Part shown: positions 1 to 64,000 of the stretch, piece by piece
How the letters are laid out: every line of letters starts with the position of its first letter
How positions within the stretch are numbered: the stretch's first letter is position 1
Assembly (NCBI RefSeq): GCF_021390715.1
Contig: NZ_JAJGWT010000005.1
Span: forward strand, 126,650-190,649
Origin: Tenacibaculum piscium
Lineage (GTDB): Bacteria > Bacteroidota > Bacteroidia > Flavobacteriales > Flavobacteriaceae
DNA length: 64,000 bases
Reading direction: 5' to 3'
Program-made: the position numbers and the translations under genes
Notes under the pieces: model-generated
Seen by the model: only the letters and a program-made list of their open reading frames with translations
Database searches by the model: none
What the model was told of the DNA's origin: nothing

Positions 1-140
1 TCTTCAGCAAAAGAAGCACGCATATCTTCTGCATCTTCAAATACAAAACTAGATGTTAGATATAACGGCGTAGAATGTTCCGAAAATTGTGAACGTTCGG
101 TTTGGTTTCTTATCGCTTGGGTTTCAAATTGATAACTCAT
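1..140 (-). CDS. PLP-dependent trans-sulfuration enzyme, N-terminus only (homoserine sulfhydrylase / cystathionine gamma-synthase type)
   Basis: Only the first 46 codons are in the window; the gene runs off the left edge. The peptide begins MSYQFETQAIRNQTERSQFS and continues with an EHSTPLYLTSSFVFED segment, which is the typical N-terminus of the Cys/Met-metabolism PLP family, especially O-acyl-homoserine sulfhydrylases. The ATG lies 19 bases after the stop of the metX-thrA fusion on the same strand, so it is almost certainly the third gene of that methionine operon. It would add sulfide or cysteine to an activated homoserine. It is distinct from the metY gene upstream, so the operon carries two family members. 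The exact substrate cannot be decided from this fragment. Confidence 0.8.
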   Translation of the reverse strand, partial: MSYQFETQAIRNQTERSQFSEHSTPLYLTSSFVFEDAEDMRASFAE

Positions 141-159
141 ATTTGTTGTTTTTTATCTT

Positions 160-3100
160 TTAATGATTTTTTGCCAAGCGTAAAATATCGCCAAAAACGC
201 CTCTTGCGGTTACCTTTGCACCCGCTCCTGCTCCTTGAATAACAATCGGTTTTTCGCCATAAGATTCCGTATAAATTTCAAAAATAACATCCGAACCTTT
301 TAAACTTCCCAAAACAGAATTTGTTGGCACAGAAACTAATTTCACCGTTAAATTTCCTTTTTCTTTAGATAAATCGCCTGATAAATCACCAATATAACGC
401 AATACATGATTGGGTTTTTGTGCCTTTTTTTTCTGCTGAAAAACAGTATTTAAAGCTTTTAAATTCGATAAAAAATCAGCCGAAGAACTTTCTCTAAATG
501 CTGTTGGAATTAAATTTTCAATGACAATATCTTCCAATTCATTTTCTAAATCTAACTCACGCGCTAAGATTAATAATTTTCTAGCCACATCGTTTCCACA
601 TAAATCTTCTCTTGGGTCTGGCTCGGTAAACCCCTTGTCAATTGCTTTTTGAAGTGTTTCAGAAAAAGCTACATCATCCGAAGAAAAAGTATTAAATAAA
701 TAACTTAACGACCCCGAAAAAACGCCTCTAATTTTGGTGATATTTTCTCCTGAATCGTGTAATAATTTAATCGTATCAATTAACGGTAAACCTGCACCAA
801 CATTGGTTTCATACAAATACGATTTATTATTTTTAGCTAAAGTATCTCTTAATTTTTTATAAAAACTATGCGATACGGTATTGGCTATTTTATTGGAAGA
901 AACCAAATCGAAACCAGCTTCAATTAACGATGTATAATTTTCAATAAATTGATGACTTGCCGTATTATCAACAGCAATTAAATTTTCTAAATGATGTTGT
1001 TTTGCAAAATTAATAATGGTATTTACCGAAGAGATCTCTTGACTATTTTCGATTTTATTTTGCCAATTTTCATCAATTCCTTTTTCATTTAACAGCAATT
1101 TTTTAGAACCTGAAATGGCAAAAATATTCAATTGAATTTTCTTTCTTTCAAGTACTGATTTTGTGTTTTCTATAATTTGATTAATTAAAGTTCCACCCAC
1201 TAATCCTTTTCCAAAAATGGCAATATTTATTTTTTTAGCAACGCCAAAAACTTGCCCGTGAATAACATTTAAAGCTTTATGTAATTGCTGTTTTTTAACA
1301 ACTAAACTTACATTTTTCCCTGAAATCGTGTTATTAAAAAGCAACGGAACAATTTGATTTTTAATCAACGCATTATACGAATGATGAAATTCACTTAAAT
1401 CTTGCCCAATAATTGAAATCACCGAAACATCGGCTATAATTGAAATTTGATGTACATCTTTGGTATAAAAATCACTTTCAAATTCTTGCTCTAATGCCTT
1501 TACAGCTTCTTCGGATTTACTTTTATCAATTACTAAACCGATGCCTCTTTCCGAAGAACCTTGCGACACAATACTCACACTTATTTCTTTATTACTTAAC
1601 GCTTTAAAAATACGCGCATCTACGCCAACTTTTCCTAATAAACCTCTTCCTTCAAAATTTAATAGAGCAACATTATCTAAAACAGCAATCGATTTTATGC
1701 CTTTTGAAGTTGTTTTTGATGTAATTAAAGTACCTGAATCGTTGGGTTTAAACGTATTTAAAATCCGAAGATTGATATTTTTTTCCAATAACGGACTTAT
1801 TGTTTTTGCGTGTAAAATTGTGGCTCCAAAATTGGCTAATTCATTTGCTTCAGAAAAAGAAAGTGTTTCTATTTTTTGAGCATCGGCAACCAAATCAGGA
1901 TTTGCGGTAAAAATTCCATCTACATGTGTATAATTTTGCAATTCATCAGCATTTAAAAAATTCGCCAATAACGATGCTGTATAATTACTTCCATTTCGTC
2001 CTAAAGTAGTGGTTTCTCCTTTTAAATTAGAGGCTATAAAACCTGTTACAATAGTTACTGTATTGTTATTTTTCTTAAAATATTTTTGTACATTTTCTTT
2101 TGATATTTTTATAATTGGCTGTGCATTTCCAAAATTAGCATCTGTTTTTATTAATTTTCTTGCATCGGTAATTTTTGCTGATATTCCTTTTTGCATTAAA
2201 AGTTCAGTAACTGTTTTTGCTGATAAAAGCTCTCCTTGTGCTAGAATTTCATCTTTTATTTTTGGGCTAAAATCACCTAATAAACGAACTCCTTCGAAAA
2301 GTTTTTCTAAATGTGTAAATTCTGATGAAAAATCAAGCAGTGGCGTTAATTTTGATTGCTCAAATTTAAAAGCTTCAAACTGCTGTTGATAATTTTCATT
2401 TTTAGCAGATTTTTCTAAAATTTCTTCTAGTTGATTTGTTGCATTTCCTCTTGCCGAAACAACTACTGCTATTTTTTCTTGATTATTTATTTTTTCTTCA
2501 ATAATAGAAATTACATTGCTAATTCCGTTATTTGACAACGATTTTCCTCCAAATTTGATTATTTTTATGTTCTTATTTTTTAATTTTGGATTAAAAATTG
2601 GGCTGATAATTTTATCCAATTGCTCATATTCCATTAAAAAAGCATCGTGTCCGTGTACCGAATTTATTTCATTGTACGTTACATTATCATGTACTAAAGC
2701 GAGTTCTTTTTGCGTTTCTCTATTTTCTTCGGCGGTAAAAAATAAATCAGAATCAACGCCAATAATATGAATATCGGCTTCAATTTTTTCTAAAATATCG
2801 GCATTATTTTGTCCTTTGGTAACATCAATCGTTTTTAATAATTGATTCATTAATTTATAGGATGCCAACTGATAGCGTTCCTGTAATTTTTCACTGTGAT
2901 GCAACAACCAACTTTCGACATTAAATATTTCAGAATTTTCCTTTTTTGAGCGATGAAAACGTTCTTTAAAAGATTTTGGCGTTCGGTAACACAACATAGC
3001 GTGCATGCGGGCATCATGTACAGGATTGCTTGAATTCACTAAAAATTGTTCTTGAATTTGACAATTTGCAATTAACCAATCGGTAGCTTTCCAATCGGTG

Positions 3101-3555
3101 GCTATTGGAATGAATTTTTGAGTTATTTCAGGATTTAAAACCGCCATTTCCCAAGCAATTCCACCGCCTAAAGAACCACCAATTAAAGCAAATAATTTTG
3201 TTATTTTCAGTTTTTCTAATCCTTTTAGAAATAGGTTTGCAATATCTCTAGCGATAAAATTTTTATACGCATCAATTAAAAAACCATCGTAGCCATTTCC
3301 TGGAATATTGAAACATAAAACCGTATAATTTTCCGTATTTATGGCTTTATTTTTTCCGATTAAATCTTTCCACCAGCCATTTTTTGGATTTGCAACATTA
3401 CTATTTCCTGTTAATGCGTGATTGATTAAAACCACGGGCGCTGTGCCTATTTTTTTACCAAAAACTTCATAACTTAATGGAATTTCATCAAAAAAAAGTC
3501 CATTTTCTGTGGTAAAGTTGGTAATATTTATGTGAGAAAGTTGCTGTGTTAACAT
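160..3555 (-). CDS. thrA: Trifunctional fusion: homoserine O-acetyltransferase (MetX-like) + aspartate kinase + homoserine dehydrogenase
   Basis: A single 1131-residue protein joins three enzymes of the aspartate-family pathway. Residues 1-325 are an alpha/beta hydrolase of the MetX type, with nucleophile Ser128 in GGSLGGG, a likely acid in GVDSD (268-270) and His303 in HGHDAFL. Residues 331-615 are aspartokinase, starting KIIKFGGKSL (the usual T of FGGTS is K here) and holding GRNGSNYTAS at 519-528. ACT-type regulatory sequence covers about 622-770. Residues 775-1131 are homoserine dehydrogenase, with nucleotide-binding FGKGLVGG at 781-788, GAGLPLI, and the catalytic EPDPREDLCGNDVARK segment. 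It would phosphorylate aspartate, reduce the semialdehyde to homoserine and acetylate homoserine. It starts one base after the metY stop. This architecture is known in some Flavobacteriaceae. Confidence 0.93.
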   Translation of the reverse strand: MLTQQLSHINITNFTTENGLFFDEIPLSYEVFGKKIGTAPVVLINHALTGNSNVANPKNGWWKDLIGKNKAINTENYTVLCFNIPGNGYDGFLIDAYKNFIARDIANLFLKGLEKLKITKLFALIGGSLGGGIAWEMAVLNPEITQKFIPIATDWKATDWLIANCQIQEQFLVNSSNPVHDARMHAMLCYRTPKSFKERFHRSKKENSEIFNVESWLLHHSEKLQERYQLASYKLMNQLLKTIDVTKGQNNADILEKIEADIHIIGVDSDLFFTAEENRETQKELALVHDNVTYNEINSVHGHDAFLMEYEQLDKIISPIFNPKLKNKNIKIIKFGGKSLSNNGISNVISIIEEKINNQEKIAVVVSARGNATNQLEEILEKSAKNENYQQQFEAFKFEQSKLTPLLDFSSEFTHLEKLFEGVRLLGDFSPKIKDEILAQGELLSAKTVTELLMQKGISAKITDARKLIKTDANFGNAQPIIKISKENVQKYFKKNNNTVTIVTGFIASNLKGETTTLGRNGSNYTASLLANFLNADELQNYTHVDGIFTANPDLVADAQKIETLSFSEANELANFGATILHAKTISPLLEKNINLRILNTFKPNDSGTLITSKTTSKGIKSIAVLDNVALLNFEGRGLLGKVGVDARIFKALSNKEISVSIVSQGSSERGIGLVIDKSKSEEAVKALEQEFESDFYTKDVHQISIIADVSVISIIGQDLSEFHHSYNALIKNQIVPLLFNNTISGKNVSLVVKKQQLHKALNVIHGQVFGVAKKINIAIFGKGLVGGTLINQIIENTKSVLERKKIQLNIFAISGSKKLLLNEKGIDENWQNKIENSQEISSVNTIINFAKQHHLENLIAVDNTASHQFIENYTSLIEAGFDLVSSNKIANTVSHSFYKKLRDTLAKNNKSYLYETNVGAGLPLIDTIKLLHDSGENITKIRGVFSGSLSYLFNTFSSDDVAFSETLQKAIDKGFTEPDPREDLCGNDVARKLLILARELDLENELEDIVIENLIPTAFRESSSADFLSNLKALNTVFQQKKKAQKPNHVLRYIGDLSGDLSKEKGNLTVKLVSVPTNSVLGSLKGSDVIFEIYTESYGEKPIVIQGAGAGAKVTARGVFGDILRLAKNH

Positions 3556-3556
3556 A

Positions 3557-4831
3557 TTATATTTTTAAAAAAGCCGTCGTTAAATCATTTTTTAAATCCT
3601 CAATATCTTCTAATCCTACGGATAAACGAATTAAATCGCTAGTAACGCCTGCACTTTGTTGCGCTTCTTCGCTTAACTGTTGATGCGTGGTACTTGCAGG
3701 ATGAATAATTAAAGATTTCGTATCGCCAATATTGGCTAATAATGAAAATAATTTTGTAGTATCCGCTACTTTTTTAGCCGATTCATAACCTCCTTTTACG
3801 CCAAAAGTTACAATACCACTTTGTCCTTTTGGTAAATATTCATCTGCTAAACTTTTATATTTACTACTTTCCAATCCTGGATAATTCACCCAAGCAACCG
3901 CTTCTTGATTTTCTAACCATTTGGCTAATTCCAACGCATTTTCACTGTGTTTTTTAATTCTGATGTTTAAGGTTTCCAACCCTTGGATAATATTAAACGC
4001 ATTTGTTGGGCTTAATGCGCCACCAAAATCACGCAATCCTTCTAAAATTAATTTAAAAGTATAAGAAGATGCCCCTAAAACATCATTGTAAACCAAACCG
4101 TGATAGCCCGCTGAAGGTTCTGTAAATTCTGGAAATTTACCATTTGCCCAATTAAAAGTTCCTGCATCAATTATTGCGCCACCTAAAGACGTTCCGTGTC
4201 CGCCGATGTATTTTGTTAACGAATGAATTACGATATTTGCACCATGCTCAATTGGGTTTAATAACGCTGGAGTTGCTACGGTATTATCAACAATAAAAGG
4301 AACTTCTGCCGTTTTTGCATGGGTTGAAATTGCTTTTAAATCTAACACATCTAACTTTGGGTTTCCTAAAGATTCTACAAAAAAAGCACGGGTATTTTCT
4401 TGTACTGCTTTGCCGAAATTATCAGGATTTGAAGCATCAACAAAAGTCGTTGTAATTCCTAATCTTGGCAGGGTAACGCTTAATAAATTGTACGTTCCAC
4501 CGTACAAACTGCTCGATGCTACAATATGGTCGCCTGCTTTTAACAAGGTTAATAATCCTGTTGAAATTGCCGATGTTCCTGACGCGAAAACTACCGCCCC
4601 AATTCCGCCTTCTAAACTCGCCAAACGGTCTTGTAAAATTTGATTTGTTGGGTTGTTTAATCGGGTGTAAATAAAGCCCAATTCTTTTAATGAAAATAGG
4701 TTTGCCGCATGCTCAGAATTGTTAAAAACATACGATGTTGTTTGATAAATTGGTACCGCTCGTGTTCCTGCGGTTTGTGTTGCGTCGTGACCTGCGTGCA
4801 AGGCGTTTGTTGCGAATTTTTGGGTACTCAT
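3557..4831 (-). CDS. metY: O-acetylhomoserine sulfhydrylase
   Basis: The 424-residue protein is a PLP enzyme of the Cys/Met-metabolism family. The Schiff-base lysine is K207 in VIHSLTKYIGGHG. Other family landmarks are AGHDATQTAGTRAVPIYQTT near the N-terminus, YTRLNNPT at 55-62, FASGTSAIS at 82-90 and the SVGLEDIEDL end. It converts O-acetylhomoserine and sulfide to homocysteine, following directly on the acetyltransferase domain of the next gene. It is the first gene of the operon and lies behind the SAM-I riboswitch at 4955-5075, which would lower expression when S-adenosylmethionine is abundant. The length is normal for MetY, which is longer than MetB and MetZ. Confidence 0.95.
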   Translation of the reverse strand: MSTQKFATNALHAGHDATQTAGTRAVPIYQTTSYVFNNSEHAANLFSLKELGFIYTRLNNPTNQILQDRLASLEGGIGAVVFASGTSAISTGLLTLLKAGDHIVASSSLYGGTYNLLSVTLPRLGITTTFVDASNPDNFGKAVQENTRAFFVESLGNPKLDVLDLKAISTHAKTAEVPFIVDNTVATPALLNPIEHGANIVIHSLTKYIGGHGTSLGGAIIDAGTFNWANGKFPEFTEPSAGYHGLVYNDVLGASSYTFKLILEGLRDFGGALSPTNAFNIIQGLETLNIRIKKHSENALELAKWLENQEAVAWVNYPGLESSKYKSLADEYLPKGQSGIVTFGVKGGYESAKKVADTTKLFSLLANIGDTKSLIIHPASTTHQQLSEEAQQSAGVTSDLIRLSVGLEDIEDLKNDLTTAFLKI

Positions 4832-4925
4832 TTTTCTTGTTTTTTGAAATAATTAAAATTAAAACAAAAGTTACCTGCACCTATTATTTTGATGCGCTTA
4901 CTCGAAAAATGTTATGAAGAATTAT

Positions 4926-4949
4926 AACAATTACAGCGCTGTAATTGTT
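4926..4949 (-). promoter_or_regulatory. 24-bp perfect palindrome between the SAM aptamer and metY
   Basis: A perfect inverted repeat with two 12-base arms (AACAATTACAGC / GCTGTAATTGTT) starts 5 bases after the 3' strand of aptamer helix P1. It has no loop and no good U-tract follows, so it is not a textbook intrinsic terminator. It is probably part of the riboswitch expression platform; a dimeric DNA-binding protein site is the alternative. Confidence 0.55.
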
Positions 4950-4954
4950 TTTGA

Positions 4955-5075
4955 GTTATCTATCCAATTTCAGATAAATGAATCTAAAATTAAGTAGAAT
5001 TTAGCACCTTCTTTGACTTAAACAAAGGGTTGCTAAGGCTTCACAGGGTCTAATCCCTCCACCTTTCTTGATAAC
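4955..5075 (-). promoter_or_regulatory. SAM-I (S-box) riboswitch controlling metY and metX-thrA
   Basis: Read on the minus strand, the leader contains the S-box core TTATCAAGAAAGGTGGAGGG, then GACCCTGTGAAGCCTTAGCA and AAGGTGCTAAATTC, in the right order and spacing. Closing helix P1 is GTTATC (5070-5075) paired with GATAAC (4955-4960). A P4 hairpin forms from AATTTTAGAT and ATCTGAAATT with one G-T pair. The aptamer lies about 120 bases upstream of metY, a methionine-biosynthesis gene, which is the usual context for this riboswitch. Confidence 0.93.
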
Positions 5076-5170
5076 ATTGTCAATTAAGTTATTGAACTTT
5101 GTGAAAGCAAATATTCAAATATTATATTTTAATATCCTAATTTATTTTGATTTATTTTTTATAATTATTA

Positions 5171-5300
5171 TCAATTTGAGTGATTTTAATGACTAAAAGG
5201 AATTAAAATCGAGAATTTGAATTCTTTTATATTGATGAATTTTATACTAAAAAAGTTCTCGATACAATTTTTTTGAAGGAAAAAAATCACTCGAACTGAC
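5171..5300. repeat. Dispersed intergenic inverted-repeat element, copy A
   Basis: The element begins TCAATTTGAGTGATTTTAAT and ends with the near-complement AAAAAATCACTCGAACTGA, giving a long imperfect palindrome of about 130 bases. The same element recurs at 42475-42670 and 46101-46300. The right arm here, read in reverse, matches the left arm of copy C almost base for base. The left arm has lost the TTGTAT seen in the other copies. It lies in the gap between the SAM riboswitch and the PLD-like gene, which holds nothing else obvious. Confidence 0.85.
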
Positions 5301-5415
5301 AGTTTATTTAATTTTTAAACAGACTCTTATTTTTTGTAAGTTTTTAACATCAAAAAAAACTATCCATATTAATTTTTATTTATAAATTTAAAGAAAAAAT
5401 TAAAATGAAAAAATA

Positions 5416-6249
5416 ATGCAAACAGAAGCAGTTTTTGAAAATATAGCAGAAAGAATAGCAGAAGAATTACAGAAGGCTGAAAAAACTATTTATATCGCAA
5501 TAGCTTGGTTTACAAATAAAGAATTATTCGATATTTTGAAAACTAAAGCTCAAAATAATTGTACTGTTTTCATCATAATTAATGATGATGAAATAAATAA
5601 TAATTCAAAAATAAATTATAATCAATTAGATATTTGTAATCTAAACATTTTTAAAATTAATGATACAGAATTGATGCACAATAAATTTTGTATCATTGAT
5701 AATAAAACTGTCATCACAGGTTCTTATAATTGGAGTTACAAGGCTAAAACTAATTTTGAAAATATTATTGTTACCTATAACGACACTATTCTTACACAAC
5801 AATTTATTGAGGAGTTTAATCGGATTTTAAAAATTATAAACCCAAAGAAAATCATCAAAAATGAGCCTTTTCCCGTTCATATTATTGTTAAAAGACTGGA
5901 AATTATCAAAAATTATCTGTTTTTAGAAGATGATGATGCCGTAATTAATGAATGTCAAAAACTTGAAAAATACAATTTTAACACGGATATTGCCGAAATT
6001 TTAAAAATTGTACCATCAGAAGAAAACTATTCCGCAATAGCAATTATTGATAAATTTATCAGTAAAAATCAACAAATAGAACTTTGGGTTGATAAAGAAG
6101 TTTCCTTATTAAAAAGTGGCATAAAAAAACTCGAAAATCAAGTTAATGCTCTTGATATTGAAACAGGAAATCTTATTGTGCTAACCAGTAAATTAATTGC
6201 TCCGAGTAAAAATAAAAGGGTTTGGTGGAATAATTTATCTGATAAATGA
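5416..6249 (+). CDS. Phospholipase-D-like domain protein (5' part of a probably broken PLD-LRR gene)
   Basis: The 277-residue product has one HKD motif: H88, K90 and D95 in HNKFCIIDNK, followed by G102-S103 in TGSYNWS, the standard PLD-family pattern. An N-terminal strand, YIAIAWFTNKELFD, is also typical. There is no signal peptide, so it is probably cytoplasmic. Residues 120-277 are mostly charged helix and end in WWNNLSDK. The stop is a TGA, after which the same frame stays open for 26 codons and leads toward leucine-rich repeats. The natural protein was therefore probably longer. Single-HKD proteins are often nucleases acting as dimers; the substrate here is unknown. Confidence 0.75.
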   Translation: MQTEAVFENIAERIAEELQKAEKTIYIAIAWFTNKELFDILKTKAQNNCTVFIIINDDEINNNSKINYNQLDICNLNIFKINDTELMHNKFCIIDNKTVITGSYNWSYKAKTNFENIIVTYNDTILTQQFIEEFNRILKIINPKKIIKNEPFPVHIIVKRLEIIKNYLFLEDDDAVINECQKLEKYNFNTDIAEILKIVPSEENYSAIAIIDKFISKNQQIELWVDKEVSLLKSGIKKLENQVNALDIETGNLIVLTSKLIAPSKNKRVWWNNLSDK

Positions 6250-6821
6250 AAGGCTCTTTTTATAGAATGTATAAAAGCAAATTCTAATGAGAAAATTACA
6301 GAAAAGAACTTACGGCTATTTTTAATTTGACTTCTTTAGAATTAGAATATAATGAAATAACCGATATTTCTCCATTATCAACTCTTACTAATTTGACTTC
6401 TTTGAACTTACGGGGAAATGAAATAACCGACATTTCGTACTTATCAACTCTTACTAATTTAACTTATTTGACTTTAGGTGGAAATCAAATAACCGATATT
6501 TCGCCCTTATCAACTCTTACTAATTTGACTGATTTGTACTTATATGACAATCAAATAACAGATATTTCTATCTTATCAAATCTTACTAATTTGACTGATT
6601 TGGACTTAAAAAATAATCAAATAACTGATATTTCTCCCTTATCAACTCTTACTAATTTGACTAAATTGGGCTTAGGTAATAATAAAATAACTGATATTTC
6701 TACCTTATCAACTCTTACTAATTTGACTTATTTAAACTTATATTATAATGAAATAATCGAAATATCGTTAAAATATGATATTGATTATTATATCAATTAT
6801 TTAACCGAAAATCCTCTTTAA
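6250..6821 (+). pseudogene. Leucine-rich-repeat region cut off from the upstream PLD-like gene
   Basis: From 6250 the frame of the PLD-like gene continues past its TGA as KALFIECIKANSNEKITEKN. The frame then changes by -1 between about 6303 and 6320 into an open frame that runs FNLTSLELEYNEITDIS and on through about six internalin-type 22-residue LRRs (LTNLTxLxLxxNxITDISxLST), ending at 6821. No ATG or convincing ribosome site precedes the LRR part; only a TTG at 6327 would give a 164-residue product. The simplest reading is one ancestral PLD-LRR gene disabled by a nonsense change and a one-base deletion. Expression of the LRR part alone cannot be excluded. Confidence 0.7.
6330..6760 (+). repeat. 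66-bp tandem repeats encoding LRR units
   Basis: About six and a half direct repeats of a 66-base unit, each containing TTATCAACTCTTACTAATTT or a one- or two-base variant. Each unit encodes one 22-residue leucine-rich repeat. The copies are almost identical at DNA level, so copy number could change by slippage or recombination. Confidence 0.9.
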
Positions 6822-6872
6822 AAATCAGCCAGAAAACTAAAAAATCTCTTTTTACAATTCAATACTATTTTT

Positions 6873-6896
6873 AACAAGGGGTTTCAACCCCTTGTT
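6873..6896 (+). terminator. Hairpin after the LRR fragment
   Basis: Perfect 11-base arms AACAAGGGGTT / AACCCCTTGTT around a 2-base loop, followed by a short T-containing tail. Very similar hairpins occur at 46318-46337 and, less closely, at 55639-55664. Confidence 0.55.
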
Positions 6897-7062
6897 TCTT
6901 ACAAATTATTCTGATATTTAGACTATACTAAAAGCTAGTAAAACCCGTATCTTTATCTTTTTTAAACGCAAATATTCAAGTAAAATATATTATGACATCA
7001 GAAAAAAATATTAAATCCTATAAATCGGGATATTTCCCTGTTTCTCACGGACACGAACTTTA
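6891..7062 (+). repeat. Left copy of a ~170-bp direct repeat flanking the redox cassette
   Basis: This stretch matches 10130-10312: CTTGTTTCTTACAA versus CTTGTTACTTACAA, a shared AAACCCGTATCTTTATCTTT, AAACGCAAA, TATTATGACATCAGAAAAAA and GATATTTCCCTGTTTCTCAC, ending at CACGAACTTTA in both. The match covers the upstream region and the first 24 codons of the proline iminopeptidase gene. It stops abruptly at 7062. Confidence 0.92.
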
Positions 7063-7120
7063 CTGTAATTTTTTACCTCTAACTACAATAAAAATCACAA
7101 TAAAATCGTTATTATATTAA
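6992..7120 (+). pseudogene. Truncated 5' fragment of the proline iminopeptidase gene
   Basis: An ATG followed by 23 codons (MTSEKNIKSYKSGYFPVSHG then HELY) reproduces the N-terminus of the intact peptidase at 10242, with substitutions only at residues 8-9, 12 and 15. After HELY the sequence is unrelated and reaches a stop at 7120. No catalytic residue is retained, so this is a relic, not a functional gene. The copy has drifted in the promoter region as well, so the duplication is not very recent. Confidence 0.88.
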
Positions 7121-7129
7121 ACCTTAAAA

Positions 7130-7570
7130 ATGAACAAAATAATAATATTATTCGTATTAATAAGTCTAAATATAAGTAGCATAATCGCACAAGAATGGCA
7201 CACTGATTTCAATACATCAAAAGCAATTGCAACTAAAGAAAATAAAACATTAATTTTGGTTTTTCAAGGCTCAGATTGGTGTATTCCTTGCATCAAATTA
7301 AATAAACAAGTTTGGAATACCGATGTTTTTAAAAAATATGCCAAAGAAAATTATGTAATGCTACAAGTAGATTTTCCTCGAAAAAGAAGAAATAATTTAT
7401 CTGAAAAACAAGCGACTTCAAATGCTAAATTATTTGAAAAATATAATAAAAATGGCATTTTACCCTTTGTTGTTGTGTTAGATTCTAAAGGAAAAGTACT
7501 CGGCGAAACAGGCTATAAAAAAATAAGCCCAGAGAATTATCTAAAAGAATTAAATACGTTTATAAAATAA
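7130..7570 (+). CDS. Periplasmic thioredoxin-like protein
   Basis: The 146-residue protein has a signal peptide of about 20 residues ending IIAQ and a thioredoxin fold with the redox motif C51-I-P-C54 in GSDWCIPCIKL. The later sequence GILPFVVVLDSKGKVLGETG includes the usual cis-proline neighbourhood. It resembles the thioredoxin_7 subgroup rather than TlpA. The gene ends one base before the TTG start of the ApbE gene, so the two are co-transcribed. It probably reduces or oxidises cysteines in an exported partner; the Cys-rich lipoprotein two genes downstream is an obvious candidate. That pairing is inference. Confidence 0.85.
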   Translation: MNKIIILFVLISLNISSIIAQEWHTDFNTSKAIATKENKTLILVFQGSDWCIPCIKLNKQVWNTDVFKKYAKENYVMLQVDFPRKRRNNLSEKQATSNAKLFEKYNKNGILPFVVVLDSKGKVLGETGYKKISPENYLKELNTFIK

Positions 7571-7571
7571 T

Positions 7572-8552
7572 TTGAAAACAATTATCCACCTATTTATAAT
7601 ACTGTTTTCCGTAGTTTGTTCTGCTCAAAAATCCTACAAACGTACTCTCAAATTAATGGGCTGTCGGTTTGAAATTACTGTCGTTGCCAATCAGGCTACC
7701 GAAGCTACGAAAAATATTAACCTAGCAATTTCTGAAATTTCAAGAATAGAAAAACTTATTTCATCTTGGAATGTAAATTCACAAACGTCTTTAATTAATA
7801 AATACGCAGGAATTAAACCCGTTAAAATTGATGCAGAACTTTTTAATTTAATTGAAAGAGCTATCTATATTTCAAAATTAACGGACGGTGCTTTTGATAT
7901 TAGCTATGCCTCGATGGATAAAATTTGGAAATTTGACGGCAGTGTTACAAAGATGCCTTTAGAACACGAAATTAATCTTTCTGTAAAAAAAGTTGGTTAT
8001 CAAAATATTATTTTAGATAAAAATAATAATACAATATTTCTTAAATTAAAAGGAATGAAAATTGGTTTTGGAGCTATTGGAAAAGGATATGCCGCCGATA
8101 AAGCAAAAATGTTACTTATTTCAAAAGGCGTTTCTTCAGGAATTATCAATGCCTCTGGAGATATGAATGCTTGGGGAAAACAACCCGATGGTGTTGCTTG
8201 GAAAATTGGCATTACAAATCCTTTAGATAAAAATAAAATTTTTGCGTTGCTTCCTATTGAAAATAGCGCTGTTGTTACTTCTGGAAATTACGAGAAATAT
8301 AGTACGATTAACGGCAAACGATACACACATATTATTGACCCAAGAACTGGATATCCTTGTTCGGGAATTATAAGCGTAACGGTATTTGCGCCTAAAGCGG
8401 AACTTGCGGATGCACTTGCAACTTCGGTCTTTGTAATGGGAAAAGAAGTCGGCATTAATCGCATAAATCAATTGCCTAATATTGAATGTATTATTATCGA
8501 TAATAATGGTAATATCAGTAAATCAAAGAATATAAAAATTGATACATTATGA
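7572..8552 (+). CDS. apbE: FAD:protein FMN transferase, ApbE family
   Basis: The 326-residue exported protein has a signal sequence ending VVCSAQ. It shows the ApbE landmarks: GCRFEITV at 30-37 (usually GTxF), FGAIGKGYAADKA at 166-178, NASGDMNAWG at 193-202, THIIDPRTGYP at 252-262 and ELADALATSVFVMG with metal-ligand candidates D280 and T284. ApbE moves FMN from FAD onto a Ser/Thr of an exported protein, so a flavinylated partner should exist. The start is a TTG one base after the thioredoxin stop; no better ATG exists before the signal peptide. The stop overlaps the next gene by 4 bases. No NqrC, RnfG or FMN-binding-domain target is present in the window. Confidence 0.92.
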   Translation: MKTIIHLFIILFSVVCSAQKSYKRTLKLMGCRFEITVVANQATEATKNINLAISEISRIEKLISSWNVNSQTSLINKYAGIKPVKIDAELFNLIERAIYISKLTDGAFDISYASMDKIWKFDGSVTKMPLEHEINLSVKKVGYQNIILDKNNNTIFLKLKGMKIGFGAIGKGYAADKAKMLLISKGVSSGIINASGDMNAWGKQPDGVAWKIGITNPLDKNKIFALLPIENSAVVTSGNYEKYSTINGKRYTHIIDPRTGYPCSGIISVTVFAPKAELADALATSVFVMGKEVGINRINQLPNIECIIIDNNGNISKSKNIKIDTL

Positions 8553-8770
8553 TTAAAAACCTTAAATATACTCACTTCGTATTATTATTATTAATCTGCA
8601 ATTATAGTTGCGTTGTAGTAAAAGAATATGAAAAAATAAATATAAATGACCCAGATATGGTTTTATCCGCAAAAAAATGCGACCGTAATGTAACCACAAT
8701 GCACTCATATCGTGAGGCTTCCGTAGGTGCAAATGGTGGAAAAACTGGTGGTGGCTGTGGCTGTAATTAA
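8549..8770 (+). CDS. Small Cys-rich lipoprotein, DUF4266-like
   Basis: The 73-residue product has an N-terminal hydrophobic segment ending in a loose lipobox at C21 (NYSC). A short body containing C44 follows, then a glycine-rich tail ending GGGCGCN with C70 and C72 at the extreme C-terminus. The HSYREASVGANGG segment followed by GGGCGCN is the hallmark of DUF4266 proteins. The gene overlaps the ApbE stop (ATGA), implying translational coupling. The invariant-looking C-terminal CGC invites a role as a metal, thiol or modified-peptide site, but the function is unknown. It should be anchored in a membrane facing the periplasm or outside. Confidence 0.8.
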   Translation: MIKNLKYTHFVLLLLICNYSCVVVKEYEKININDPDMVLSAKKCDRNVTTMHSYREASVGANGGKTGGGCGCN

Positions 8771-8784
8771 TAAAAAATAGAACA

Positions 8785-10125
8785 TTGAAAAATAGCATTT
8801 TAATAATACTCGTATTTGCTTTTGCGAAATTATATTCGCAAACAGCACCAAATTCAACCAAAAGTTCTAAAAACTCTAAAGTTTCCAAAGTTTATAAAAA
8901 ACGTGTTTTAGAAACGACCGAAGTTGATTTTTTAACCAGTTACTACTCCCAAAAAGGCGATAATGCCGCTGTTAGTGGCGGTCTTGGTTCAGAAAAATTA
9001 ACCGATATTACAAGTACATTTGTAGTTTCTATTCCATTAAATGATGATGATATATTAACTATTGATGCTGGAATTTCAGCATATACTTCTGCTTCTTCAA
9101 GTAATATTAACCCTTTTGATGATGGATTTGCAACGCCATTTCAAGCTTCTTCTGGAGCATCAAAAAGTGATACTTGGGTTAATTTAACAGGAAATTATAC
9201 GCATAGTTCAGACGATAGAAATGATGTTTGGTCTGCAAAAATTGCTATTTCATCAGAATTTGATTATTTTTCAACTGGAATTGGCGGTAGTTATACCAAA
9301 CTTTTAAATCAAAAAAATACCGAAATTAGTGTCAATGGAAATATTTATGTAGATACTTGGAAAGCGATTTATCCAATAGAAATAAGGTCTTTTGGGAAAA
9401 ATGGAAATGGTTTAAATAGTCCTTTATTTAGTCAAAAAACCATTACGGGTAACACGAATTACAGCCCTCTATTTACGGAATTTGAAGATGAAGGACGTAC
9501 TTCATATTCCTTCGGATTTGGACTTTCTCAAATACTTCACAAAAACGTACAAGGAACATTATTGCTTGATTTTATTCAGCAACAAGGTTTGTTATCTACG
9601 CCATTTCAAAGAGTTTATTTCAAGGATAAACCCGACTCGTTTATTGATGATTTTCAACTTGCAGATGCTATTGAACAGTTACCAGATTCAAGATTTAAAG
9701 TCGCAATTGGAGGGCGTTTAAACTGGTATCTTAATGAAATGATTACTTTTAGAACATTTTATCGGTATTATTCTGATAATTGGGATATTTCTTCACACAC
9801 TGCGAGCCTTGAAATTCCAATTAAAATAGCGCCTAAATTCACTTTATATCCGTCATACCGATTTTATACACAAACGGCATCAGAGTATTTTAAGCCTTAT
9901 CAGCAAGCGTTATCTACGGATAAATTTTACACTTCTGATTATGACCTTTCGGAATATACATCAAGTCAAATTGGCTTTGGAATTTCATATACCGATATTT
10001 TTGCAAAAGCACATATTTGGAAATTAGGGTTAAAAAGTATTGATTTAAAATTTTATCAATATGATAGAGATACCGATTTTAATTCGAGTATTATAACTGC
10101 AGGTTTTAAATTTATTTTGGATTAA
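8785..10125 (+). CDS. DUF3570 family outer-membrane-type protein
   Basis: The 446-residue protein has a signal peptide (to about residue 19, KLYSQ). The rest is dominated by alternating, aromatic-rich beta strands of the kind seen in outer-membrane barrels, for example SYSFGFGLSQIL and TFRTFYRYYSDNWDIS. It follows DUF4266 by 14 bases, an arrangement I associate with DUF3570. The start is TTG at 8785; the peptide MKNSILIILVFAFAK makes a proper signal sequence. Two Ser/Thr-Ala-Ser patches, TSAS (101-104) and SGAS (123-126), lie in an extended loop. Its role is unknown; a barrel that works with the flavin transferase and the Cys lipoprotein is plausible. Confidence 0.78.
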   Translation: MKNSILIILVFAFAKLYSQTAPNSTKSSKNSKVSKVYKKRVLETTEVDFLTSYYSQKGDNAAVSGGLGSEKLTDITSTFVVSIPLNDDDILTIDAGISAYTSASSSNINPFDDGFATPFQASSGASKSDTWVNLTGNYTHSSDDRNDVWSAKIAISSEFDYFSTGIGGSYTKLLNQKNTEISVNGNIYVDTWKAIYPIEIRSFGKNGNGLNSPLFSQKTITGNTNYSPLFTEFEDEGRTSYSFGFGLSQILHKNVQGTLLLDFIQQQGLLSTPFQRVYFKDKPDSFIDDFQLADAIEQLPDSRFKVAIGGRLNWYLNEMITFRTFYRYYSDNWDISSHTASLEIPIKIAPKFTLYPSYRFYTQTASEYFKPYQQALSTDKFYTSDYDLSEYTSSQIGFGISYTDIFAKAHIWKLGLKSIDLKFYQYDRDTDFNSSIITAGFKFILD

Positions 10126-10129
10126 AACT

Positions 10130-10312
10130 CTTGTTACTTACAACGTGATTCTTATTTTAGAAGAAATATAAAAAAGCTCGTAAAAATAAGAAAACCCGTA
10201 TCTTTATCTTTTTAAACGCAAACTTTCAAGTAACATATATTATGACATCAGAAAAAAACATAGCATCTTATAAAACAGGATATTTCCCTGTTTCTCACGG
10301 ACACGAACTTTA
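10130..10312 (+). repeat. Right copy of the direct repeat flanking the redox cassette
   Basis: Partner of 6891-7062. This copy runs through the promoter region of the intact proline iminopeptidase gene and its first 24 codons. The repeat pair places the four-gene cassette (7130-10125) exactly between a relic and the intact start of the same gene. Confidence 0.92.
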
Positions 10313-11168
10313 TTTTGAATTATATGGAAATCCAAAAGGGATTCCTGTGATTTTTTTACACGGTGGTCCTGGAGCAGGTTTTGGAGAAAAAGACAAGCAA
10401 TTTTTTGACCCAGAAAGATATAATGTGCTGTTTTTCGACCAGCGAGGAACTTCAAAAAGTAAGCCTTTTGGAAGCATTGAAAATAATACAACCCAACTTC
10501 TTTTGGAAGATATTAATGCCTTATTGGATTATGTAAATTTCGAAAAAGTCTATGTTTTTGGCGGTTCTTGGGGAAGCACGCTTTCGCTAGTGTATGCAAT
10601 TCATCATCCAGAGCGTGTTTTAGGATTGATTATTCGAGGAATTTGGTTGGCAAATAAATACGCTTTTGACCATTATATTGGCGGTGGAATTAAAGAATTT
10701 TTCCCTGATGTTTGGAATCGTTTTAATAAATTAGTTCCTAAAGGTGAAAACCCTGTGGATTATTATTTAAAAATGATGACTTGCGATGATGAAGAAATCA
10801 GCAATAAATATGCGTATGAATGGGCTTTTTATGAAATGTCTTTTTATACAATTAACAAAATTACCGATACCGAAGAAGTTTTAAAAACCTTTTCGTATAA
10901 ATCAATGGCGATTTTAGAAGCGCATTATATTAAAAATAATTGTTTTATTTCCGAAGATTTTATCATGAATAATATTGATAAAATTAAAGATATAAAAACG
11001 GCAATTGTTCACGGACGTTATGATTTTATTTGTACGCCAATTCAAGCTTTTAGATTGCATGAAAGTTTAAATAATGCAACATTAAATATTGAAAATGCAG
11101 GACATTCTTCTTCGGATGAACAAAATAAAATTGCGTTAATTTCAGAATTAAAAAAAATTACTTCTTAA
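10242..11168 (+). CDS. pip: Proline iminopeptidase (alpha/beta hydrolase, S33)
   Basis: The 308-residue protein shows HGGPGAG at 40-46 (oxyanion region), FFDQRGTSKS at 64-73, the nucleophile elbow GGSWGS with S109, the acid D261 in GRYD and H288 in NAGHSS. These are the signature positions of prolyl aminopeptidases, which release N-terminal proline from peptides in the cytoplasm. There is no signal peptide. A truncated duplicate of its start lies at 6992. The upstream CCGTATCTTTATC, present in both copies, may include a weak Bacteroidota -7 box. Other S33 hydrolases share the fold, so the exact substrate is less certain than the family. Confidence 0.88.
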   Translation: MTSEKNIASYKTGYFPVSHGHELYFELYGNPKGIPVIFLHGGPGAGFGEKDKQFFDPERYNVLFFDQRGTSKSKPFGSIENNTTQLLLEDINALLDYVNFEKVYVFGGSWGSTLSLVYAIHHPERVLGLIIRGIWLANKYAFDHYIGGGIKEFFPDVWNRFNKLVPKGENPVDYYLKMMTCDDEEISNKYAYEWAFYEMSFYTINKITDTEEVLKTFSYKSMAILEAHYIKNNCFISEDFIMNNIDKIKDIKTAIVHGRYDFICTPIQAFRLHESLNNATLNIENAGHSSSDEQNKIALISELKKITS

Positions 11169-11330
11169 AATCATTTTTCATACCTATTTCTGTAAATAAA
11201 TCACAAAAAACAAGCTTTAAAATACCTGATTTTTAACTTTTTGCAGTTAAAATAGTATCGTTATTTTATTGCTGTTATTTTGACCAAATTTTAACCAAAG
11301 TCAAAAGAATTTCCTTTTATTATTAAGATA

Positions 11331-11365
11331 TTTGCATTGCACTTTTAAAACCTTTGCAATGCAAA
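11331..11365. promoter_or_regulatory. 11-bp perfect inverted repeat across the TolC-gene start codon
   Basis: TTTGCATTGCA (11331-11341) and TGCAATGCAAA (11355-11365) are perfect inverted copies separated by 13 bases. The start codon at 11359-11361 lies in the right arm. The arrangement suits a dimeric repressor operator or an mRNA hairpin that hides the start. No regulator gene lies next to the operon. Confidence 0.55.
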
Positions 11366-12774
11366 TAAAAATATCAAAAACAACTATTTTCTTACTCGCC
11401 TTGGTAGGCTTTTATCCGTTTATGAGTTTTGCTCAACAGCTAAACCCTGTTTTAAAAGAACTTATCAATAAAGGTTTGGATAAAAGTCATCCTATTGCTA
11501 TTCATAATTTAGAGATAAAAAAAACAAAAATAAACCAACAATTAGCGAAAGCGGTTTTTTTACCTAACCTGACTTTTAATGGGAGTTTTACCCATTTAAA
11601 TGATGATATTTCCTTTGATAGTGCTACCCAAAATCTTTTAATGGGTTCGCAAAAACTATTAATTAAAGAGGCTATTGGTGTTCCTTTTAATACGCCACTT
11701 CCAAATAATATTCCTTTAACAGCCGTGCCTGTTCTTCAAAATAAAAACCTTTTAAAAGCGGCAGTTGATGTTGATTGGGTATTATTTAGCGGATTTCAAG
11801 CAAGCAACGCCTTAAAAGCAAGCAAGCACAAAGAGGCTTCTTTAACTTATTTGGGAATTGCAGAAAAAGATAAAATCGCCTTAAAAATTATAGAAACTTA
11901 CGATCAATTAGCCTTGGTCTATGCTTCTAAAAAAGTACTAGCCATTTCTGAAAAATACTTAAACGAACAAGAACATTTTGTGAAAAAAGCGATTGAAAAT
12001 GGCTTAGCAACGCCTATCAGTCGTAAAAAAATTGAAGTAGCACAGCAACAATTAGCTTCTAAAAAGTTAGCTTTTAATCAAAATAAAACCTTATTAATAG
12101 CAGTTTTAGAACAGCTTACTGGCGAAAAAATAAGCCATTTAAAATTGATAAATCCACAATTATTTCCACTAACTTTTAATCAAAATTTATTAGAAAATAA
12201 CTTTAAAAATACAAATGATACTCCGAATGAAATACGTAATGAAATAAAAGCCTTAAAAGAAGCTGAAAAAGCAACACTTTATAAAGCTAAAATGGAAAAA
12301 AATAATTTCATTCCTAAAATAGCCCTAAAAGGACATTATGAATTTTTAGAAGATGATTTATCATTATTAGACCCGAAATGGTATGTAGGCGTTGGCGTAA
12401 AATGGAACGCTTTTGATGGTTTTAAAACAACTTTAAACAGTAAAAAAGCACTTATTGAAAACCTAAAATATAAAGAGCAACGCAAACAGGCGCAAGAAAT
12501 GATTGCTTTAAGCCTTGTAAAAGCAACACTCGATTATGAATCTTCCGTTCAAAATATTACAATAAGTGAAAAAGAAATTGATTTGACAAACGCCACTTAT
12601 AATATGATAAATACACAATATAAAAACAATTTAGCCCCAATAAATGATGTCCTAGATGCCTTAACCGATTTAGAAAAAGCAAATTTTAAATTACAAGAAT
12701 CTTATTTTAAGCAACGAAGAGCCATTACAAACCTGTTACACGCAAAAGGAATTCTTACTTCTTTTTATAATTAA
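11359..12774 (+). CDS. TolC-family outer membrane efflux protein
   Basis: I chose the ATG at 11359, giving 471 residues, because MQIKISKTTIFLLALVGFYP followed by FMSFAQQ is a proper signal peptide. A TTG nine codons upstream would add a non-signal-like extension. The mature protein has long amphipathic helices with repeated Glu, Lys and Ala, and the paired architecture of outer membrane efflux proteins; VDWVLFSGFQASNAL and VGVKWNAFDGFKTTLN are the two matching strand regions. It forms the outer-membrane channel of a tripartite exporter with the next two genes, 13 and 4 bases apart. The substrate is unknown. Confidence 0.9.
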   Translation: MQIKISKTTIFLLALVGFYPFMSFAQQLNPVLKELINKGLDKSHPIAIHNLEIKKTKINQQLAKAVFLPNLTFNGSFTHLNDDISFDSATQNLLMGSQKLLIKEAIGVPFNTPLPNNIPLTAVPVLQNKNLLKAAVDVDWVLFSGFQASNALKASKHKEASLTYLGIAEKDKIALKIIETYDQLALVYASKKVLAISEKYLNEQEHFVKKAIENGLATPISRKKIEVAQQQLASKKLAFNQNKTLLIAVLEQLTGEKISHLKLINPQLFPLTFNQNLLENNFKNTNDTPNEIRNEIKALKEAEKATLYKAKMEKNNFIPKIALKGHYEFLEDDLSLLDPKWYVGVGVKWNAFDGFKTTLNSKKALIENLKYKEQRKQAQEMIALSLVKATLDYESSVQNITISEKEIDLTNATYNMINTQYKNNLAPINDVLDALTDLEKANFKLQESYFKQRRAITNLLHAKGILTSFYN

Positions 12775-12787
12775 TACTCAAAAAAAA

Positions 12788-13771
12788 ATGAATTTATTTA
12801 AAACTATTTTTATTGGAGCCACGGCATTAATATCACTTAATTCATGCACCAACAAGCAAACAATTACTCCATATAAAGGAAAAGTGAAGTTTGAAACCAT
12901 GTCTATTAGTAGTAAAATAGCAGGGCGAATTGGCAACATATATGTAACCGAAGGACAAGATGTGAAAAAAGGAGATACCTTAGCTTTTATTAATATTCCT
13001 GAAGTAAATGCAAAAATGACGCAAGTAAACGGTGCTATAAAAGCTGCTAAAGGACAATTAAAAATGGCTTTTAATGGTGCCACAAAAGACCAATTAATTC
13101 AAATTGATGGAAAATTAAACGCAGGAAAAGCACAGTTAGAATTTGCGCAAGAATCTTTCAATAGAATGCGTGCAATGTATCAAGATTCATTAATAAGCCA
13201 GCAACAATTTGATGAAGTAAAAATGAAATTAAACATGGCAAAAGCACAAGTAACTGCCATAGAAGCAAAACGAAATGAAGCTAAAAATGGTGCCAGAACC
13301 GAGCAAATAGATCAGGCAAAAGGACAACTAGACCGTGCTATCGGTGCCAAGCAAGAAGTGCTTTCGGCAGCGAACGAAAAATACATTATTGCGCCTACCG
13401 ATATGTCAATAGAAACAATTAGCTTAAAGCCAGGCGAACTACTTTCGCCTGGTTACACTTTATTTAATGGCTATAAAAAAAGCAGTGTATATTTTCGTTT
13501 TACCGTGCCAGAATCAAAAGTATATAACTTTAAAACAGGTGCGCCAATTACGCTTATAAACCCGTACACCAAAGAAGAAATTCAAGGTAAAATTATCGCC
13601 ATAAAACAGCTTGCTAAATATGCTGATATTACCAGTACCGCTCCTTTGTATGAATTATCAGAAGCTATTTATGAGTTAAAAATAATTCCTTTAGATAAAA
13701 ATATCGAAAAAACAGGTGAAAATAACGAGCAAATATTCTATCTAAATGCCACTGTTTTAATTAAAGAATAA
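12788..13771 (+). CDS. HlyD-type membrane fusion lipoprotein
   Basis: The 327-residue protein has a lipoprotein signal ending LISLNSC with C20 as the lipidation site. It then shows the split biotinyl-lipoyl pattern of membrane fusion proteins (SSKIAGRIGNIYVTEGQDVK and, later, YIIAPTDMSIETI) around a long helical hairpin rich in Ala, Gln and Lys (about residues 80-190). It would bridge the inner-membrane permease at 13776 and the TolC-family channel at 11359. The gene is 13 bases after the TolC gene and 4 bases before the permease, clearly one operon. Confidence 0.9.
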   Translation: MNLFKTIFIGATALISLNSCTNKQTITPYKGKVKFETMSISSKIAGRIGNIYVTEGQDVKKGDTLAFINIPEVNAKMTQVNGAIKAAKGQLKMAFNGATKDQLIQIDGKLNAGKAQLEFAQESFNRMRAMYQDSLISQQQFDEVKMKLNMAKAQVTAIEAKRNEAKNGARTEQIDQAKGQLDRAIGAKQEVLSAANEKYIIAPTDMSIETISLKPGELLSPGYTLFNGYKKSSVYFRFTVPESKVYNFKTGAPITLINPYTKEEIQGKIIAIKQLAKYADITSTAPLYELSEAIYELKIIPLDKNIEKTGENNEQIFYLNATVLIKE

Positions 13772-13775
13772 CCGC

Positions 13776-14936
13776 ATGAAAAAATTTATAAAATTACTTC
13801 GGATAGAATTTTCACGTATCTTTTCGAACAACGTATTACTTGCTATTTTCTTTGGAGCGCCTATTTTATATGGAGTATTATTTGGTTTTGTGTATCAGCA
13901 AGCAAAAGTAATAAACCTGCCGATTGTCATTATAGATCAGGATAACAGTCCAACAACTGATAAAATCATTGATGCTTTTAATGACAACGAAGGCTTAAAA
14001 ATTAAAGATATAAGATATACGCCTGGCAATATTAAAGCAGAAATGCCAACCGAACAATATGTAGCTGTTATTACATTTCCTACAGATTTTGAGGCAGATG
14101 TTTTACAAAAACGACATCCTGAAGTACGTGTAGATTTGAATATGGCAAATATTTTAAACGCTAATACGGCTAGTAAAAATATTCAATCGGTACTAATGAC
14201 TGTAAATGCAGGAATTGAAATTGAAGGACTTAAAAAACAAGGATTACATCCTGAACAAGCTATAAACGCTTACGAAAGTTTTAAAATAAATTTCAACAAA
14301 TTATATAATTCAACAGGAAATTATGTAACGTTTATGCTTCCAGGATTGCTTGCTGGGATTATGCAACAAATTATATTTTTGGCAATGGCTTTGGTTTTTG
14401 CTAGAGATTTTGAAGATGGTTATTTTTCAAATTTAGTGAAAGAAAGTAAGTGGTCTTTGTATCATATTGTCCTTAAATCTACGCCTTTTTTTCTGATGAT
14501 TCCTATTATGTGGACGGTCGTTAGCTTCTTTATTCCGTATTTTAATATTGATGCAGAAATTTATAGTTTTCCGATGTTAGTTTTAACTTTTTTGGTTACT
14601 TTATCATCAATGAGTATTGGAATGTTGTTTTCTATTGCTTTTCAAAATCAATTAAAAGCGACCGAATTATTAATGGTTATTTCAACGCCCGCCTTTGTTC
14701 TTAGTGGTTTTACTTGGCCAACGATGGCGATACCAAATGCGATTTCAAATATTGCACAATATATTCCACTTACTCAATTTTTGAGTGGCTTTCGAAAAGT
14801 TGCCTTTTACGGAGGAAACCTAGCCTCTATTAAGCCTGAAATTTCAATGTTATTACTGATAAATTTTGTTGCTTTTTTTCTAATGATGGCATTGCTTCAG
14901 TATAAAATATTTTCGCACACTAAAAAACAAAAATAG
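13776..14936 (+). CDS. ABC-2 type transporter permease
   Basis: The 386-residue membrane protein has one transmembrane helix near residues 18-40 and a large extracytoplasmic domain to about 180. Five or so C-terminal helices follow, with FVLSGFTWPTMAIPNAI at a typical ABC-2 position. This is the YhhJ/YbhR-like architecture found with HlyD and TolC partners. No ATP-binding subunit is encoded here or in flanking genes, so either an ATPase is supplied from elsewhere or the family works with a remote partner. The operon ends at a strong hairpin (14987-15034). Confidence 0.88.
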   Translation: MKKFIKLLRIEFSRIFSNNVLLAIFFGAPILYGVLFGFVYQQAKVINLPIVIIDQDNSPTTDKIIDAFNDNEGLKIKDIRYTPGNIKAEMPTEQYVAVITFPTDFEADVLQKRHPEVRVDLNMANILNANTASKNIQSVLMTVNAGIEIEGLKKQGLHPEQAINAYESFKINFNKLYNSTGNYVTFMLPGLLAGIMQQIIFLAMALVFARDFEDGYFSNLVKESKWSLYHIVLKSTPFFLMIPIMWTVVSFFIPYFNIDAEIYSFPMLVLTFLVTLSSMSIGMLFSIAFQNQLKATELLMVISTPAFVLSGFTWPTMAIPNAISNIAQYIPLTQFLSGFRKVAFYGGNLASIKPEISMLLLINFVAFFLMMALLQYKIFSHTKKQK

Positions 14937-14986
14937 GTTTTAGATAATTTAGATGCTTAAATATCTTCAAAATTAAAACACTACCA

Positions 14987-15034
14987 TAAAAAAACCTCCA
15001 AGCTGTAATTTACAGCAACTTGGAGGTTTTTATT
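14987..15034. terminator. Bidirectional terminator between the exporter operon and lgt
   Basis: Stem AAAACCTCCAAG / CTTGGAGGTTTT enclosing an inner CTGTAA / TTACAG stem, with A-runs on the left and T-runs on the right. The genes converge here, so it can serve both strands. Confidence 0.85.
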
Positions 15035-15048
15035 TTTTATAAAATTGC

Positions 15049-15876
15049 TTATTTTGATTTTCTAAACATCAACCAAAAACCGATTAAAACAAGTGGAATA
15101 CTTAATACTTGCCCTGTGTTTAAAGAATTGAAAACCCAATCTTCTCTGCTATCAACTTGTGCTTTTTTCAAAAATTCAATAAAGAATCGCAATGACCATA
15201 AAACGACCATAAACAATCCAAATAAAAATCCTGATTGCTTCTTTTTATCTGTTTTCCAATAAAAATGCCACAAAGCAAAAAACAACGCTAAATAACTAAA
15301 CGCTTCATATAATTGCGTTGGATGACACGCCACAGTTTCTCCTGCTCTTTTAAAAATGACACCAAAACTACTTCCTGTTGGTTTTCCGTAGATTTCAGAA
15401 TTAAAAAAGTTTCCTAATCGGATAAAAAAACCTGCCAAAGCAACCAAAACGGCTACTCTATCTAAAATAAATAACCACGATTTTTGCAAGTGTTTTTTAG
15501 CGTAAAAATACAAGGCAATCGGAATACCAATGGCTGCTCCATGACTTGCAAAACCTGTAAAACCTGTGAATTTCCAAGAACCATCAGCTAGTTGTTTCAT
15601 TGGTAAAATGATTTCTAATAAATGGTTTTGATAATAATCCCAACTATAAAAGAAAACATCTCCTAAACGCATTCCCACCAACATAGAAACGAATACGTAC
15701 ATAAATAATGGATCTAATTTTTCCGCAGGAATATTATCGTTTATAAAAATTTTCTTCATTAAATGAAGTCCTAATACAAATACGGTAACAAACATTAAGC
15801 TGTACCAACGAATACCGAAGCTTCCTATTTTTATAATTTCAGGGTCTAAATCCCATACGATGGATAAAAAATTCAT
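15049..15876 (-). CDS. lgt: Prolipoprotein diacylglyceryl transferase
   Basis: The 275-residue, seven-helix inner-membrane enzyme transfers diacylglycerol from phosphatidylglycerol to the lipobox cysteine of prolipoproteins. Family sequences seen are IRWYSLMFV near the N-terminus, FFIRLGNFFNSEIYGKPT (with the essential arginine), HPTQLYEA and the C-terminal RFFIEFLK. It is the last gene of a cysS-yidD-lgt run with gaps of 30 and 38 bases. It would process the many lipoproteins encoded in this window. Confidence 0.95.
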   Translation of the reverse strand: MNFLSIVWDLDPEIIKIGSFGIRWYSLMFVTVFVLGLHLMKKIFINDNIPAEKLDPLFMYVFVSMLVGMRLGDVFFYSWDYYQNHLLEIILPMKQLADGSWKFTGFTGFASHGAAIGIPIALYFYAKKHLQKSWLFILDRVAVLVALAGFFIRLGNFFNSEIYGKPTGSSFGVIFKRAGETVACHPTQLYEAFSYLALFFALWHFYWKTDKKKQSGFLFGLFMVVLWSLRFFIEFLKKAQVDSREDWVFNSLNTGQVLSIPLVLIGFWLMFRKSK

Positions 15877-15914
15877 GTATTATTTTATTTTATGTCATTA
15901 CATTAAAACGACTA

Positions 15915-16166
15915 TTATTTATTTTCTTTTTTTGACACAGGCTTTTCAGGCACTGGATCATACCCGCTTCCACCCCACGGATGACAGCTAAAAATTCTTT
16001 TCAAGGCTAACCAACCGCCGCTAAATAATCCATGTTTCTGCAATGCTTCTATGGTGTAACTAGAACACGTTGGAGAATATCGACAGCTTGCGGGTGTAAA
16101 TGGTGAAATTGCTGTTTGATAAAATCGCACCAATAAGATAAACGGATAAGCTAAAATTTTCTTCAA
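15915..16166 (-). CDS. yidD: Membrane protein insertion efficiency factor YidD
   Basis: The 83-residue protein carries the family motifs [20 protein letters not shown] and [13 protein letters not shown], with the usual conserved cysteines, and begins with a short hydrophobic amphipathic segment. YidD assists YidC-dependent insertion of inner-membrane proteins at the cytoplasmic face. It lies between cysS and lgt on the same strand. Confidence 0.95.
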
Positions 16167-16196
16167 GTTTTTATCTTCTTTTTAATGGCTATTTTC

Positions 16197-17678
16197 TTAA
16201 TTGATAGAAAAACTTGTTCCGTCTTTTCCATCTTTTAATTGAACGCCTAAAGCTAACAATTCATCACGAATTTGGTCAGATAATGTCCAATCTTTATTTT
16301 CACGTGCTTCTTTTCGTAGCTTGATTAATAATTCAACAACACCATTTACTTTATCCGAAGAATTTCCTTGAATTGCTTGATTCATCAATCCTAAAACATC
16401 AAAAACAAAAGCGTTTAGAGTTGTTGTAAATTCTGATAAATCTGTTTGGGTTAAACTTGCGGTATTTTCTTTTATTTGATTGATTGTTTTTACAGCTTCA
16501 AATAAATGAGAAATTAATACAGGCGTATTAAAATCGTCATTCATGGCGTTATAACAGTCTTTTTTCCATTTCTGAACATCAAAAGTAGACGTATTTCCTG
16601 CTTCAATTTTTTCTAAGAAGTTTACTGCTTCCATTAATTTTGAATGTCCTTTTTCTGATGCTTCTAAGGCTTCTCCTGAAAAATCTAAAATGCTTCTATA
16701 ATTGGCTTGCATATTAAAAAAACGAACGACACTTGCTGAAAAAGCTTTTGGTAAAATGTCATTTTCTCCTGTTAAAATTTCATTTGGTAAAATAAAATTC
16801 CCTGTTGATTTTGCCATTTTCTGACTATTTAACAACAACATATTGGTATGCATCCAATAATTTACAGGCGAAACACCGCTACAGGTTTGCGATTGTGCAA
16901 TTTCACATTCGTGATGCGGAAATTTTAAATCCATTCCACCACCGTGAATATCAAATTTTTCACCTAAATATTTCGTACTCATTACTGAACATTCTAGATG
17001 CCAACCTGGAAAACCATCGCTCCAAGGCGAAGGCCAACGCATAATATGACGTTCATCAGCTTTTTTCCAAAGTGCAAAATCTTGTGGGTTTTTCTTATCC
17101 GATTGTCCATCTAAAGTTCGAGTATTATGAATGGCATCTTCAATTTTTCGTCCTGAAAGGATTCCGTAATTACCCGTTTCATTATATTTTAACACATCAA
17201 AATATACCGAACCATTTACTTGATAGGCAAAACCTTTTTCGATGATTTCTTTAATCATTTCGATTTGCTCGACAATATGTCCTGTTGCCGTTGGTTCGAT
17301 ACTTGGTGGTAAAAAATTGTAGTTTTTTAAAACATCATGAAAATCAACCGTGTACTTTTGTACCACTTCCATCGGTTCAATTTTTTCTAAACGTGCTTTT
17401 TTAGAAATTCTATCTTCGCCCTCATCGGCATCGTTTTCTAAATGCCCTGCATCGGTAATATTACGCACATAACGCACTTTATACCCCAAATGCAATAAAT
17501 AACGATACACCACATCAAAAAACATAAACGTTCGTACGTTTCCTAAATGAGCATTGCTATACACGGTTGGTCCGCAGACGTACATACCTACGTATCCGTC
17601 GTTTACAGGTTTAAAAAGCTCTTTACTTTTTGATAAAGAATTGTATACTTTTAACTGATTTTCTTGATATAATTTCAT
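16197..17678 (-). CDS. cysS: Cysteinyl-tRNA synthetase
   Basis: The 493-residue class I synthetase charges tRNA-Cys. The HIGH motif is HLGN at 44-47 and the KMSKS motif is KMAKS at 287-291. The zinc ligands that discriminate cysteine are present with correct spacing: C35, C230, H255 and E259. Length and C-terminal helical domain are normal. It leads the cysS-yidD-lgt group. Its upstream region on the minus strand contains TATCTTTT and TATCTTTA, weak matches to the Bacteroidota -7 box. Confidence 0.97.
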
Positions 17679-17891
17679 ACGAAAAATGACTATTAATAGG
17701 TGCTAAAGATAAGTAAAAGATAGGTATTTTATAAAAAATAATGAATTGGAATTTTAGTGAATTTTATGTTAAATAAAAACAAGATAATCGTTAATTATTT
17801 TTTTGATTCCTTGCCTTTTGAAACCTATTTTAGTTCTAAATTTACTTTTCTGTTTTTTCAGATTTTAAACAGGGATTCAAAAACAATATAA

Positions 17892-18233
17892 ATGCAAAAT
17901 AATACCTTAACTTGGCAAGATTTTATCAAAATAGAAATGCGTATCGGAACGATTATGAGTGCCGAAATTTTTAAAGAAGTGAAAAATCCTGCGTACAAAA
18001 TGCAAATTGATTTCGGTGAATTTGGCATTAAAAAAACATCGGCACAAATCACCAAATTATATACGCCAGAGGAATTAATCGGAAATCAAATTATAGCGGT
18101 CATCAACTTTCCTAAAAAACAAATCGCCAACATGATGAGCGAATGTTTAGTATTAGGTGCCATTGGTGATAGCTACGAAATTTCTTTAATTTCTGCGGAT
18201 AAAAAAATGAAAAATGGAACACGAATCGGATAA
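17892..18233 (+). CDS. csaA: tRNA-binding domain protein CsaA
   Basis: The 113-residue protein is a stand-alone tRNA-binding OB fold of the CsaA type: MRIGTIMSAEIF, KTSAQITKLYTPEELIGNQI, NFPKKQIANMMSECLVLGA. CsaA homodimers bind nucleic acid and have been described as secretion-associated chaperones in Bacillus. It is followed 19 bases later by a membrane PLD-like gene, with which it may be co-transcribed. The family assignment is firm; the cellular role in this phylum is not. Confidence 0.9.
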   Translation: MQNNTLTWQDFIKIEMRIGTIMSAEIFKEVKNPAYKMQIDFGEFGIKKTSAQITKLYTPEELIGNQIIAVINFPKKQIANMMSECLVLGAIGDSYEISLISADKKMKNGTRIG

Positions 18234-18252
18234 AATTACAACAACATAAAAA

Positions 18253-19002
18253 ATGTTTATCAACAAAGCAACGTGTGATATTCACATAGGTAAAAGTGCT
18301 GGAAAAAACTTACTTAGTGATATTTACAAAGCCAAAAAATCAGTAAAAATTGTATCACCTTATTTATCTGCTTCTTTGGTTCGAGAACTCATCAAATTAA
18401 AAAATAGAAAATTAAGTATCGAATTAATTACATCCGATACTATTGAAGATTTTAAAGGAGATGCAGACAAAAATATTCATCAATTAATCATTCAACATAA
18501 AAATAAAAACAACATTCCTAAAAAATGGCAGGCTTTTTCACAAATCATATTATTTAGTATTCTTGGAGTTGTAGCTACGATGCTATATGCTTTTTATCAA
18601 ACCGAAGATGTAAGAATTGCTGTTGGATTTATCCCTATAATCATCTTACTTATCAGTTATATTTCTGTTAGAAAAAAAGCTAAAAAGAAACAGAAAAACA
18701 GGTATAAATATTCGCAACTTTTTCCTTTTAAAGTATATATGTCGCCTTACAAATCAAAATTAAGCGATTCATTTATTCATAGTAAAATTTATATTATTGA
18801 TGATAAAATTGCGTATTTAGGTTCGTTAAATTTTACGGTAAGTGGTTTTAAAAATAACTACGAAACAAGTATCAGAACTGAAGATTCTAAAGCAATTCGA
18901 GAAATTAAAAAAGAGTTTTATCAATTATTTAATCATTCGGATTTGCATGAAAAAGACATTCAACTTTGGGGAGCCGAACTGTATGAAACTACTAAAAAAT
19001 AA
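18253..19002 (+). CDS. Membrane-anchored phospholipase-D-like protein
   Basis: The 249-residue protein splits into an N-terminal PLD-like half without an HKD motif (SVKIVSPYLSASLVRELIKL at 30-49) and two transmembrane helices at about 95-115 and 122-139. A basic stretch, RKKAKKKQKNRYKY (140-153), follows. The C-terminal half holds the single HKD motif: H176, K178, D183, then G190-S191 in YLGSLNF. The helices interrupt the catalytic fold, with both halves probably cytoplasmic. This suggests a membrane-bound nuclease or phospholipase that acts as a dimer. There is no close functional relative I recognise. Confidence 0.72.
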   Translation: MFINKATCDIHIGKSAGKNLLSDIYKAKKSVKIVSPYLSASLVRELIKLKNRKLSIELITSDTIEDFKGDADKNIHQLIIQHKNKNNIPKKWQAFSQIILFSILGVVATMLYAFYQTEDVRIAVGFIPIIILLISYISVRKKAKKKQKNRYKYSQLFPFKVYMSPYKSKLSDSFIHSKIYIIDDKIAYLGSLNFTVSGFKNNYETSIRTEDSKAIREIKKEFYQLFNHSDLHEKDIQLWGAELYETTKK

Positions 19003-19060
19003 ATTTTAGAAAAAATATAAAAACTAAAAAAAATAAAAAACATACATAAAACAAAAAAAA

Positions 19061-20902
19061 ATGACAAAATTAAACACGACAAAATTATTTTTATCCATCA
19101 GCTTAATTGCGATCGCCACGCTTTTTACTTCTTGTAAAAAAGAAGAAAATAAACAAGAAAATCAGCAAAAAACACAAGAAAATCAAGAGAAAAGAACTGC
19201 GTTAAAAAACACCGCATTTACGAAAGTTTTAGAAGATTATAACCAAGGGAAATTCAACTTAAACCCGATTAACGCCACCAATGCTGGTGATAATCGCTTT
19301 AATGATAAATTTCCAAATAGTTTATCAAAAGCGTATCAGCAAAAAAACAACGCTTTTTATACTGATTTTAAAGCAAAAATACTTGCTTTTAAGGAATCGG
19401 ATTTAAGCGAAAGTGAGCAAATGAGCAAAGCCGTTTTAGTGTGGGATTGCGATATGGCACTAGCACAAAACAGTTTTAAGAATGATATTTTAATGCCGAT
19501 AAACCAAATGTGGACGATCAATTTAACGATGGGAACTTTTGCAAGTGGTAGCGGTTCACAACCTTTTGAAACCGTAAAAGATTATCAAAATTGGCTAAAA
19601 AGATTAAACGGATATCATATTTGGTTAGAAAATGCGATGAAAAATATGCGTCAAGGAATTGCGGAAAACTATGTGTTGCCAAAATCTTTAATTTTAAAAA
19701 TAATTCCACAATTCCAATCATTGGCAGAAAGTAATATCAAAAATCACTTGTTTTATACGCCGATAAAAAATATACCAAATACTTTTTCAGATGCTGATAA
19801 AAAAATACTAGCCCAAGATTACACGAAAATTTTAGAAGCTAAATTAATTCCTGTTTTTAAAAAAATGTACACTTTCTTAAAAACAGATTATTTAAAATCT
19901 GGTAGAAAAACCAGCGGAATTGATGCGATTCCAAATGGAAAATCATATTATGCACACGCCATTAAAAATTACACGACTACCGAAATGACTGCTGATAAAA
20001 TTCATGAATTAGGATTCCGTGAAGTGGCACGTATTTCATCAGAAATGGAAAAAGTAAAAAAGGAAGTCGGTTTTACAGGAAGTTTAAAAGATTTTTTCAA
20101 TGATGTTCGTGATAATAAAAAATTAATGCCTTACAAAACGCCGAAACAAATTATTGATAATTTTAATGCGATTCATGCTAAAATGAAACCGCAATTAGCC
20201 AAATTATTTGGGAACAAACCCAAAACACCTTTTACGGTTATGCAAACCGAAAAATTCAGAGAAGCATCGGCAAGTGCCGAATATAATGCGGGTTCATTGG
20301 ACGGCACACGTCCAGGTGTTTTTTACGTACCAATTCCTGATGCTACAAAATACAATGTATTTATGGACGAAGCATTATTTTTGCACGAAGCCATTCCAGG
20401 GCATCATTATCAGGTTTCATTAACGCAAGAAAATGATGATTTACCAGATTTCAGAAAAACCTTATGGTACAGTGCTTATGGCGAAGGTTGGGCGTTATAC
20501 ACGGAAAATTTAGGAAAAGAATTGGGTTTATATAGCGACCCTTATCAATATTTTGGAATGTTGGGTATGGAAATGCACCGAGCAATTCGTTTGGTTGTTG
20601 ATACAGGAATTCACACCAAAGGTTGGAGTCGTGAGAAAGCCATTCAATATTCGTTGGATAATGAAGCGGAATCTGAAGTGAGTATTATTTCAGAAATTGA
20701 GCGTTATATGGCGAATCCAGGACAAGCGTTATCGTATAAAATTGGTCAGTTAAAAATTAGCGAATTAAGAGCAAAAGCGAAAAAAGAATTAGGAAATAAA
20801 TTTGATATTCGTGAATTTCACCATCAAATTTTAGAAACGGGTTGTATTCCGTTGGCGTTGTTGGAAGATAAAATCAACAAATGGATTATTGCCAGTAAAT
20901 AA
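19061..20902 (+). CDS. DUF885 family lipoprotein, predicted metallopeptidase-like
   Basis: The 613-residue protein has a lipoprotein signal with lipid cysteine C25 in LFTSCKKEE, followed by a charged, Gln/Glu/Lys-rich linker. The DUF885 core contains HEAIPGHHYQ at 442-451 and YGEGWALYTE with E475, resembling a zinc-binding HExxxxH plus downstream glutamate. Proteins of this family are annotated as probable peptidases, but substrates are mostly unproven. It stands alone and is closed by a hairpin at 20929-20964. Confidence 0.85.
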   Translation: MTKLNTTKLFLSISLIAIATLFTSCKKEENKQENQQKTQENQEKRTALKNTAFTKVLEDYNQGKFNLNPINATNAGDNRFNDKFPNSLSKAYQQKNNAFYTDFKAKILAFKESDLSESEQMSKAVLVWDCDMALAQNSFKNDILMPINQMWTINLTMGTFASGSGSQPFETVKDYQNWLKRLNGYHIWLENAMKNMRQGIAENYVLPKSLILKIIPQFQSLAESNIKNHLFYTPIKNIPNTFSDADKKILAQDYTKILEAKLIPVFKKMYTFLKTDYLKSGRKTSGIDAIPNGKSYYAHAIKNYTTTEMTADKIHELGFREVARISSEMEKVKKEVGFTGSLKDFFNDVRDNKKLMPYKTPKQIIDNFNAIHAKMKPQLAKLFGNKPKTPFTVMQTEKFREASASAEYNAGSLDGTRPGVFYVPIPDATKYNVFMDEALFLHEAIPGHHYQVSLTQENDDLPDFRKTLWYSAYGEGWALYTENLGKELGLYSDPYQYFGMLGMEMHRAIRLVVDTGIHTKGWSREKAIQYSLDNEAESEVSIISEIERYMANPGQALSYKIGQLKISELRAKAKKELGNKFDIREFHHQILETGCIPLALLEDKINKWIIASK

Positions 20903-20928
20903 AAAAATCAAAATAGTAGAACTATTAT

Positions 20929-20964
20929 AAAAATCTCTTCTGAAATTGAGGAGATTTTTTTTTT
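20929..20964 (+). terminator. Rho-independent terminator after the DUF885 gene
   Basis: An AAATCTCTTC / GAGGAGATTT stem (one G-T pair) is followed by a run of ten T residues. Confidence 0.8.
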
Positions 20965-21054
20965 GGAGCTATTTCCCGCTTTCCGCACTCGCTTTTTTTT
21001 TTGAAGAAAAATCAAAAAAAAGGAGCTCAAACAATTGCTTCAATCGGGGCTAAG
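20965..21054. repeat. Flavobacterial intergenic repeat, copy 1
   Basis: This 90-base sequence starts GGAGCTATTTCCCGCTTTCC and ends CAATCGGGGCTAAGC. It is repeated in inverted orientation at 63069-63157 with few differences. The ends are imperfectly complementary (AGCT...CCCG / CGGG...AGCT). The middle forms a CTTTTTTTGA / TTCAAAAAAAG type hairpin in copy 2, so the element is strongly structured. I recognise similar repeats as frequent in Flavobacteriaceae genomes. Confidence 0.85.
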
Positions 21055-21192
21055 CTTATTTACTAAATTTCATTTTTCACTATTTATTCATTTTTTGTTT
21101 TTTTTATTTCTTTAAAAAGTTTATTTTAATAGATTTTAAGAGCATAAAAAAATCTTCATATTAAATTAATCATAAAAGCAATGACAAAAGCA

Positions 21193-22083
21193 ATGACAAA
21201 AGTATTAATTACAGGTGGTACAGGTTTGGTAGGCAACAAATTGCAAGATATTTTTAAGCAAAAAAGCATTGATTTTTCGATTTTGACAAGAAATCCGAAG
21301 AGAGTAAATGAATTTAAGTGGGATATTTCACAAAAATACATTGATAAAAAAGCGTTTGAGAATGTTACACATATTATTCATTTAGCGGGTGCAGGAATTG
21401 CTGATAAACGCTGGACATCACAACGAAAAGAAATTTTAATTAATAGTCGAGTAGCTTCTTCTGATTTACTTTTTGATACTATTAAAGCATTAAATATTCG
21501 GTTAGATGGTTTTATATCGGCATCTGGAATTGGCTATTATGGCGCAATTACTTCGAATACAATTTTCACCGAAACTGACGCTCCTCAAAATGATTTTATT
21601 TCAAAAGTATGTGTTGCTTGGGAGAAATCGGCAAATCAATTTACGGAATTAAACATTCCTGTTACTATTTTGCGAACTGCTGTGGTACTTTCTAAATCTG
21701 GCGGAGCTTTATCAAAAATAAACACGCCTTTATTTTTAGCCTCTTTAGGAAATGGCACCCAATATATGCCGTGGATTCATATAGATGATTTATGTAATTT
21801 GTATGTAAAATCGGTAGAAAACAGGCATTTTATAGGGATTTATAATGCGGTAGCTCCCGAACATCAAACGAATAATAGTTTTACAAGAACACTTGGTGAT
21901 ATCATTAAAAAACCGATTTTTCCATTAAATGCCCCTGCTTTTGTATTGCAAATTATTTTAGGCGAAATGGCGGATATTTTATTAAAAGGTAGTCGAATTT
22001 CTGCTAAAAAAACAGCGGAAAATTATACGTTTGAATATCCTGAATTAAAAACAGCTTTGGAAAATATTTATCATCAAAACTAA
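21193..22083 (+). CDS. TIGR01777 family NAD(P)-binding epimerase-like protein
   Basis: A short-chain dehydrogenase/epimerase with the nucleotide-binding motif TGGTGLVG right at the N-terminus, SASGIGYYG in the catalytic area and PWIHIDDL further on, as in the YfcH/TIGR01777 group. I prefer the ATG at 21193 (296 residues), since the ATG at 21181 only adds MTKA, a duplication of the following MTKV. The enzyme reaction is unknown for the group; it may act on sugar-nucleotide-like substrates. Confidence 0.85.
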   Translation: MTKVLITGGTGLVGNKLQDIFKQKSIDFSILTRNPKRVNEFKWDISQKYIDKKAFENVTHIIHLAGAGIADKRWTSQRKEILINSRVASSDLLFDTIKALNIRLDGFISASGIGYYGAITSNTIFTETDAPQNDFISKVCVAWEKSANQFTELNIPVTILRTAVVLSKSGGALSKINTPLFLASLGNGTQYMPWIHIDDLCNLYVKSVENRHFIGIYNAVAPEHQTNNSFTRTLGDIIKKPIFPLNAPAFVLQIILGEMADILLKGSRISAKKTAENYTFEYPELKTALENIYHQN

Positions 22084-22110
22084 ATTATAAATCAAAAACT
22101 AGCAATAATT

Positions 22111-22146
22111 AAAACAAGGGACTTTGTAATTAAAGTCCCTTGTTTT
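22111..22146. terminator. Bidirectional terminator
   Basis: A perfect stem AAACAAGGGACTTT / AAAGTCCCTTGTTT around a 6-base loop lies between two converging genes. Confidence 0.85.
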
Positions 22147-22169
22147 AATACTTAATTTTATTATTATCT

Positions 22170-23498
22170 CTAAAAATCTTGATTTACATCCCAAGCTTCT
22201 AAAATTTCTTTTAATGTTTTGATAAACATCCCTCCTAAAGCGCCGTTTACAACTCGATGATCGTACGAATGACACACCATCATTTTTTGACGAATCCCTA
22301 TAAAATCGCCTTCTGGCGTTTCAATAACTGCAGGTTTTTTCACAATCGCTCCTAAGGCTAAAATCGCTACTTGCGGTTGATTGATAATTGGCGTTCCAGT
22401 GATACTTCCAAAACTTCCTACATTGGTAACCGTGTACGTTCCGCCTTGAATATCGTCTGGTTTTAACTGATTTCCACGAGCTTTTACAGCCAGATTATTT
22501 ACCTGTTTGGTGATGCCAACTAAACTTAATTGATCGGCATTTTTAATAACTGGCACGATTAAATTTCCATCAGGCAAAGCTGCTGCCATTCCTAAATTAA
22601 TATTACCTCTTTTGATAATTTTATCGCCATCAACAGCAATATTTATCATCGGATGTTTTTTAATTGTTTGCGCTACGGCTTGCATAAAAATTGGCGTAAA
22701 TGTTAATTTTTCACCTTCTCTTTTTTGATATGCATTTTTAACTTTATTTCTCCAAGCTACAATATTAGTTACATCAATTTCTATGAAAGACTGCACATGT
22801 GCTGATGTTTGTACAGAATCGACCATATGTTTTGCCACTAATTTTCCCATGCGAGTCATGTCGATAATTTCGTCTTGCCCCGTTAAAGTAAGTGGTACTG
22901 ATGGTTTTTTTGTAACTTTTGGCGTTTCAACTTTTACTGATTTTACGGTATTTTGTACGGTATCAGTTGCTTTAATTTGATTTTTTCTATCTTTTAAATA
23001 AGATAAAATATCTGTTTTGGTAACTCTGTTTTCTTTTCCTGTTCCTTTTACGGTTTCCAATTCTTCAAGTGAAATTCCTTCTTCTTTGGCGATATTTTTC
23101 ACTAAAGGCGAATAAAATCGATCACTCTCGGAAGTATCTATTGTTTTAGAAATGGTATTTTTAGCTTCTGAAATTGTTTTTTCTACTGCAACGACAGCTT
23201 TTTTAGTATCTTCTCGTTGATTTTCATCCTGATTTTCTTGATGATTTTCTTGATTTCCTGCTATTTCAATAATTGCAATCGTTTGACCAACTTGCACAAC
23301 GGTATCTTTATCGAATAGAATTTCAACTAAAGTTCCTTCTACTTCACTTGGCACTTCACTATCGACTTTATCGGTTGCTACTTCAACAACGGTATCATCA
23401 ATATCAATTGTATCTCCAATTTCTTTAACCCAAGACGTGATAGTTGCTTCTGCAACACTTTCTCCCATTTTCGGTAATTTCAATTCGTATCTAGCCAT
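22170..23498 (-). CDS. 2-oxoacid dehydrogenase E2 (dihydrolipoamide acyltransferase)
   Basis: Starting at the ATG giving MARYELKLPKMGES (442 residues; an upstream in-frame ATG at 23525 adds an unlikely leader), the protein has a lipoyl domain with lipoyl-lysine K44 in EVATDKVDSEVP. A Glu/Gln-rich linker, a peripheral-subunit-binding domain (SPLVKNIAKEEGI) and an acyltransferase catalytic domain follow. The catalytic motif reads DHRVVNGALGG with H414, but an Asn (418) stands where most E2s have Asp. It probably serves a branched-chain or other 2-oxoacid dehydrogenase complex; no E1 or E3 gene lies next to it. Confidence 0.88.
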   Translation of the reverse strand: MARYELKLPKMGESVAEATITSWVKEIGDTIDIDDTVVEVATDKVDSEVPSEVEGTLVEILFDKDTVVQVGQTIAIIEIAGNQENHQENQDENQREDTKKAVVAVEKTISEAKNTISKTIDTSESDRFYSPLVKNIAKEEGISLEELETVKGTGKENRVTKTDILSYLKDRKNQIKATDTVQNTVKSVKVETPKVTKKPSVPLTLTGQDEIIDMTRMGKLVAKHMVDSVQTSAHVQSFIEIDVTNIVAWRNKVKNAYQKREGEKLTFTPIFMQAVAQTIKKHPMINIAVDGDKIIKRGNINLGMAAALPDGNLIVPVIKNADQLSLVGITKQVNNLAVKARGNQLKPDDIQGGTYTVTNVGSFGSITGTPIINQPQVAILALGAIVKKPAVIETPEGDFIGIRQKMMVCHSYDHRVVNGALGGMFIKTLKEILEAWDVNQDF

Positions 23499-23711
23499 AG
23501 TATCCGTTTTTTTTAAGGTACGCAAAGTTACTAAAAATCGAGCATTTTTTTATATTTTTAATGATTTAAAAAAAAGTTAAATTTACCAATTATTAAATTA
23601 TAATCAGAAATAATACAATAAAAAAATATTTATCACACAAAAACTATTTTAAAAAGCATTAAAATTACACATTTATCATCAAAAGTGATAATCAATAATT
23701 TATGATACTGG

Positions 23712-24614
23712 TTATACCCAATTTTTGGGTGTTTTTAAAACATGTACTAATTTCGCTTCTTCGCTTCCTTCTTTTGGATGATGATCGTATTTCCATTGCA
23801 CAACAGGCGGTAAACTCATCAAAATACTTTCTATGCGTCCGTTTGTTTTTAGTCCGAATAATGTTCCTCTATCGTGTACTAAATTAAATTCTACATAGCG
23901 TCCTCTTCGTATTTCTTGCCAATCTTTGTGTTCTTTTGCATAGGGAATTTCTTTTCTTTTTTCGACAATTGGCACGTATGATTCTAGAAAACTATCTCCT
24001 ATTTCTGTTACAAAATCATATCTATTTTCGATTGAAAACTCAGGAGTTTCTTTTAAATAATCAAAAAATAAACCTCCAATTCCACGAGCTTCTTCTCGGT
24101 GAGTATTCCAAAAATAGCGATCGCAAGTTTCTTTAAACTTCGGGTAAAAAGCAGCATGATGTTTATCACAGGCTGTTTTACAAACGCTATGAAAATGGGT
24201 TGCATCTTGTTCAAATAAATAATACGGTGTTAAATCTTGACCGCCGCCAAACCATTGTGTAACGATGTTTCCTTTTTCATCATACATTTCAAAATAGCGC
24301 CAATTTGCGTGTACTGTTGGCACAAATGGGTTCTTCGGATGCAACACTAAACTTAATCCACAGGCAAAAAAATCACCATTTTTAACGCCGAATTGTTTGC
24401 GTAATACTTCTGGTAATTCTCCAAAAACTTTTGAAATATTCACACCGCCTTTTTCAAAAATAGTTCCATTTTCGATAACACGGGTTCTTCCACCACCACC
24501 TTCGGCACGTTTCCAAGTATCTTCTTGAAATTTTGCACTGCCATCAATTTGTTCTAATTTTTCGGTTATGGTATCTTGTAATTTTTCTATGTATTTGTAA
24601 AACTTATCTTTCAT
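23712..24614 (-). CDS. hemF: Oxygen-dependent coproporphyrinogen III oxidase
   Basis: The 300-residue enzyme performs the oxidative decarboxylation of coproporphyrinogen III to protoporphyrinogen IX. Family sequences are GGGGRTRVIENG, PFVPTVHANWRYF, WFGGGQDLTPYYL, EARGIGGLFFDYL and YVEFNLVHDRGTLFGL. Oxygen dependence fits an aerobic organism. It is the last hem gene on the minus strand, 71 bases after the EI24 gene. Confidence 0.97.
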   Translation of the reverse strand: MKDKFYKYIEKLQDTITEKLEQIDGSAKFQEDTWKRAEGGGGRTRVIENGTIFEKGGVNISKVFGELPEVLRKQFGVKNGDFFACGLSLVLHPKNPFVPTVHANWRYFEMYDEKGNIVTQWFGGGQDLTPYYLFEQDATHFHSVCKTACDKHHAAFYPKFKETCDRYFWNTHREEARGIGGLFFDYLKETPEFSIENRYDFVTEIGDSFLESYVPIVEKRKEIPYAKEHKDWQEIRRGRYVEFNLVHDRGTLFGLKTNGRIESILMSLPPVVQWKYDHHPKEGSEEAKLVHVLKTPKNWV

Positions 24615-24685
24615 TTATGGGTAATTCTTGATTATTTATACTGAATTTATCGCTTAACTTAACACTAAATTTGATGCAAAAATAC

Positions 24686-25432
24686 TTATTCTAATACTTC
24701 TTTTAACTGAATTTTCTTAATAGTTTCGGTTGTTGCAGCAGTTACTGATAAAGGCAATACTAATAGTACACCAACAAATGGAATTAATAAAAACAACATA
24801 AATACGATTCCGTTTCCAATAGCGAGTCCTTTATTTTTGTTTACAAAATTGATGCTTTCTTTGTATTTAAAATGACGTTCTAAAGTGTAATCTACATTTC
24901 CAAAACCTGCGTAATACGCCTGCATCAGAAATAATAAAACGGTAAATATAATTCCAACAAAAGGGATTAGACTAAGCAATAAAATGGGAATTGTAAAAAA
25001 TAATTCTCTCGATAAATTACGTATATTTATTCGAATTCCTCTAATTAATTGTTCCTGAAATGATGTTTTTCGATGTCCGTGTATTGCTGGATTTAAATAC
25101 GCTTCAATTTTTTCTGATACAGGACTCATAAAAGGAGCTGATAACGCCATTACAATATGTTTGTAAAGTATCAATCCGATAAGTAAAATTGATAATCCAC
25201 TTAAAAAAGTACTAATCATTTCAAAGGTTTCTTTGCCAAAATCCCATTTCCAAAAATTAGCGATATAATGTCCAATATCATCTGATAAAGCGTAGGCTGA
25301 ACTTGCGATTATAATGGCAGTAAAAACACTTATTAATATCGGAATTGTAAAATATTTCCATAATTTCAATTTTGATATTAATTGAAAAGCTCCGAAATAG
25401 GCTTTAATGGCTTCTAATATATTTTTAATCAT
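24686..25432 (-). CDS. EI24 / CysZ-like membrane protein
   Basis: The 248-residue integral membrane protein has about four long hydrophobic regions and the EI24-family pattern LSAPFMSPVSEKIEAYLNP followed later by YYAGFGNVDYTLERHFKYKE. In Flavobacteriaceae this gene is often found among heme genes, as here between the thioredoxin-like gene and hemF. A role in transport or envelope function is suspected from CysZ (sulfate uptake in Enterobacteria), but the function in this family is not known. Confidence 0.82.
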   Translation of the reverse strand: MIKNILEAIKAYFGAFQLISKLKLWKYFTIPILISVFTAIIIASSAYALSDDIGHYIANFWKWDFGKETFEMISTFLSGLSILLIGLILYKHIVMALSAPFMSPVSEKIEAYLNPAIHGHRKTSFQEQLIRGIRINIRNLSRELFFTIPILLLSLIPFVGIIFTVLLFLMQAYYAGFGNVDYTLERHFKYKESINFVNKNKGLAIGNGIVFMLFLLIPFVGVLLVLPLSVTAATTETIKKIQLKEVLE

Positions 25433-25468
25433 TTCTTTTTTATATTTTTTTTATATTTCGACTAAATT

Positions 25469-25501
25469 AAAAAACCTCTTTCTAAAAAGAAAGAGGTTTT
25501 A
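25469..25501. terminator. Hairpin between the thioredoxin-like and EI24 genes
   Basis: A perfect AAAACCTCTTTCT / AGAAAGAGGTTTT stem with an AAAA loop and T-rich flank. It lies after the thioredoxin-like gene on the minus strand and would separate it from the EI24-hemF pair. Confidence 0.75.
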
Positions 25502-25549
25502 AAGTATTTTCACTATATTTTCAATGTATTATTAACGTAAAATCAACAT

Positions 25550-26167
25550 TTATTTGATTACAGCTTTAATAAATTCATCTAATTCTTGTTCGTTGATTTT
25601 ATTAACTTCATCCCAGCCCATTTTTTTGGTTGGTGATAACGCTCCTCTTTTAAAATCTAAAATTCTTTTGTTATCTGTAATTAAATATGCTGATGGATAA
25701 TCTAGTTTATGAATAAATCCTGCTACTTTTAAGGAAGATCTATTTTCTAATTTTTCTTTGGAAGGCACTAAAAATATTCTTTTATCAAGTTTTTCTGCCA
25801 TTCTGGTAACCCCTTTTTCTAAATCTGAAAAAAGCATGATAAACGTTACTTTACCATCATATTTTTCGACCATTTTATTCAATGCTGGAATTTCTCCCCA
25901 ACAAGGCGCACACCAAGTGGCTGCGGCAAGCAAAACGATAGGTGTATCAATAGCATCAGTACTTATGGTTTCTCCTTTAATTGATGTGAAATTATAATTA
26001 GAGATATATTTATCTTTAATACAATTATATACTACATCGTCTAACATTGCAGCGTCATTACTTGCTGTAGAAATACACTCTTCAACAATATCTTTGTAAT
26101 AAATTCTCTTTTGAGAAAAGCCTTGTGTTGCTAGCAATAAAGTTAATATAAGTACTATTTTATTCAT
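25550..26167 (-). CDS. TlpA-like periplasmic thioredoxin
   Basis: The 205-residue protein has a signal peptide ending TQGFSQ and a thioredoxin fold with C86-A-P-C89 in AATWCAPCWGEIP, the TlpA/ResA type. A late segment contains PSAYLITDNKRILDFK. TlpA-like proteins keep periplasmic cysteines reduced, often for cytochrome c or oxidase assembly, which suits its place in a heme gene cluster. It starts 29 bases after the hemE stop on the same strand. Two extra cysteines (31, 49) sit before the fold. Confidence 0.85.
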   Translation of the reverse strand: MNKIVLILTLLLATQGFSQKRIYYKDIVEECISTASNDAAMLDDVVYNCIKDKYISNYNFTSIKGETISTDAIDTPIVLLAAATWCAPCWGEIPALNKMVEKYDGKVTFIMLFSDLEKGVTRMAEKLDKRIFLVPSKEKLENRSSLKVAGFIHKLDYPSAYLITDNKRILDFKRGALSPTKKMGWDEVNKINEQELDEFIKAVIK

Positions 26168-26196
26168 TTTTAATAATTTAAAAGGGGGTTACAGTT

Positions 26197-27222
26197 TTAA
26201 ACCTTATACTCTTTTACCGCATCAATAAATGCTTTTGCATTTTCAAGCGGAATGTTAGGTAAAATTCCGTGCCCTAAGTTAACAATATATTTATCTTTAC
26301 CAAACTCATTTATCATTTGGTGTACCATTTTTTTAATTTCAGCTGGTGGCGACAATAACCTTGAAGGGTCAAAATTACCTTGTAATGTAATATTTCCACC
26401 TGTTAAATAGCGTGCATTTTTAGGAGAACATGTCCAGTCAATTCCTAGAGCTGCTGCGTTTGAATTTGCCATTTTATCTAAAGCAAACCAACATCCTTTT
26501 CCAAAAGCGATTACTGGTGCATCGTCTTTTAATGCTTCTATTATTTGATTAATGTATTGCCAAGAAAATTCATGATAATCGGTTGGTGATAACATTCCTC
26601 CCCAAGAGTCAAAAATTTGAACAGCATCTACACCTGCTTTCACTTTTGCTTTTAAATAAGCAATTGTGGTTTCTGTAATCTTACTTAGCAATTGGTGTGC
26701 CAAAACTGGTTTTGTAAAACAAAATTCTTTTGCTTTGTCAAAATTTTTCGAGCCTTGCCCTTGTACTACATAACATAAAATAGTCCATGGCGATCCTGCA
26801 AAACCAATTAAAGGAACCTCATCGTTTAACTTTTCTTTGGTCGCTTTAATAGCTTGCATTACGTAGTCTAATTCTATATTTACATCAGGAACAACCACGG
26901 TATCTAATCCTTTTTGATCTCTAATCGGATTTGGTAAATACGGTCCAAAATCTGGTTTCATTTGAACTTCGATATTCATTGCTTGTGGAATCACTAAAAT
27001 ATCAGAAAATAAAATAGCGGCATCCATACCAAATCTTCGGATAGGTTGTACAGTAATTTCTGATGCTAATTCAGGAGTTCTACAACGGGTAAAAAAGTCG
27101 TATTTTTTTCTGATTTCAATAAATTCAGGTAAATAACGTCCTGCTTGACGCATCATCCAAACTGGTGGACGATCAACTGTTTCGCCTTTTAATGCTCTTA
27201 AAAATAAATCGTTTTTTATCAT
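26197..27222 (-). CDS. hemE: Uroporphyrinogen decarboxylase
   Basis: The 341-residue enzyme converts uroporphyrinogen III to coproporphyrinogen III. The N-terminal signature [16 protein letters not shown] is intact, as are [27 protein letters not shown] and the [13 protein letters not shown] end region. Length is standard. It lies between hemL and the TlpA-like gene on the minus strand. Confidence 0.97.
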
Positions 27223-27346
27223 TTTTATACTTTTTTACTTTTGATAATTCTTTATTTTTCAGATTTTTAATAATTTTTTAAAAGATAATTTTCATAAAAT
27301 CATCAAAATATCATCAAAAAAAATTAACAAATAGTTATTTTTTTAT

Positions 27347-28636
27347 TTACATTTTAGAAACAGCTTCCATTGCTTTATCAATCGCTTTTGCTATTTTTTT
27401 AAGGTCTTTTTTTGTTAAAGCGGATGCTAAAAACCATGCTTCAAACTGCGATGGTGGTAAAAATACGCCGTTTTTAATCATTGCCCAAAAGAAGGTTGCA
27501 AATTTCTTGGTGTCTGATGTTTGCGCTTGTTCAAAATTAGTTACCGTAACATTGGTAAAAAATGGGTTTACCATAGAACCAAACCTATTTACCGTAATTT
27601 CTACGCCATATTTATTTGCAGAATTTAACAGAAACTCCTCAATAACTTGTGCTGTTTCGTTAAATTTATCATACGGATTTTGTCTTTTTAATTCGGTTAA
27701 AGTAGCAATTCCTCCTGCCATTGCAATCGGGTTTCCACTTAACGTTCCTGCTTGATACATCCCTCCTAAAGGGGCAACTTCTTGCATAATTTCGTTACGA
27801 GCTCCGTAAGCTCCTACAGGGAAACCACCACCGATTACTTTTCCTAAACACGTAATATCAGCGGTTACGCCTAATAATTCTTGTGCGCCTCCAAATTTAG
27901 AACGGAAACCTGTCATTACCTCATCAACAATTAACAACGCTCCTTTCGATTCTAAGTATGTTTTTAGTTCTTTTAAAAAGTTTGTATAAGGCACTACAAC
28001 GCCCATATTTCCTGCAATTGGTTCTAAAATAACACCTGCGATATCGTCATGTGCTTCAAAATGTGCTTTTACACTTTCTAAATCATTATAAGTAGCGATT
28101 AATGTATTTTCTACGGCACCTTCTGGAACGCCTTTACTTCCTGGTAAACTCAAGGTTGCTAAACCAGAACCCGCCGCAACTAATAACGCATCTTGATGTC
28201 CGTGATAACATCCTGCAAATTTTATAATTTTATCTTTTCCTGTAAACGCTCTAGCCAAACGGATTCCGCTTAAAACGGCTTCTGTTCCTGAATTTACAAA
28301 ACGAACTTTATCCATTCCAGGAAAAGCATCACATACTATTTTTGCTAATTTAATTTCATTTTCTGTAGATGCTCCAAAAGAATAGCCATTTTTCAAGGCT
28401 TTTGTGATGGCTTTTTGCACTTTTTTATGACGATGTCCTAAAATCATCGGTCCATAAGACAATACTAAATCGATATAGGTATTATTATCAACATCGGTAA
28501 TTTTACTTCCTTTTGCTTTTTTGATAAACAACGGATTTCCTCCTACTGATGAAAATGCTCTTACAGGAGAATTTACAGCTCCTACAAGGTTTACCAATCC
28601 TTTTTTATATAATTTTTGTGATTTTTTGAATTCCAT
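27347..28636 (-). CDS. hemL: Glutamate-1-semialdehyde 2,1-aminomutase
   Basis: The 429-residue PLP enzyme forms 5-aminolevulinate from glutamate-1-semialdehyde. The PLP lysine is K266 in CLGKVIGGGFPVGAYG. Other motifs are VNSPVRAFSSVGGNP, RFVNSGTEAVLSGIRLAR and IVDEVMTGFRSKFGG. With hemA in the same cluster it completes the C5 route to heme. Confidence 0.97.
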   Translation of the reverse strand: MEFKKSQKLYKKGLVNLVGAVNSPVRAFSSVGGNPLFIKKAKGSKITDVDNNTYIDLVLSYGPMILGHRHKKVQKAITKALKNGYSFGASTENEIKLAKIVCDAFPGMDKVRFVNSGTEAVLSGIRLARAFTGKDKIIKFAGCYHGHQDALLVAAGSGLATLSLPGSKGVPEGAVENTLIATYNDLESVKAHFEAHDDIAGVILEPIAGNMGVVVPYTNFLKELKTYLESKGALLIVDEVMTGFRSKFGGAQELLGVTADITCLGKVIGGGFPVGAYGARNEIMQEVAPLGGMYQAGTLSGNPIAMAGGIATLTELKRQNPYDKFNETAQVIEEFLLNSANKYGVEITVNRFGSMVNPFFTNVTVTNFEQAQTSDTKKFATFFWAMIKNGVFLPPSQFEAWFLASALTKKDLKKIAKAIDKAMEAVSKM

Positions 28637-28815
28637 TTTATAGTATTTTAATCTCTATTCTAGTATTTATATGCTTTTTATCAAGCAAAAATGTATCAAA
28701 AAGCTATTAAATAACTTCTCGATACAATTTTTGTATTTATAATACGTATCTATAATATCTACGATATATGACAATCTTATCTTGTCATAATATTATTATA
28801 TTATCGTGTATCGTA

Positions 28816-29781
28816 TTATTTTCTATTCAGAACTTTGGCAGCTTCTTTGGCAAAATACGTGATAATAATATCAGCTCCTGCTCTTTTCATTGATAGCAAA
28901 CTTTCCATCATCACTTTTTCGCCATCAATCCAACCTTTTTCAGCGGCAGCTTTTACCATCGCATACTCACCACTTACATTATAACAGGCAATTGGTCGGT
29001 CAAAATTATTTTTTAAATCTCTAATAATGTCTAAATACGACAATGCTGGTTTTACCATTAAAATATCGGCTCCTTCTTGGTCGTCAAAAGTTGCTTCACG
29101 CATTCCTTCATCTCTATTTGAAGGATCCATTTGATAGGTTTTACGATCACCAAAAGTTGGTGCAGAATCGGCAGCATCTCTAAAAGGCCCATAAAAAGCT
29201 GATGCATATTTTACAGAATATGCCATAATTGGCAAGTTTGCAAAACCTGTATTATCTAAACTTTCTCTAACCATTGCAATTGTTCCATCCATCATTCCTG
29301 AAGGCGCAACCATATCGACACCTGCTTTTGCGTGTGAAATTACTTGTTTGGCTAAATTGACCAAAGTGGCATCATTATCAACATCGTTATCATGGATAAT
29401 TCCGCAATGTCCGTGGGAAGTATATTCACAAAAACAAACATCGGTAATTACGTATAAACTTGGGTAATTCTTTTTGATAAAACGGATTGCTTGTTGCATA
29501 ATTCCGTTGTCATTCCAAGTTTCTGTTCCTTGATCATCCTTTTTAGCAGGAATTCCGAATAATAAAACAGCAGGAATATTTAAGGCGACTACCTCATCTA
29601 ATTCTTTTGAAATTCTATCTAATGAAAAACGCTTGATACCAGGCATCGAAACAATTTCTTTTTCGATATTTTCTCCTTCTTCAATAAATAAAGGATAGAC
29701 AAAATCGTCTACGGATACTTTTGTTTCTTTTACTAATCTTCTGATTCCTTCGGTTTTCCTAAGTCTTCTTGTTCTAAACAT
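28816..29781 (-). CDS. hemB: Delta-aminolevulinic acid dehydratase (porphobilinogen synthase)
   Basis: The 321-residue enzyme joins two 5-aminolevulinates to make porphobilinogen. The zinc-type cysteine cluster is present in [14 protein letters not shown]. The Schiff-base lysine lies in [11 protein letters not shown] and the partner lysine in [16 protein letters not shown]. It is separated from hemCD by 97 bases that include a hairpin. The 179 bases downstream, before hemL, contain TTCTCGATACAATTTTT, a fragment matching the dispersed repeat family. Confidence 0.97.
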
Positions 29782-29817
29782 AATTTTAGTACTAGTTTAA
29801 AAACTATTTTATTTTAT

Positions 29818-29868
29818 ATAAAAAACGCAGTCGAAATGTCTATTTAAAAAACCTCTTGACTGCGTTTT
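29818..29868 (-). terminator. Hairpin after hemCD
   Basis: AAAACGCAGTC (29822-29832) pairs with GACTGCGTTTT (29858-29868) across a 25-base loop. Read on the minus strand, the stem ends in a T-run shortly after the hemCD stop. Confidence 0.6.
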
Positions 29869-29878
29869 AGTTCATTTT

Positions 29879-31486
29879 TTATGCTTTTATAAAATGTGCA
29901 TTTACTAATTCGAGTACACTTTCTACGGATGGTAATTTTGCAACTTGTACGTTTTCAAAATGCTTTCGAGCTTCTTTTGCGGTACTTTCACCGATACAAA
30001 AAGCGATTTTATTTTGAGTATTTCCAATATTACTCTCCGTATTTCCAATTACATAACTTTCCACTGTTGATGGGCTATAAAACAACACGCCATTATTATT
30101 TTCATCAATTTTAGATGGGCTTAACATTGTTTTGTAGGCTTCAATTTCGGTTACTGAGATTTCGTTTTCTTTTAAGATATTTGGTAAGGTATCTAATCGT
30201 AAATCGCTACAAAAATAGGTTACTTTTTGTCCTTTTATTTCTTTTGATAAATAGCTTGCTAATTTCTGGGCATTCCTTTCTGATTTAACAACCTTCCCTA
30301 TTTTTTGTTCGATTAATTTTTTAGTTCTACGCCCAACACAATAGATATTTTTGAAGTTTAATTCATCCGCAGTAAAAGAATTTGCGATTGCTTCCGCTCC
30401 ATTTTGACTGGTAATAATTACATTTTCAATTTCATCTTTGATAACTTTAGGCGAGATTCTATTGAATCGAATTTTGATAAAATCACTATCTTGAACAGCA
30501 ACAGATTCGTTTACTAATTCTTTTTGAGTTTCGGATAATTTTTTAGTAGAATAAATAGCGAATTCTTTTTCTTCGACTATTTGTTTTTTCATTAATTCCT
30601 TTCCTCCTTTATTGATGATATAATCGGCACAATCTTTTGCTAAAAAGCGATGACGGCCTACTTTTGCATTTTTGGTTACAGATATTTTCTTTTTTCCGTC
30701 TTCGCTTAATAGTAATCCTTTAAAGTTTATTTCTTCAGTTTTAGGATCAACATAGGCTAACGCTCCGATTGGTGCAGTACATCCGCCTTCCAAAAGATTT
30801 AAAAATTCACGTTCGATACCTACACAAAGTTGGGTTTCATAATGATTTAATTGTTCACAAGCATCTTTAGAGAAATCATCATTATCAGAAACGGTAATCA
30901 TGATAGCACCTTGTGCTGGCGCTGGAATCATCCATGAAAGGTTAATTGCTCCTTCTGGTCTTTTACCTAAACGCTCTAATCCTGCGGCAGCAAAAACAGC
31001 TCCATCCCAATCATTTTCTTCTAATTTTTGCAAACGAGTATTTACGTTTCCTCGTAAACCAACTACTTTATGTGTCGGATAACGATTTAACCATTGTGCT
31101 TTTCTACGCAAACTTCCTGTTGCAATAACACCGTTTGGCTGTCCGAAAAACTCTTCATTATCTTTTAAAACTAAAATATCGTTATAATTGGCACGTTTCA
31201 AAACAGCTCCCTGAATAATTCCTTCAGGTAAAACGGTTGGAACATCTTTTAAAGAATGCACGGCAATATCAATTTCACCACTTAACATGGCAAGATCAAG
31301 GTTTTTAGTAAAAACACCTGTAATTCCTAACTCGTGTAAGGGAGTATCTAAAATAAGGTCTCCTGTTGATTTTATGGGAACTATCTCACATTCATATTCT
31401 AATTCTTCTAGTTCTTTACGAACTTTATTTGCTTGCCACATAGCCAATTGGCTATCTCGTGTACCTATTTTAATTGTCTTCTGCAT
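29879..31486 (-). CDS. hemC: Fused hydroxymethylbilane synthase and uroporphyrinogen-III synthase (HemC-HemD)
   Basis: The 535-residue protein carries complete HemC in residues 1-305: IGTRDSQLAMWQA, VHSLKDVPTVLP, TGSLRRKAQ, GLRGNVNTRL, and the dipyrromethane-binding C236 in LEGGCTAPIGA. Residues 310-535 have the two-domain, weakly conserved pattern of HemD: VIITSQNGAEAIAN, IYCVGRRTKKLIEQ, VLFYSPSTVESYV, CIGESTAKEARKH. Fusion would pass unstable hydroxymethylbilane directly to ring closure. Its start overlaps the end of hemA by 17 bases, so translation is probably coupled. Confidence 0.92.
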   Translation of the reverse strand: MQKTIKIGTRDSQLAMWQANKVRKELEELEYECEIVPIKSTGDLILDTPLHELGITGVFTKNLDLAMLSGEIDIAVHSLKDVPTVLPEGIIQGAVLKRANYNDILVLKDNEEFFGQPNGVIATGSLRRKAQWLNRYPTHKVVGLRGNVNTRLQKLEENDWDGAVFAAAGLERLGKRPEGAINLSWMIPAPAQGAIMITVSDNDDFSKDACEQLNHYETQLCVGIEREFLNLLEGGCTAPIGALAYVDPKTEEINFKGLLLSEDGKKKISVTKNAKVGRHRFLAKDCADYIINKGGKELMKKQIVEEKEFAIYSTKKLSETQKELVNESVAVQDSDFIKIRFNRISPKVIKDEIENVIITSQNGAEAIANSFTADELNFKNIYCVGRRTKKLIEQKIGKVVKSERNAQKLASYLSKEIKGQKVTYFCSDLRLDTLPNILKENEISVTEIEAYKTMLSPSKIDENNNGVLFYSPSTVESYVIGNTESNIGNTQNKIAFCIGESTAKEARKHFENVQVAKLPSVESVLELVNAHFIKA

Positions 31487-32738
31487 GGATAGTTTCTAAA
31501 GTTGCACCAAACACTTTTGCCATTACTTCGATACTTGTATTTATCGAAGTTTCTTCGGTTTTTAAGTGTTTTACAAATTGTGTAGTTATTTTCTGAATAA
31601 ATCTAGAAGTAATTACTTCTGCTTGCGATTCATCAAAGTTTTTTATTTTTTTCTTATGAAAAGCAATTTCATCTTGTTGGATGATAATTAACGATTCTTT
31701 TAAGGCGGTGATTGCGGGTGTAAATTTGCGATGACTTAACCATTCTTTAAACTCATTTTTATGAGTTTGTATAATTTTTTCAGCTTCGGGTATTTCTTGC
31801 TGACGAATGGCTAAAGTTTGATCGGTTATTTTTGATAATTCATCAACATTTACCAAGGTAACGTTTGGTAAATCTGCTACTTCTTTCGATACGTTTGCAG
31901 GCATTGATAAATCGAGAATTAAAAGTTCGTTATTGGTTAAAACGTGTTCTCTTTTAATGGTTGCTTCGGGTGCTCCTGTCGATACAATTAATACATCAGT
32001 ATTGGCAATTTCTTTGTTTAAGTTTTCGAACTTGGCTTTTTGAATAGCGGGATGTTCTTTTACAAATTCAATAGCTTTCTCTTCGGTTCGGTTGATTAAA
32101 CGAACCGTTTTATTCTGTGTATATTCTGCTAAATTTTTACAGGTATGCTTCCCCATTTTCCCCAATCCGAAGACTAAAATATCTTTTAAATTATAATCGG
32201 GTAAATTTTCAATAATATATTGAACCGCAGCATACGAAACAGAAGTTGTTCCTGAGCTTAGTTTCGTTTCATTTTTTACACGCTTGCTTGCTTGCATTAC
32301 ATGGTTTAATAGACGTTCAAAATAGGCGTTTACCGTTCCCACTTCTTTGGCTAATTTAAAAGCTTGACGTAACTGACCAACAATTTCGTAATCTCCTAAT
32401 ATTTGACTATCTAAACCAGTTCCCATTCGAAATAAATGTCGAATAGCATCGTTATCTTTATAAACATTCGAAACGGCTGCAAATTCTTCAATTGCTCCGT
32501 TTGAGTATTTACACAACAAACTAATCAATTGAAAAGGATGTGCTGCAAAACCCATAATTTCGGTTCTATTACAGGTTGATAATACAAAAATACCATCAAC
32601 GCCATTTGATTTGGCTTCTTCTAAAAGTGCTACTTGATTTTCTTTAGAAATACTAAATTTACCACGTATAGTTGCATCAGCTTTTTTATAACTAACACCT
32701 ATATTGTATAAATTCTTATTATGTTTATCTGCTGTCAT
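31470..32738 (-). CDS. hemA: Glutamyl-tRNA reductase
   Basis: The 422-residue enzyme reduces glutamyl-tRNA to glutamate-1-semialdehyde, the committed step of heme synthesis. The catalytic cysteine is C56 in VLSTCNRTEI. Also seen are the NADPH-binding VFGLGKMGKHTCKNL, the LINRTEEKA segment, DLSMPANVSKEVADLPNVTL and a C-terminal dimerisation helix. It is first in the minus-strand hem run and faces the AraC-type regulator across 209 bases. Confidence 0.96.
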   Translation of the reverse strand: MTADKHNKNLYNIGVSYKKADATIRGKFSISKENQVALLEEAKSNGVDGIFVLSTCNRTEIMGFAAHPFQLISLLCKYSNGAIEEFAAVSNVYKDNDAIRHLFRMGTGLDSQILGDYEIVGQLRQAFKLAKEVGTVNAYFERLLNHVMQASKRVKNETKLSSGTTSVSYAAVQYIIENLPDYNLKDILVFGLGKMGKHTCKNLAEYTQNKTVRLINRTEEKAIEFVKEHPAIQKAKFENLNKEIANTDVLIVSTGAPEATIKREHVLTNNELLILDLSMPANVSKEVADLPNVTLVNVDELSKITDQTLAIRQQEIPEAEKIIQTHKNEFKEWLSHRKFTPAITALKESLIIIQQDEIAFHKKKIKNFDESQAEVITSRFIQKITTQFVKHLKTEETSINTSIEVMAKVFGATLETIHAEDN

Positions 32739-32864
32739 TCAGTTTTAGTCAATAAGGTCAAGCAAAAGTAAAAAGATTAATTATAAAAAAATGTCGCTCA
32801 AAGAACTTTTAATGTCGATAGCTGTTTTTTAGTATAAAAAGAGCCATAAAACACAGATAAAGTG

Positions 32865-32872
32865 TATTTTTG
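32865..32872 (+). promoter_or_regulatory. Bacteroidota -7 promoter box upstream of the AraC regulator
   Basis: TATTTTTG matches the TAnnTTTG consensus and lies 76 bases before the regulator start, in the divergent hemA/AraC gap. No clear -33 element was found. Confidence 0.35.
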
Positions 32873-32947
32873 CACTAAAATCAACTATGGAGAACACTTC
32901 AATTTAGAGTCATTCTAAATAAATTGTTTTTAATTATATTTTGACTC

Positions 32948-33850
32948 ATGCCAAAAAACATCGCAGAAAGTACATTTAGAGAGGTCGTTTTAGAAAAGGG
33001 TTTTTTCGTGTTAAAATTTCAGAATAACACCGAAAAAACACAATTTTATAAAAGAGATATTGATAACTCTTATATACAGTTACATTATTGTGTTAAAGGA
33101 AATTGCAAGTTTCATTTTAATAACACGAGCTATACCTTTAACGTATTAGATAAACAGGTTATTTTTTTGTATAATCCACAGCAAAACTTACCTATTAATT
33201 TAGAAATCTTACCTAAAACAGCTATCGTTTCTGTTTTGATAACTATTGAAAAATTTCATTCTTTATTTTCAAAAGAAGCCAGTTATATTCCTTTTTTAAG
33301 TGATAATAATAAGCATAAAAAATATTACGATAGTACTGCCATTAGCCCGAATACACTAATGGTTTTACATCAAATTTTAACGGCAAAGAATCATAGTTCT
33401 ATGAGAGATCTTTACGTTAGAGGAAAAACATACGAATTGTTAAGTCTTCATTTTGATACAGGCGAAAATACCGAAAATGAATATTGTCCGTTTTTAGTTG
33501 ATGATCGAGATGTTTTAAAGATAAGACATGCCAAAGATTTTATTATTTCTAAAATGAGTGAACCGCCAACCTTGCAAGAATTAGCCTGTGAAGTTGGTTT
33601 AAATCTAAAGAAATTAAAAGAAGGTTTCAAGCAAATATATGGCGATACCGTATACAGTTTTCTGTTTGATTATAAAATGGAACACGCTCGGAAATTATTA
33701 GAAAGTAATCAATTTAATGTAAATGAAGTTGGTTTACAGGTTGGTTATAGTGCTTCTAGTCATTTTATCGCTGCTTTTAAAAAGAAATTTGGTACAACTC
33801 CAAAACAATATGTAATGTCTTTACAAGCAACTCAAAAAAATCAAAAATAA
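32948..33850 (+). CDS. AraC-family transcriptional regulator
   Basis: The 300-residue protein has an N-terminal ligand or dimerisation domain and a C-terminal pair of helix-turn-helix units: PTLQELACEVGLNLKKLKEG and VNEVGLQVGYSASSHFIAAF, ending KKFGTTPKQY, the AraC signature. It is divergent from hemA and followed after 16 bases by an RNA methylase, then hemH. Its position suggests control of heme or iron genes; that is inference only, and no binding site was identified. Confidence 0.9.
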   Translation: MPKNIAESTFREVVLEKGFFVLKFQNNTEKTQFYKRDIDNSYIQLHYCVKGNCKFHFNNTSYTFNVLDKQVIFLYNPQQNLPINLEILPKTAIVSVLITIEKFHSLFSKEASYIPFLSDNNKHKKYYDSTAISPNTLMVLHQILTAKNHSSMRDLYVRGKTYELLSLHFDTGENTENEYCPFLVDDRDVLKIRHAKDFIISKMSEPPTLQELACEVGLNLKKLKEGFKQIYGDTVYSFLFDYKMEHARKLLESNQFNVNEVGLQVGYSASSHFIAAFKKKFGTTPKQYVMSLQATQKNQK

Positions 33851-33866
33851 AAATCAAAAGTGAAGA

Positions 33867-34382
33867 ATGAAACAACTTACGCATTACGATATCAAAAATA
33901 AACAGCAACAATTCCCGATAACCATTGTTTGCGATGCCATACGAACTCCCGAAAATATCGGTATGTGTTTTCGTATTGCAGAGAGTTTTGGCGTTCAAAA
34001 AATCTTTTTACATCAAAGCTCACCATCTACCGAAAATAGAAACGTAAAACGTACCGCTAGAAATACCATTACTCAAATTGAACACGAAGTTTATGATGAT
34101 TTTAATATACTAATTAAGCAATTAAAAGAAGAAGGAAATACAATTATCGGTATCGAAATTGCCGATAAAAGTGTCGCTATTCAAAATTTTGATTTTACAT
34201 CCAAAGAAAAAATAGTATTACTTTTAGGAAGCGAACGAAATGGTATCGAAGATATTAATAATGTCGATGCAACTGTCGCAATTCCAATGTACGGACGCAA
34301 TTCATCAATGAACGTGATTCATAGTTTAAGTATCGCATTATATGAAACAACAAATCAATTAAAGAACATAAAAAATAATTAA
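33867..34382 (+). CDS. TrmH/SpoU-family RNA 2'-O-methyltransferase
   Basis: The 171-residue protein has the SPOUT motifs in order: VCDAIRTPENIGMCFRIAES (motif 1), VLLLGSERNGIE (motif 2) and IPMYGRNSSMNVIHSLSIAL (motif 3, normally NVSxA). It would methylate a ribose in tRNA or rRNA. It is shorter than RlmB or TrmH with no extra N-terminal domain. It follows the AraC gene by 16 bases. Confidence 0.88.
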   Translation: MKQLTHYDIKNKQQQFPITIVCDAIRTPENIGMCFRIAESFGVQKIFLHQSSPSTENRNVKRTARNTITQIEHEVYDDFNILIKQLKEEGNTIIGIEIADKSVAIQNFDFTSKEKIVLLLGSERNGIEDINNVDATVAIPMYGRNSSMNVIHSLSIALYETTNQLKNIKNN

Positions 34383-34456
34383 ATTTGGTTAAAATTTAAT
34401 TATTTTTAAAAGAAAAGGTAAAAAAGTAAAAAATAAAATACGTAAAAATAAAAAAG

Positions 34457-35467
34457 ATGAAAGGAGCTTTATTAGTAAATTTAGGATCTCCAGAAAGTAC
34501 CGATCCTAAGGATGTTAAAAAATATTTAGGAGAATTTTTAATGGACGAACGCGTAATTGATGTTCCGTATTGGTTTCGTTCATTTTTAGTAAAAGGAATT
34601 ATTTTAAACACCAGACCTAAAAAATCAGCCGCCGCTTATAAAAAAATTTGGTGGAAAGACGGTTCACCATTAATTGTTTTATCGGAGCGCTTGCAAAAAA
34701 AAGTACAAGAAAAAACCGATATTCCCGTAGCATTAGCAATGCGATACGGTACAATGACCATCAAAAAAGGACTCCAAGAATTGCACGATAAAGGTGTTAC
34801 CGAAGTGTTATTAGTTCCGTTATATCCGCAGTTTGCCATGGCAACTACCGAAACAATCGTCGTATTAGCCGAAGAAATTAGAAAGGAATTTTTCCCTGAA
34901 ATGAAAATTACCGATGTTCCTGCTTTTTACAAAAAACCTGAATATATTAACGCCTTAGCAAATAGCATTAAAGATTATTTAGCCGATAAAGAATACGACC
35001 ATTTATTATTCTCATATCATGGTGTTCCTGAACGTCATATTCGTAAATCCGATATTACAAAAAGTCATTGTAAGATAGATGGAAGTTGTTGTAATACGCC
35101 ATCAAAAGCACATGAGTTTTGTTATCGTCATCAATGTTTTCAAACGACAAAAAATGTAATTTCAGCCTTAAATTTAGATCCAAAAACTGTTTCAACATCG
35201 TTTCAATCTCGCTTAGGTGTCGACCCTTGGTTACAACCTTATACCGATAGAACAATTGTTAAAAAAGCCGAAAAAGAAGGTATTAAAAAATTAGCCATCG
35301 TAACGCCTGCCTTTGTTTCTGACTGTTTAGAAACACTGGAAGAAATTGCCATGGAAGGAAAAGAAGAGTTTTTAGAAGCTGGTGGCGAAGAATTTCACAC
35401 CGTTCCGTGTATTAATGACAATGAAGAATGGGTGACTGTTTTAACCAATTGGATTCGTGAATTTTAA
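34457..35467 (+). CDS. hemH: Ferrochelatase
   Basis: The 336-residue enzyme inserts iron into protoporphyrin IX. Family sequences are LLVNLGSPESTDPKDVKKYL, YPQFAMATTET, FSYHGVPERHI (with the active-site His) and the C-terminal PAFVSDCLETLEEIAMEG. An internal segment after PERHI contains five cysteines (HCKIDGSCC and EFCYRHQC), like the cysteine cluster that binds [2Fe-2S] in some bacterial ferrochelatases. With hemJ close by it ends the heme pathway encoded here. Confidence 0.95.
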   Translation: MKGALLVNLGSPESTDPKDVKKYLGEFLMDERVIDVPYWFRSFLVKGIILNTRPKKSAAAYKKIWWKDGSPLIVLSERLQKKVQEKTDIPVALAMRYGTMTIKKGLQELHDKGVTEVLLVPLYPQFAMATTETIVVLAEEIRKEFFPEMKITDVPAFYKKPEYINALANSIKDYLADKEYDHLLFSYHGVPERHIRKSDITKSHCKIDGSCCNTPSKAHEFCYRHQCFQTTKNVISALNLDPKTVSTSFQSRLGVDPWLQPYTDRTIVKKAEKEGIKKLAIVTPAFVSDCLETLEEIAMEGKEEFLEAGGEEFHTVPCINDNEEWVTVLTNWIREF

Positions 35468-35513
35468 AAAAATATTTTTGTTAGGTAAAATTATTTAATT
35501 GATTAATTTTATT

Positions 35514-35521
35514 TACATTTG
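35514..35521 (+). promoter_or_regulatory. Bacteroidota -7 promoter box upstream of the LipL32-like gene
   Basis: TACATTTG matches TAnnTTTG and ends 24 bases before the start codon, giving a short leader typical of the phylum. The -33 element is not clear. Confidence 0.45.
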
Positions 35522-35545
35522 GTCTAACTTAATATAAAAAACACA

Positions 35546-36235
35546 ATGAAAAACATTAAAAAAATTGTTGCCTCTGTTGCTATCGCAAGTATCGCATTAG
35601 GTAGTGTAAATGCTCAAAAAAAACTAGGAAGTTTTGGTGGTTTAACACAAAAAAATCTAGGATTTAAAAAAGTTAGATTACCTTATACAGATGTTGTTTC
35701 TTACAAAGGTTTTGTAAAGCCTGGAAATGAAGATGAAACTAGAGAAGGAAAAAAATTCTATTACTTATATGTTTGGGTTCCTGCTATTGCTCCTGAATTA
35801 GGTGTAAGAATGGTATCTCCTGTAGGGAAAAACAAAGCTAAAAACGCAATTGTTTCTGATGATTTTGAAGCAAATAAAGATTCTAAAGATTATTTTGATA
35901 CTTACATTACTTTAGAACGTTCAAGTATTGTATCAAAAAATAGTATTTCAGAAAGTAACGTAAAAAGTGCCAAATGGTTTACGCTTGCTAAAAATGATGA
36001 CAGTAGTGAAATGCCTAAACTTCCTAGCGGATCTAAGTATAACTCATTATTAAGATATAAAAGTAAAACAGGAGATCCTTTAAAAGCATTAACTGTTGGT
36101 TTATATAGAATTGGTTTTACAACCTATAAAAAAGGAGAGGTTAAAGGTACTTTTTTAGCTCAAATTGGAGCACCTGTAAAATTACCTGGAATTCTTGTTG
36201 CTAAATCTATCGCTGAATTAAAAAAGCAAATGTAA
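35546..36235 (+). CDS. LipL32-family surface protein
   Basis: The 229-residue exported protein (signal peptide ending SVNAQ, no lipobox cysteine) follows the layout of Leptospira LipL32 closely: LPYTDVVSYKGFVKPG, KKFYYLYVWVPAIAPELGVR, MVSPVG, VSDDFEA, YFDTYITLERS, KYNSLLRYK and LYRIGFTTYKKGEVKGTFLA. Residues matching the reported LipL32 calcium site are present with near-identical spacing: D118-T119, D151-D152 and Y165. LipL32 is a major surface protein of pathogenic leptospires that binds calcium and, in vitro, host matrix proteins; homologues in marine bacteria have been reported. The gene is monocistronic, with its own promoter box and a strong terminator. Function here is unknown. Confidence 0.85.
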   Translation: MKNIKKIVASVAIASIALGSVNAQKKLGSFGGLTQKNLGFKKVRLPYTDVVSYKGFVKPGNEDETREGKKFYYLYVWVPAIAPELGVRMVSPVGKNKAKNAIVSDDFEANKDSKDYFDTYITLERSSIVSKNSISESNVKSAKWFTLAKNDDSSEMPKLPSGSKYNSLLRYKSKTGDPLKALTVGLYRIGFTTYKKGEVKGTFLAQIGAPVKLPGILVAKSIAELKKQM

Positions 36236-36262
36236 TTTTTATTTAAAAAAAACATTAAATTT

Positions 36263-36301
36263 GAGGTCTTAAAACATAAAGTTTTAAGACCTCATTTTTT
36301 T
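36263..36301 (+). terminator. Terminator after the LipL32-like gene
   Basis: Perfect GAGGTCTTAAAAC / GTTTTAAGACCTC stem with a 5-base loop, followed by a run of T. Confidence 0.9.
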
Positions 36302-36305
36302 TATT

Positions 36306-36875
36306 ATGGATTTTTTATACATAAAAGCACTGCATATTATTTTTGTAGTTACTTGGTTTGCGGGTTTATTTTACGTTGGTCGTTTATTTATTTATCATGT
36401 AGAAGCCGAAAAAAAAGACGAACCTGCCAAGGAAATTTTGCAAACACAATACAAATTAATGACCAAGCGTTTGTGGTATATAATTACGTGGCCATCTTTA
36501 TTTCTAGCAAGTTTTTTTGCTTTTTGGATGCTTTTTGTAAACCCTAGTTATTTAGAAATGCCTTGGATGCACGTTAAATTATCCTTTGTTTTGGCATTGT
36601 ATTTTTATCACGGATTCTGTCATAAAATATATAAAGAATTACAACGTAATGAAATTAATTACACGCCTACAAAGCTTCGAATCTTTAACGAAGCACCTAC
36701 CGTAATTCTATTTGCCGTTGTCTTTTTAGTGGTCTTAAAAAATGCCGTTAGTTGGGTTTGGGGCGTTACAGGTATTATTCTTTTTGGCGTATTATTGATG
36801 CTCGGTATTCGATTTTATAAAAGGTTAAGAATAAAAAAATCATGGGACACAAATGAAGCTAAAACTAAAAAATAA
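36306..36875 (+). CDS. hemJ: Protoporphyrinogen IX oxidase, HemJ type
   Basis: The 189-residue, four-to-five-helix membrane protein has the HemJ signature KALHIIFVVTWFAGLFYVGR at residues 7-26, and FIYHVEAE at 28-35. Conserved positions H10, R26, H31 and the MHVKL segment with H89 and K91 are present. HemJ oxidises protoporphyrinogen IX to protoporphyrin IX, the step before ferrochelatase. No hemG or hemY is seen in the window, so this fills the gap in the pathway. It starts 5 bases after the terminator of the LipL32-like gene. Confidence 0.9.
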   Translation: MDFLYIKALHIIFVVTWFAGLFYVGRLFIYHVEAEKKDEPAKEILQTQYKLMTKRLWYIITWPSLFLASFFAFWMLFVNPSYLEMPWMHVKLSFVLALYFYHGFCHKIYKELQRNEINYTPTKLRIFNEAPTVILFAVVFLVVLKNAVSWVWGVTGIILFGVLLMLGIRFYKRLRIKKSWDTNEAKTKK

Positions 36876-36967
36876 TTAATTAAAGATACTCTAAATTAGA
36901 TATTTAATTATATTTTCGTTAAAATAAAGAGTAAACGAACAATAATTTAACATAAAAACCCCCTATT

Positions 36968-37390
36968 ATGAAAAAAATAATTTTAGTATTTGCAACAATG
37001 ATGTTCCTGTTTTCATGTTCTTCTGAAACTGAAAAAGTACCCGAAGACAATGAAACTGAAGAAGTTGATATTATAGTAGGATCGTGGAAATTTATTAAAA
37101 AAAAGGGCGAAGAAGCAATTAATAATTGTGATTTTCAAGACACTTATGTATTTAGGAAAGATAATTCCTACTCTTTTAACGATTATAATGATAATTCTGG
37201 TTTATGTGAAAAAGATGCTAAAGAATCTCGCAAAGGATATTGGAAAAATAACAACAACAAAACCTATAATATCAAAATACAAGGATACGAAGGAAACGGC
37301 GCTGACTTAAATATTATTTTTTCTGATGACAATCAAGAATTAACTTTTTCAAACAACGGATTTACCTATCGAAAATCACCATCAATATAA
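36968..37390 (+). CDS. Small lipocalin-like lipoprotein
   Basis: The 140-residue protein has a lipoprotein signal ending MFLFSCSSE, an acidic linker (about residues 20-38), and then IVGSWKFIKKKG with later YVFRKDNSYSF and RKGYWKNNNN. This is the pattern of lipocalin-like domain lipoproteins common in Bacteroidota. The function is unknown. It is followed by a clear hairpin terminator. Confidence 0.75.
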   Translation: MKKIILVFATMMFLFSCSSETEKVPEDNETEEVDIIVGSWKFIKKKGEEAINNCDFQDTYVFRKDNSYSFNDYNDNSGLCEKDAKESRKGYWKNNNNKTYNIKIQGYEGNGADLNIIFSDDNQELTFSNNGFTYRKSPSI

Positions 37391-37399
37391 TATTTTATA

Positions 37400-37430
37400 A
37401 AAAAAGCGATGTTTAAACATCGCTTTTTTA
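37400..37430. terminator. Bidirectional terminator
   Basis: Palindrome AAAAAAGCGATG / CATCGCTTTTTT around TTTAAA, between the converging lipocalin-like gene and recR. Confidence 0.88.
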
Positions 37431-37456
37431 TACTATTTTTTATAAGTCTTTTTTTT

Positions 37457-38077
37457 TTACTGATTACTCACTGATTGTTCAAAAGGAATTCTATTTACAA
37501 TACTTCTACCAAGCGTAACCTCATCAGCATATTCTAACTCATCACCTACCGAAATTCCACGGGCAATTGTAGAGGTAATAATTTTATACTTCTCAATGTG
37601 TTTGAAAATATAAAAATTAGTCGTATCGCCTTCCATAGTCGAACTTAACGCAAAAATCAACTCTTTTACTTCACCTTGTTTTACCTTATCAACTAAAGAA
37701 GTTATTTGCAAGTTTTGAGGACCAATACCTTCAATCGGTGAAATTTTACCACCCAAAACATGATAAACACCTCTAAATTGAGCCGTATTTTCAATCGCCA
37801 TGACATCACGAATATCTTCCACCACGCATACAATTTCAGTATTTCGTTTCGGATTATTACAAATTTCACACAGAATAGTATCTGAAATATTATGACATTT
37901 TTCACAGGTTTTTACATCGTTTCGCAAACGTGTTAAAGCTGTTGTTAAATACTCGGTTGTTTGGGTGGGTTGTTTTAATAAATGCAATACCAAACGAAGT
38001 GCCGTACGCTTGCCAATTCCTGGTAATCGGCTCACTTCTTGCACTGCGTTTTCTAATAATTTTGAAGAAAAATCCAT
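37457..38077 (-). CDS. recR: Recombination protein RecR
   Basis: The 206-residue protein carries [18 protein letters not shown] (helix-hairpin-helix), a four-cysteine zinc finger ([16 protein letters not shown]) and a Toprim domain beginning [14 protein letters not shown]-like. RecR works with RecF and RecO to load RecA at gaps. TAAATTTG, a -7 box match, lies only a few bases before the start on the minus strand, so the message may be nearly leaderless. Confidence 0.95.
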
Positions 38078-38169
38078 AGGACAAATTTACATTTTTTCAA
38101 ACAATGCACGCTATATATCTCACTTAAAAAAAGTACCTTCGTGCTTTAAAGTTAAAAATCTTATTTACA

Positions 38170-39633
38170 ATGAATTCAGATATAAAAAACCTAGAACCGA
38201 AAGCTATTTGGAAAAATTTTGCGAATTTAAACGCAATACCTCGTCCATCAAAAAAAGAAGAAAAAATCATTCAATTTATGGTAGATTTTGGTGAAAATCT
38301 AAATTTAGAAACCATGGTTGATAAGGTTGGAAACGTAATTATTCGTAAACCAGCTTCTGTTGGAATGGAAAATCGCAAAGCCATTGTATTACAAAGTCAT
38401 TTAGATATGGTACATCAAAAAAATGCTGATACCGTTTTTGATTTTGATACCCAAGGAATTAAAATGTTTATCGAAGGTGATTGGGTAAAAGCTCAAGGAA
38501 CAACTTTAGGTGCCGATAACGGTTTAGGAGTTGCGTCAATTATGGCTATTTTAGAAGCTTCGGATATTGCACATCCTGCTATTGAAGCCTTGTTTACCAT
38601 TGATGAAGAAACAGGAATGACTGGCGCTATGGGATTAGATGCTGGAATCTTAAAAGGAGAAATCTTATTAAATTTAGATACTGAAGATGATGATGAAATC
38701 AGCATGGGTTGTGCAGGTGGCGTAGATGTTACCGCAACAAGAAAGTATCCCCAAGAAAATACACCTGAAAATACCACCGCTTTTTCAATAGCAATTACAG
38801 GATTAACAGGAGGACATTCAGGAATGGATATTCATAAAGGTTTAGCAAACGCCAACAAAATAATGAATCGTTTGTTATTTGATGGTTTTACCAACTTCGG
38901 ATTGCGTATCGCTGAAATAAATGGCGGAAGTTTACGTAATGCTATTCCTCGTGAAAGCTTCTCAAAAGTAGTGATTGATACCATTTCTAAAGAACCGTTT
39001 TTATTCGAAACTCAAGAATTAATAAACACCATTAAAAAAGAGTTTGCTTCCTTAGAACCTAATTTAGCAATCGTATTAGAAACGATTGAAACGCCCAAAT
39101 ATGTAATGGATTTAGGCATTCAGGAAGGATTAATTAAAGCTGTATATACCGCATTAAACGGCGTGTATCGTATGAGTCCAGATATTGAAGGATTAGTTGA
39201 AACATCAAACAATATTGCACGTGTTACTGTAAAAGAAGGAAATGTTGAAGTAGCCTGTTTAACACGTTCTTCTTCGGATAGTAACAAATGGGATTTAGCA
39301 AATTCATTGCGCTGTGCCTTTGAATTAGCTGGTTTTAATGTAGAATTTTCAGGAACCTATCCAGGTTGGTTGCCAAATTTAGATTCTGAAATATTAAAAA
39401 TTGTTGAAAAATTATACGTAGATTTACATAACGAACAACCTAATGTTGCCGCTTGTCATGCAGGTTTAGAATGTGGACTTTTAGGACAAAATTATCCTGA
39501 AATGGATATGGTTTCTTTTGGTCCGAATATTAGAGCACCACACTCTCCTGATGAACGCGCACAAATATCATCAACTCAAAAATATTGGAAATTTTTATTA
39601 GAAATATTAAAAAATATTCCTAGTAAAAACTAA
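38170..39633 (+). CDS. pepD: Aminoacyl-histidine dipeptidase (Xaa-His dipeptidase, M20)
   Basis: The 487-residue cytosolic metallopeptidase has the dinuclear zinc residues of the M20 family: H77 and D79 in SHLDMVHQ, bridging D116 in GADNGLG and E146-E147 in IDEETGMTGAMGL. A lid domain (GLTGGHSGMDIHKGL) and the C-terminal HAGLECGLLG complete the PepD pattern. A -7-like TACCTTCG lies at 38134-38141. It is monocistronic with a terminator at 39653. Confidence 0.93.
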   Translation: MNSDIKNLEPKAIWKNFANLNAIPRPSKKEEKIIQFMVDFGENLNLETMVDKVGNVIIRKPASVGMENRKAIVLQSHLDMVHQKNADTVFDFDTQGIKMFIEGDWVKAQGTTLGADNGLGVASIMAILEASDIAHPAIEALFTIDEETGMTGAMGLDAGILKGEILLNLDTEDDDEISMGCAGGVDVTATRKYPQENTPENTTAFSIAITGLTGGHSGMDIHKGLANANKIMNRLLFDGFTNFGLRIAEINGGSLRNAIPRESFSKVVIDTISKEPFLFETQELINTIKKEFASLEPNLAIVLETIETPKYVMDLGIQEGLIKAVYTALNGVYRMSPDIEGLVETSNNIARVTVKEGNVEVACLTRSSSDSNKWDLANSLRCAFELAGFNVEFSGTYPGWLPNLDSEILKIVEKLYVDLHNEQPNVAACHAGLECGLLGQNYPEMDMVSFGPNIRAPHSPDERAQISSTQKYWKFLLEILKNIPSKN

Positions 39634-39652
39634 ATATCAATAAAAAACGTAC

Positions 39653-39683
39653 AACCACAAATTAATAGTTTGTGGTTTTTTGT
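39653..39683 (+). terminator. Terminator after pepD
   Basis: AACCACAAA / TTTGTGGTT stem with a 7-base loop followed by six T residues. Confidence 0.85.
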
Positions 39684-39704
39684 TTGAGTTTTATTCTTTA
39701 ATTT

Positions 39705-40289
39705 ATGAATCTTTTATCACATTTATATTTATCGGGAAACAATACCCAATTAATGATTGGTAATTTTATTGCCGACCATATTAAAGGAACTAAAATTTCT
39801 CATTTCAAGCATCATATTCAAAAAGGAATTATTTTACACCGTCAAATTGATACCTATACCGATGCACACCAAATTGTTCGAAAAAGTAAAAGACGCTTAC
39901 ACGAACGCTACGGACATTATGATGGCGTAATTATCGATGTTTTTTATGACCATTTTTTAGCCAAAAATTGGACAATGTATTCTGAAATTCCATTAGATAT
40001 TTATGTAAATTCCGTATATCAATTATTGCATAAAAATAAGGCTATTCTTCCTGAAAAAACACAGAAATTATTACCTAGTATGATTCAATATGATTGGCTC
40101 TATAATTATCAGTTTACCAATGGAATTCAAGAGGTTTTAAATAGCATCAATAAACGCACCGAAGGACGCTCAAAAATGAATCTAGCTTCTGAAGATTTAA
40201 CCATTCATTATAAATTATTTGAAGAAGATTTTAACCTTTTTTTTGAAGATTTACGTGCTTTTAGCAAACTTCAAATATCCCAAATATGA
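39705..40289 (+). CDS. acpH: Acyl carrier protein phosphodiesterase
   Basis: The 194-residue protein has the AcpH pattern: MNLLSHLYLS, GNFIADHIKG, ILHRQIDTYTDAH and VIIDVFYDHFLA, all rich in metal-binding His and Asp. AcpH removes the phosphopantetheine arm from ACP. It overlaps the next gene by 4 bases and so heads a small acpH-pseudouridine synthase-trmD run. Confidence 0.88.
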   Translation: MNLLSHLYLSGNNTQLMIGNFIADHIKGTKISHFKHHIQKGIILHRQIDTYTDAHQIVRKSKRRLHERYGHYDGVIIDVFYDHFLAKNWTMYSEIPLDIYVNSVYQLLHKNKAILPEKTQKLLPSMIQYDWLYNYQFTNGIQEVLNSINKRTEGRSKMNLASEDLTIHYKLFEEDFNLFFEDLRAFSKLQISQI

Positions 40290-41158
40290 TGTTATCTGAA
40301 ACACATAAAGTACCTTTTCTAGAAAAATCAATTCGATTACAAGAATACGCCGTTGGTATTTTTAAAACAATTCCAACAAAATCGGGCATCAAAAAAGCAA
40401 TTAAGAAAAAATTGGTTTTCGTTGATGATAAAATTGCAACAACAGCACTTTTTATCAATGGAAATGAAAAAATAGAATTATACAAAACATCGGAAAAAGA
40501 AACACTTAAACAATTTGAATTTCCTTTAGAAATTCTTTTTGAAGATGCTTATTTAGCCGTTATTTATAAACCTGCGGGTATTTTAGTCAGTGGAAATTCG
40601 TTTGCAACTATTGATAATGCACTCTTACAAAACATCACCAAAAGCCCTTTGGAAGATGCAACACGTCCACGACCTGTACATCGATTAGATTATCCGACAA
40701 GCGGACTTTTATTAATTGGAAAAACAAATTCGAGCATCATCGCTTTAAATAAATTGTTTGAAAATAAAGAAATTACAAAAACATATCACGCTATAACTAT
40801 CGGGAAGATAGAAAATAACGGAATTATTGATTTTCCTATTGATGATAAAAAAGCACAAACATCTTATAAACTGATAAAATCAGTTATTTCTGAACGATTC
40901 AAAATGTTAAACCTTGTTGAATTATCACCAAAAACAGGAAGAAAACATCAATTAAGAAAACATTTATTCGCTATAAATAATCCAATTTTAGGCGATAAAG
41001 AATACTTTTCAGAAGGTTTGATCTTAAACGGAAAAGGACTCTATTTACACGCCTCTACCCTACAATTTGAACATCCGTTTACAAAAAAACAATTCGTAAT
41101 CACAAAAGAACTTCCGAAGAAATTTAAAAAAATTATATCTTTGCCAACATGCGAATAG
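40286..41158 (+). CDS. RluA-family pseudouridine synthase
   Basis: The 290-residue protein has an S4-like N-terminal region ([20 protein letters not shown]), the [12 protein letters not shown] strand and the catalytic D135 in [39 protein letters not shown] follows. It isomerises uridine in rRNA or tRNA; the exact site is not predictable. It overlaps acpH by 4 bases and trmD by 10 bases. Confidence 0.9.
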
Positions 41159-41829
41159 ATATTATTACCCTAGCACCCGATTTATTAAAAAGCCCGTTTG
41201 AACATTCAATGATGAAACGTGCCATTGACAAAGGTTTAGCCGAAATTCATTTTCATAATTTACGTGATTACGGACTTGGCTCTTACAAAAAATTAGATGA
41301 CACCCAATTTGGCGGTGGCGCAGGTATGGTTTTGATGATTGAACCGATTGATACTTGTATTTCGAAATTACAAGCTGAAAGAAAATATGACGAAATTATT
41401 TATATGACGCCAGATGCGAAAACGCTAAATCAATCAATAGCGAATACCCTTTCGTTAAAAGAAAATATTATCATTTTAACAGGACATTATAAAGGTGTCG
41501 ATCAACGTGTACGTGATAAATTTATCACCAAAGAAATTTCTATTGGCGATTATGTTTTAACAGGCGGAGAATTAGCCGCAGCCATTTTATGTGATGCTGT
41601 TGTGCGTTTAATTCCTGGGGTTTTAGGCGATGAACAATCGGCTTTAACAGATTCATTTCAAGATAATTTATTATCACCACCCGTTTACACAAGACCCGCA
41701 GAATATGACGGAATGAAAGTTCCTGAAATATTATTATCAGGGAATTTTCCGAAAATTGACAAGTGGCGAGAAGAAAAAGCCTACCAACACACCAAAAATA
41801 TAAGACCCGATTTATTGAACGATTTATAA
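41149..41829 (+). CDS. trmD: tRNA (guanine-N1)-methyltransferase
   Basis: The 226-residue SPOUT methylase makes m1G37 in tRNA. Diagnostic sequences are [59 protein letters not shown] and [10 protein letters not shown]. It lies upstream of rplS as in many bacteria, though separated here by 138 bases with a likely separate promoter. Confidence 0.97.
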
Positions 41830-41891
41830 AATAAGTTAAAATATTATTATAAAATAACCATAAATAAGTATGTGTTTTACAAAATTTTAAT

Positions 41892-41899
41892 TAATTTTG
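41892..41899 (+). promoter_or_regulatory. Bacteroidota -7 box upstream of rplS
   Basis: TAATTTTG fits the TAnnTTTG consensus and lies 69 bases before the rplS start, leaving a leader of about 60 bases. Confidence 0.5.
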
Positions 41900-41967
41900 C
41901 CGTCATAAATTAACCTCTGACGATACTCGTGAATGTTGTTTTATAAAACTATATAAATATCATTACC

Positions 41968-42315
41968 ATGGATTTAGTAAAATTTGTTCAAGACGAATTT
42001 GTAACAAGAAACGAATTACCAGAATTTTCAGCTGGAGATACACTTACTGTGTATTATGAAATTAGAGAGGGAGAAAAAGTACGTACTCAGTTTTTTAGAG
42101 GTGTAGTTATTCAAAAAAGAGGTGTTGGTGCTTCTGAAACTTTTACAATCAGAAAAATGTCTGGTACTGTAGGTGTTGAGCGTATCTTCCCTATTAACTT
42201 ACCTGCTATTCAAAAAATTGAAGTAAACAAAAAAGGTATTGTACGTAGAGCACGTATCTTTTACTTTAGAGATCTTACTGGTAAGAAAGCAAGAATTAAA
42301 GAAAGAAGAGGTTAG
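41968..42315 (+). CDS. rplS: 50S ribosomal protein L19
   Basis: The 115-residue protein matches L19: FSAGDTLTVYYEIREGEK, FRGVVIQKRGVGASETFTIR, GVERIFPINLPAIQKIEV and RRARIFYFRDLTGKKARI. L19 sits at the interface of the ribosomal subunits. A strong terminator follows. Confidence 0.98.
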   Translation: MDLVKFVQDEFVTRNELPEFSAGDTLTVYYEIREGEKVRTQFFRGVVIQKRGVGASETFTIRKMSGTVGVERIFPINLPAIQKIEVNKKGIVRRARIFYFRDLTGKKARIKERRG

Positions 42316-42340
42316 GAATAACATCTGTATTCAACTTATA

Positions 42341-42375
42341 AAAAAGCATTGTGATTTTTCACAGTGCTTTTTTTT
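42341..42375 (+). terminator. Terminator after rplS
   Basis: AAAAAGCA-TTGTGA / TCACAG-TGCTTTTT hairpin followed by a long T run. Confidence 0.9.
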
Positions 42376-42474
42376 GGCTTAAAAAATCAAGTTCTCTTGT
42401 AAATTCAAGTGATTTTAGAGCCTGTTTAAATTTCATCTAAAAAAAAACATCACAGAAAAATAAGAAATAGAATC

Positions 42475-42670
42475 CGTCAACCTGAATTTATTTCAGGTTC
42501 GCATCCTGATTTTCTGTGTTTTTTAGCTTTTTGATGATTCTTGTCAATTCGAGTGATTTTAATGATTAAAAGGAATTAAAATTGTATCAAGAATTTGAAT
42601 TATTTTGATTAATTGAATATAAAAAAATCTCAAACATCTTTTTTTAAAGAAAAACACCTCTCAAACTGAT
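42475..42670. repeat. Dispersed intergenic inverted-repeat element, copy B
   Basis: Contains TGTCAATTCGAGTGATTTTA and AAAGGAATTAAAATTGTATC, matching copies A and C. A preceding block, CGTCAACCTGAATTTATTTC then AGGTTCGCATCCTGATTT, also matches copy C in reverse. The right arm (ending CTCTCAAACTGAT) is more diverged than in the other copies. Together with the rplS terminator it accounts for most of the 518-base gap before icd; the remainder shows nothing recognisable. Confidence 0.85.
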
Positions 42671-42830
42671 CTATTTTTTTATCATATTGATAATAAAGCA
42701 CCACAACTATTAACATTTTATCATCAATAAACTCATAAGTAATTATTAAATTTGTAATAATTCAATATAAAATTAATAATTAGGTTGCGTGTTTTTAAGA
42801 ACACCTTTCTAAAACTCTCTAAAAAACTGA

Positions 42831-45059
<2,229 letters not shown>

Positions 45060-45087
45060 AATATTTGTAAATAAAAATAATCTATTG

Positions 45088-45118
45088 AAAAGTAGCTGTT
45101 CATTCAGCTACTTTTTTT
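45088..45118 (+). terminator. Terminator after icd
   Basis: AAAGTAGCTG / CAGCTACTTT stem with a 6-base loop and a T tail. Confidence 0.88.
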
Positions 45119-45239
45119 GGTTTGATAATTTTGATAATAATGGGCGAACACATAGGTTCACCCCTACATTTAGAATGTATCAATTTATAAAAACGTGATA
45201 AAATATCAATTAAAAATTTATAATTCCTAAATTTGAAAT

Positions 45240-46067
45240 ATGAAATTTATAAAAACAACCGAACAAACATCAAAATATAATGATTTAGAAAAAATGAGCG
45301 TTTCTGAATTATTATCAAACATCAATAAAGAAGATAAAACAATACCAAATGCCGTAGAAAAAGCATTGCCACAAATTGAAAAATTAACAGCAATTATCGT
45401 TCAAAAACTTAAAAAAAATGGACGTTTATTCTATATCGGGGCTGGAACTAGCGGACGCTTAGGGATTTTAGACGCAAGCGAATGCCCTCCTACTTTTGGC
45501 GTTTCCCCCGAATTAGTTACAGGAATTATCGCTGGTGGAGATAAAGCCATCAGAAATGCCGTGGAAAATGCCGAAGACAACCAAAACCAAGGTTGGATAG
45601 ATTTACAAAATCAAGAAATTACAGAAAATGATGTCGTTATCGGTATTGCCGCCTCAGGAACAACACCTTACGTTATTTCAGCACTAAAAAAATGCAACGA
45701 AAATAAAATAATAACAGGTTGTATCACTTGTAATAAAAATAGTCCGCTCGCTGTAACTGCCCAATTTCCTATTGAAGTTGTTGTTGGTTCAGAATTTGTT
45801 ACTGGAAGTTCTCGTATGAAAGCTGGTACGGCTCAAAAATTAATCCTAAACATGATTTCAACCGCTACCATGATTCAACTTGGAAAAATAAAAGGAAACA
45901 AAATGGTAGATATGCAACTATCTAACGAAAAATTAGTGAAAAGAGCCGAAAAAATGTTAGTTGCTGAATTAAATATCTCACCCGAAAAAGCTACCGAAAT
46001 ATTAAAAAAATACGGAAACGTTCGAAATGCTATCAATAATTATACTATCAAAAATAAAAACGAATAA
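45240..46067 (+). CDS. murQ: N-acetylmuramic acid 6-phosphate etherase
   Basis: The 275-residue SIS-domain lyase cleaves the lactyl ether of MurNAc-6-phosphate during cell-wall recycling. Signature stretches are LFYIGAGTSGRLGILDASEC, PPTFGVSP, IGIAASGTTPYVISAL and GSSRMKAGTAQKLILNMIST. A DUF6095 gene follows 322 bases later. Confidence 0.96.
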   Translation: MKFIKTTEQTSKYNDLEKMSVSELLSNINKEDKTIPNAVEKALPQIEKLTAIIVQKLKKNGRLFYIGAGTSGRLGILDASECPPTFGVSPELVTGIIAGGDKAIRNAVENAEDNQNQGWIDLQNQEITENDVVIGIAASGTTPYVISALKKCNENKIITGCITCNKNSPLAVTAQFPIEVVVGSEFVTGSSRMKAGTAQKLILNMISTATMIQLGKIKGNKMVDMQLSNEKLVKRAEKMLVAELNISPEKATEILKKYGNVRNAINNYTIKNKNE

Positions 46068-46100
46068 CATTTAGAACCTATTTAAAAATTAAATAAACGG

Positions 46101-46300
46101 TCAGTTCGAGTGATTTTTTTCCTTTAAAAAAATTGTATCGAGAACTTTTTAACATATAAATCAACATAAAATAACTCAAATTCTCGATACAATTTTAATT
46201 CCTTTTAGTCATTAAAATCACTCGAATTGACAAGAATCATCAAAAAAAGGAATAACTACGGCAAATCAGGATGAGAAACTGAAATAAATTCAGTTTGACG
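46101..46300. repeat. Dispersed intergenic inverted-repeat element, copy C
   Basis: Begins TCAGTTCGAGTGATTTTTTT and closes with AAAATCACTCGAATTGACAA. It then continues through GATGATTCTT in reverse, ATCAGGATGAGAAACTGAAA and TAAATTCAGTTTGACG. It is inverted relative to copies A and B. The palindromic core covers 46101-46231, and the tail block to 46300 is shared with copy B. It fills most of the murQ-DUF6095 gap. Confidence 0.88.
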
Positions 46301-46317
46301 CATTTTTATTTTTAAAA

Positions 46318-46337
46318 CAAGGGGTTTTAACCCCTTG
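46318..46337. terminator. CAAGGGGTT / AACCCCTTG hairpin
   Basis: Nine-base perfect stem with a TT loop, nearly identical to the hairpin at 6873-6896. There is no strong T-run, so it may be part of a repeat rather than a working terminator. Confidence 0.45.
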
Positions 46338-46389
46338 CCATGCTATTTTGACGTTACAAAAAAAATTGAATAAAAATATAAAACAAAAA

Positions 46390-46635
46390 ATGACCAAAAA
46401 AACAACCAACAAAAACGTATTAAAACGGTTTTTTATCTTATTAGGATTACTATCCGTATCGCCAATTGTAATTACTATCGGGTTTAAAGCTCTTAAAATA
46501 TATACCGAAAATCCTGAAAAATATATCGCCTATTTTTTAGTAGCACTTGGCGTATTTTTAATCCTGTTTAGTGTATATTATGGTTTTAAAACTATCAAAA
46601 CTTTTTTAGATGCCCTTTTTGATGCCGAAAAATAA
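46390..46635 (+). CDS. Small two-helix membrane protein, DUF6095-like
   Basis: From the ATG at 46390 the product is 81 residues; a TTG 14 codons upstream would add a Lys/Asn-rich leader and looks less likely. There are two hydrophobic segments (FFILLGLLSVSPIVITIGF and YIAYFLVALGVFLILFSVYY), followed by GFKTIKTFLDALFD, the conserved end of DUF6095 proteins. Flavobacterial relatives usually lie next to murQ, as here. Function unknown. Confidence 0.72.
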   Translation: MTKKTTNKNVLKRFFILLGLLSVSPIVITIGFKALKIYTENPEKYIAYFLVALGVFLILFSVYYGFKTIKTFLDALFDAEK

Positions 46636-46954
46636 TTTTTTTTTCGTGAAATTATCTCAATTCAAATACCGCTAAAATCAATTTATAAAATAACAATTAA
46701 CGAATCCTGAAAATAAATAAGAATAATTATTTTTATCATAACAATTAAGCAATTTTTTAACTTTTTTAAGAAAAATCATCTAGTTTTTATATCAAAAAAA
46801 CAAAAACAAATAAGCATTTTAAAATTCATTATCATATCATGATAAAAGCTTTTAACCTTATTTTATAGCGTTTTAGCGTCTAAAAAAAAATAAAACTATT
46901 ACTAAATAATTAATTGTACGGTATAATTATATTAAATTTTTAAACTACTCGAAA

Positions 46955-47061
46955 ATCGTTATAAAAAAAAATAGGAAACAACAATTTATCAAAATATAAC
47001 AACAAAAAACATCGTTATATCTCGTTAGTTGTTTTATATATAAACACTTAACATCGTTATA
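46955..47061 (+). promoter_or_regulatory. Three ATCGTTATA direct repeats upstream of the surface-protein locus
   Basis: ATCGTTATA occurs at 46955, 47011 and 47053; the last two are within an identical ACATCGTTATAT and are spaced 42 bases, four helical turns. They lie in a 515-base gene-free, very AT-rich stretch (46636-47150) otherwise without recognisable content, 90-196 bases before the first gene. They could be binding sites for a regulator of this locus. Confidence 0.4.
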
Positions 47062-47150
47062 TTAAAAATAGTTTTATCATAAAATATATTTAAAAATAGT
47101 TTCATTTTACTTAAATAAAGGTTAATATTGTAAAAAATTTACACAAAAGT

Positions 47151-48815
47151 ATGAGGTTTAAAATTTCTTTAATATTCGTTTTACTAACAAATATAACCCT
47201 TTTTGCGCAAGTGAAAATTGGCGAGAATCCTTCGACTATTAATTCGAACTCTGTTTTAGAGCTTGAAAGCCCTGATAAAGTTTTAGTGATTACGAAAATG
47301 GATACGGCTCAAATGAATGCCATACAACCTTTACAGGGGGCATTAGTTTATAACACTACTGAAAATTGTGTATTTTCATATAACGGAACTACTTGGAGAA
47401 GTTTATGTGATTCTGCGAGTTTTATCACAGATAGTGTACAACCTATAAATAATAATATTGGTGATTTTTGGAATGACAGCTCAAACGGAAATACCGTTAA
47501 TATTTGGAACGGTTTAAACTGGATTTCATTAAATAGTAAAATAAAGACAGGAACAGGAATACCAACCAATATAACTGCTCCAAATCCGATTGCGGGAGAT
47601 GTATATATTGATCTTGCTACTGCAAAAACGTACACCTATAACACAGCAACTTCAAGTTGGGTTACACAAACATCAACAAATACAGGAGCTTCCGTAAAAG
47701 TTACAACAGCAAACACCGCTCCTACAACTAATAATAAAGGAGATTTTTGGATTAATGATACGGCAGGTTTAAACAATCCAACAAGTATTTATGACGGTGC
47801 AACTTGGGTTTTATTAAATTCAACAAATACAACAACAGGAACAACTCCTCCTACAAATCCTAATAATGGAGATTTTTGGATTGACAATACAAATCCATCA
47901 GATAATAAAACAAATATCTGGGACGGTTCAAATTGGGTTTTATTAAATTCAACATCAACAAATACAGGAAATTCTATAAAAGTAACTCCACTAGCTGATA
48001 ATCCTCCTGCAACAGATAATAATTTAGGAGATTTTTGGATTAATACAACGAACAACCAAACAAGTATTTTTGACGGTACAAGTTGGATTTTATTAAATTC
48101 AACATCAACAAATACTCAAAATCCTGTAAAAGTTATAAATAATACAACTGCTCCTGCAAATCCTAATAATGGAGATTTTTGGGTTAATCCAACAACCAAC
48201 GAAACAAAAATTTGGGACGGTACAACTTCAACTTGGGTTTTATTAAATGGAAATCCGAAGAAAGGAACTGGAATACCTACCGATACAACTGCTCCAAATT
48301 CAGTGGCTGGTGATATTTATGTAGATATCGCAACAGGAACAATTTATGCTTATACGGGAACAGCTTGGATAACACAAACAAATACTCAAAATCCTGTAAT
48401 AGCAAGTAATGGTTTAACTATTGATGATACTACTGACCCTACAAAAAATAACATACAATTAGGTGGAGAATTATCTGATAATACGATTATTGATACAAAC
48501 GGAAAAACCTTTGCTATTAAAAATTTACAAACTGGAGATATTACAAATGATGATATTGTTACTATTGATAGAACAACAGGAGAATTAAAGAAAGTAACCT
48601 TAAATACAGTTCTTAAACAAGAAGTAACTAAATTAACAGCAACGACACTAAATCAAGATACTTTTACTAAACCAGATTTCGGAAATAATATAACCGTATA
48701 TAGAAATGGCGTTCGTGTAGATTTTACACTAGAAAATAACGATACAGAAATTAAATTAGAGCCTAACGCAAAATGCTACGCAGGCGACCAAATAAGAATA
48801 GTTCAATTTTATTAA
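47151..48815 (+). CDS. Secreted modular repeat protein with GDFW modules (tail-fibre-like)
   Basis: The 554-residue protein has a signal peptide (to LFAQ) and an N-terminal module, NSNSVLELESPDKVLVITKM, followed by QGALVYNTT. A series of modules of about 40-50 residues comes next, built on NNxGDFWxxxT...TxIxDGxxWVLLNS. Five GDFW copies start near 47459, 47740, 47868, 48028 and 48171, flanked by two related GDxY copies. The C-terminus FGNNITVYRNGVRVDF...QIRIVQFY resembles that of the next gene. Modules of the GDxWFNTxxxxLxxYDGxxW kind are familiar from phage tail fibres and bacterial surface fibres. A surface filament or adhesin is the best guess; no enzymatic motif is seen. Confidence 0.7.
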   Translation: MRFKISLIFVLLTNITLFAQVKIGENPSTINSNSVLELESPDKVLVITKMDTAQMNAIQPLQGALVYNTTENCVFSYNGTTWRSLCDSASFITDSVQPINNNIGDFWNDSSNGNTVNIWNGLNWISLNSKIKTGTGIPTNITAPNPIAGDVYIDLATAKTYTYNTATSSWVTQTSTNTGASVKVTTANTAPTTNNKGDFWINDTAGLNNPTSIYDGATWVLLNSTNTTTGTTPPTNPNNGDFWIDNTNPSDNKTNIWDGSNWVLLNSTSTNTGNSIKVTPLADNPPATDNNLGDFWINTTNNQTSIFDGTSWILLNSTSTNTQNPVKVINNTTAPANPNNGDFWVNPTTNETKIWDGTTSTWVLLNGNPKKGTGIPTDTTAPNSVAGDIYVDIATGTIYAYTGTAWITQTNTQNPVIASNGLTIDDTTDPTKNNIQLGGELSDNTIIDTNGKTFAIKNLQTGDITNDDIVTIDRTTGELKKVTLNTVLKQEVTKLTATTLNQDTFTKPDFGNNITVYRNGVRVDFTLENNDTEIKLEPNAKCYAGDQIRIVQFY

Positions 48816-48849
48816 ATAAAAAACCCCAAAATTAATTTTAAAATCAAAA

Positions 48850-49545
48850 ATGATGAGAAAAACAAATTCTTTTAAATTAGCCGTAGTTGCTGTCGGAATG
48901 TTAGCAATCGGAACTGTAAGCGCACAAACAACTACTGCTACTGATTTAGTAAAACAAGCAGAAGCTGTAAAATCTGTAGATAACAAAGGTACAATTAATC
49001 ATGTACAAGCTCTTAATGGTCTTACTCAAAGTACAAATGCTGATAATGTAACTACTTTTCAATTAGGTGGAACTTTAGTAGCTCCTACAACTATTACTAC
49101 TGATGCAACTAATTACTTCGCTATTCAAGGAGTTGAAAGAGTTGAAATTAGTGGTGCTAACGCAGAAGTTCCTGCTACCGTAGCAACACTTGGTACTGGT
49201 GGGATTTCTTTAATGGTTAGAGATGAAGCTACAGGAGAAGTTAAAAAATTATTAGCTGAAGATGCTGCTAAATTCTTAAGTCTTTTTAATCGTGCTATTA
49301 GAGAAGAAGGTACTCCTACTACTCCTGGTACGTTTGCTGTTGCTGGTTTACCTCTAATGAATCCTGCTTCTGCAAATGCTATAGAAGCAGCTGAAGCAGA
49401 AAGTAATATAGCTAAATTATTTGTGTATAGAAACGGTGTTAAGCTAAATTATGGTACTGACTTTACTGTTCCTACTGCTGATGAAATTACTTTTACTTTA
49501 GCTAGTGCAGTTACTGATATTATTGAAGTACAATTTACAAACTAA
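48850..49545 (+). CDS. Secreted protein of the VDNKGTI family, fibre-like
   Basis: The 231-residue protein has a signal peptide ending GTVSAQ, followed within about 20 residues by SVDNKGTINHVQALNGL. Its C-terminus, LFVYRNGVKLNYGTDFTVPT to DIIEVQFTN, is homologous to that of the preceding 554-residue protein. The body is Ala/Thr-rich and low in cysteine. It is 34 bases after the preceding gene and ends at a large hairpin, so the two form one unit. It could be a major structural subunit, since it is short, simple and compositionally regular; that is speculation. Confidence 0.65.
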   Translation: MMRKTNSFKLAVVAVGMLAIGTVSAQTTTATDLVKQAEAVKSVDNKGTINHVQALNGLTQSTNADNVTTFQLGGTLVAPTTITTDATNYFAIQGVERVEISGANAEVPATVATLGTGGISLMVRDEATGEVKKLLAEDAAKFLSLFNRAIREEGTPTTPGTFAVAGLPLMNPASANAIEAAEAESNIAKLFVYRNGVKLNYGTDFTVPTADEITFTLASAVTDIIEVQFTN

Positions 49546-49586
49546 TATTACTGCATAAAAGCATTACAACTTAATTGAATTATTAC

Positions 49587-49638
49587 TTATAACTTTTGGC
49601 ATTGGTTCTTATTTAGAGCCAATGCTTAAAAGTTATAA
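49587..49638 (+). terminator. Long hairpin after the 231-residue surface protein gene
   Basis: TTATAACTTTTGGCATTGG pairs with CCAATGCTTAAAAGTTATAA with one interruption, leaving a 13-base loop. There is no long T-run, so it may act partly as a processing or attenuation hairpin. Confidence 0.6.
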
Positions 49639-49777
49639 ATTACAAAAATAGTTGCTTACTTTCCCATCTAAACTATTTATAATACCCCAAATTACCGTTA
49701 TCCTCCCCCTGACTAAAAACACAAATCTACTCTGATTTGGTGTTTTATATTATCATATAATTTAATATAGTAAGGAC

Positions 49778-50611
49778 ATGATAGACTACAAAAGAAATAC
49801 CATTATATTAATTTTTGCCTTAATTTTTATCTCATTAAAAATAACAGCACAAAGAACTAGTGTTGTTGATAATAAAGGAACTATTAAAAATGTAAACACA
49901 AGTGTTAGTAGCGGTACATACGCTCCTGCAAATCCTTTAGAAGGTGATATTTGGTTTGAAAGCAATCCGACTAATAATAAAGTTAAAATTTATGATGCTG
50001 ATGAACCAACACCAGCCAATAGATGGAAAAGTATTTCTAATCAAAATATATACACTGAAAATGGAACTTTAACGGGTATTAGAGACTTAAATGGAGCTGG
50101 TAATAGTTTATTCTATTTTAATTTAGGTTCATTTCAAGTTTATGATACAAATGAGATTCAATTAAGATGTGAAACTTATTTTCAAATAGAAGGAAAATCA
50201 GGAATCTACCTTTATAATACCACTACAATACATGAAGACCTTTCTCTTAAAAAACGTTTTATAGATGCTAGTAATAAAGCTGGTACGAGTGGTCAAATAT
50301 TATCATCAACAGGAACAGGTACAAAATGGACATCTAATAATACGCATCCGATAGAAAATACTACTAATAATTTTATATTAGATGAAACTCATCATACAAT
50401 TATTTTAGACAATACCACACCAATAACCATTACAATTCCTGATGCTTCTACGGCAAAAGGACGGATATATATCATAAAAACCAATACGCTCGGTACAGCG
50501 ACATTATCAAGAGATTATATACCAACGGATAGAATTCCTTTAACAATACTTGCAAATTCATTAACATATCATCTACAATCGGACGGAACTAATTGGCAAC
50601 AAATAAATTAA
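49778..50611 (+). CDS. Secreted VDNKGTI-family protein with IPDAST C-terminal domain
   Basis: The 277-residue protein has a signal peptide ending KITAQ, immediately followed by RTSVVDNKGTIKNVNTS. One EGDIWFESNPTNNKVKIYDA module follows, then a linker TSGQILSSTGTGTKW. The C-terminal domain of about 85 residues (ITIPDASTAKGRIYIIKTN ... YHLQSDGTNWQQIN) ends the 814-codon gene at 51968-54412 too. The shared N-module and swapped C-domain suggest one assembly system with different tips. No known enzyme motif. Confidence 0.68.
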   Translation: MIDYKRNTIILIFALIFISLKITAQRTSVVDNKGTIKNVNTSVSSGTYAPANPLEGDIWFESNPTNNKVKIYDADEPTPANRWKSISNQNIYTENGTLTGIRDLNGAGNSLFYFNLGSFQVYDTNEIQLRCETYFQIEGKSGIYLYNTTTIHEDLSLKKRFIDASNKAGTSGQILSSTGTGTKWTSNNTHPIENTTNNFILDETHHTIILDNTTPITITIPDASTAKGRIYIIKTNTLGTATLSRDYIPTDRIPLTILANSLTYHLQSDGTNWQQIN

Positions 50612-50732
50612 AATAATTATATTTTTTATTATTATCCATAATTAAATTATATTTACGCGATTTAAATATAACTCCCTATACGCTATTTTTTAAAAAAATA
50701 ATCGTATATTATGTTCTCTAATAGTAAAAAAG

Positions 50733-51806
50733 ATGAAAAATTATAAAAACTACTTATTTATCTTAGTATTTATTTTTATTTCGATAAAAATAAATGCACA
50801 AGAATTTAATGTTGTTGATAATAAAGGAACTATAAATTCGGTATTTAAAAATAAAGTAACAACTTCTCCGACCGCAAGTCCTCCTGCTTCAAAAATAGAG
50901 GGCGATGTTTGGTTTGATACGACTGCTAGTGAAATTAAAATTTATGATGGTAGTATTTGGAAAAAAATAACGAATATAAATACACTTTCCGACAATATAT
51001 ATACCACCGATGGCACTTTAACTTCGGATAGAGCTATTTTAGGAGATGGGAAAAGTATCATGTTTGATGGTCTTAATAGGTTTGATATTATTGATAATCA
51101 ATATATTAGCCTTCATTCTCTTGGAGGTATTTTACTTCAAACAACGGATTCTTATGCAATTACTCTTGATGCTAATACATCGGTAGAAAAAAACCTTTAT
51201 TTAAAATCAGGTCTTCTAGATACTAATTATAATTTAGGAACAACAGGACAAGTTTTATCATCAACAGGAACGGCTACTGAATGGATTGATAATACAGCAT
51301 CAGTATATACAGGCTCTTTTATTATAGATGCTCCAACAACTACTACTACAGATATAAATTTTGATAAAATAATAACAGGATTGCCTTTTAAACCATCTCA
51401 AATAACTTTTGTTGCACATGCAAATATTGAAAGTTTTGACACTGATAGTAAAAATAGCGATAGAAGAAACTCAAATACTTTACAAAATTCTTTCGGTACA
51501 ATGAATGGTTTTGCTAGATATGACAAAACTCCAGCAACGACTACACAATCTGTTATATTTGTAGGAGGAAGTGGTAATTCTATTAATGATATTTCAAGAC
51601 TTTCATCAAATAGTAATTGTATCGGTTTAAGATACGGAGATAAAGATGCTATAGATTTAGGTAAAATTATGGGGAATTTAACATCTTTTAATAATGATGG
51701 TTTTACTATAAATGTAAAATATACTTTAGGAACTTCAGGAAATACCACTAATAAACAGCTTATTTTTAAAGAAAGTCTAATCGTTTTATACACTGCTTAC
51801 AAATAA
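50733..51806 (+). CDS. Secreted VDNKGTI-family protein with a unique C-terminal domain
   Basis: The 357-residue protein starts with a signal peptide ending KINAQ and then EFNVVDNKGTINSVFKNKVT. A GDVWFDTTASEIKIYDGSIW module and the GTTGQVLSSTGTATEWIDN linker follow. The last 165 residues (from GSFIIDAPTTTTTDINFDKI to ESLIVLYTAYK) are not seen elsewhere in the window and look like an all-beta recognition domain. AATTATATTTAC upstream (50645) is repeated upstream of the next gene (51947) and may be a shared promoter element. Confidence 0.68.
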   Translation: MKNYKNYLFILVFIFISIKINAQEFNVVDNKGTINSVFKNKVTTSPTASPPASKIEGDVWFDTTASEIKIYDGSIWKKITNINTLSDNIYTTDGTLTSDRAILGDGKSIMFDGLNRFDIIDNQYISLHSLGGILLQTTDSYAITLDANTSVEKNLYLKSGLLDTNYNLGTTGQVLSSTGTATEWIDNTASVYTGSFIIDAPTTTTTDINFDKIITGLPFKPSQITFVAHANIESFDTDSKNSDRRNSNTLQNSFGTMNGFARYDKTPATTTQSVIFVGGSGNSINDISRLSSNSNCIGLRYGDKDAIDLGKIMGNLTSFNNDGFTINVKYTLGTSGNTTNKQLIFKESLIVLYTAYK

Positions 51807-52021
51807 AAAACCAGCTTTTTATAAAATTGATATTGCAAATAACAGGTCAAATTACTAAAAAAAACCTTTAAATAAAAACCTAATATATTAAGAACTAATC
51901 GACAATAAATAAATTAATAATATATTTATATAATTATGTTTTTTTCAATTATATTTACCCAAAATATATGAAAAATTACACGCTTTGCTATAGGTGTGTT
52001 TTCTTGTTAAGAAAAAAAAAA

Positions 52022-54412
52022 ATGATAAATTATAAAAATCGCTTATTTACCTTAATTGTTCCTTTTATTTTCCTTTCAATAAAAGTAAATGCACAAGAAT
52101 TTAATGTTGTTGATAATAAAGGAACTATAAATTCGATATTTAAAAATAAAGTAACTACTGGCTCAAGTCCTCACCTTAATCCAATAGAGGGCGATGTTTG
52201 GTTTAACGATACTGATGGTAAAATTACCATATGGGACGGTACTAATTGGAAAAAACTTTCTGATAGTAATAATATTACTACAAACATTTACAATGCAAAT
52301 GGTAGTTTAACAAACCATCGAGTTTTAACAGGGAGTACAGGAACTGGCGGGAGATATGACTTATCTTTTAACGATATTGGAAACTTTACTGTAAACACTA
52401 CTGTAACGGAAATACTTAGTTCTGGAGAAACTAAGATTGGTTCTAGTGGAGCAAATACCACAATTAAAGCAAATAATACTATAGTACTAAATACTAATAC
52501 AAGTGTTGCTAAAAACCTTACTGTAGATGAAAATTTTCAAGTAAAAAAACAATTTATAGATGCTGGTAATAATGCAGGAACAGCAGGTCAAATTTTAGCA
52601 TCAACAAGTACAGGTACTAGTTGGATTGATAACACTAAAAATAAAGTAACAACAATTGCTACCGCACCTCCTTCTCCAGTAGAAGGCGATGTTTGGTTTG
52701 ACACAACGGCTAGTGAAATTAAAATTTACGATGCTGATGAACCAATAATTGCAAATCGTTGGAAAAAATTAGCTGATAGTAATAACCTTACTGAAAATAT
52801 TTATACTGCCAACGGAACGTTAACGGCTAATCGATTATTAACAGGTAACAGCAATTCATTTCGTTTTACAGATTTAAGTGATTTCTATATAGACGGTACA
52901 AATTATATCGCACTACAATCTACAGGTTTTTTAGATTTAAGAGCTACTAATGGTATTAATGTCGTTGACCATGCACGGTTCGTAGAAAACATTACTGTAG
53001 ATAAGGGTTATAAAGATAGTACTGGAAGTTTTGGTGGCGATGGTCAAATTTTAGCATCAACAAGTACAGCAACTAAATGGATAGACAATGATGCTGCACA
53101 TACAGGAACAACAGGTTCTATATTTTTTGCAGGAGCAGTTGGAAAACCAACAGAAAATAATACTCAGTTAAGCTGGGATGATATAAATAAGAAGCTTTAT
53201 GTAGGAAACCCTTTTAACATTTCGGATACTAATAAATTAACAGTAAACGGAACAGCAAGGGCTATACGTTTTAGGAGTTCTAATGGTACTGTGGGTAATC
53301 CTGCCTTTAAATTTTCAGATGATAACAATACAGGAATGTATCGTATTGGAGAAGATAATTTAGGTTTTTCAACCAATGGTACAAATGCTTTAGCAATAGA
53401 TGCGACACAGAATATTAGTATTCCGAAGAACTTATCTGTAACAGGTACTTATGCTGATACAAATGGTGATGCTGGAACAACAGGACAAATTTTATCATCA
53501 ACAGCAACGGGAACAGATTGGATTGATAATCCTGCATTAAATAATTGGTTAACCACAGGAAACTCAGGAACAACAACGATTAATTTTTTAGGAACTACCG
53601 ATGATAAAAAAATGCAAATACGCTCAAATAATATTCCTTTATTGGAGTTTGGTCGTAGGCAAACCCTAGGATTAACACAAAGTTATCCTGATTATACTGA
53701 TGATAATCAATCAGTAGTACATATTAGAGGAAATAATGGAGTTTCAGCACTACAATTTGAATCAAGTGGTGCTAATTTTTATAAACCGATATTCTTTACT
53801 ACATCAAATGGAAGTTTTAGATTGAAGGGAGCTTCTGGTAAAACTGATTTTTTCGAAATTGGTTCTGCTGGCCCAGATAATCAAGGTCGTTTAGAATTTG
53901 TTATTGGTGATGATGGTGATGAGCCAATCGTTTTTAAAAGATATGATTACAGAGGAGCTCAATTTCACCGAGAGTTATTTCGTGTTCAAGGTAGTAATGA
54001 TACACAAAATGCTAAAACAAGATTTGGTATTAATTTAAATCAACAAGAAGTACCCATTTCTAGTAATTTAAATGCTAATTATAATGATGCTTCTTTTAAA
54101 AGGGCAAATTCGACCTTTCAAGTAGTAGGTTCTGTTTCAAAATCGATAACAAGTACAAATACTAATTTTACTTTAACAGAAGACAACTATACTTTGATTT
54201 TAAAAAATAATACAGCTACAAATATAACAATTACAATTCCTGATGCTTCAACGGTAGAGGGAAGAATATATATTATTAAAACAAGTGCTTCAGGATTTGC
54301 TACATTATCTAGAAATTATGTAAGTAGTAATAGCACCACGACTCTTGGACTTACAAATGCCACAGTATATCATTTACAATCTGATGGAACAACTTGGCAA
54401 CAAATAAACTAA
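52022..54412 (+). CDS. Large secreted VDNKGTI-family protein with tail-fibre-like modules
   Basis: I chose the ATG at 52022 (796 residues), because MINYKNRLFTLIVPFIFLSI then KVNAQ is a signal peptide; the in-frame ATG at 51968 adds a poor leader. The protein has EFNVVDNKGTINSIFKNKVT and two GDVWF modules (IEGDVWFNDTDGKITIWDG and VEGDVWFDTTASEIKIYDA). Four GQILxSTxTxTxWID linkers follow, then NTGMYRIGEDNLGFSTNGTN, a classic phage tail-fibre segment. The end is the IPDAST domain shared with 49778-50611. It is the largest member of the locus and likely the main adhesin or fibre shaft. Confidence 0.7.
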   Translation: MINYKNRLFTLIVPFIFLSIKVNAQEFNVVDNKGTINSIFKNKVTTGSSPHLNPIEGDVWFNDTDGKITIWDGTNWKKLSDSNNITTNIYNANGSLTNHRVLTGSTGTGGRYDLSFNDIGNFTVNTTVTEILSSGETKIGSSGANTTIKANNTIVLNTNTSVAKNLTVDENFQVKKQFIDAGNNAGTAGQILASTSTGTSWIDNTKNKVTTIATAPPSPVEGDVWFDTTASEIKIYDADEPIIANRWKKLADSNNLTENIYTANGTLTANRLLTGNSNSFRFTDLSDFYIDGTNYIALQSTGFLDLRATNGINVVDHARFVENITVDKGYKDSTGSFGGDGQILASTSTATKWIDNDAAHTGTTGSIFFAGAVGKPTENNTQLSWDDINKKLYVGNPFNISDTNKLTVNGTARAIRFRSSNGTVGNPAFKFSDDNNTGMYRIGEDNLGFSTNGTNALAIDATQNISIPKNLSVTGTYADTNGDAGTTGQILSSTATGTDWIDNPALNNWLTTGNSGTTTINFLGTTDDKKMQIRSNNIPLLEFGRRQTLGLTQSYPDYTDDNQSVVHIRGNNGVSALQFESSGANFYKPIFFTTSNGSFRLKGASGKTDFFEIGSAGPDNQGRLEFVIGDDGDEPIVFKRYDYRGAQFHRELFRVQGSNDTQNAKTRFGINLNQQEVPISSNLNANYNDASFKRANSTFQVVGSVSKSITSTNTNFTLTEDNYTLILKNNTATNITITIPDASTVEGRIYIIKTSASGFATLSRNYVSSNSTTTLGLTNATVYHLQSDGTTWQQIN

Positions 54413-54433
54413 TTTTCACATACATATAATACT

Positions 54434-55594
54434 ATGAGAAACCTACTTTTTATCATTTTATCCACTACGATTACATTTGCTCAAACAGCTTTTTATAATG
54501 ATGCTAGCGGAAATATTCAATTGCATGATAACGCTAAAATAGGTTTTCATACTGATTTAGAGAATAATGGAACTTTTGATACTTCTAATAACTATAAAGG
54601 TTTAGCAGGTTTTTATAACGATACCAAAACATTAACCGTTTCAGGAACTGAAAAAATAACTTTTTATGATGTTGAAATTGATGTTGCAAACGATTTAGAA
54701 TTACAAAAATCTTTAGCACTTACAAATGAGTTAAGTTTTATAAATGGTAAAGTTATAACGCCTAGAAATAATCTTGATATTTCTTTGGAATTTAATAAGC
54801 ATAATTTTTATGCAGGAGAAAATGATGAGAATCATATTAATGGTTACGCAACGGTAATTGGGAAAAATGATTTTATATTTCCAATTGGTGATGGCGACCG
54901 TTTACGCCCAATGATTTTGCCTATTCAAAATACGGCAACTACTTTTTTAGGAGCTTATTTCTTTGAAGATCCAAACATGCTAAGTACTTTTTCTGGTTCA
55001 GCTTTAACAAATGATAAAGAAGATTTTATTGATATTATCAGTAAAAAAGAATTTTGGGATTTAAACGGAGATTCAGCAACAAGCGTAACTTTAACTTGGG
55101 ATAATTTTAGTGATATTGGTACATTATCTGATGACAGTCAAAAATTAAGAATTGTAGGTTGGAGTATTTTAGAAAATAAATGGAGAGATCTTGGTGCAAA
55201 AAATCTTACTGGAGATTTAACAAAAGGAACACTAACTTCGGATGTTTTTATTCCTGATAATTATGAAATTATTACAATTGCTTCAGGTTTTGCTGATTCA
55301 AAATCGAATTATGTAAATCTTTTAATATCACCAAATGGCGATACGAAAAACGAAACCTTAGTATTTAAAAACTTAAAGAAATATAATACAAATCGTTTAG
55401 AAATATTCAATCGTTGGGGTAATACAATTTACAAAACCGATAATTACAACAATGATTGGAACGGAATATCAACAGGACGCGCTACAGTAATATCAAAAGA
55501 AAAACTACCTGCAGGAACGTATTTCTATATTTTAAAATACGGAATCAATAATTTATCGAAAACTCAAAAAGGTTGGGTTTATATTAATCGATAA
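54434..55594 (+). CDS. Type IX secretion substrate with type B (gliding-motility-associated) C-terminal domain
   Basis: The 386-residue protein has a signal peptide ending TITFAQ, a beta-rich body (KVITPRNNLDISLEFNKHNF, then DDFIFPIGDGDRLRPMIL-like strands), and a C-terminal region from about residue 300: SPNGDTKNETLVFKNLKKYN, LEIFNRWGNTIYKTDNY, NDWNG, LPAGTYFYILKY. This is the CHU_C / type B sorting domain, exported by the type IX system and usually attached to or released at the surface with SprF-type partners. It lies 21 bases after the large fibre gene, so it probably anchors or exports the assembly. Confidence 0.8.
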   Translation: MRNLLFIILSTTITFAQTAFYNDASGNIQLHDNAKIGFHTDLENNGTFDTSNNYKGLAGFYNDTKTLTVSGTEKITFYDVEIDVANDLELQKSLALTNELSFINGKVITPRNNLDISLEFNKHNFYAGENDENHINGYATVIGKNDFIFPIGDGDRLRPMILPIQNTATTFLGAYFFEDPNMLSTFSGSALTNDKEDFIDIISKKEFWDLNGDSATSVTLTWDNFSDIGTLSDDSQKLRIVGWSILENKWRDLGAKNLTGDLTKGTLTSDVFIPDNYEIITIASGFADSKSNYVNLLISPNGDTKNETLVFKNLKKYNTNRLEIFNRWGNTIYKTDNYNNDWNGISTGRATVISKEKLPAGTYFYILKYGINNLSKTQKGWVYINR

Positions 55595-55638
55595 ATATAT
55601 ATTGTAATTCGAGCTTTATAATAAAAAAAGAATAGAAC

Positions 55639-55664
55639 AACAAGAGGTTTAAACGCCTCTTGTT
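55639..55664 (+). terminator. Hairpin closing the surface-protein locus
   Basis: AACAAGAGG / CCTCTTGTT perfect stem with an 8-base loop. The tail is only partly T-rich. ACTGAAATAAAATCAGT nearby (55693) resembles the tail block of the dispersed repeat. Confidence 0.6.
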
Positions 55665-55787
55665 CTCTTTAAAAAAATACATATTACTAACTGAAATAAA
55701 ATCAGTTTTAGTAATTTTCTAGATTGTGCAATACTGAAATAAATTGTATCACTGATAATCTTTAAAAGTAAATTTAAAAAAGATAAG

Positions 55788-56111
55788 ATGAATTATTACT
55801 TCAAAGTATTAGAAAATTATACCACATTTAATGGACGTGCAAGAAGAAAAGAATATTGGATGTTTACTTTATACAATGTTATTATTTCTTTAATATTTGG
55901 ATTTATTTGTGGTTTTCTAGGTCTTCCGAAATTAGCGAACTTATACTCATTAGCAATATTACTTCCCTCAATAGCAGTTGGAGTTAGAAGAATGCATGAT
56001 GTAGGTAAAAGCGGTTGGTTTTTACTGATTCCAATTTACAATTTCATCCTTGCAGTAACAGAGGGAGAAAAAGGTGAGAATAAATATGGAATAGACCCAA
56101 AAACAGCATAA
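55788..56111 (+). CDS. DUF805 family inner-membrane protein
   Basis: The 107-residue protein begins MNYYFKVLENYTTFNGRARR followed by KEYWMFTLYN, the standard DUF805 start. It has about three membrane helices and the conserved AVGVRRMHDVGKSGWFLLIP and GENKYGIDPK. DUF805 proteins are small inner-membrane proteins of unknown function. It stands alone between terminators. Confidence 0.9.
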   Translation: MNYYFKVLENYTTFNGRARRKEYWMFTLYNVIISLIFGFICGFLGLPKLANLYSLAILLPSIAVGVRRMHDVGKSGWFLLIPIYNFILAVTEGEKGENKYGIDPKTA

Positions 56112-56136
56112 ATAATTTTACTGATTATATTTAAAC

Positions 56137-56169
56137 AAAAAAATCCTCATCAAATGATGAGGATTTTTT
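56137..56169. terminator. Bidirectional terminator
   Basis: AAAAATCCTCATC / GATGAGGATTTTT stem between converging DUF805 and rny genes. Confidence 0.9.
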
Positions 56170-56192
56170 ATTTATATGTGTAAATAGATAGC

Positions 56193-57800
56193 TTATTTTG
56201 CTACATTTACGGCTCTAGTTTCACGGATTACGGTCACTTTTACTTGTCCTGGATACGTCATATCATTTTGTATTTTTTGTGAAATATTAAATGATAATTC
56301 AGCTGCTTTTGCATCGTTAACCTTTGCGCTTTCAACCATAACTCTTAATTCACGACCTGCTTGAATAGCGTATGCTTTTTGAACTCCTGTAAATCCAAAA
56401 GCAATGTCTTCTAAGTCTTTTAAACGTTGAATATATGAATCTAATACTTGACGACGAGCACCTGGTCTAGCTCCTGAAATAGCATCACAAACCTGTACAA
56501 TTGGCGATAATAAACTCTTCATTTCTATTTCATCGTGATGTGCTCCAATAGCATTACAAACATCTGGTTTTTCACCATATTTCTCTGCCCATTGCATTCC
56601 TAATAAAGCGTGTGGTAATTCACTTTCTGTTTCTGGAACTTTACCGATATCATGTAACAAACCAGCACGTTTGGCTGCCTTTGCATTTAAGCCCATTTCT
56701 GCGGCCATAATACCACAAAGATTTGCTACCTCGCGAGAGTGTTGCAATAGGTTTTGACCATAAGACGAACGATACTTCATACGTCCAACAATTTTTATTA
56801 ATTCAGGATGTAAACCATGAATTCCTAAATCGATAACGGTACGTTTACCAACTTCTATAATTTCTTGACTAATTTGTTTCTCTGTTTTTTTAACAACTTC
56901 TTCGATTCTTGCTGGATGGATTCGTCCATCGGTTACTAATTTATGCATTGATAAACGAGCAATTTCTCTACGAATAGGGTCAAAACAAGATAAAATAATT
57001 GCTTCAGGCGTATCATCAACAATAATTTCAACACCAGTTGCAGCTTCTAAAGCACGAATATTACGTCCTTCACGCCCAATAATTCGTCCTTTAACATCAT
57101 CTGATTCTAAATTAAAAACAGACACACAATTCTCTACAGCTTGCTCTACTCCTACTCTTTGAATGGTATTTAAAACAATTTTACGAGCTTCTTGTTGTGC
57201 TGTCATTTTAGATTCTTCAATGGCAGTTTGTACAAATGACATGGCATCAGCCTTTGCTTCATCTTTTAAAGATGCTACTAATTCTGTTTTCGCATCTTCT
57301 GCCGATAAGCCTGAAATTTGTTCTAGTATATCCACATGATGTTTATGTGCTTTTTCTACCTCAGCTTCTTTCTTTTCTAAAATTTCTATTTTATGTTCAA
57401 AATCGGCTTCTTTCTTTTCTAAAACTTGAATTTTAGCGTTAAAATCGCTGGCTTTATTTTCTACGGTTTTATTTAATTTCCTATTTTTATCTAATTCTGA
57501 TGAAATTAAACTTTCTTTATCTCTAGTTCTTTTTTCTACATCAGAGATTTTCTTTTCTCTAGATAAAATAACTTTTTCGTGTTCCGATTTTAATTCAATA
57601 AATTTTTCTTTCGCTTGTAATATTTTATCTTTTTTTATTGCATCTGCTTCAATTCTAGCTTCTTTTACAATATTTTTAACTTCTTTTTTTGTTTCTACTA
57701 TCAGTTTATTCGCTTTAGATTTCTCTAGTATTTTAGCGATAATAAAACCAATTGCTACTCCTATAATTCCTGCTAAAACAGGAAATAAACTTCCATCCAT
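56193..57800 (-). CDS. rny: Ribonuclease Y
   Basis: The 535-residue membrane-tethered endoribonuclease starts mRNA decay. It has an N-terminal transmembrane helix ([18 protein letters not shown]), a long coiled coil to about residue 200, a KH domain ([20 protein letters not shown]) and an HD domain ([13 protein letters not shown] ... AGLLHDIGK). Length and order are canonical. A probable 6S RNA lies upstream on the same strand. Confidence 0.96.
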
Positions 57801-57819
57801 AATTTTAATTTAATTGTAT

Positions 57820-57983
57820 AAAAAAACCTACATTAATAAGGTTTTATAAACTCCGTAAAAACAGGTTTAGGACTAACTGGCTTGTCAAGGATCCGATACT
57901 AAAAATCGGCATGCTTTAAAAACCAAGACTCATCCTTTCTAAATAAATAGTGTTGAGTTTAATAAACAATATACTAATGTAGG
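57820..57983 (-). ncRNA. ssrS: Probable 6S RNA
   Basis: Between zapA and rny, the minus strand holds a gene-free stretch of about 160 bases that folds into a long rod. CCTACATTA at the 5' end pairs with TAATGTAGG at the 3' end, AAACTC pairs with GAGTTT, AGGA with TCCT, and a terminal CCGAT / ATCGG hairpin caps it. A T-run follows the closing stem. 6S RNA is linked to zapA in many bacteria. The fold and location support the call; I could not run a covariance model. Confidence 0.62.
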
Positions 57984-58017
57984 CAGTAATATTAATTTTT
58001 TTATTTTTTAAAGAACG

Positions 58018-58305
58018 TTATAAATACTTATCTAACAAAGTAGTTAAGTCATTTATTTTATTGGTTACTTCAGTATTTTCTTTAGTATTTTTTAAGGATA
58101 CTATTTCTAATTTAGATGCGAATTGCAATGCACTCATTGCCAATACATCTTGTTTATCTGATACTGCATAATTTCGCTCAAACTCAACAAGTAAATCATT
58201 AATATTTTTTGCAGCGGTTCGCATTCCTTGTTCTTGATTGGTATTATCAACACTTAAAGGATACGTTCTTCCTGCAATTACTACATTAACTTTTATTTTT
58301 GTCAT
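58018..58305 (-). CDS. zapA: Cell division protein ZapA
   Basis: The 95-residue protein has IKVNVVIAGRTYPLSVDNTN, then EQGMRTAAKNINDLL, and a C-terminal coiled coil, the ZapA layout. ZapA tetramers bundle FtsZ filaments. The start is 13 bases after the preceding coiled-coil gene. Confidence 0.9.
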   Translation of the reverse strand: MTKIKVNVVIAGRTYPLSVDNTNQEQGMRTAAKNINDLLVEFERNYAVSDKQDVLAMSALQFASKLEIVSLKNTKENTEVTNKINDLTTLLDKYL

Positions 58306-58318
58306 GTTAAAGAACTTT

Positions 58319-58609
58319 TTATGAATTCAGAAGATTAATACAAGTATCAATCTCTCGAATTAAAGTATTTATTTTGAGTTTTGTTTCTCTGGTATTTTCT
58401 TTACTGCCTTGTATAGTTTTCGCAATTTTAAGCAATTTATATTGCTCTTGATTAATTTTCAATGCGGTTGTTTTCTCTTCTAACAAAAGGGTTAATTTTG
58501 CATTATTTTCATGCAAAATTTCATTTTCATCTTTTAAAAATTCATATTTATGTAGTAAGTTTTTCAACTTATCTTCAAGTAAATGAATTGCTTCTAAAGG
58601 GGTACTCAT
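58319..58609 (-). CDS. Small coiled-coil protein upstream of zapA
   Basis: The 96-residue protein is almost entirely a predicted coiled coil (LLEDKLKNLLHKYEFLKDEN onward, with heptad Leu/Ile). There is no signal peptide or enzyme motif. Its position 13 bases before zapA on the same strand suggests a cell-division partner, similar in kind to ZapB. I do not recognise a named family. Confidence 0.72.
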   Translation of the reverse strand: MSTPLEAIHLLEDKLKNLLHKYEFLKDENEILHENNAKLTLLLEEKTTALKINQEQYKLLKIAKTIQGSKENTRETKLKINTLIREIDTCINLLNS

Positions 58610-58757
58610 TTATTTTTTGAGAATAAAACTATATCTACAAAGTTATCATTATAGATTTTAAATAGCAACACTTTTTTGTTTTTTTAACAAACACCTGATT
58701 ATAAACCTTCTAAGTATTTGACTTATTTTTAGTATTTTTGTTTAAAACCTCGGTGAT

Positions 58758-60449
58758 TTGAAATTTTATTTTTCCATTATTTTATGTTTATTTTTTTATG
58801 TAGGAAATGCTCAAAAGCAGTATCCTACGGATTATTTTTCTGCTCCATTGAAGATTCCGATTATTTTATCGGGTACTTTTGGCGAACTTAGAAGCAATCA
58901 TTTTCATTCTGGGATTGATATCAAAACGCAGGGAAAACAAGGGATTCCTATTTATGCTCCTGCAAATGGCTATGTTTCTCGCTTAAAAGTTTCACAATAT
59001 GGTTTTGGAAAAGCGATTTATTTAAATCATCCAAACGGATACACGACCGTATATGCGCATCTTAAAAAATTTGAAACTGCTATTGAAAAATATATAAAAA
59101 GTATTCAATATCGAAAGAAAAATTATCAGACAGGAAATATCTTCACGAAAAAAGATCTTTTTCCTATCAAAAAAGGACAATTAATCGGGTATACGGGTGA
59201 TACGGGTGGTTCTGGAGGACCTCATTTACATTACGAAATTAGAGATACGGAAACAGAACATATTATCAATCCGTTATTATTTGGCATCAATCCAAGCGAT
59301 AACAAAGCGCCTACGATTCAAAAAATAATGGCGTATCCGTTAAATGGTCAATCTCGAATTAATAATTCAAGTTTAAAATCGATAATTGCCTTTAAAAAAA
59401 CAGCTCCGAATACCTATATTAGTGAACGAATTACCGCAAGTGGCGTTATTGGTTTTGGCGTTAGTGTTTTTGATAGATTAAATGATGCCATCAATAAAAA
59501 TGGAATTTACAGCCTAGAAATGACCGTTAATGGTACACGTATTTATTATCATGATGTAGAAACTTTTTCTTTTGCGGAAACAAAATATATTAATTTATTG
59601 ATTGATTATCCTCATTATAAAACCTATAAAAATAGGCTTCAAAAAACACATAAAGTATCGGCAAATCGGTTAAATTTATATGAAGATTTAGTAAATAATG
59701 GAAAAATAACTATTGAAAATGGTTCAAATTATCAGGTCGAAATTATAGCTAAAGATATTAAAAATAATACGGCAACCATTAAAATACCGATTAAAGGTGT
59801 TGCTAGTAATTTGGTTTTCAAACAAAAAGATACGACAAATTTTAAAATTATTGCCAAGGATTTTCAGAAATTTAATCTTAAAAATGTAACGGTTGCTTTT
59901 CCTAAAAACACGTTTTATAACGATTGTTTTATTGATTTTTCGGTGGATAATGGCGTGGCAAAAATCCACGATAAAACCATGCCGATAGACAAAAGATATA
60001 CACTTACTTTTGATACTTCTTTTTTAAGTGATCTTCAAAAACAACAAGTATATATTGCCAATGTTAGCAACCCAAAATACACAAGATACACCCGAACAAA
60101 AAAGAAATTAAATAAAGTATATACCTCTACAAAAACTTTAGGGAATTATCAATTATTATACGATACCAAAAAACCAATTATTAAATTGACGAATTTTAAA
60201 AACGGACAATGGGTATCGAAAAATAAAACTTTAAAAGTAAAAATTAAAGATTATCAATCGGGGATTAAAGAATATACCGCAACGATTGATGGAGCATGGA
60301 TTTTAATGGAATACAATCATAAAAGAGGAATACTTACTTATAATTTTAAGGATAATAAACTCGTTGGAAGTAAACATATTTTCAAAATTATTGTCGCCGA
60401 TAATGTTGGAAATACCCAAACGCTTTCGGCAGTTTTCTATAAGAAATAA
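58758..60449 (+). CDS. M23 family metallopeptidase (LytM domain), exported
   Basis: The 563-residue protein has a signal peptide (to NAQ, residue 19) and an N-terminal LytM domain with zinc residues H50 and D54 in NHFHSGIDI and H156/H158 in GPHLHYE. About 400 residues of beta-rich sequence follow, ending in Ig-like patterns (DYQSGIKEYTATIDG). It is probably a peptidoglycan endopeptidase or an inactive regulator bound to the envelope, and the metal residues look intact. The start is TTG at 58758, the only codon that keeps the signal peptide. It is divergent from the zapA group. Confidence 0.88.
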   Translation: MKFYFSIILCLFFYVGNAQKQYPTDYFSAPLKIPIILSGTFGELRSNHFHSGIDIKTQGKQGIPIYAPANGYVSRLKVSQYGFGKAIYLNHPNGYTTVYAHLKKFETAIEKYIKSIQYRKKNYQTGNIFTKKDLFPIKKGQLIGYTGDTGGSGGPHLHYEIRDTETEHIINPLLFGINPSDNKAPTIQKIMAYPLNGQSRINNSSLKSIIAFKKTAPNTYISERITASGVIGFGVSVFDRLNDAINKNGIYSLEMTVNGTRIYYHDVETFSFAETKYINLLIDYPHYKTYKNRLQKTHKVSANRLNLYEDLVNNGKITIENGSNYQVEIIAKDIKNNTATIKIPIKGVASNLVFKQKDTTNFKIIAKDFQKFNLKNVTVAFPKNTFYNDCFIDFSVDNGVAKIHDKTMPIDKRYTLTFDTSFLSDLQKQQVYIANVSNPKYTRYTRTKKKLNKVYTSTKTLGNYQLLYDTKKPIIKLTNFKNGQWVSKNKTLKVKIKDYQSGIKEYTATIDGAWILMEYNHKRGILTYNFKDNKLVGSKHIFKIIVADNVGNTQTLSAVFYKK

Positions 60450-60514
60450 AAAGTGATAAAAAATATTCAGAAATTCTCAGAAATCATGAAAAACTTAAAA
60501 AACTTTAAAAAACG

Positions 60515-63022
60515 TTGAAAAAACTACTCTTTTTACTGCTATTTCCTTTGTCTATTTTGTCTGTTTTCGCTCAAAAAACAGCGATTATAAAAGGAAGAAT
60601 TACCAATACATTCAAAATGCCGATTCAAGGCGTTTCGATTTCTTATTTATCAAAAGGAACAACCACCGATGTTGATGGAAATTATCAATTTACAATTCCG
60701 ATGCATAAAACCGTAAGCGTTACTTTTAGCCATGTTTCCTACAAAACAAGCACCAAAAAATTCACTTCTCGTGGACGTAAAATATTCAACTACGCTCCTA
60801 TTCTATCTTTTAAAACCGAAGAATTAGCGGAAATCAGTCTTAAAAATCATCGAAAAGAAGCACAAGGAATTACTAGAATTTCAACCCAAAAAGCAACAAA
60901 AATACTCGGTGCAAATCAAGGCGTTGAAAATATTTTGATGACTTTACCAGGCGTTAGCAACAACAATGAATTAAGTACACAGTATAATGTTCGTGGCGGA
61001 AATTTTGATGAAAATCTGGTGTATGTAAACGGAATTGAAGTCTATCGTCCTTTTTTAATTCGTTCTGGACAACAGGAAGGTTTGAGTTTTATCAATTCGC
61101 AAATGGTACAAAATATTGACTTTTCAGCAGGTGGATTTCAAGCAAAATATGGCGATAAATTAGCGTCAGTTTTGGATATTTCATACCGAAAACCAACCGA
61201 TTTTAAAGCGAAAATAGCCCTTAGTTTATTAGGCGGAAGTTTTACTTTAGAAGATACTTTTTTAAAAGATAAATTAAGTGCTATCGTAGGAATTAGATAC
61301 CGAGATAATAGTTTATTTGTCAATAGCAAACAAATTGATGTTGATTTTAAACCGACTTTTGCTGATGTTCAAAGTTTTTTATCCTATGATTTTTCTGATA
61401 AAATAACCTTTAATTTTTTAACTAATTTTTCATTAAATACATATCATTACAAACCTTTAACTCGAAAAACACGTTTCGGAACTCTTGATAATCCACAGGA
61501 ATTAATCGTGTATTATCAAGGACAAGAAAAAGATGAATTTAAAACACTTTTTGGTGCTTTTTCAACCGATTACAAAGTAAATGATGCGTTAAAAATAACA
61601 GGAACAATTTCAAGTTTCAATACGCAAGAAGAAGAATATTTTGATATTGCCGCCTTTTATCGCTTAAACGAAACGCCAATAAATTCGGATAACAACTCGA
61701 ATAATACTATAAAAAACACTGATTTTAACAATATAGATGCCGTTAGTTTTTCTCAAGGAATTGGCTCACAAATAAATCATGCTCGTAACGATTTAGATGC
61801 TTTAATCAGTAATATTCAGGTAAAAGCAACGCTTAAAGATGGAAAAAATCAATGGAAAACTGGGGTTAAATTTCAATCAGAAAATATAAAAGACCGCATT
61901 AATGAATGGGAAATGATTGACTCCTTAGGCTTTGCGATTCGTCCGCCACATCTTGCTGGAAATAACCAACCTTACCAGCCTTTTACAGCACCGATTGAAC
62001 CCTTTAACAACGTAAAAGCAACAAATAATATCGATATACAACGCATCACTAGTTTTTTGCAATTCAGTCGAAAAACAACTTTGAAAAAGCAACAAGTTTG
62101 GATGAATATCGGAATTAGAACGCATCATTGGAACATAAAAAATACATTAAAAAACAATATAGCATCTTCTAAAAATCAATTAATTATAAGCCCAAGAATA
62201 CAATTTGCCATCAAACCAAATTGGGATAAAGATATGCTTTTTCGAATCGCTGGAGGATACTATTCACAACCGCCATCGTACAAAGAATTACGAGATTATA
62301 ACGGAGAAATTCATCCGAAAGTAAAAGCTCAAAAATCAATACATATCGTGGCTGGAAATGAATATAGCTTCAAAATTTGGGAACGTCCGTTCAAATTAAC
62401 ATCAGAATTATATTATAAAAATTTAACCGATGTCAATGCCTATTCCGTGGATAATGTTCGAATTCGATATCGAGCCGACAACAACACAAACGCCTACGCA
62501 TACGGATTAGATATACGTTTAAATGGTGAATTTGTCCCTGGAAATGATAGTTGGATAAGTTTTGGATATTTGAAAACTCAAGAAAACACCAACAATCAAG
62601 GATATATTGCCAGACCAACCGACCAACGCTTAAAATTTGGTGTGTTATTTCAAGATTATGTACCCAATATTCCCGATTTAAAAGCATACTTAAATATGGT
62701 CTATAATACGGGCGTTCCTGGTGGTTCACCTTCCTATACCGATGTGTATCAATATCAAAACCGATTGAACGATTATAAACGTGCCGATGTTGGTATCTCT
62801 TACGTTTTTACCGATATGTCAAAAAAAATAACGAAAAATAAAACAGGATTATTAACAAACTTTAAAGAATTAACCGCTGGTTTAGAACTCTTTAACCTAT
62901 TTGATATCCGAAATTCAATAACCAATACTTGGGTGCGTGACGCGTACAGCAAACAACAATACGGAATCCCTAACTATATGACCGGAAGAGTTTTAAATAT
63001 TAAAATTAATATGGAATTTTAA
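60515..63022 (+). CDS. TonB-dependent receptor with carboxypeptidase-like N-terminal domain
   Basis: The 835-residue outer-membrane protein has a signal peptide ending SVFAQ and a CarboxypepD_reg-like domain at about 23-105 (IIKGRITNTFKMPIQGVSIS). A plug domain (GVENILMTLPGVSNNNELST, YNVRGGNFDENLVYVNGIEV) and a beta barrel to the C-terminal MEF follow. The substrate is unknown; no SusD partner follows, so it is not a typical polysaccharide utilisation pair. The start is TTG at 60515; an ATG at 60486 is followed by a stop in frame. It lies 65 bases after the M23 gene, possibly in one transcript. Confidence 0.9.
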   Translation: MKKLLFLLLFPLSILSVFAQKTAIIKGRITNTFKMPIQGVSISYLSKGTTTDVDGNYQFTIPMHKTVSVTFSHVSYKTSTKKFTSRGRKIFNYAPILSFKTEELAEISLKNHRKEAQGITRISTQKATKILGANQGVENILMTLPGVSNNNELSTQYNVRGGNFDENLVYVNGIEVYRPFLIRSGQQEGLSFINSQMVQNIDFSAGGFQAKYGDKLASVLDISYRKPTDFKAKIALSLLGGSFTLEDTFLKDKLSAIVGIRYRDNSLFVNSKQIDVDFKPTFADVQSFLSYDFSDKITFNFLTNFSLNTYHYKPLTRKTRFGTLDNPQELIVYYQGQEKDEFKTLFGAFSTDYKVNDALKITGTISSFNTQEEEYFDIAAFYRLNETPINSDNNSNNTIKNTDFNNIDAVSFSQGIGSQINHARNDLDALISNIQVKATLKDGKNQWKTGVKFQSENIKDRINEWEMIDSLGFAIRPPHLAGNNQPYQPFTAPIEPFNNVKATNNIDIQRITSFLQFSRKTTLKKQQVWMNIGIRTHHWNIKNTLKNNIASSKNQLIISPRIQFAIKPNWDKDMLFRIAGGYYSQPPSYKELRDYNGEIHPKVKAQKSIHIVAGNEYSFKIWERPFKLTSELYYKNLTDVNAYSVDNVRIRYRADNNTNAYAYGLDIRLNGEFVPGNDSWISFGYLKTQENTNNQGYIARPTDQRLKFGVLFQDYVPNIPDLKAYLNMVYNTGVPGGSPSYTDVYQYQNRLNDYKRADVGISYVFTDMSKKITKNKTGLLTNFKELTAGLELFNLFDIRNSITNTWVRDAYSKQQYGIPNYMTGRVLNIKINMEF

Positions 63023-63068
63023 AAAAAGAAACAAAACTCAATAGAAATAACCTAAACTTAATAAACAG

Positions 63069-63157
63069 GCTTAGCCCCGATTGAAGCAATTGTTTGAGCT
63101 CCTTTTTTTGATTTTTCTTCAAAAAAAGAGCGAGTGCGGAAAGCGGGAAATAGCTCC
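63069..63157. repeat. Flavobacterial intergenic repeat, copy 2 (next to the recombinase gene)
   Basis: Inverted copy of 20965-21054: GCTTAGCCCCGATTGAAGCA, GAGCTCCTTTTTTTGATTTT and GAAAGCGGGAAATAGCTCC are shared. The core folds as CTTTTTTTGA / TTCAAAAAAAG. It ends 48 bases before the tyrosine recombinase start. Confidence 0.85.
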
Positions 63158-63205
63158 AAAAAAAAATCATATCTTTTTTGTATATTTTCGTATATTTGAA
63201 AAGCT

Positions 63206-64000
63206 ATGAAAAATCAATCAACAGAAAAAATTACTGTTCGTGTTCAAAAAAAATTACACAAAAAAGAAGTACTCCTAATACTCCTATTTCCATATAATGA
63301 CAACATAATTGAGAAAATTAGAAACCTCAAAAAACTTAGCTGGAGCAAAACTCTAAAAGCATGGGTTTGTCCTTTTTCTAAAGATATTTTGACACTTGTA
63401 AAACAAACATTAACCGAAATAGCAATCGTTAAAATAGATACTTCAATTTCTGAAAAAATACAACAACGAGGCGTTAAAACACCTCGAAAACTTACCGAAG
63501 AGAATAAACAAATTATCAGAAATTATGTGAAATACTTACGTGGAAAAAGATATAGCCAAAGTACCGTAATGACATACTTTACTTTTATTGCTGATTTTAT
63601 TAACTTTAGCCAACCAATACCCATTGATAATCTTACCAATAGAAATGTTGAACTATTTATTGAAACCATCTTTGTTCAAAGAAATTATAGTATAAGCTCA
63701 CAACGTCAGTTTATTAGCGCTCTAAAATTATTTGTAGCCTTTTATCCTGATTGTAATATTAATTCTCTCGTATTAGAAAGACCTAAACGTTCCAAAAAAT
63801 TGCCAGCAGTACTATCTCAAGAAGAAGTGATTACTTTGTTGAGAGTTACCAAAAACTTAAAACATCGTGCTATTTTAACATTACTATACTCCGCTGGATT
63901 ACGTATTAGTGAATTAATTAACCTGAAATTAGCACATATTGATATCTCTAGAAGACAATTATTTATACAAAATGGAAAAGGTAGAAAAGATAGATACGTT
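63206..64000 (+). CDS. Tyrosine recombinase / integrase, N-terminal part (runs off the window)
   Basis: The frame is open from ATG 63206 to the window end (265 codons). Residues 1-85 contain LRNLKK-like WSKTLKAWVCPF, an N-terminal extension seen in Bacteroidota integrases. A SAM-like core-binding domain follows (RKLTEENKQIIRNYVKYLRG, QSTVMTYFTFIADF). The start of the catalytic domain has box I arginine R233 in YSAGLRISELINLKLAHIDI and NGKGRKDRYV. The later HxxR and Tyr lie outside. It is XerC/D- or integron-integrase-like. TATATTTG at 63191, a -7 box, is only 7 bases before the ATG. Confidence 0.9.
   Translation, partial: MKNQSTEKITVRVQKKLHKKEVLLILLFPYNDNIIEKIRNLKKLSWSKTLKAWVCPFSKDILTLVKQTLTEIAIVKIDTSISEKIQQRGVKTPRKLTEENKQIIRNYVKYLRGKRYSQSTVMTYFTFIADFINFSQPIPIDNLTNRNVELFIETIFVQRNYSISSQRQFISALKLFVAFYPDCNINSLVLERPKRSKKLPAVLSQEEVITLLRVTKNLKHRAILTLLYSAGLRISELINLKLAHIDISRRQLFIQNGKGRKDRYV

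What the first reader, a model, noticed from the sequence alone, without database searches (positions are those of the whole stretch)
47151..55594. Six-gene locus of modular secreted fibre-like proteins with a type IX sorting gene at the end
Five consecutive exported proteins are built from a small kit of parts. The parts are an NKGTI segment near the mature N-terminus (four of five), GDxW...IYDGxxW modules, GQILSSTGTGTxWID linkers, and exchangeable C-terminal domains. The sixth gene carries a type B type IX secretion domain. Signal peptides rule out a phage origin of use, yet the modules resemble phage tail fibres. This could be an undescribed surface appendage or adhesion system with variable tips.
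Basis: partly seen in the sequence, partly recalled or inferred. Interest (0 to 1): 0.78.

Follow-up and report, generated by a model that had tools for sequence, protein, structure and literature searches.

The report
Surface fibre with swappable tips
Six neighbouring genes in a marine bacterium most likely build a thread on the cell surface from an anchor, a repeating shaft part and exchangeable sticky tips, a plan so far known from spore fibres of quite different bacteria.

Summary
In detail: five exported fibre-like proteins and a type B T9SS sorting gene form one strand run (47151-55594, Tenacibaculum-like genome). Probing with gene 2 gave 80 loci in named Bacteroidota genomes: g1 lies directly before g2 in 76, and 52 have a sorting gene downstream; none was confirmed in viral contigs. 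g1 ends in a 'head' and has no NKGTI. g2 has NKGTI (a 'hook') and a head. Later proteins have hook, stalk and variable C-terminus, no head. The head fold resembles T7 tail-fibre N-domains and, weakly, Bacillus F-ENA spore pili, which use the same anchor/shaft/tip plan. A hairpin follows g2, fitting an abundant shaft subunit. In four related loci g2, heads and hooks are all missing while g6 and related tips remain; in three of them the g1 anchor module starts, or directly precedes, a giant repeat stalk. Best reading: a hook-into-head surface pilus with interchangeable tips and membrane anchors. Polymerisation, surface display and how g1-g5 cross the outer membrane were not shown.

The parts
47151..48815 (+). 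g1, base/adaptor: signal peptide, VKIGENP...LELES anchor module, GDxW...DGxxW repeats, C-terminal neck+head like g2, no NKGTI hook
48618..48812 (+). g1 C-terminal head (YRNGVR...YAGDQIRIVQFY), approximate limits
48850..49545 (+). g2, proposed shaft subunit: signal peptide, hook, LGG neck, head
48964..49017 (+). g2 hook segment (VDNKGTINHVQ...), residues 39-56
49291..49542 (+). g2 head, residues 148-231; fold like T7 gp17 N-domain, CBA120 TSP4 and, weaker, F-ENA subunits
49587..49638 (+). RNA hairpin directly after g2 (-28 kcal/mol, z -6.85 for window:49575-49655)
49778..50611 (+). g3, hook + stalk + C-terminal domain (WQQIN type)
49853..49891 (+). g3 hook (VVDNKGTIKNV)
50733..51806 (+). g4, hook + stalk + lectin-like tip
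50802..50840 (+). g4 hook (VVDNKGTINSV)
51285..51803 (+). g4 tip domain (mean pLDDT 82; weak matches to H-type lectins and phage tail proteins)
51891..51968 (+). remnant of a g3-type 3' end plus its downstream gap, between g4 and g5: scar of tip-gene turnover
52022..54412 (+). g5, hook + long stalk with three GQ(I)L(A/S)ST linkers + C-terminal domain (WQQIN type)
52097..52135 (+). g5 hook (VVDNKGTINSI)
54128..54409 (+). g5 C-terminal domain shared with g3 and with proteins of other loci
54434..55594 (+). g6, candidate surface anchor exported by type IX secretion
55316..55585 (+). g6 type B T9SS C-terminal sorting domain (CHU_C / TIGR04131)

Best explanation
The locus most likely encodes a cell-surface pilus-like fibre joined by hooks that dock into heads. 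g6 is exported by the type IX system and sits on the cell surface. g1 is the base: its N-terminal module meets the outer-membrane module and its C-terminal head points outward. Trimers of g2 add on one after another, the N-terminal NKGTI hook of each docking on the head of the one before, and build the shaft. g3, g4 or g5 enter with the same hook but have no head, so they cap the fibre; their different C-termini (one lectin-like) set what is bound. SHOWN here by comparison: domain grammar, synteny, g1-g2 homology, the hairpin, joint absence of hook, head and g2, tip exchange. INFERRED: trimers, hook-in-head docking, polymerisation, surface exposure, tip function, and how g1-g5 cross the outer membrane (perhaps riding with g6).
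For: (1) Grammar over 81 loci including the window: head profile in 81/81 g2, 59/77 g1, 0/105 exported proteins between g2 and the sorting gene, 0/1046 other ORFs; hook profile in 81/81 g2, 0/77 g1, 49/105 exported proteins (73/105 by pattern), 9/1046 other ORFs, all nine hook proteins by their printed N-termini. The g2 figures are built in. (2) g1 and g2 share neck+head: hhalign 98.9%, E 1.4e-17, 155 columns. (3) Head fold: the first 41 of the 50 rows shown are chains of viruses (mostly phage tail, neck, portal or baseplate) or F-ENA fibres, Z 4.3-7.6; T7 gp17 N-domain Z 7.1; F-ENA 9hze Z 5.7, 9i65 Z 5.4. (4) F-ENA has the same three roles: anchor with a head, encoded directly upstream; hook+head shaft; tip with a hook and no head (preprint PMC11952670; docking of anchor and tip is there an AlphaFold3 prediction). 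(5) A hairpin follows g2: below -12 kcal/mol in 0.78 of 45 g2 gaps, 0.13 of 23 tip gaps, 0.45 of 200 other gaps, as expected if g2 is made in excess. (6) Natural replacement: of 18 loci, 14 with g2 have hooked tips; the 4 without g2 have no head and no hook, yet keep g6 and related tip domains (Fisher 3e-4); the g1 anchor module then starts a 4397-codon open frame (G002) or a collagen-like repeat (G003), or directly precedes a 2714-codon repeat frame (G067). (7) The g1 N-terminal type goes with the membrane module.
Against: No experiment, no complex prediction, no proof of polymerisation. Fold Z-scores of 5-8 are within what unrelated models reach (note); the F-ENA matches rank 21 and 27. PF13799, the F-ENA family, does not hit this genome at E <= 10. 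32 of 105 exported proteins between g2 and the sorting gene have no hook by pattern, and non-hook tips (SVMGIP type) also occur beside g2 (L071, L074). hhalign places the g2 hook over a GDxY...GTIYAY hairpin of g1, so the hook may be only a variant of the common stalk hairpin. The g1 set was picked with a profile that includes the head, so 59/77 is partly circular. Loci within a clade are related, so Fisher values overstate. Gaps after g1 are too short to judge (median 48 nt), and 36 of 81 g2 gaps fell outside the 40-450 nt limit or had no co-directional next gene. 18 loci with room have no sorting gene. SprA occurs in 41/41 g2-bearing genomes, but in 198/199 of the family anyway, so it says nothing.
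Confidence: 0.57

Rival explanations
1. No polymer: g2 is a single adaptor ring. One g1 trimer, one g2 trimer and one tip trimer stack into a short three-part fibre of fixed length, as in phage tails.
For: The same hook/head grammar fits; in the phage structures matched by the head it is a connector or neck domain (titles); no head outside g1 and the single g2 in any of the 81 loci.
Against: The hairpin after g2 suggests excess of g2; g2-less loci have a giant stalk instead, which suggests that g2 supplies length; F-ENA with the same plan polymerises (PMC11952670).
Confidence: 0.2
2. Independent surface adhesins: the five proteins are separate exported stalked lectins that share stalk modules by common descent, and NKGTI is just the first hairpin of the stalk.
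For: NKGTI aligns with a GDxY...GTIYAY hairpin in g1; stalk linkers are shared; non-hook tips occur in the same loci.
Against: g1-g2 order is nearly invariant (76 of 77); in the genus sample hooks are absent exactly where heads are absent.
Confidence: 0.16
3. Polysaccharide- or host-binding enzymes or soluble secreted factors rather than a fibre.
For: Tip fold matches are weak and include lectins and a tailspike; one accessory protein of a related locus has a sub-threshold arabinofuranosidase hit.
Against: No family is over its curated cut-off in g1-g5; stalk repeats and fibre-type folds dominate.
Confidence: 0.05
4. Remnant of a prophage or a tailocin.
For: PHROG tail-fibre hit (E 4.5e-7 for g4) and phage-like fold of the head.
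Against: Signal peptides on all six; no g2 relative confirmed in viral contigs or phage records; flanking genes recur around the same genes in other genomes of the genus.
Confidence: 0.02

Closest known systems
F-ENA endospore pili of Bacillus/Clostridia (F-Anchor, F-ENA, F-BclA; DUF4183), preprint PMC11952670
   Same: Three roles with the same parts: anchor with C-terminal head encoded directly upstream, shaft subunit with N-terminal hook and head, tip with hook but no head; head fold similar at middling score (Z 5.4-5.7).
   Different: No sequence relation found; two-membrane, non-sporulating bacteria (recalled); Sec-type signal peptides; linked to type IX sorting or an outer-membrane barrel-like gene; several alternative tips in one locus.
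T7-type phage tail-fibre N-terminal domain and tailspike TSP4 (7boz, 8dsp, 7rfv)
   Same: Fold of the g2 head (Z 7.1-7.4, 63-67 residues); stalk modules hit PHROG fibre families.
   Different: In g2 the domain is C-terminal and the protein is exported; no close phage relatives.
Type B T9SS cargo such as SprB with PorP/SprF shuttles (PMC12618676)
   Same: g6 has the type B domain; it lacks an adjacent PorP/SprF, like the three orphan type B cargos of F. johnsoniae, and this genome has one PorP/SprF gene without a neighbouring sorting gene.
   Different: g1-g5 have no sorting domain.
Aureispira grappling-hook protein GhpA (9flp)
   Same: Sorting domain alignable with g6 (E 8e-16).
   Different: One 5898-residue chain; only the sorting-domain stretch matches.
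Type V (FimA/Mfa1) pili of Bacteroidota
   Same: Surface fibres of the same phylum (recalled).
   Different: No lipobox seen and no FimA/Mfa1 family hit.

Membership tests
F-ENA pili | DUF4183 (PF13799) shaft subunit | tested here: not met
   No PF13799 hit in the genome at E <= 10; not among the 14 families hit by 71 g2 homologues at E <= 0.1
F-ENA pili | anchor with head only, shaft with hook and head, tip with hook only | tested here: met
   head 59/77 g1, 81/81 g2, 0/105 exported downstream proteins; hook 0/77, 81/81, 49/105 (73/105 by pattern); the hook sequence differs, so this is a match of plan, not of motif
F-ENA pili | head fold of DUF4183 | tested here: inconclusive
   9hze Z 5.7 (66 aligned, rmsd 2.6) and 9i65 Z 5.4 (68 aligned, rmsd 2.5); middling
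F-ENA pili | hook peptide buried in the preceding trimer | not testable with these tools
   needs complex prediction or cryo-EM
Type B T9SS cargo | C-terminal TIGR04131/CHU_C domain | tested here: met
   g6 only; no such hit in g1-g5 up to E 1
Type B T9SS cargo | adjacent cognate PorP/SprF gene (usual, not universal) | tested here: not met
   none beside g6; one PorP/SprF gene without a sorting-gene neighbour at G000:C4:231578-232501
Phage tail fibre / tailocin | encoded among virion genes, no signal peptide | tested here: not met
   signal peptides in the sequence; flanks shared with other genomes; no g2 relative in viral contigs or phage records; the flanks were not scanned for virion families
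Type V (FimA/Mfa1) pili | lipoprotein precursors of the FimA/Mfa1 families | tested here: not met
   no lipobox cysteine seen in the sequence; no such Pfam hit up to E 1
Chaperone-usher pili | usher and periplasmic chaperone genes in the locus | tested here: not met
   no other + strand ORF of 80 aa or more between g1 and g6
Trimeric autotransporter adhesins | C-terminal YadA-type barrel anchor | tested here: not met
   no such Pfam hit in g1-g5 up to E 1

The most novel reading that the evidence does not exclude
A new class of pilus in two-membrane bacteria: trimeric g2 subunits polymerise outside the cell by hook-into-head docking on a g1 base, held by interchangeable outer-membrane modules (a T9SS-exported g6 or a small barrel) and capped by interchangeable lectin-like tips. 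The shaft can be swapped in evolution for one giant repeat or collagen-like protein. If g6 uses the unpaired SprF-like shuttle, the fibre may even be carried by the gliding machinery.
Probability: 0.4. Interest if true: 0.87.

Novelty: new variant of a known kind. Interest (0 to 1): 0.72.

Why it matters
If right, the hook-and-head building plan of Bacillus spore pili also occurs, in a sequence-unrelated form, on Bacteroidota, a phylum whose known surface fibres work otherwise (recalled). It would name the parts of a surface fibre in species of Tenacibaculum, Polaribacter, Lutibacter, Maribacter, Zobellia, Flavobacterium and Chryseobacterium (record titles), give a role to a protein family that Pfam does not cover (g2), and make three things directly testable: whether proteins without a sorting domain can reach the surface together with a T9SS cargo, how unpaired type B cargos are used, and how bacteria exchange adhesive tips without rebuilding the shaft.

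Tried and rejected
Phage origin: 36 stretches of viral contigs matched a g2 pattern and none was confirmed; tblastn against 50,697 phage records gave nothing for g2 and g4 and two weak pieces for g5. Rejected as present function, kept as a source of folds.

T9SS dependence by co-occurrence: SprA in 41 of 41 g2-bearing genomes searched (42 of 80 loci given, L101 not held), but 198 of 199 genomes of the family have it, so uninformative.

Phase variation: inverted repeats around the tip genes show no evident invertible promoter; the Bacteroidota promoter pattern (recalled) is not enriched in the window (6 found, 10.4 expected); sigma-70-type sites at chance level (59 against 61.5).

Relation to DUF4183 by sequence: none. 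Solved-structure sequence searches: nothing credible for g2, g4, g5. PMC9950754 (tandem genes for colony spreading): passages only; nothing on this locus in them.

A scar of the g6 start after g4: weak (11 of 300 shuffles reach it over the whole gap; 0 of 300 for its first 44 nt, a piece chosen after looking); left as a hint. The g3-type remnant in the same gap is firmer (0 of 300).

Rows dropped or chosen: of the 20 loci fetched by stretch for the genus comparison, L038 and L039 were left out of the hook/head table because their hits were not this locus. Alignments used part of what was listed: A2 the window plus 70 of 75 g2 proteins, A3 the window plus 44 of 51 g6, A5 the window plus 41 of 72 g1. 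The 105 'exported' proteins were parsed by a rough signal-peptide pattern, miss some tips (the nine) and may include neighbours that do not belong. 10 of 80 loci are cut off downstream; 5 of the 11 barrel-gene loci are among these; without them the barrel/sorting contrast is 6 of 18 against 0 of 52 (Fisher 1.4e-4). Profiles for g1 and g6 were trained on the window's genus, so distant members may be missed. The 200 'other' gaps are a random sample, and its shuffles keep single-base content only. In one search the hairpin counts for the Fisher tests were taken back from the rounded fractions.

Literature: searches listed no paper that by title or abstract describes this locus; bioRxiv preprints and most subscription journals are not held, so this is weak.
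Full report
WHAT IS THERE. The window is part of a 2.65 Mb genome in 37 contigs. The closest g2 loci bear the titles Tenacibaculum finnmarkense and T. dicentrarchi, and one genome placed in the same GTDB genus carries a contig titled Polaribacter (G004:C109, 33,068 bases). Six + strand genes lie at 47151-55594 with gaps of 34, 232, 121, 215 and 21 nt. Five have signal peptides and fibre-like repeats. The sixth has a signal peptide and a type B sorting domain well above both curated cut-offs. Flanking genes, which I labelled up1, up2, rny and M23 from memory in the script, recur around the same genes in related genomes.

CONSERVATION. In 58 genomes of the genus (own included), g2 is found in 15 and full-length g6 at 50% identity or more in 11 (most other g6 matches are the sorting domain alone). 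In the family 8 of 199 genomes match g2, seven with E below 1e-50. In a phylum sample 5 of 392 match, three with E below 1e-50. So the system is patchy. A scan of genome contigs (84,980 species) with the g2 alignment matched 222 stretches; 97 encode relatives, of which the best 80 were kept, and all 80 titles name Bacteroidota (mostly Flavobacteriaceae by genus name, three Chryseobacterium, one Nubsella, one Paludibacter MAG). 77 of the 80 have a same-strand gene within 900 nt upstream of g2, and in 76 it is g1. A sorting-domain gene lies in the same-strand run downstream in 52 of 80; 18 with enough room lack it and 10 are cut off.

GRAMMAR. Profiles for the hook (g2 residues 39-56) and the head (148-231) were cut from the alignment of 71 g2 proteins and run on all ORFs of 81 loci, window included. 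Head: g2 81/81, g1 59/77, exported proteins between g2 and the sorting gene 0/105, other ORFs 0/1046. Hook: g2 81/81, g1 0/77, exported proteins 49/105 by profile and 73/105 by pattern, other ORFs 9/1046, all nine being hook proteins by their printed N-termini. The g2 numbers are by construction and the g1 head number partly so; the zeros are not. Profile comparison of g2 and g1 gives 98.9% probability, E 1.4e-17 over 155 columns. In that alignment the hook lies over a GDxY...GTIYAY hairpin of g1, so it may be a variant of the common stalk hairpin.

FOLDS. AlphaFold2 gives g2 a mean pLDDT of 76, with blocks of 77-97 in the head. The first 41 of the 50 VIA-align rows shown are chains of viruses, mostly phage tail, neck, portal or baseplate, or F-ENA fibres: T7 gp17 N-domain Z 7.1, TSP4 Z 7.4, F-ENA Z 5.7 and 5.4; 63 viral models reach E <= 0.001 by Foldseek. 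These Z-scores are middling by the tool's own note. The g4 tip (mean pLDDT 82) is closest to the C-terminal part of discoidin II (Z 6.5), T4 gp9 (6.2) and Helix pomatia agglutinin (5.8), again middling; that the first and third are H-type lectins is recalled.

PARALLEL. The F-ENA preprint (PMC11952670: abstract, section 6, section 7 part 1, section 11 part 1 and passages seen; [quoted passage not shown] an anchor protein encoded directly upstream ends in a head, and a tip protein carries the hook and no head. That is the plan found here. Sequence relation was sought and not found.

NATURAL REPLACEMENT. Among 18 loci of the genus sample, 14 have g2, heads and hooked tips (for G033 and G060 the hooked tip is read from the N-termini printed). 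Four (G002, G003, G034, G067) have none of the three but keep g6 and related tip domains. Their tips begin with other N-termini (SVMGIP or PVSGFP type). The g1 anchor module there starts a 4397-codon open frame of repeats in G002 and a collagen-like repeat, broken by a frame change, in G003; in G067 it is a 258-codon frame directly before a 2714-codon repeat frame; in G034 a collagen-like frame runs off the contig. So where the g2 shaft is absent, a long repeat protein stands in its place. Fisher 3e-4, not corrected for relatedness.

STOICHIOMETRY. A strong hairpin follows g2 in the window (-28 kcal/mol, z -6.85). Across loci, gaps of 40-450 nt hold one below -12 kcal/mol in 0.78 of 45 after g2, 0.13 of 23 after tips, and 0.45 of a sample of 200 after other genes; the 47 gaps after g1 have none but are short (median 48 nt). 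The g3-g4 gap of the window also folds better than shuffles (z -3.1), the g4-g5 gap does not. Hairpins after a major pilin gene often raise its yield over downstream genes (general knowledge).

MEMBRANE MODULE. A small exported protein (222-228 aa in six seeds) with sub-threshold outer-membrane barrel hits (best E 6e-5 to 6e-3 in five of the six scanned, none in one) lies upstream of g1 in 11 of 28 loci without a downstream sorting gene in the stretch held (6 of the 18 with room, 5 of the 10 cut off) and in 0 of 52 with one (Fisher 2e-6; with the cut-off loci left out 1.4e-4). The VKIG type of g1 N-terminus goes with the sorting gene (43 of 48, against 9 of 32 other g1 types or loci without a typed g1). 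This suggests that g1 adapts the shaft to one of two membrane modules; both follow clade lines, so history alone could explain part of it.

EXPORT. g6 is the only one of five sorting-domain genes over the cut-off that has no PorP/SprF neighbour in this genome, and one of five PorP/SprF genes has no sorting gene nearby. In F. johnsoniae three unpaired type B cargos share one unpaired shuttle and were reported as directed to the gliding machinery (PMC12618676, abstract and passages seen). The same pairing here is a guess. How g1-g5 cross the outer membrane is open.

TIP EXCHANGE. The 105 exported proteins fall into 21 C-terminal groups, of which six occur both with and without the hook (one of the non-hook members, L124_11, is a short frame). 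Ten of 11 loci with two or more hooked tips carry different C-terminal groups. Between g4 and g5 lies a remnant of a g3-type gene end (0 of 300 shuffles). A 96-nt stretch around the hook is 94% identical between g4 and g5.

VERDICT. A real, conserved, non-phage gene system; best read as a hook-and-head surface pilus with exchangeable tips. The plan is known from spore pili; for the proteins, the phylum and the outer-membrane link I found no description in the searches I could make.

Noticed in passing
G000:C4:231578-232501 (L167): A PorP/SprF-like gene with no sorting-domain gene among the ORFs of 226000-244000; candidate shuttle for the unpaired g6.
   Followed up: partly
L028/L164 (G002), L063/L165 (G067), L037 (G003), L029 (G034): Giant repeat or collagen-like proteins standing where g2 is missing; in three of the four the g1 anchor module starts or directly precedes them.
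   Followed up: partly
window 51891-51968: Gene-end remnant between g4 and g5, a scar of tip-gene gain or loss.
   Followed up: yes
L031:8837-9736, L077, L080, L091, L094, L113, L116 and others: An exported protein of about 300 aa (QIxxYNxFPTMKPxHILD) recurs between the tips; its C-terminal group has nine members in 8 loci, no hook; one member has a sub-threshold arabinofuranosidase hit.
   Followed up: partly
L064:5565-6245, L036, L065, L066, L067, L035: Small barrel-like exported protein gene directly upstream of g1 in loci without a sorting gene.
   Followed up: partly
window 47908-48248: Tandem 150-nt repeats inside g1 (2.3 copies), matching its GDxW modules; g1 is 141 to 478 aa (median 311) in 76 other loci and 554 aa here.
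   Followed up: no
G000:C7:71777-72013: Sorting domain at the end of a 7581-aa open frame with a PorP/SprF gene after it, SprB-like in layout.
   Followed up: no
window 4953-5077, 20968-21055, 57848-57958, 63069-63154, 41911-41938: SAM riboswitch, Flavo-1 RNA, 6S-Flavo RNA, a second Flavo-1 RNA and an L19 leader, in that order, all above Rfam gathering scores.
   Followed up: no
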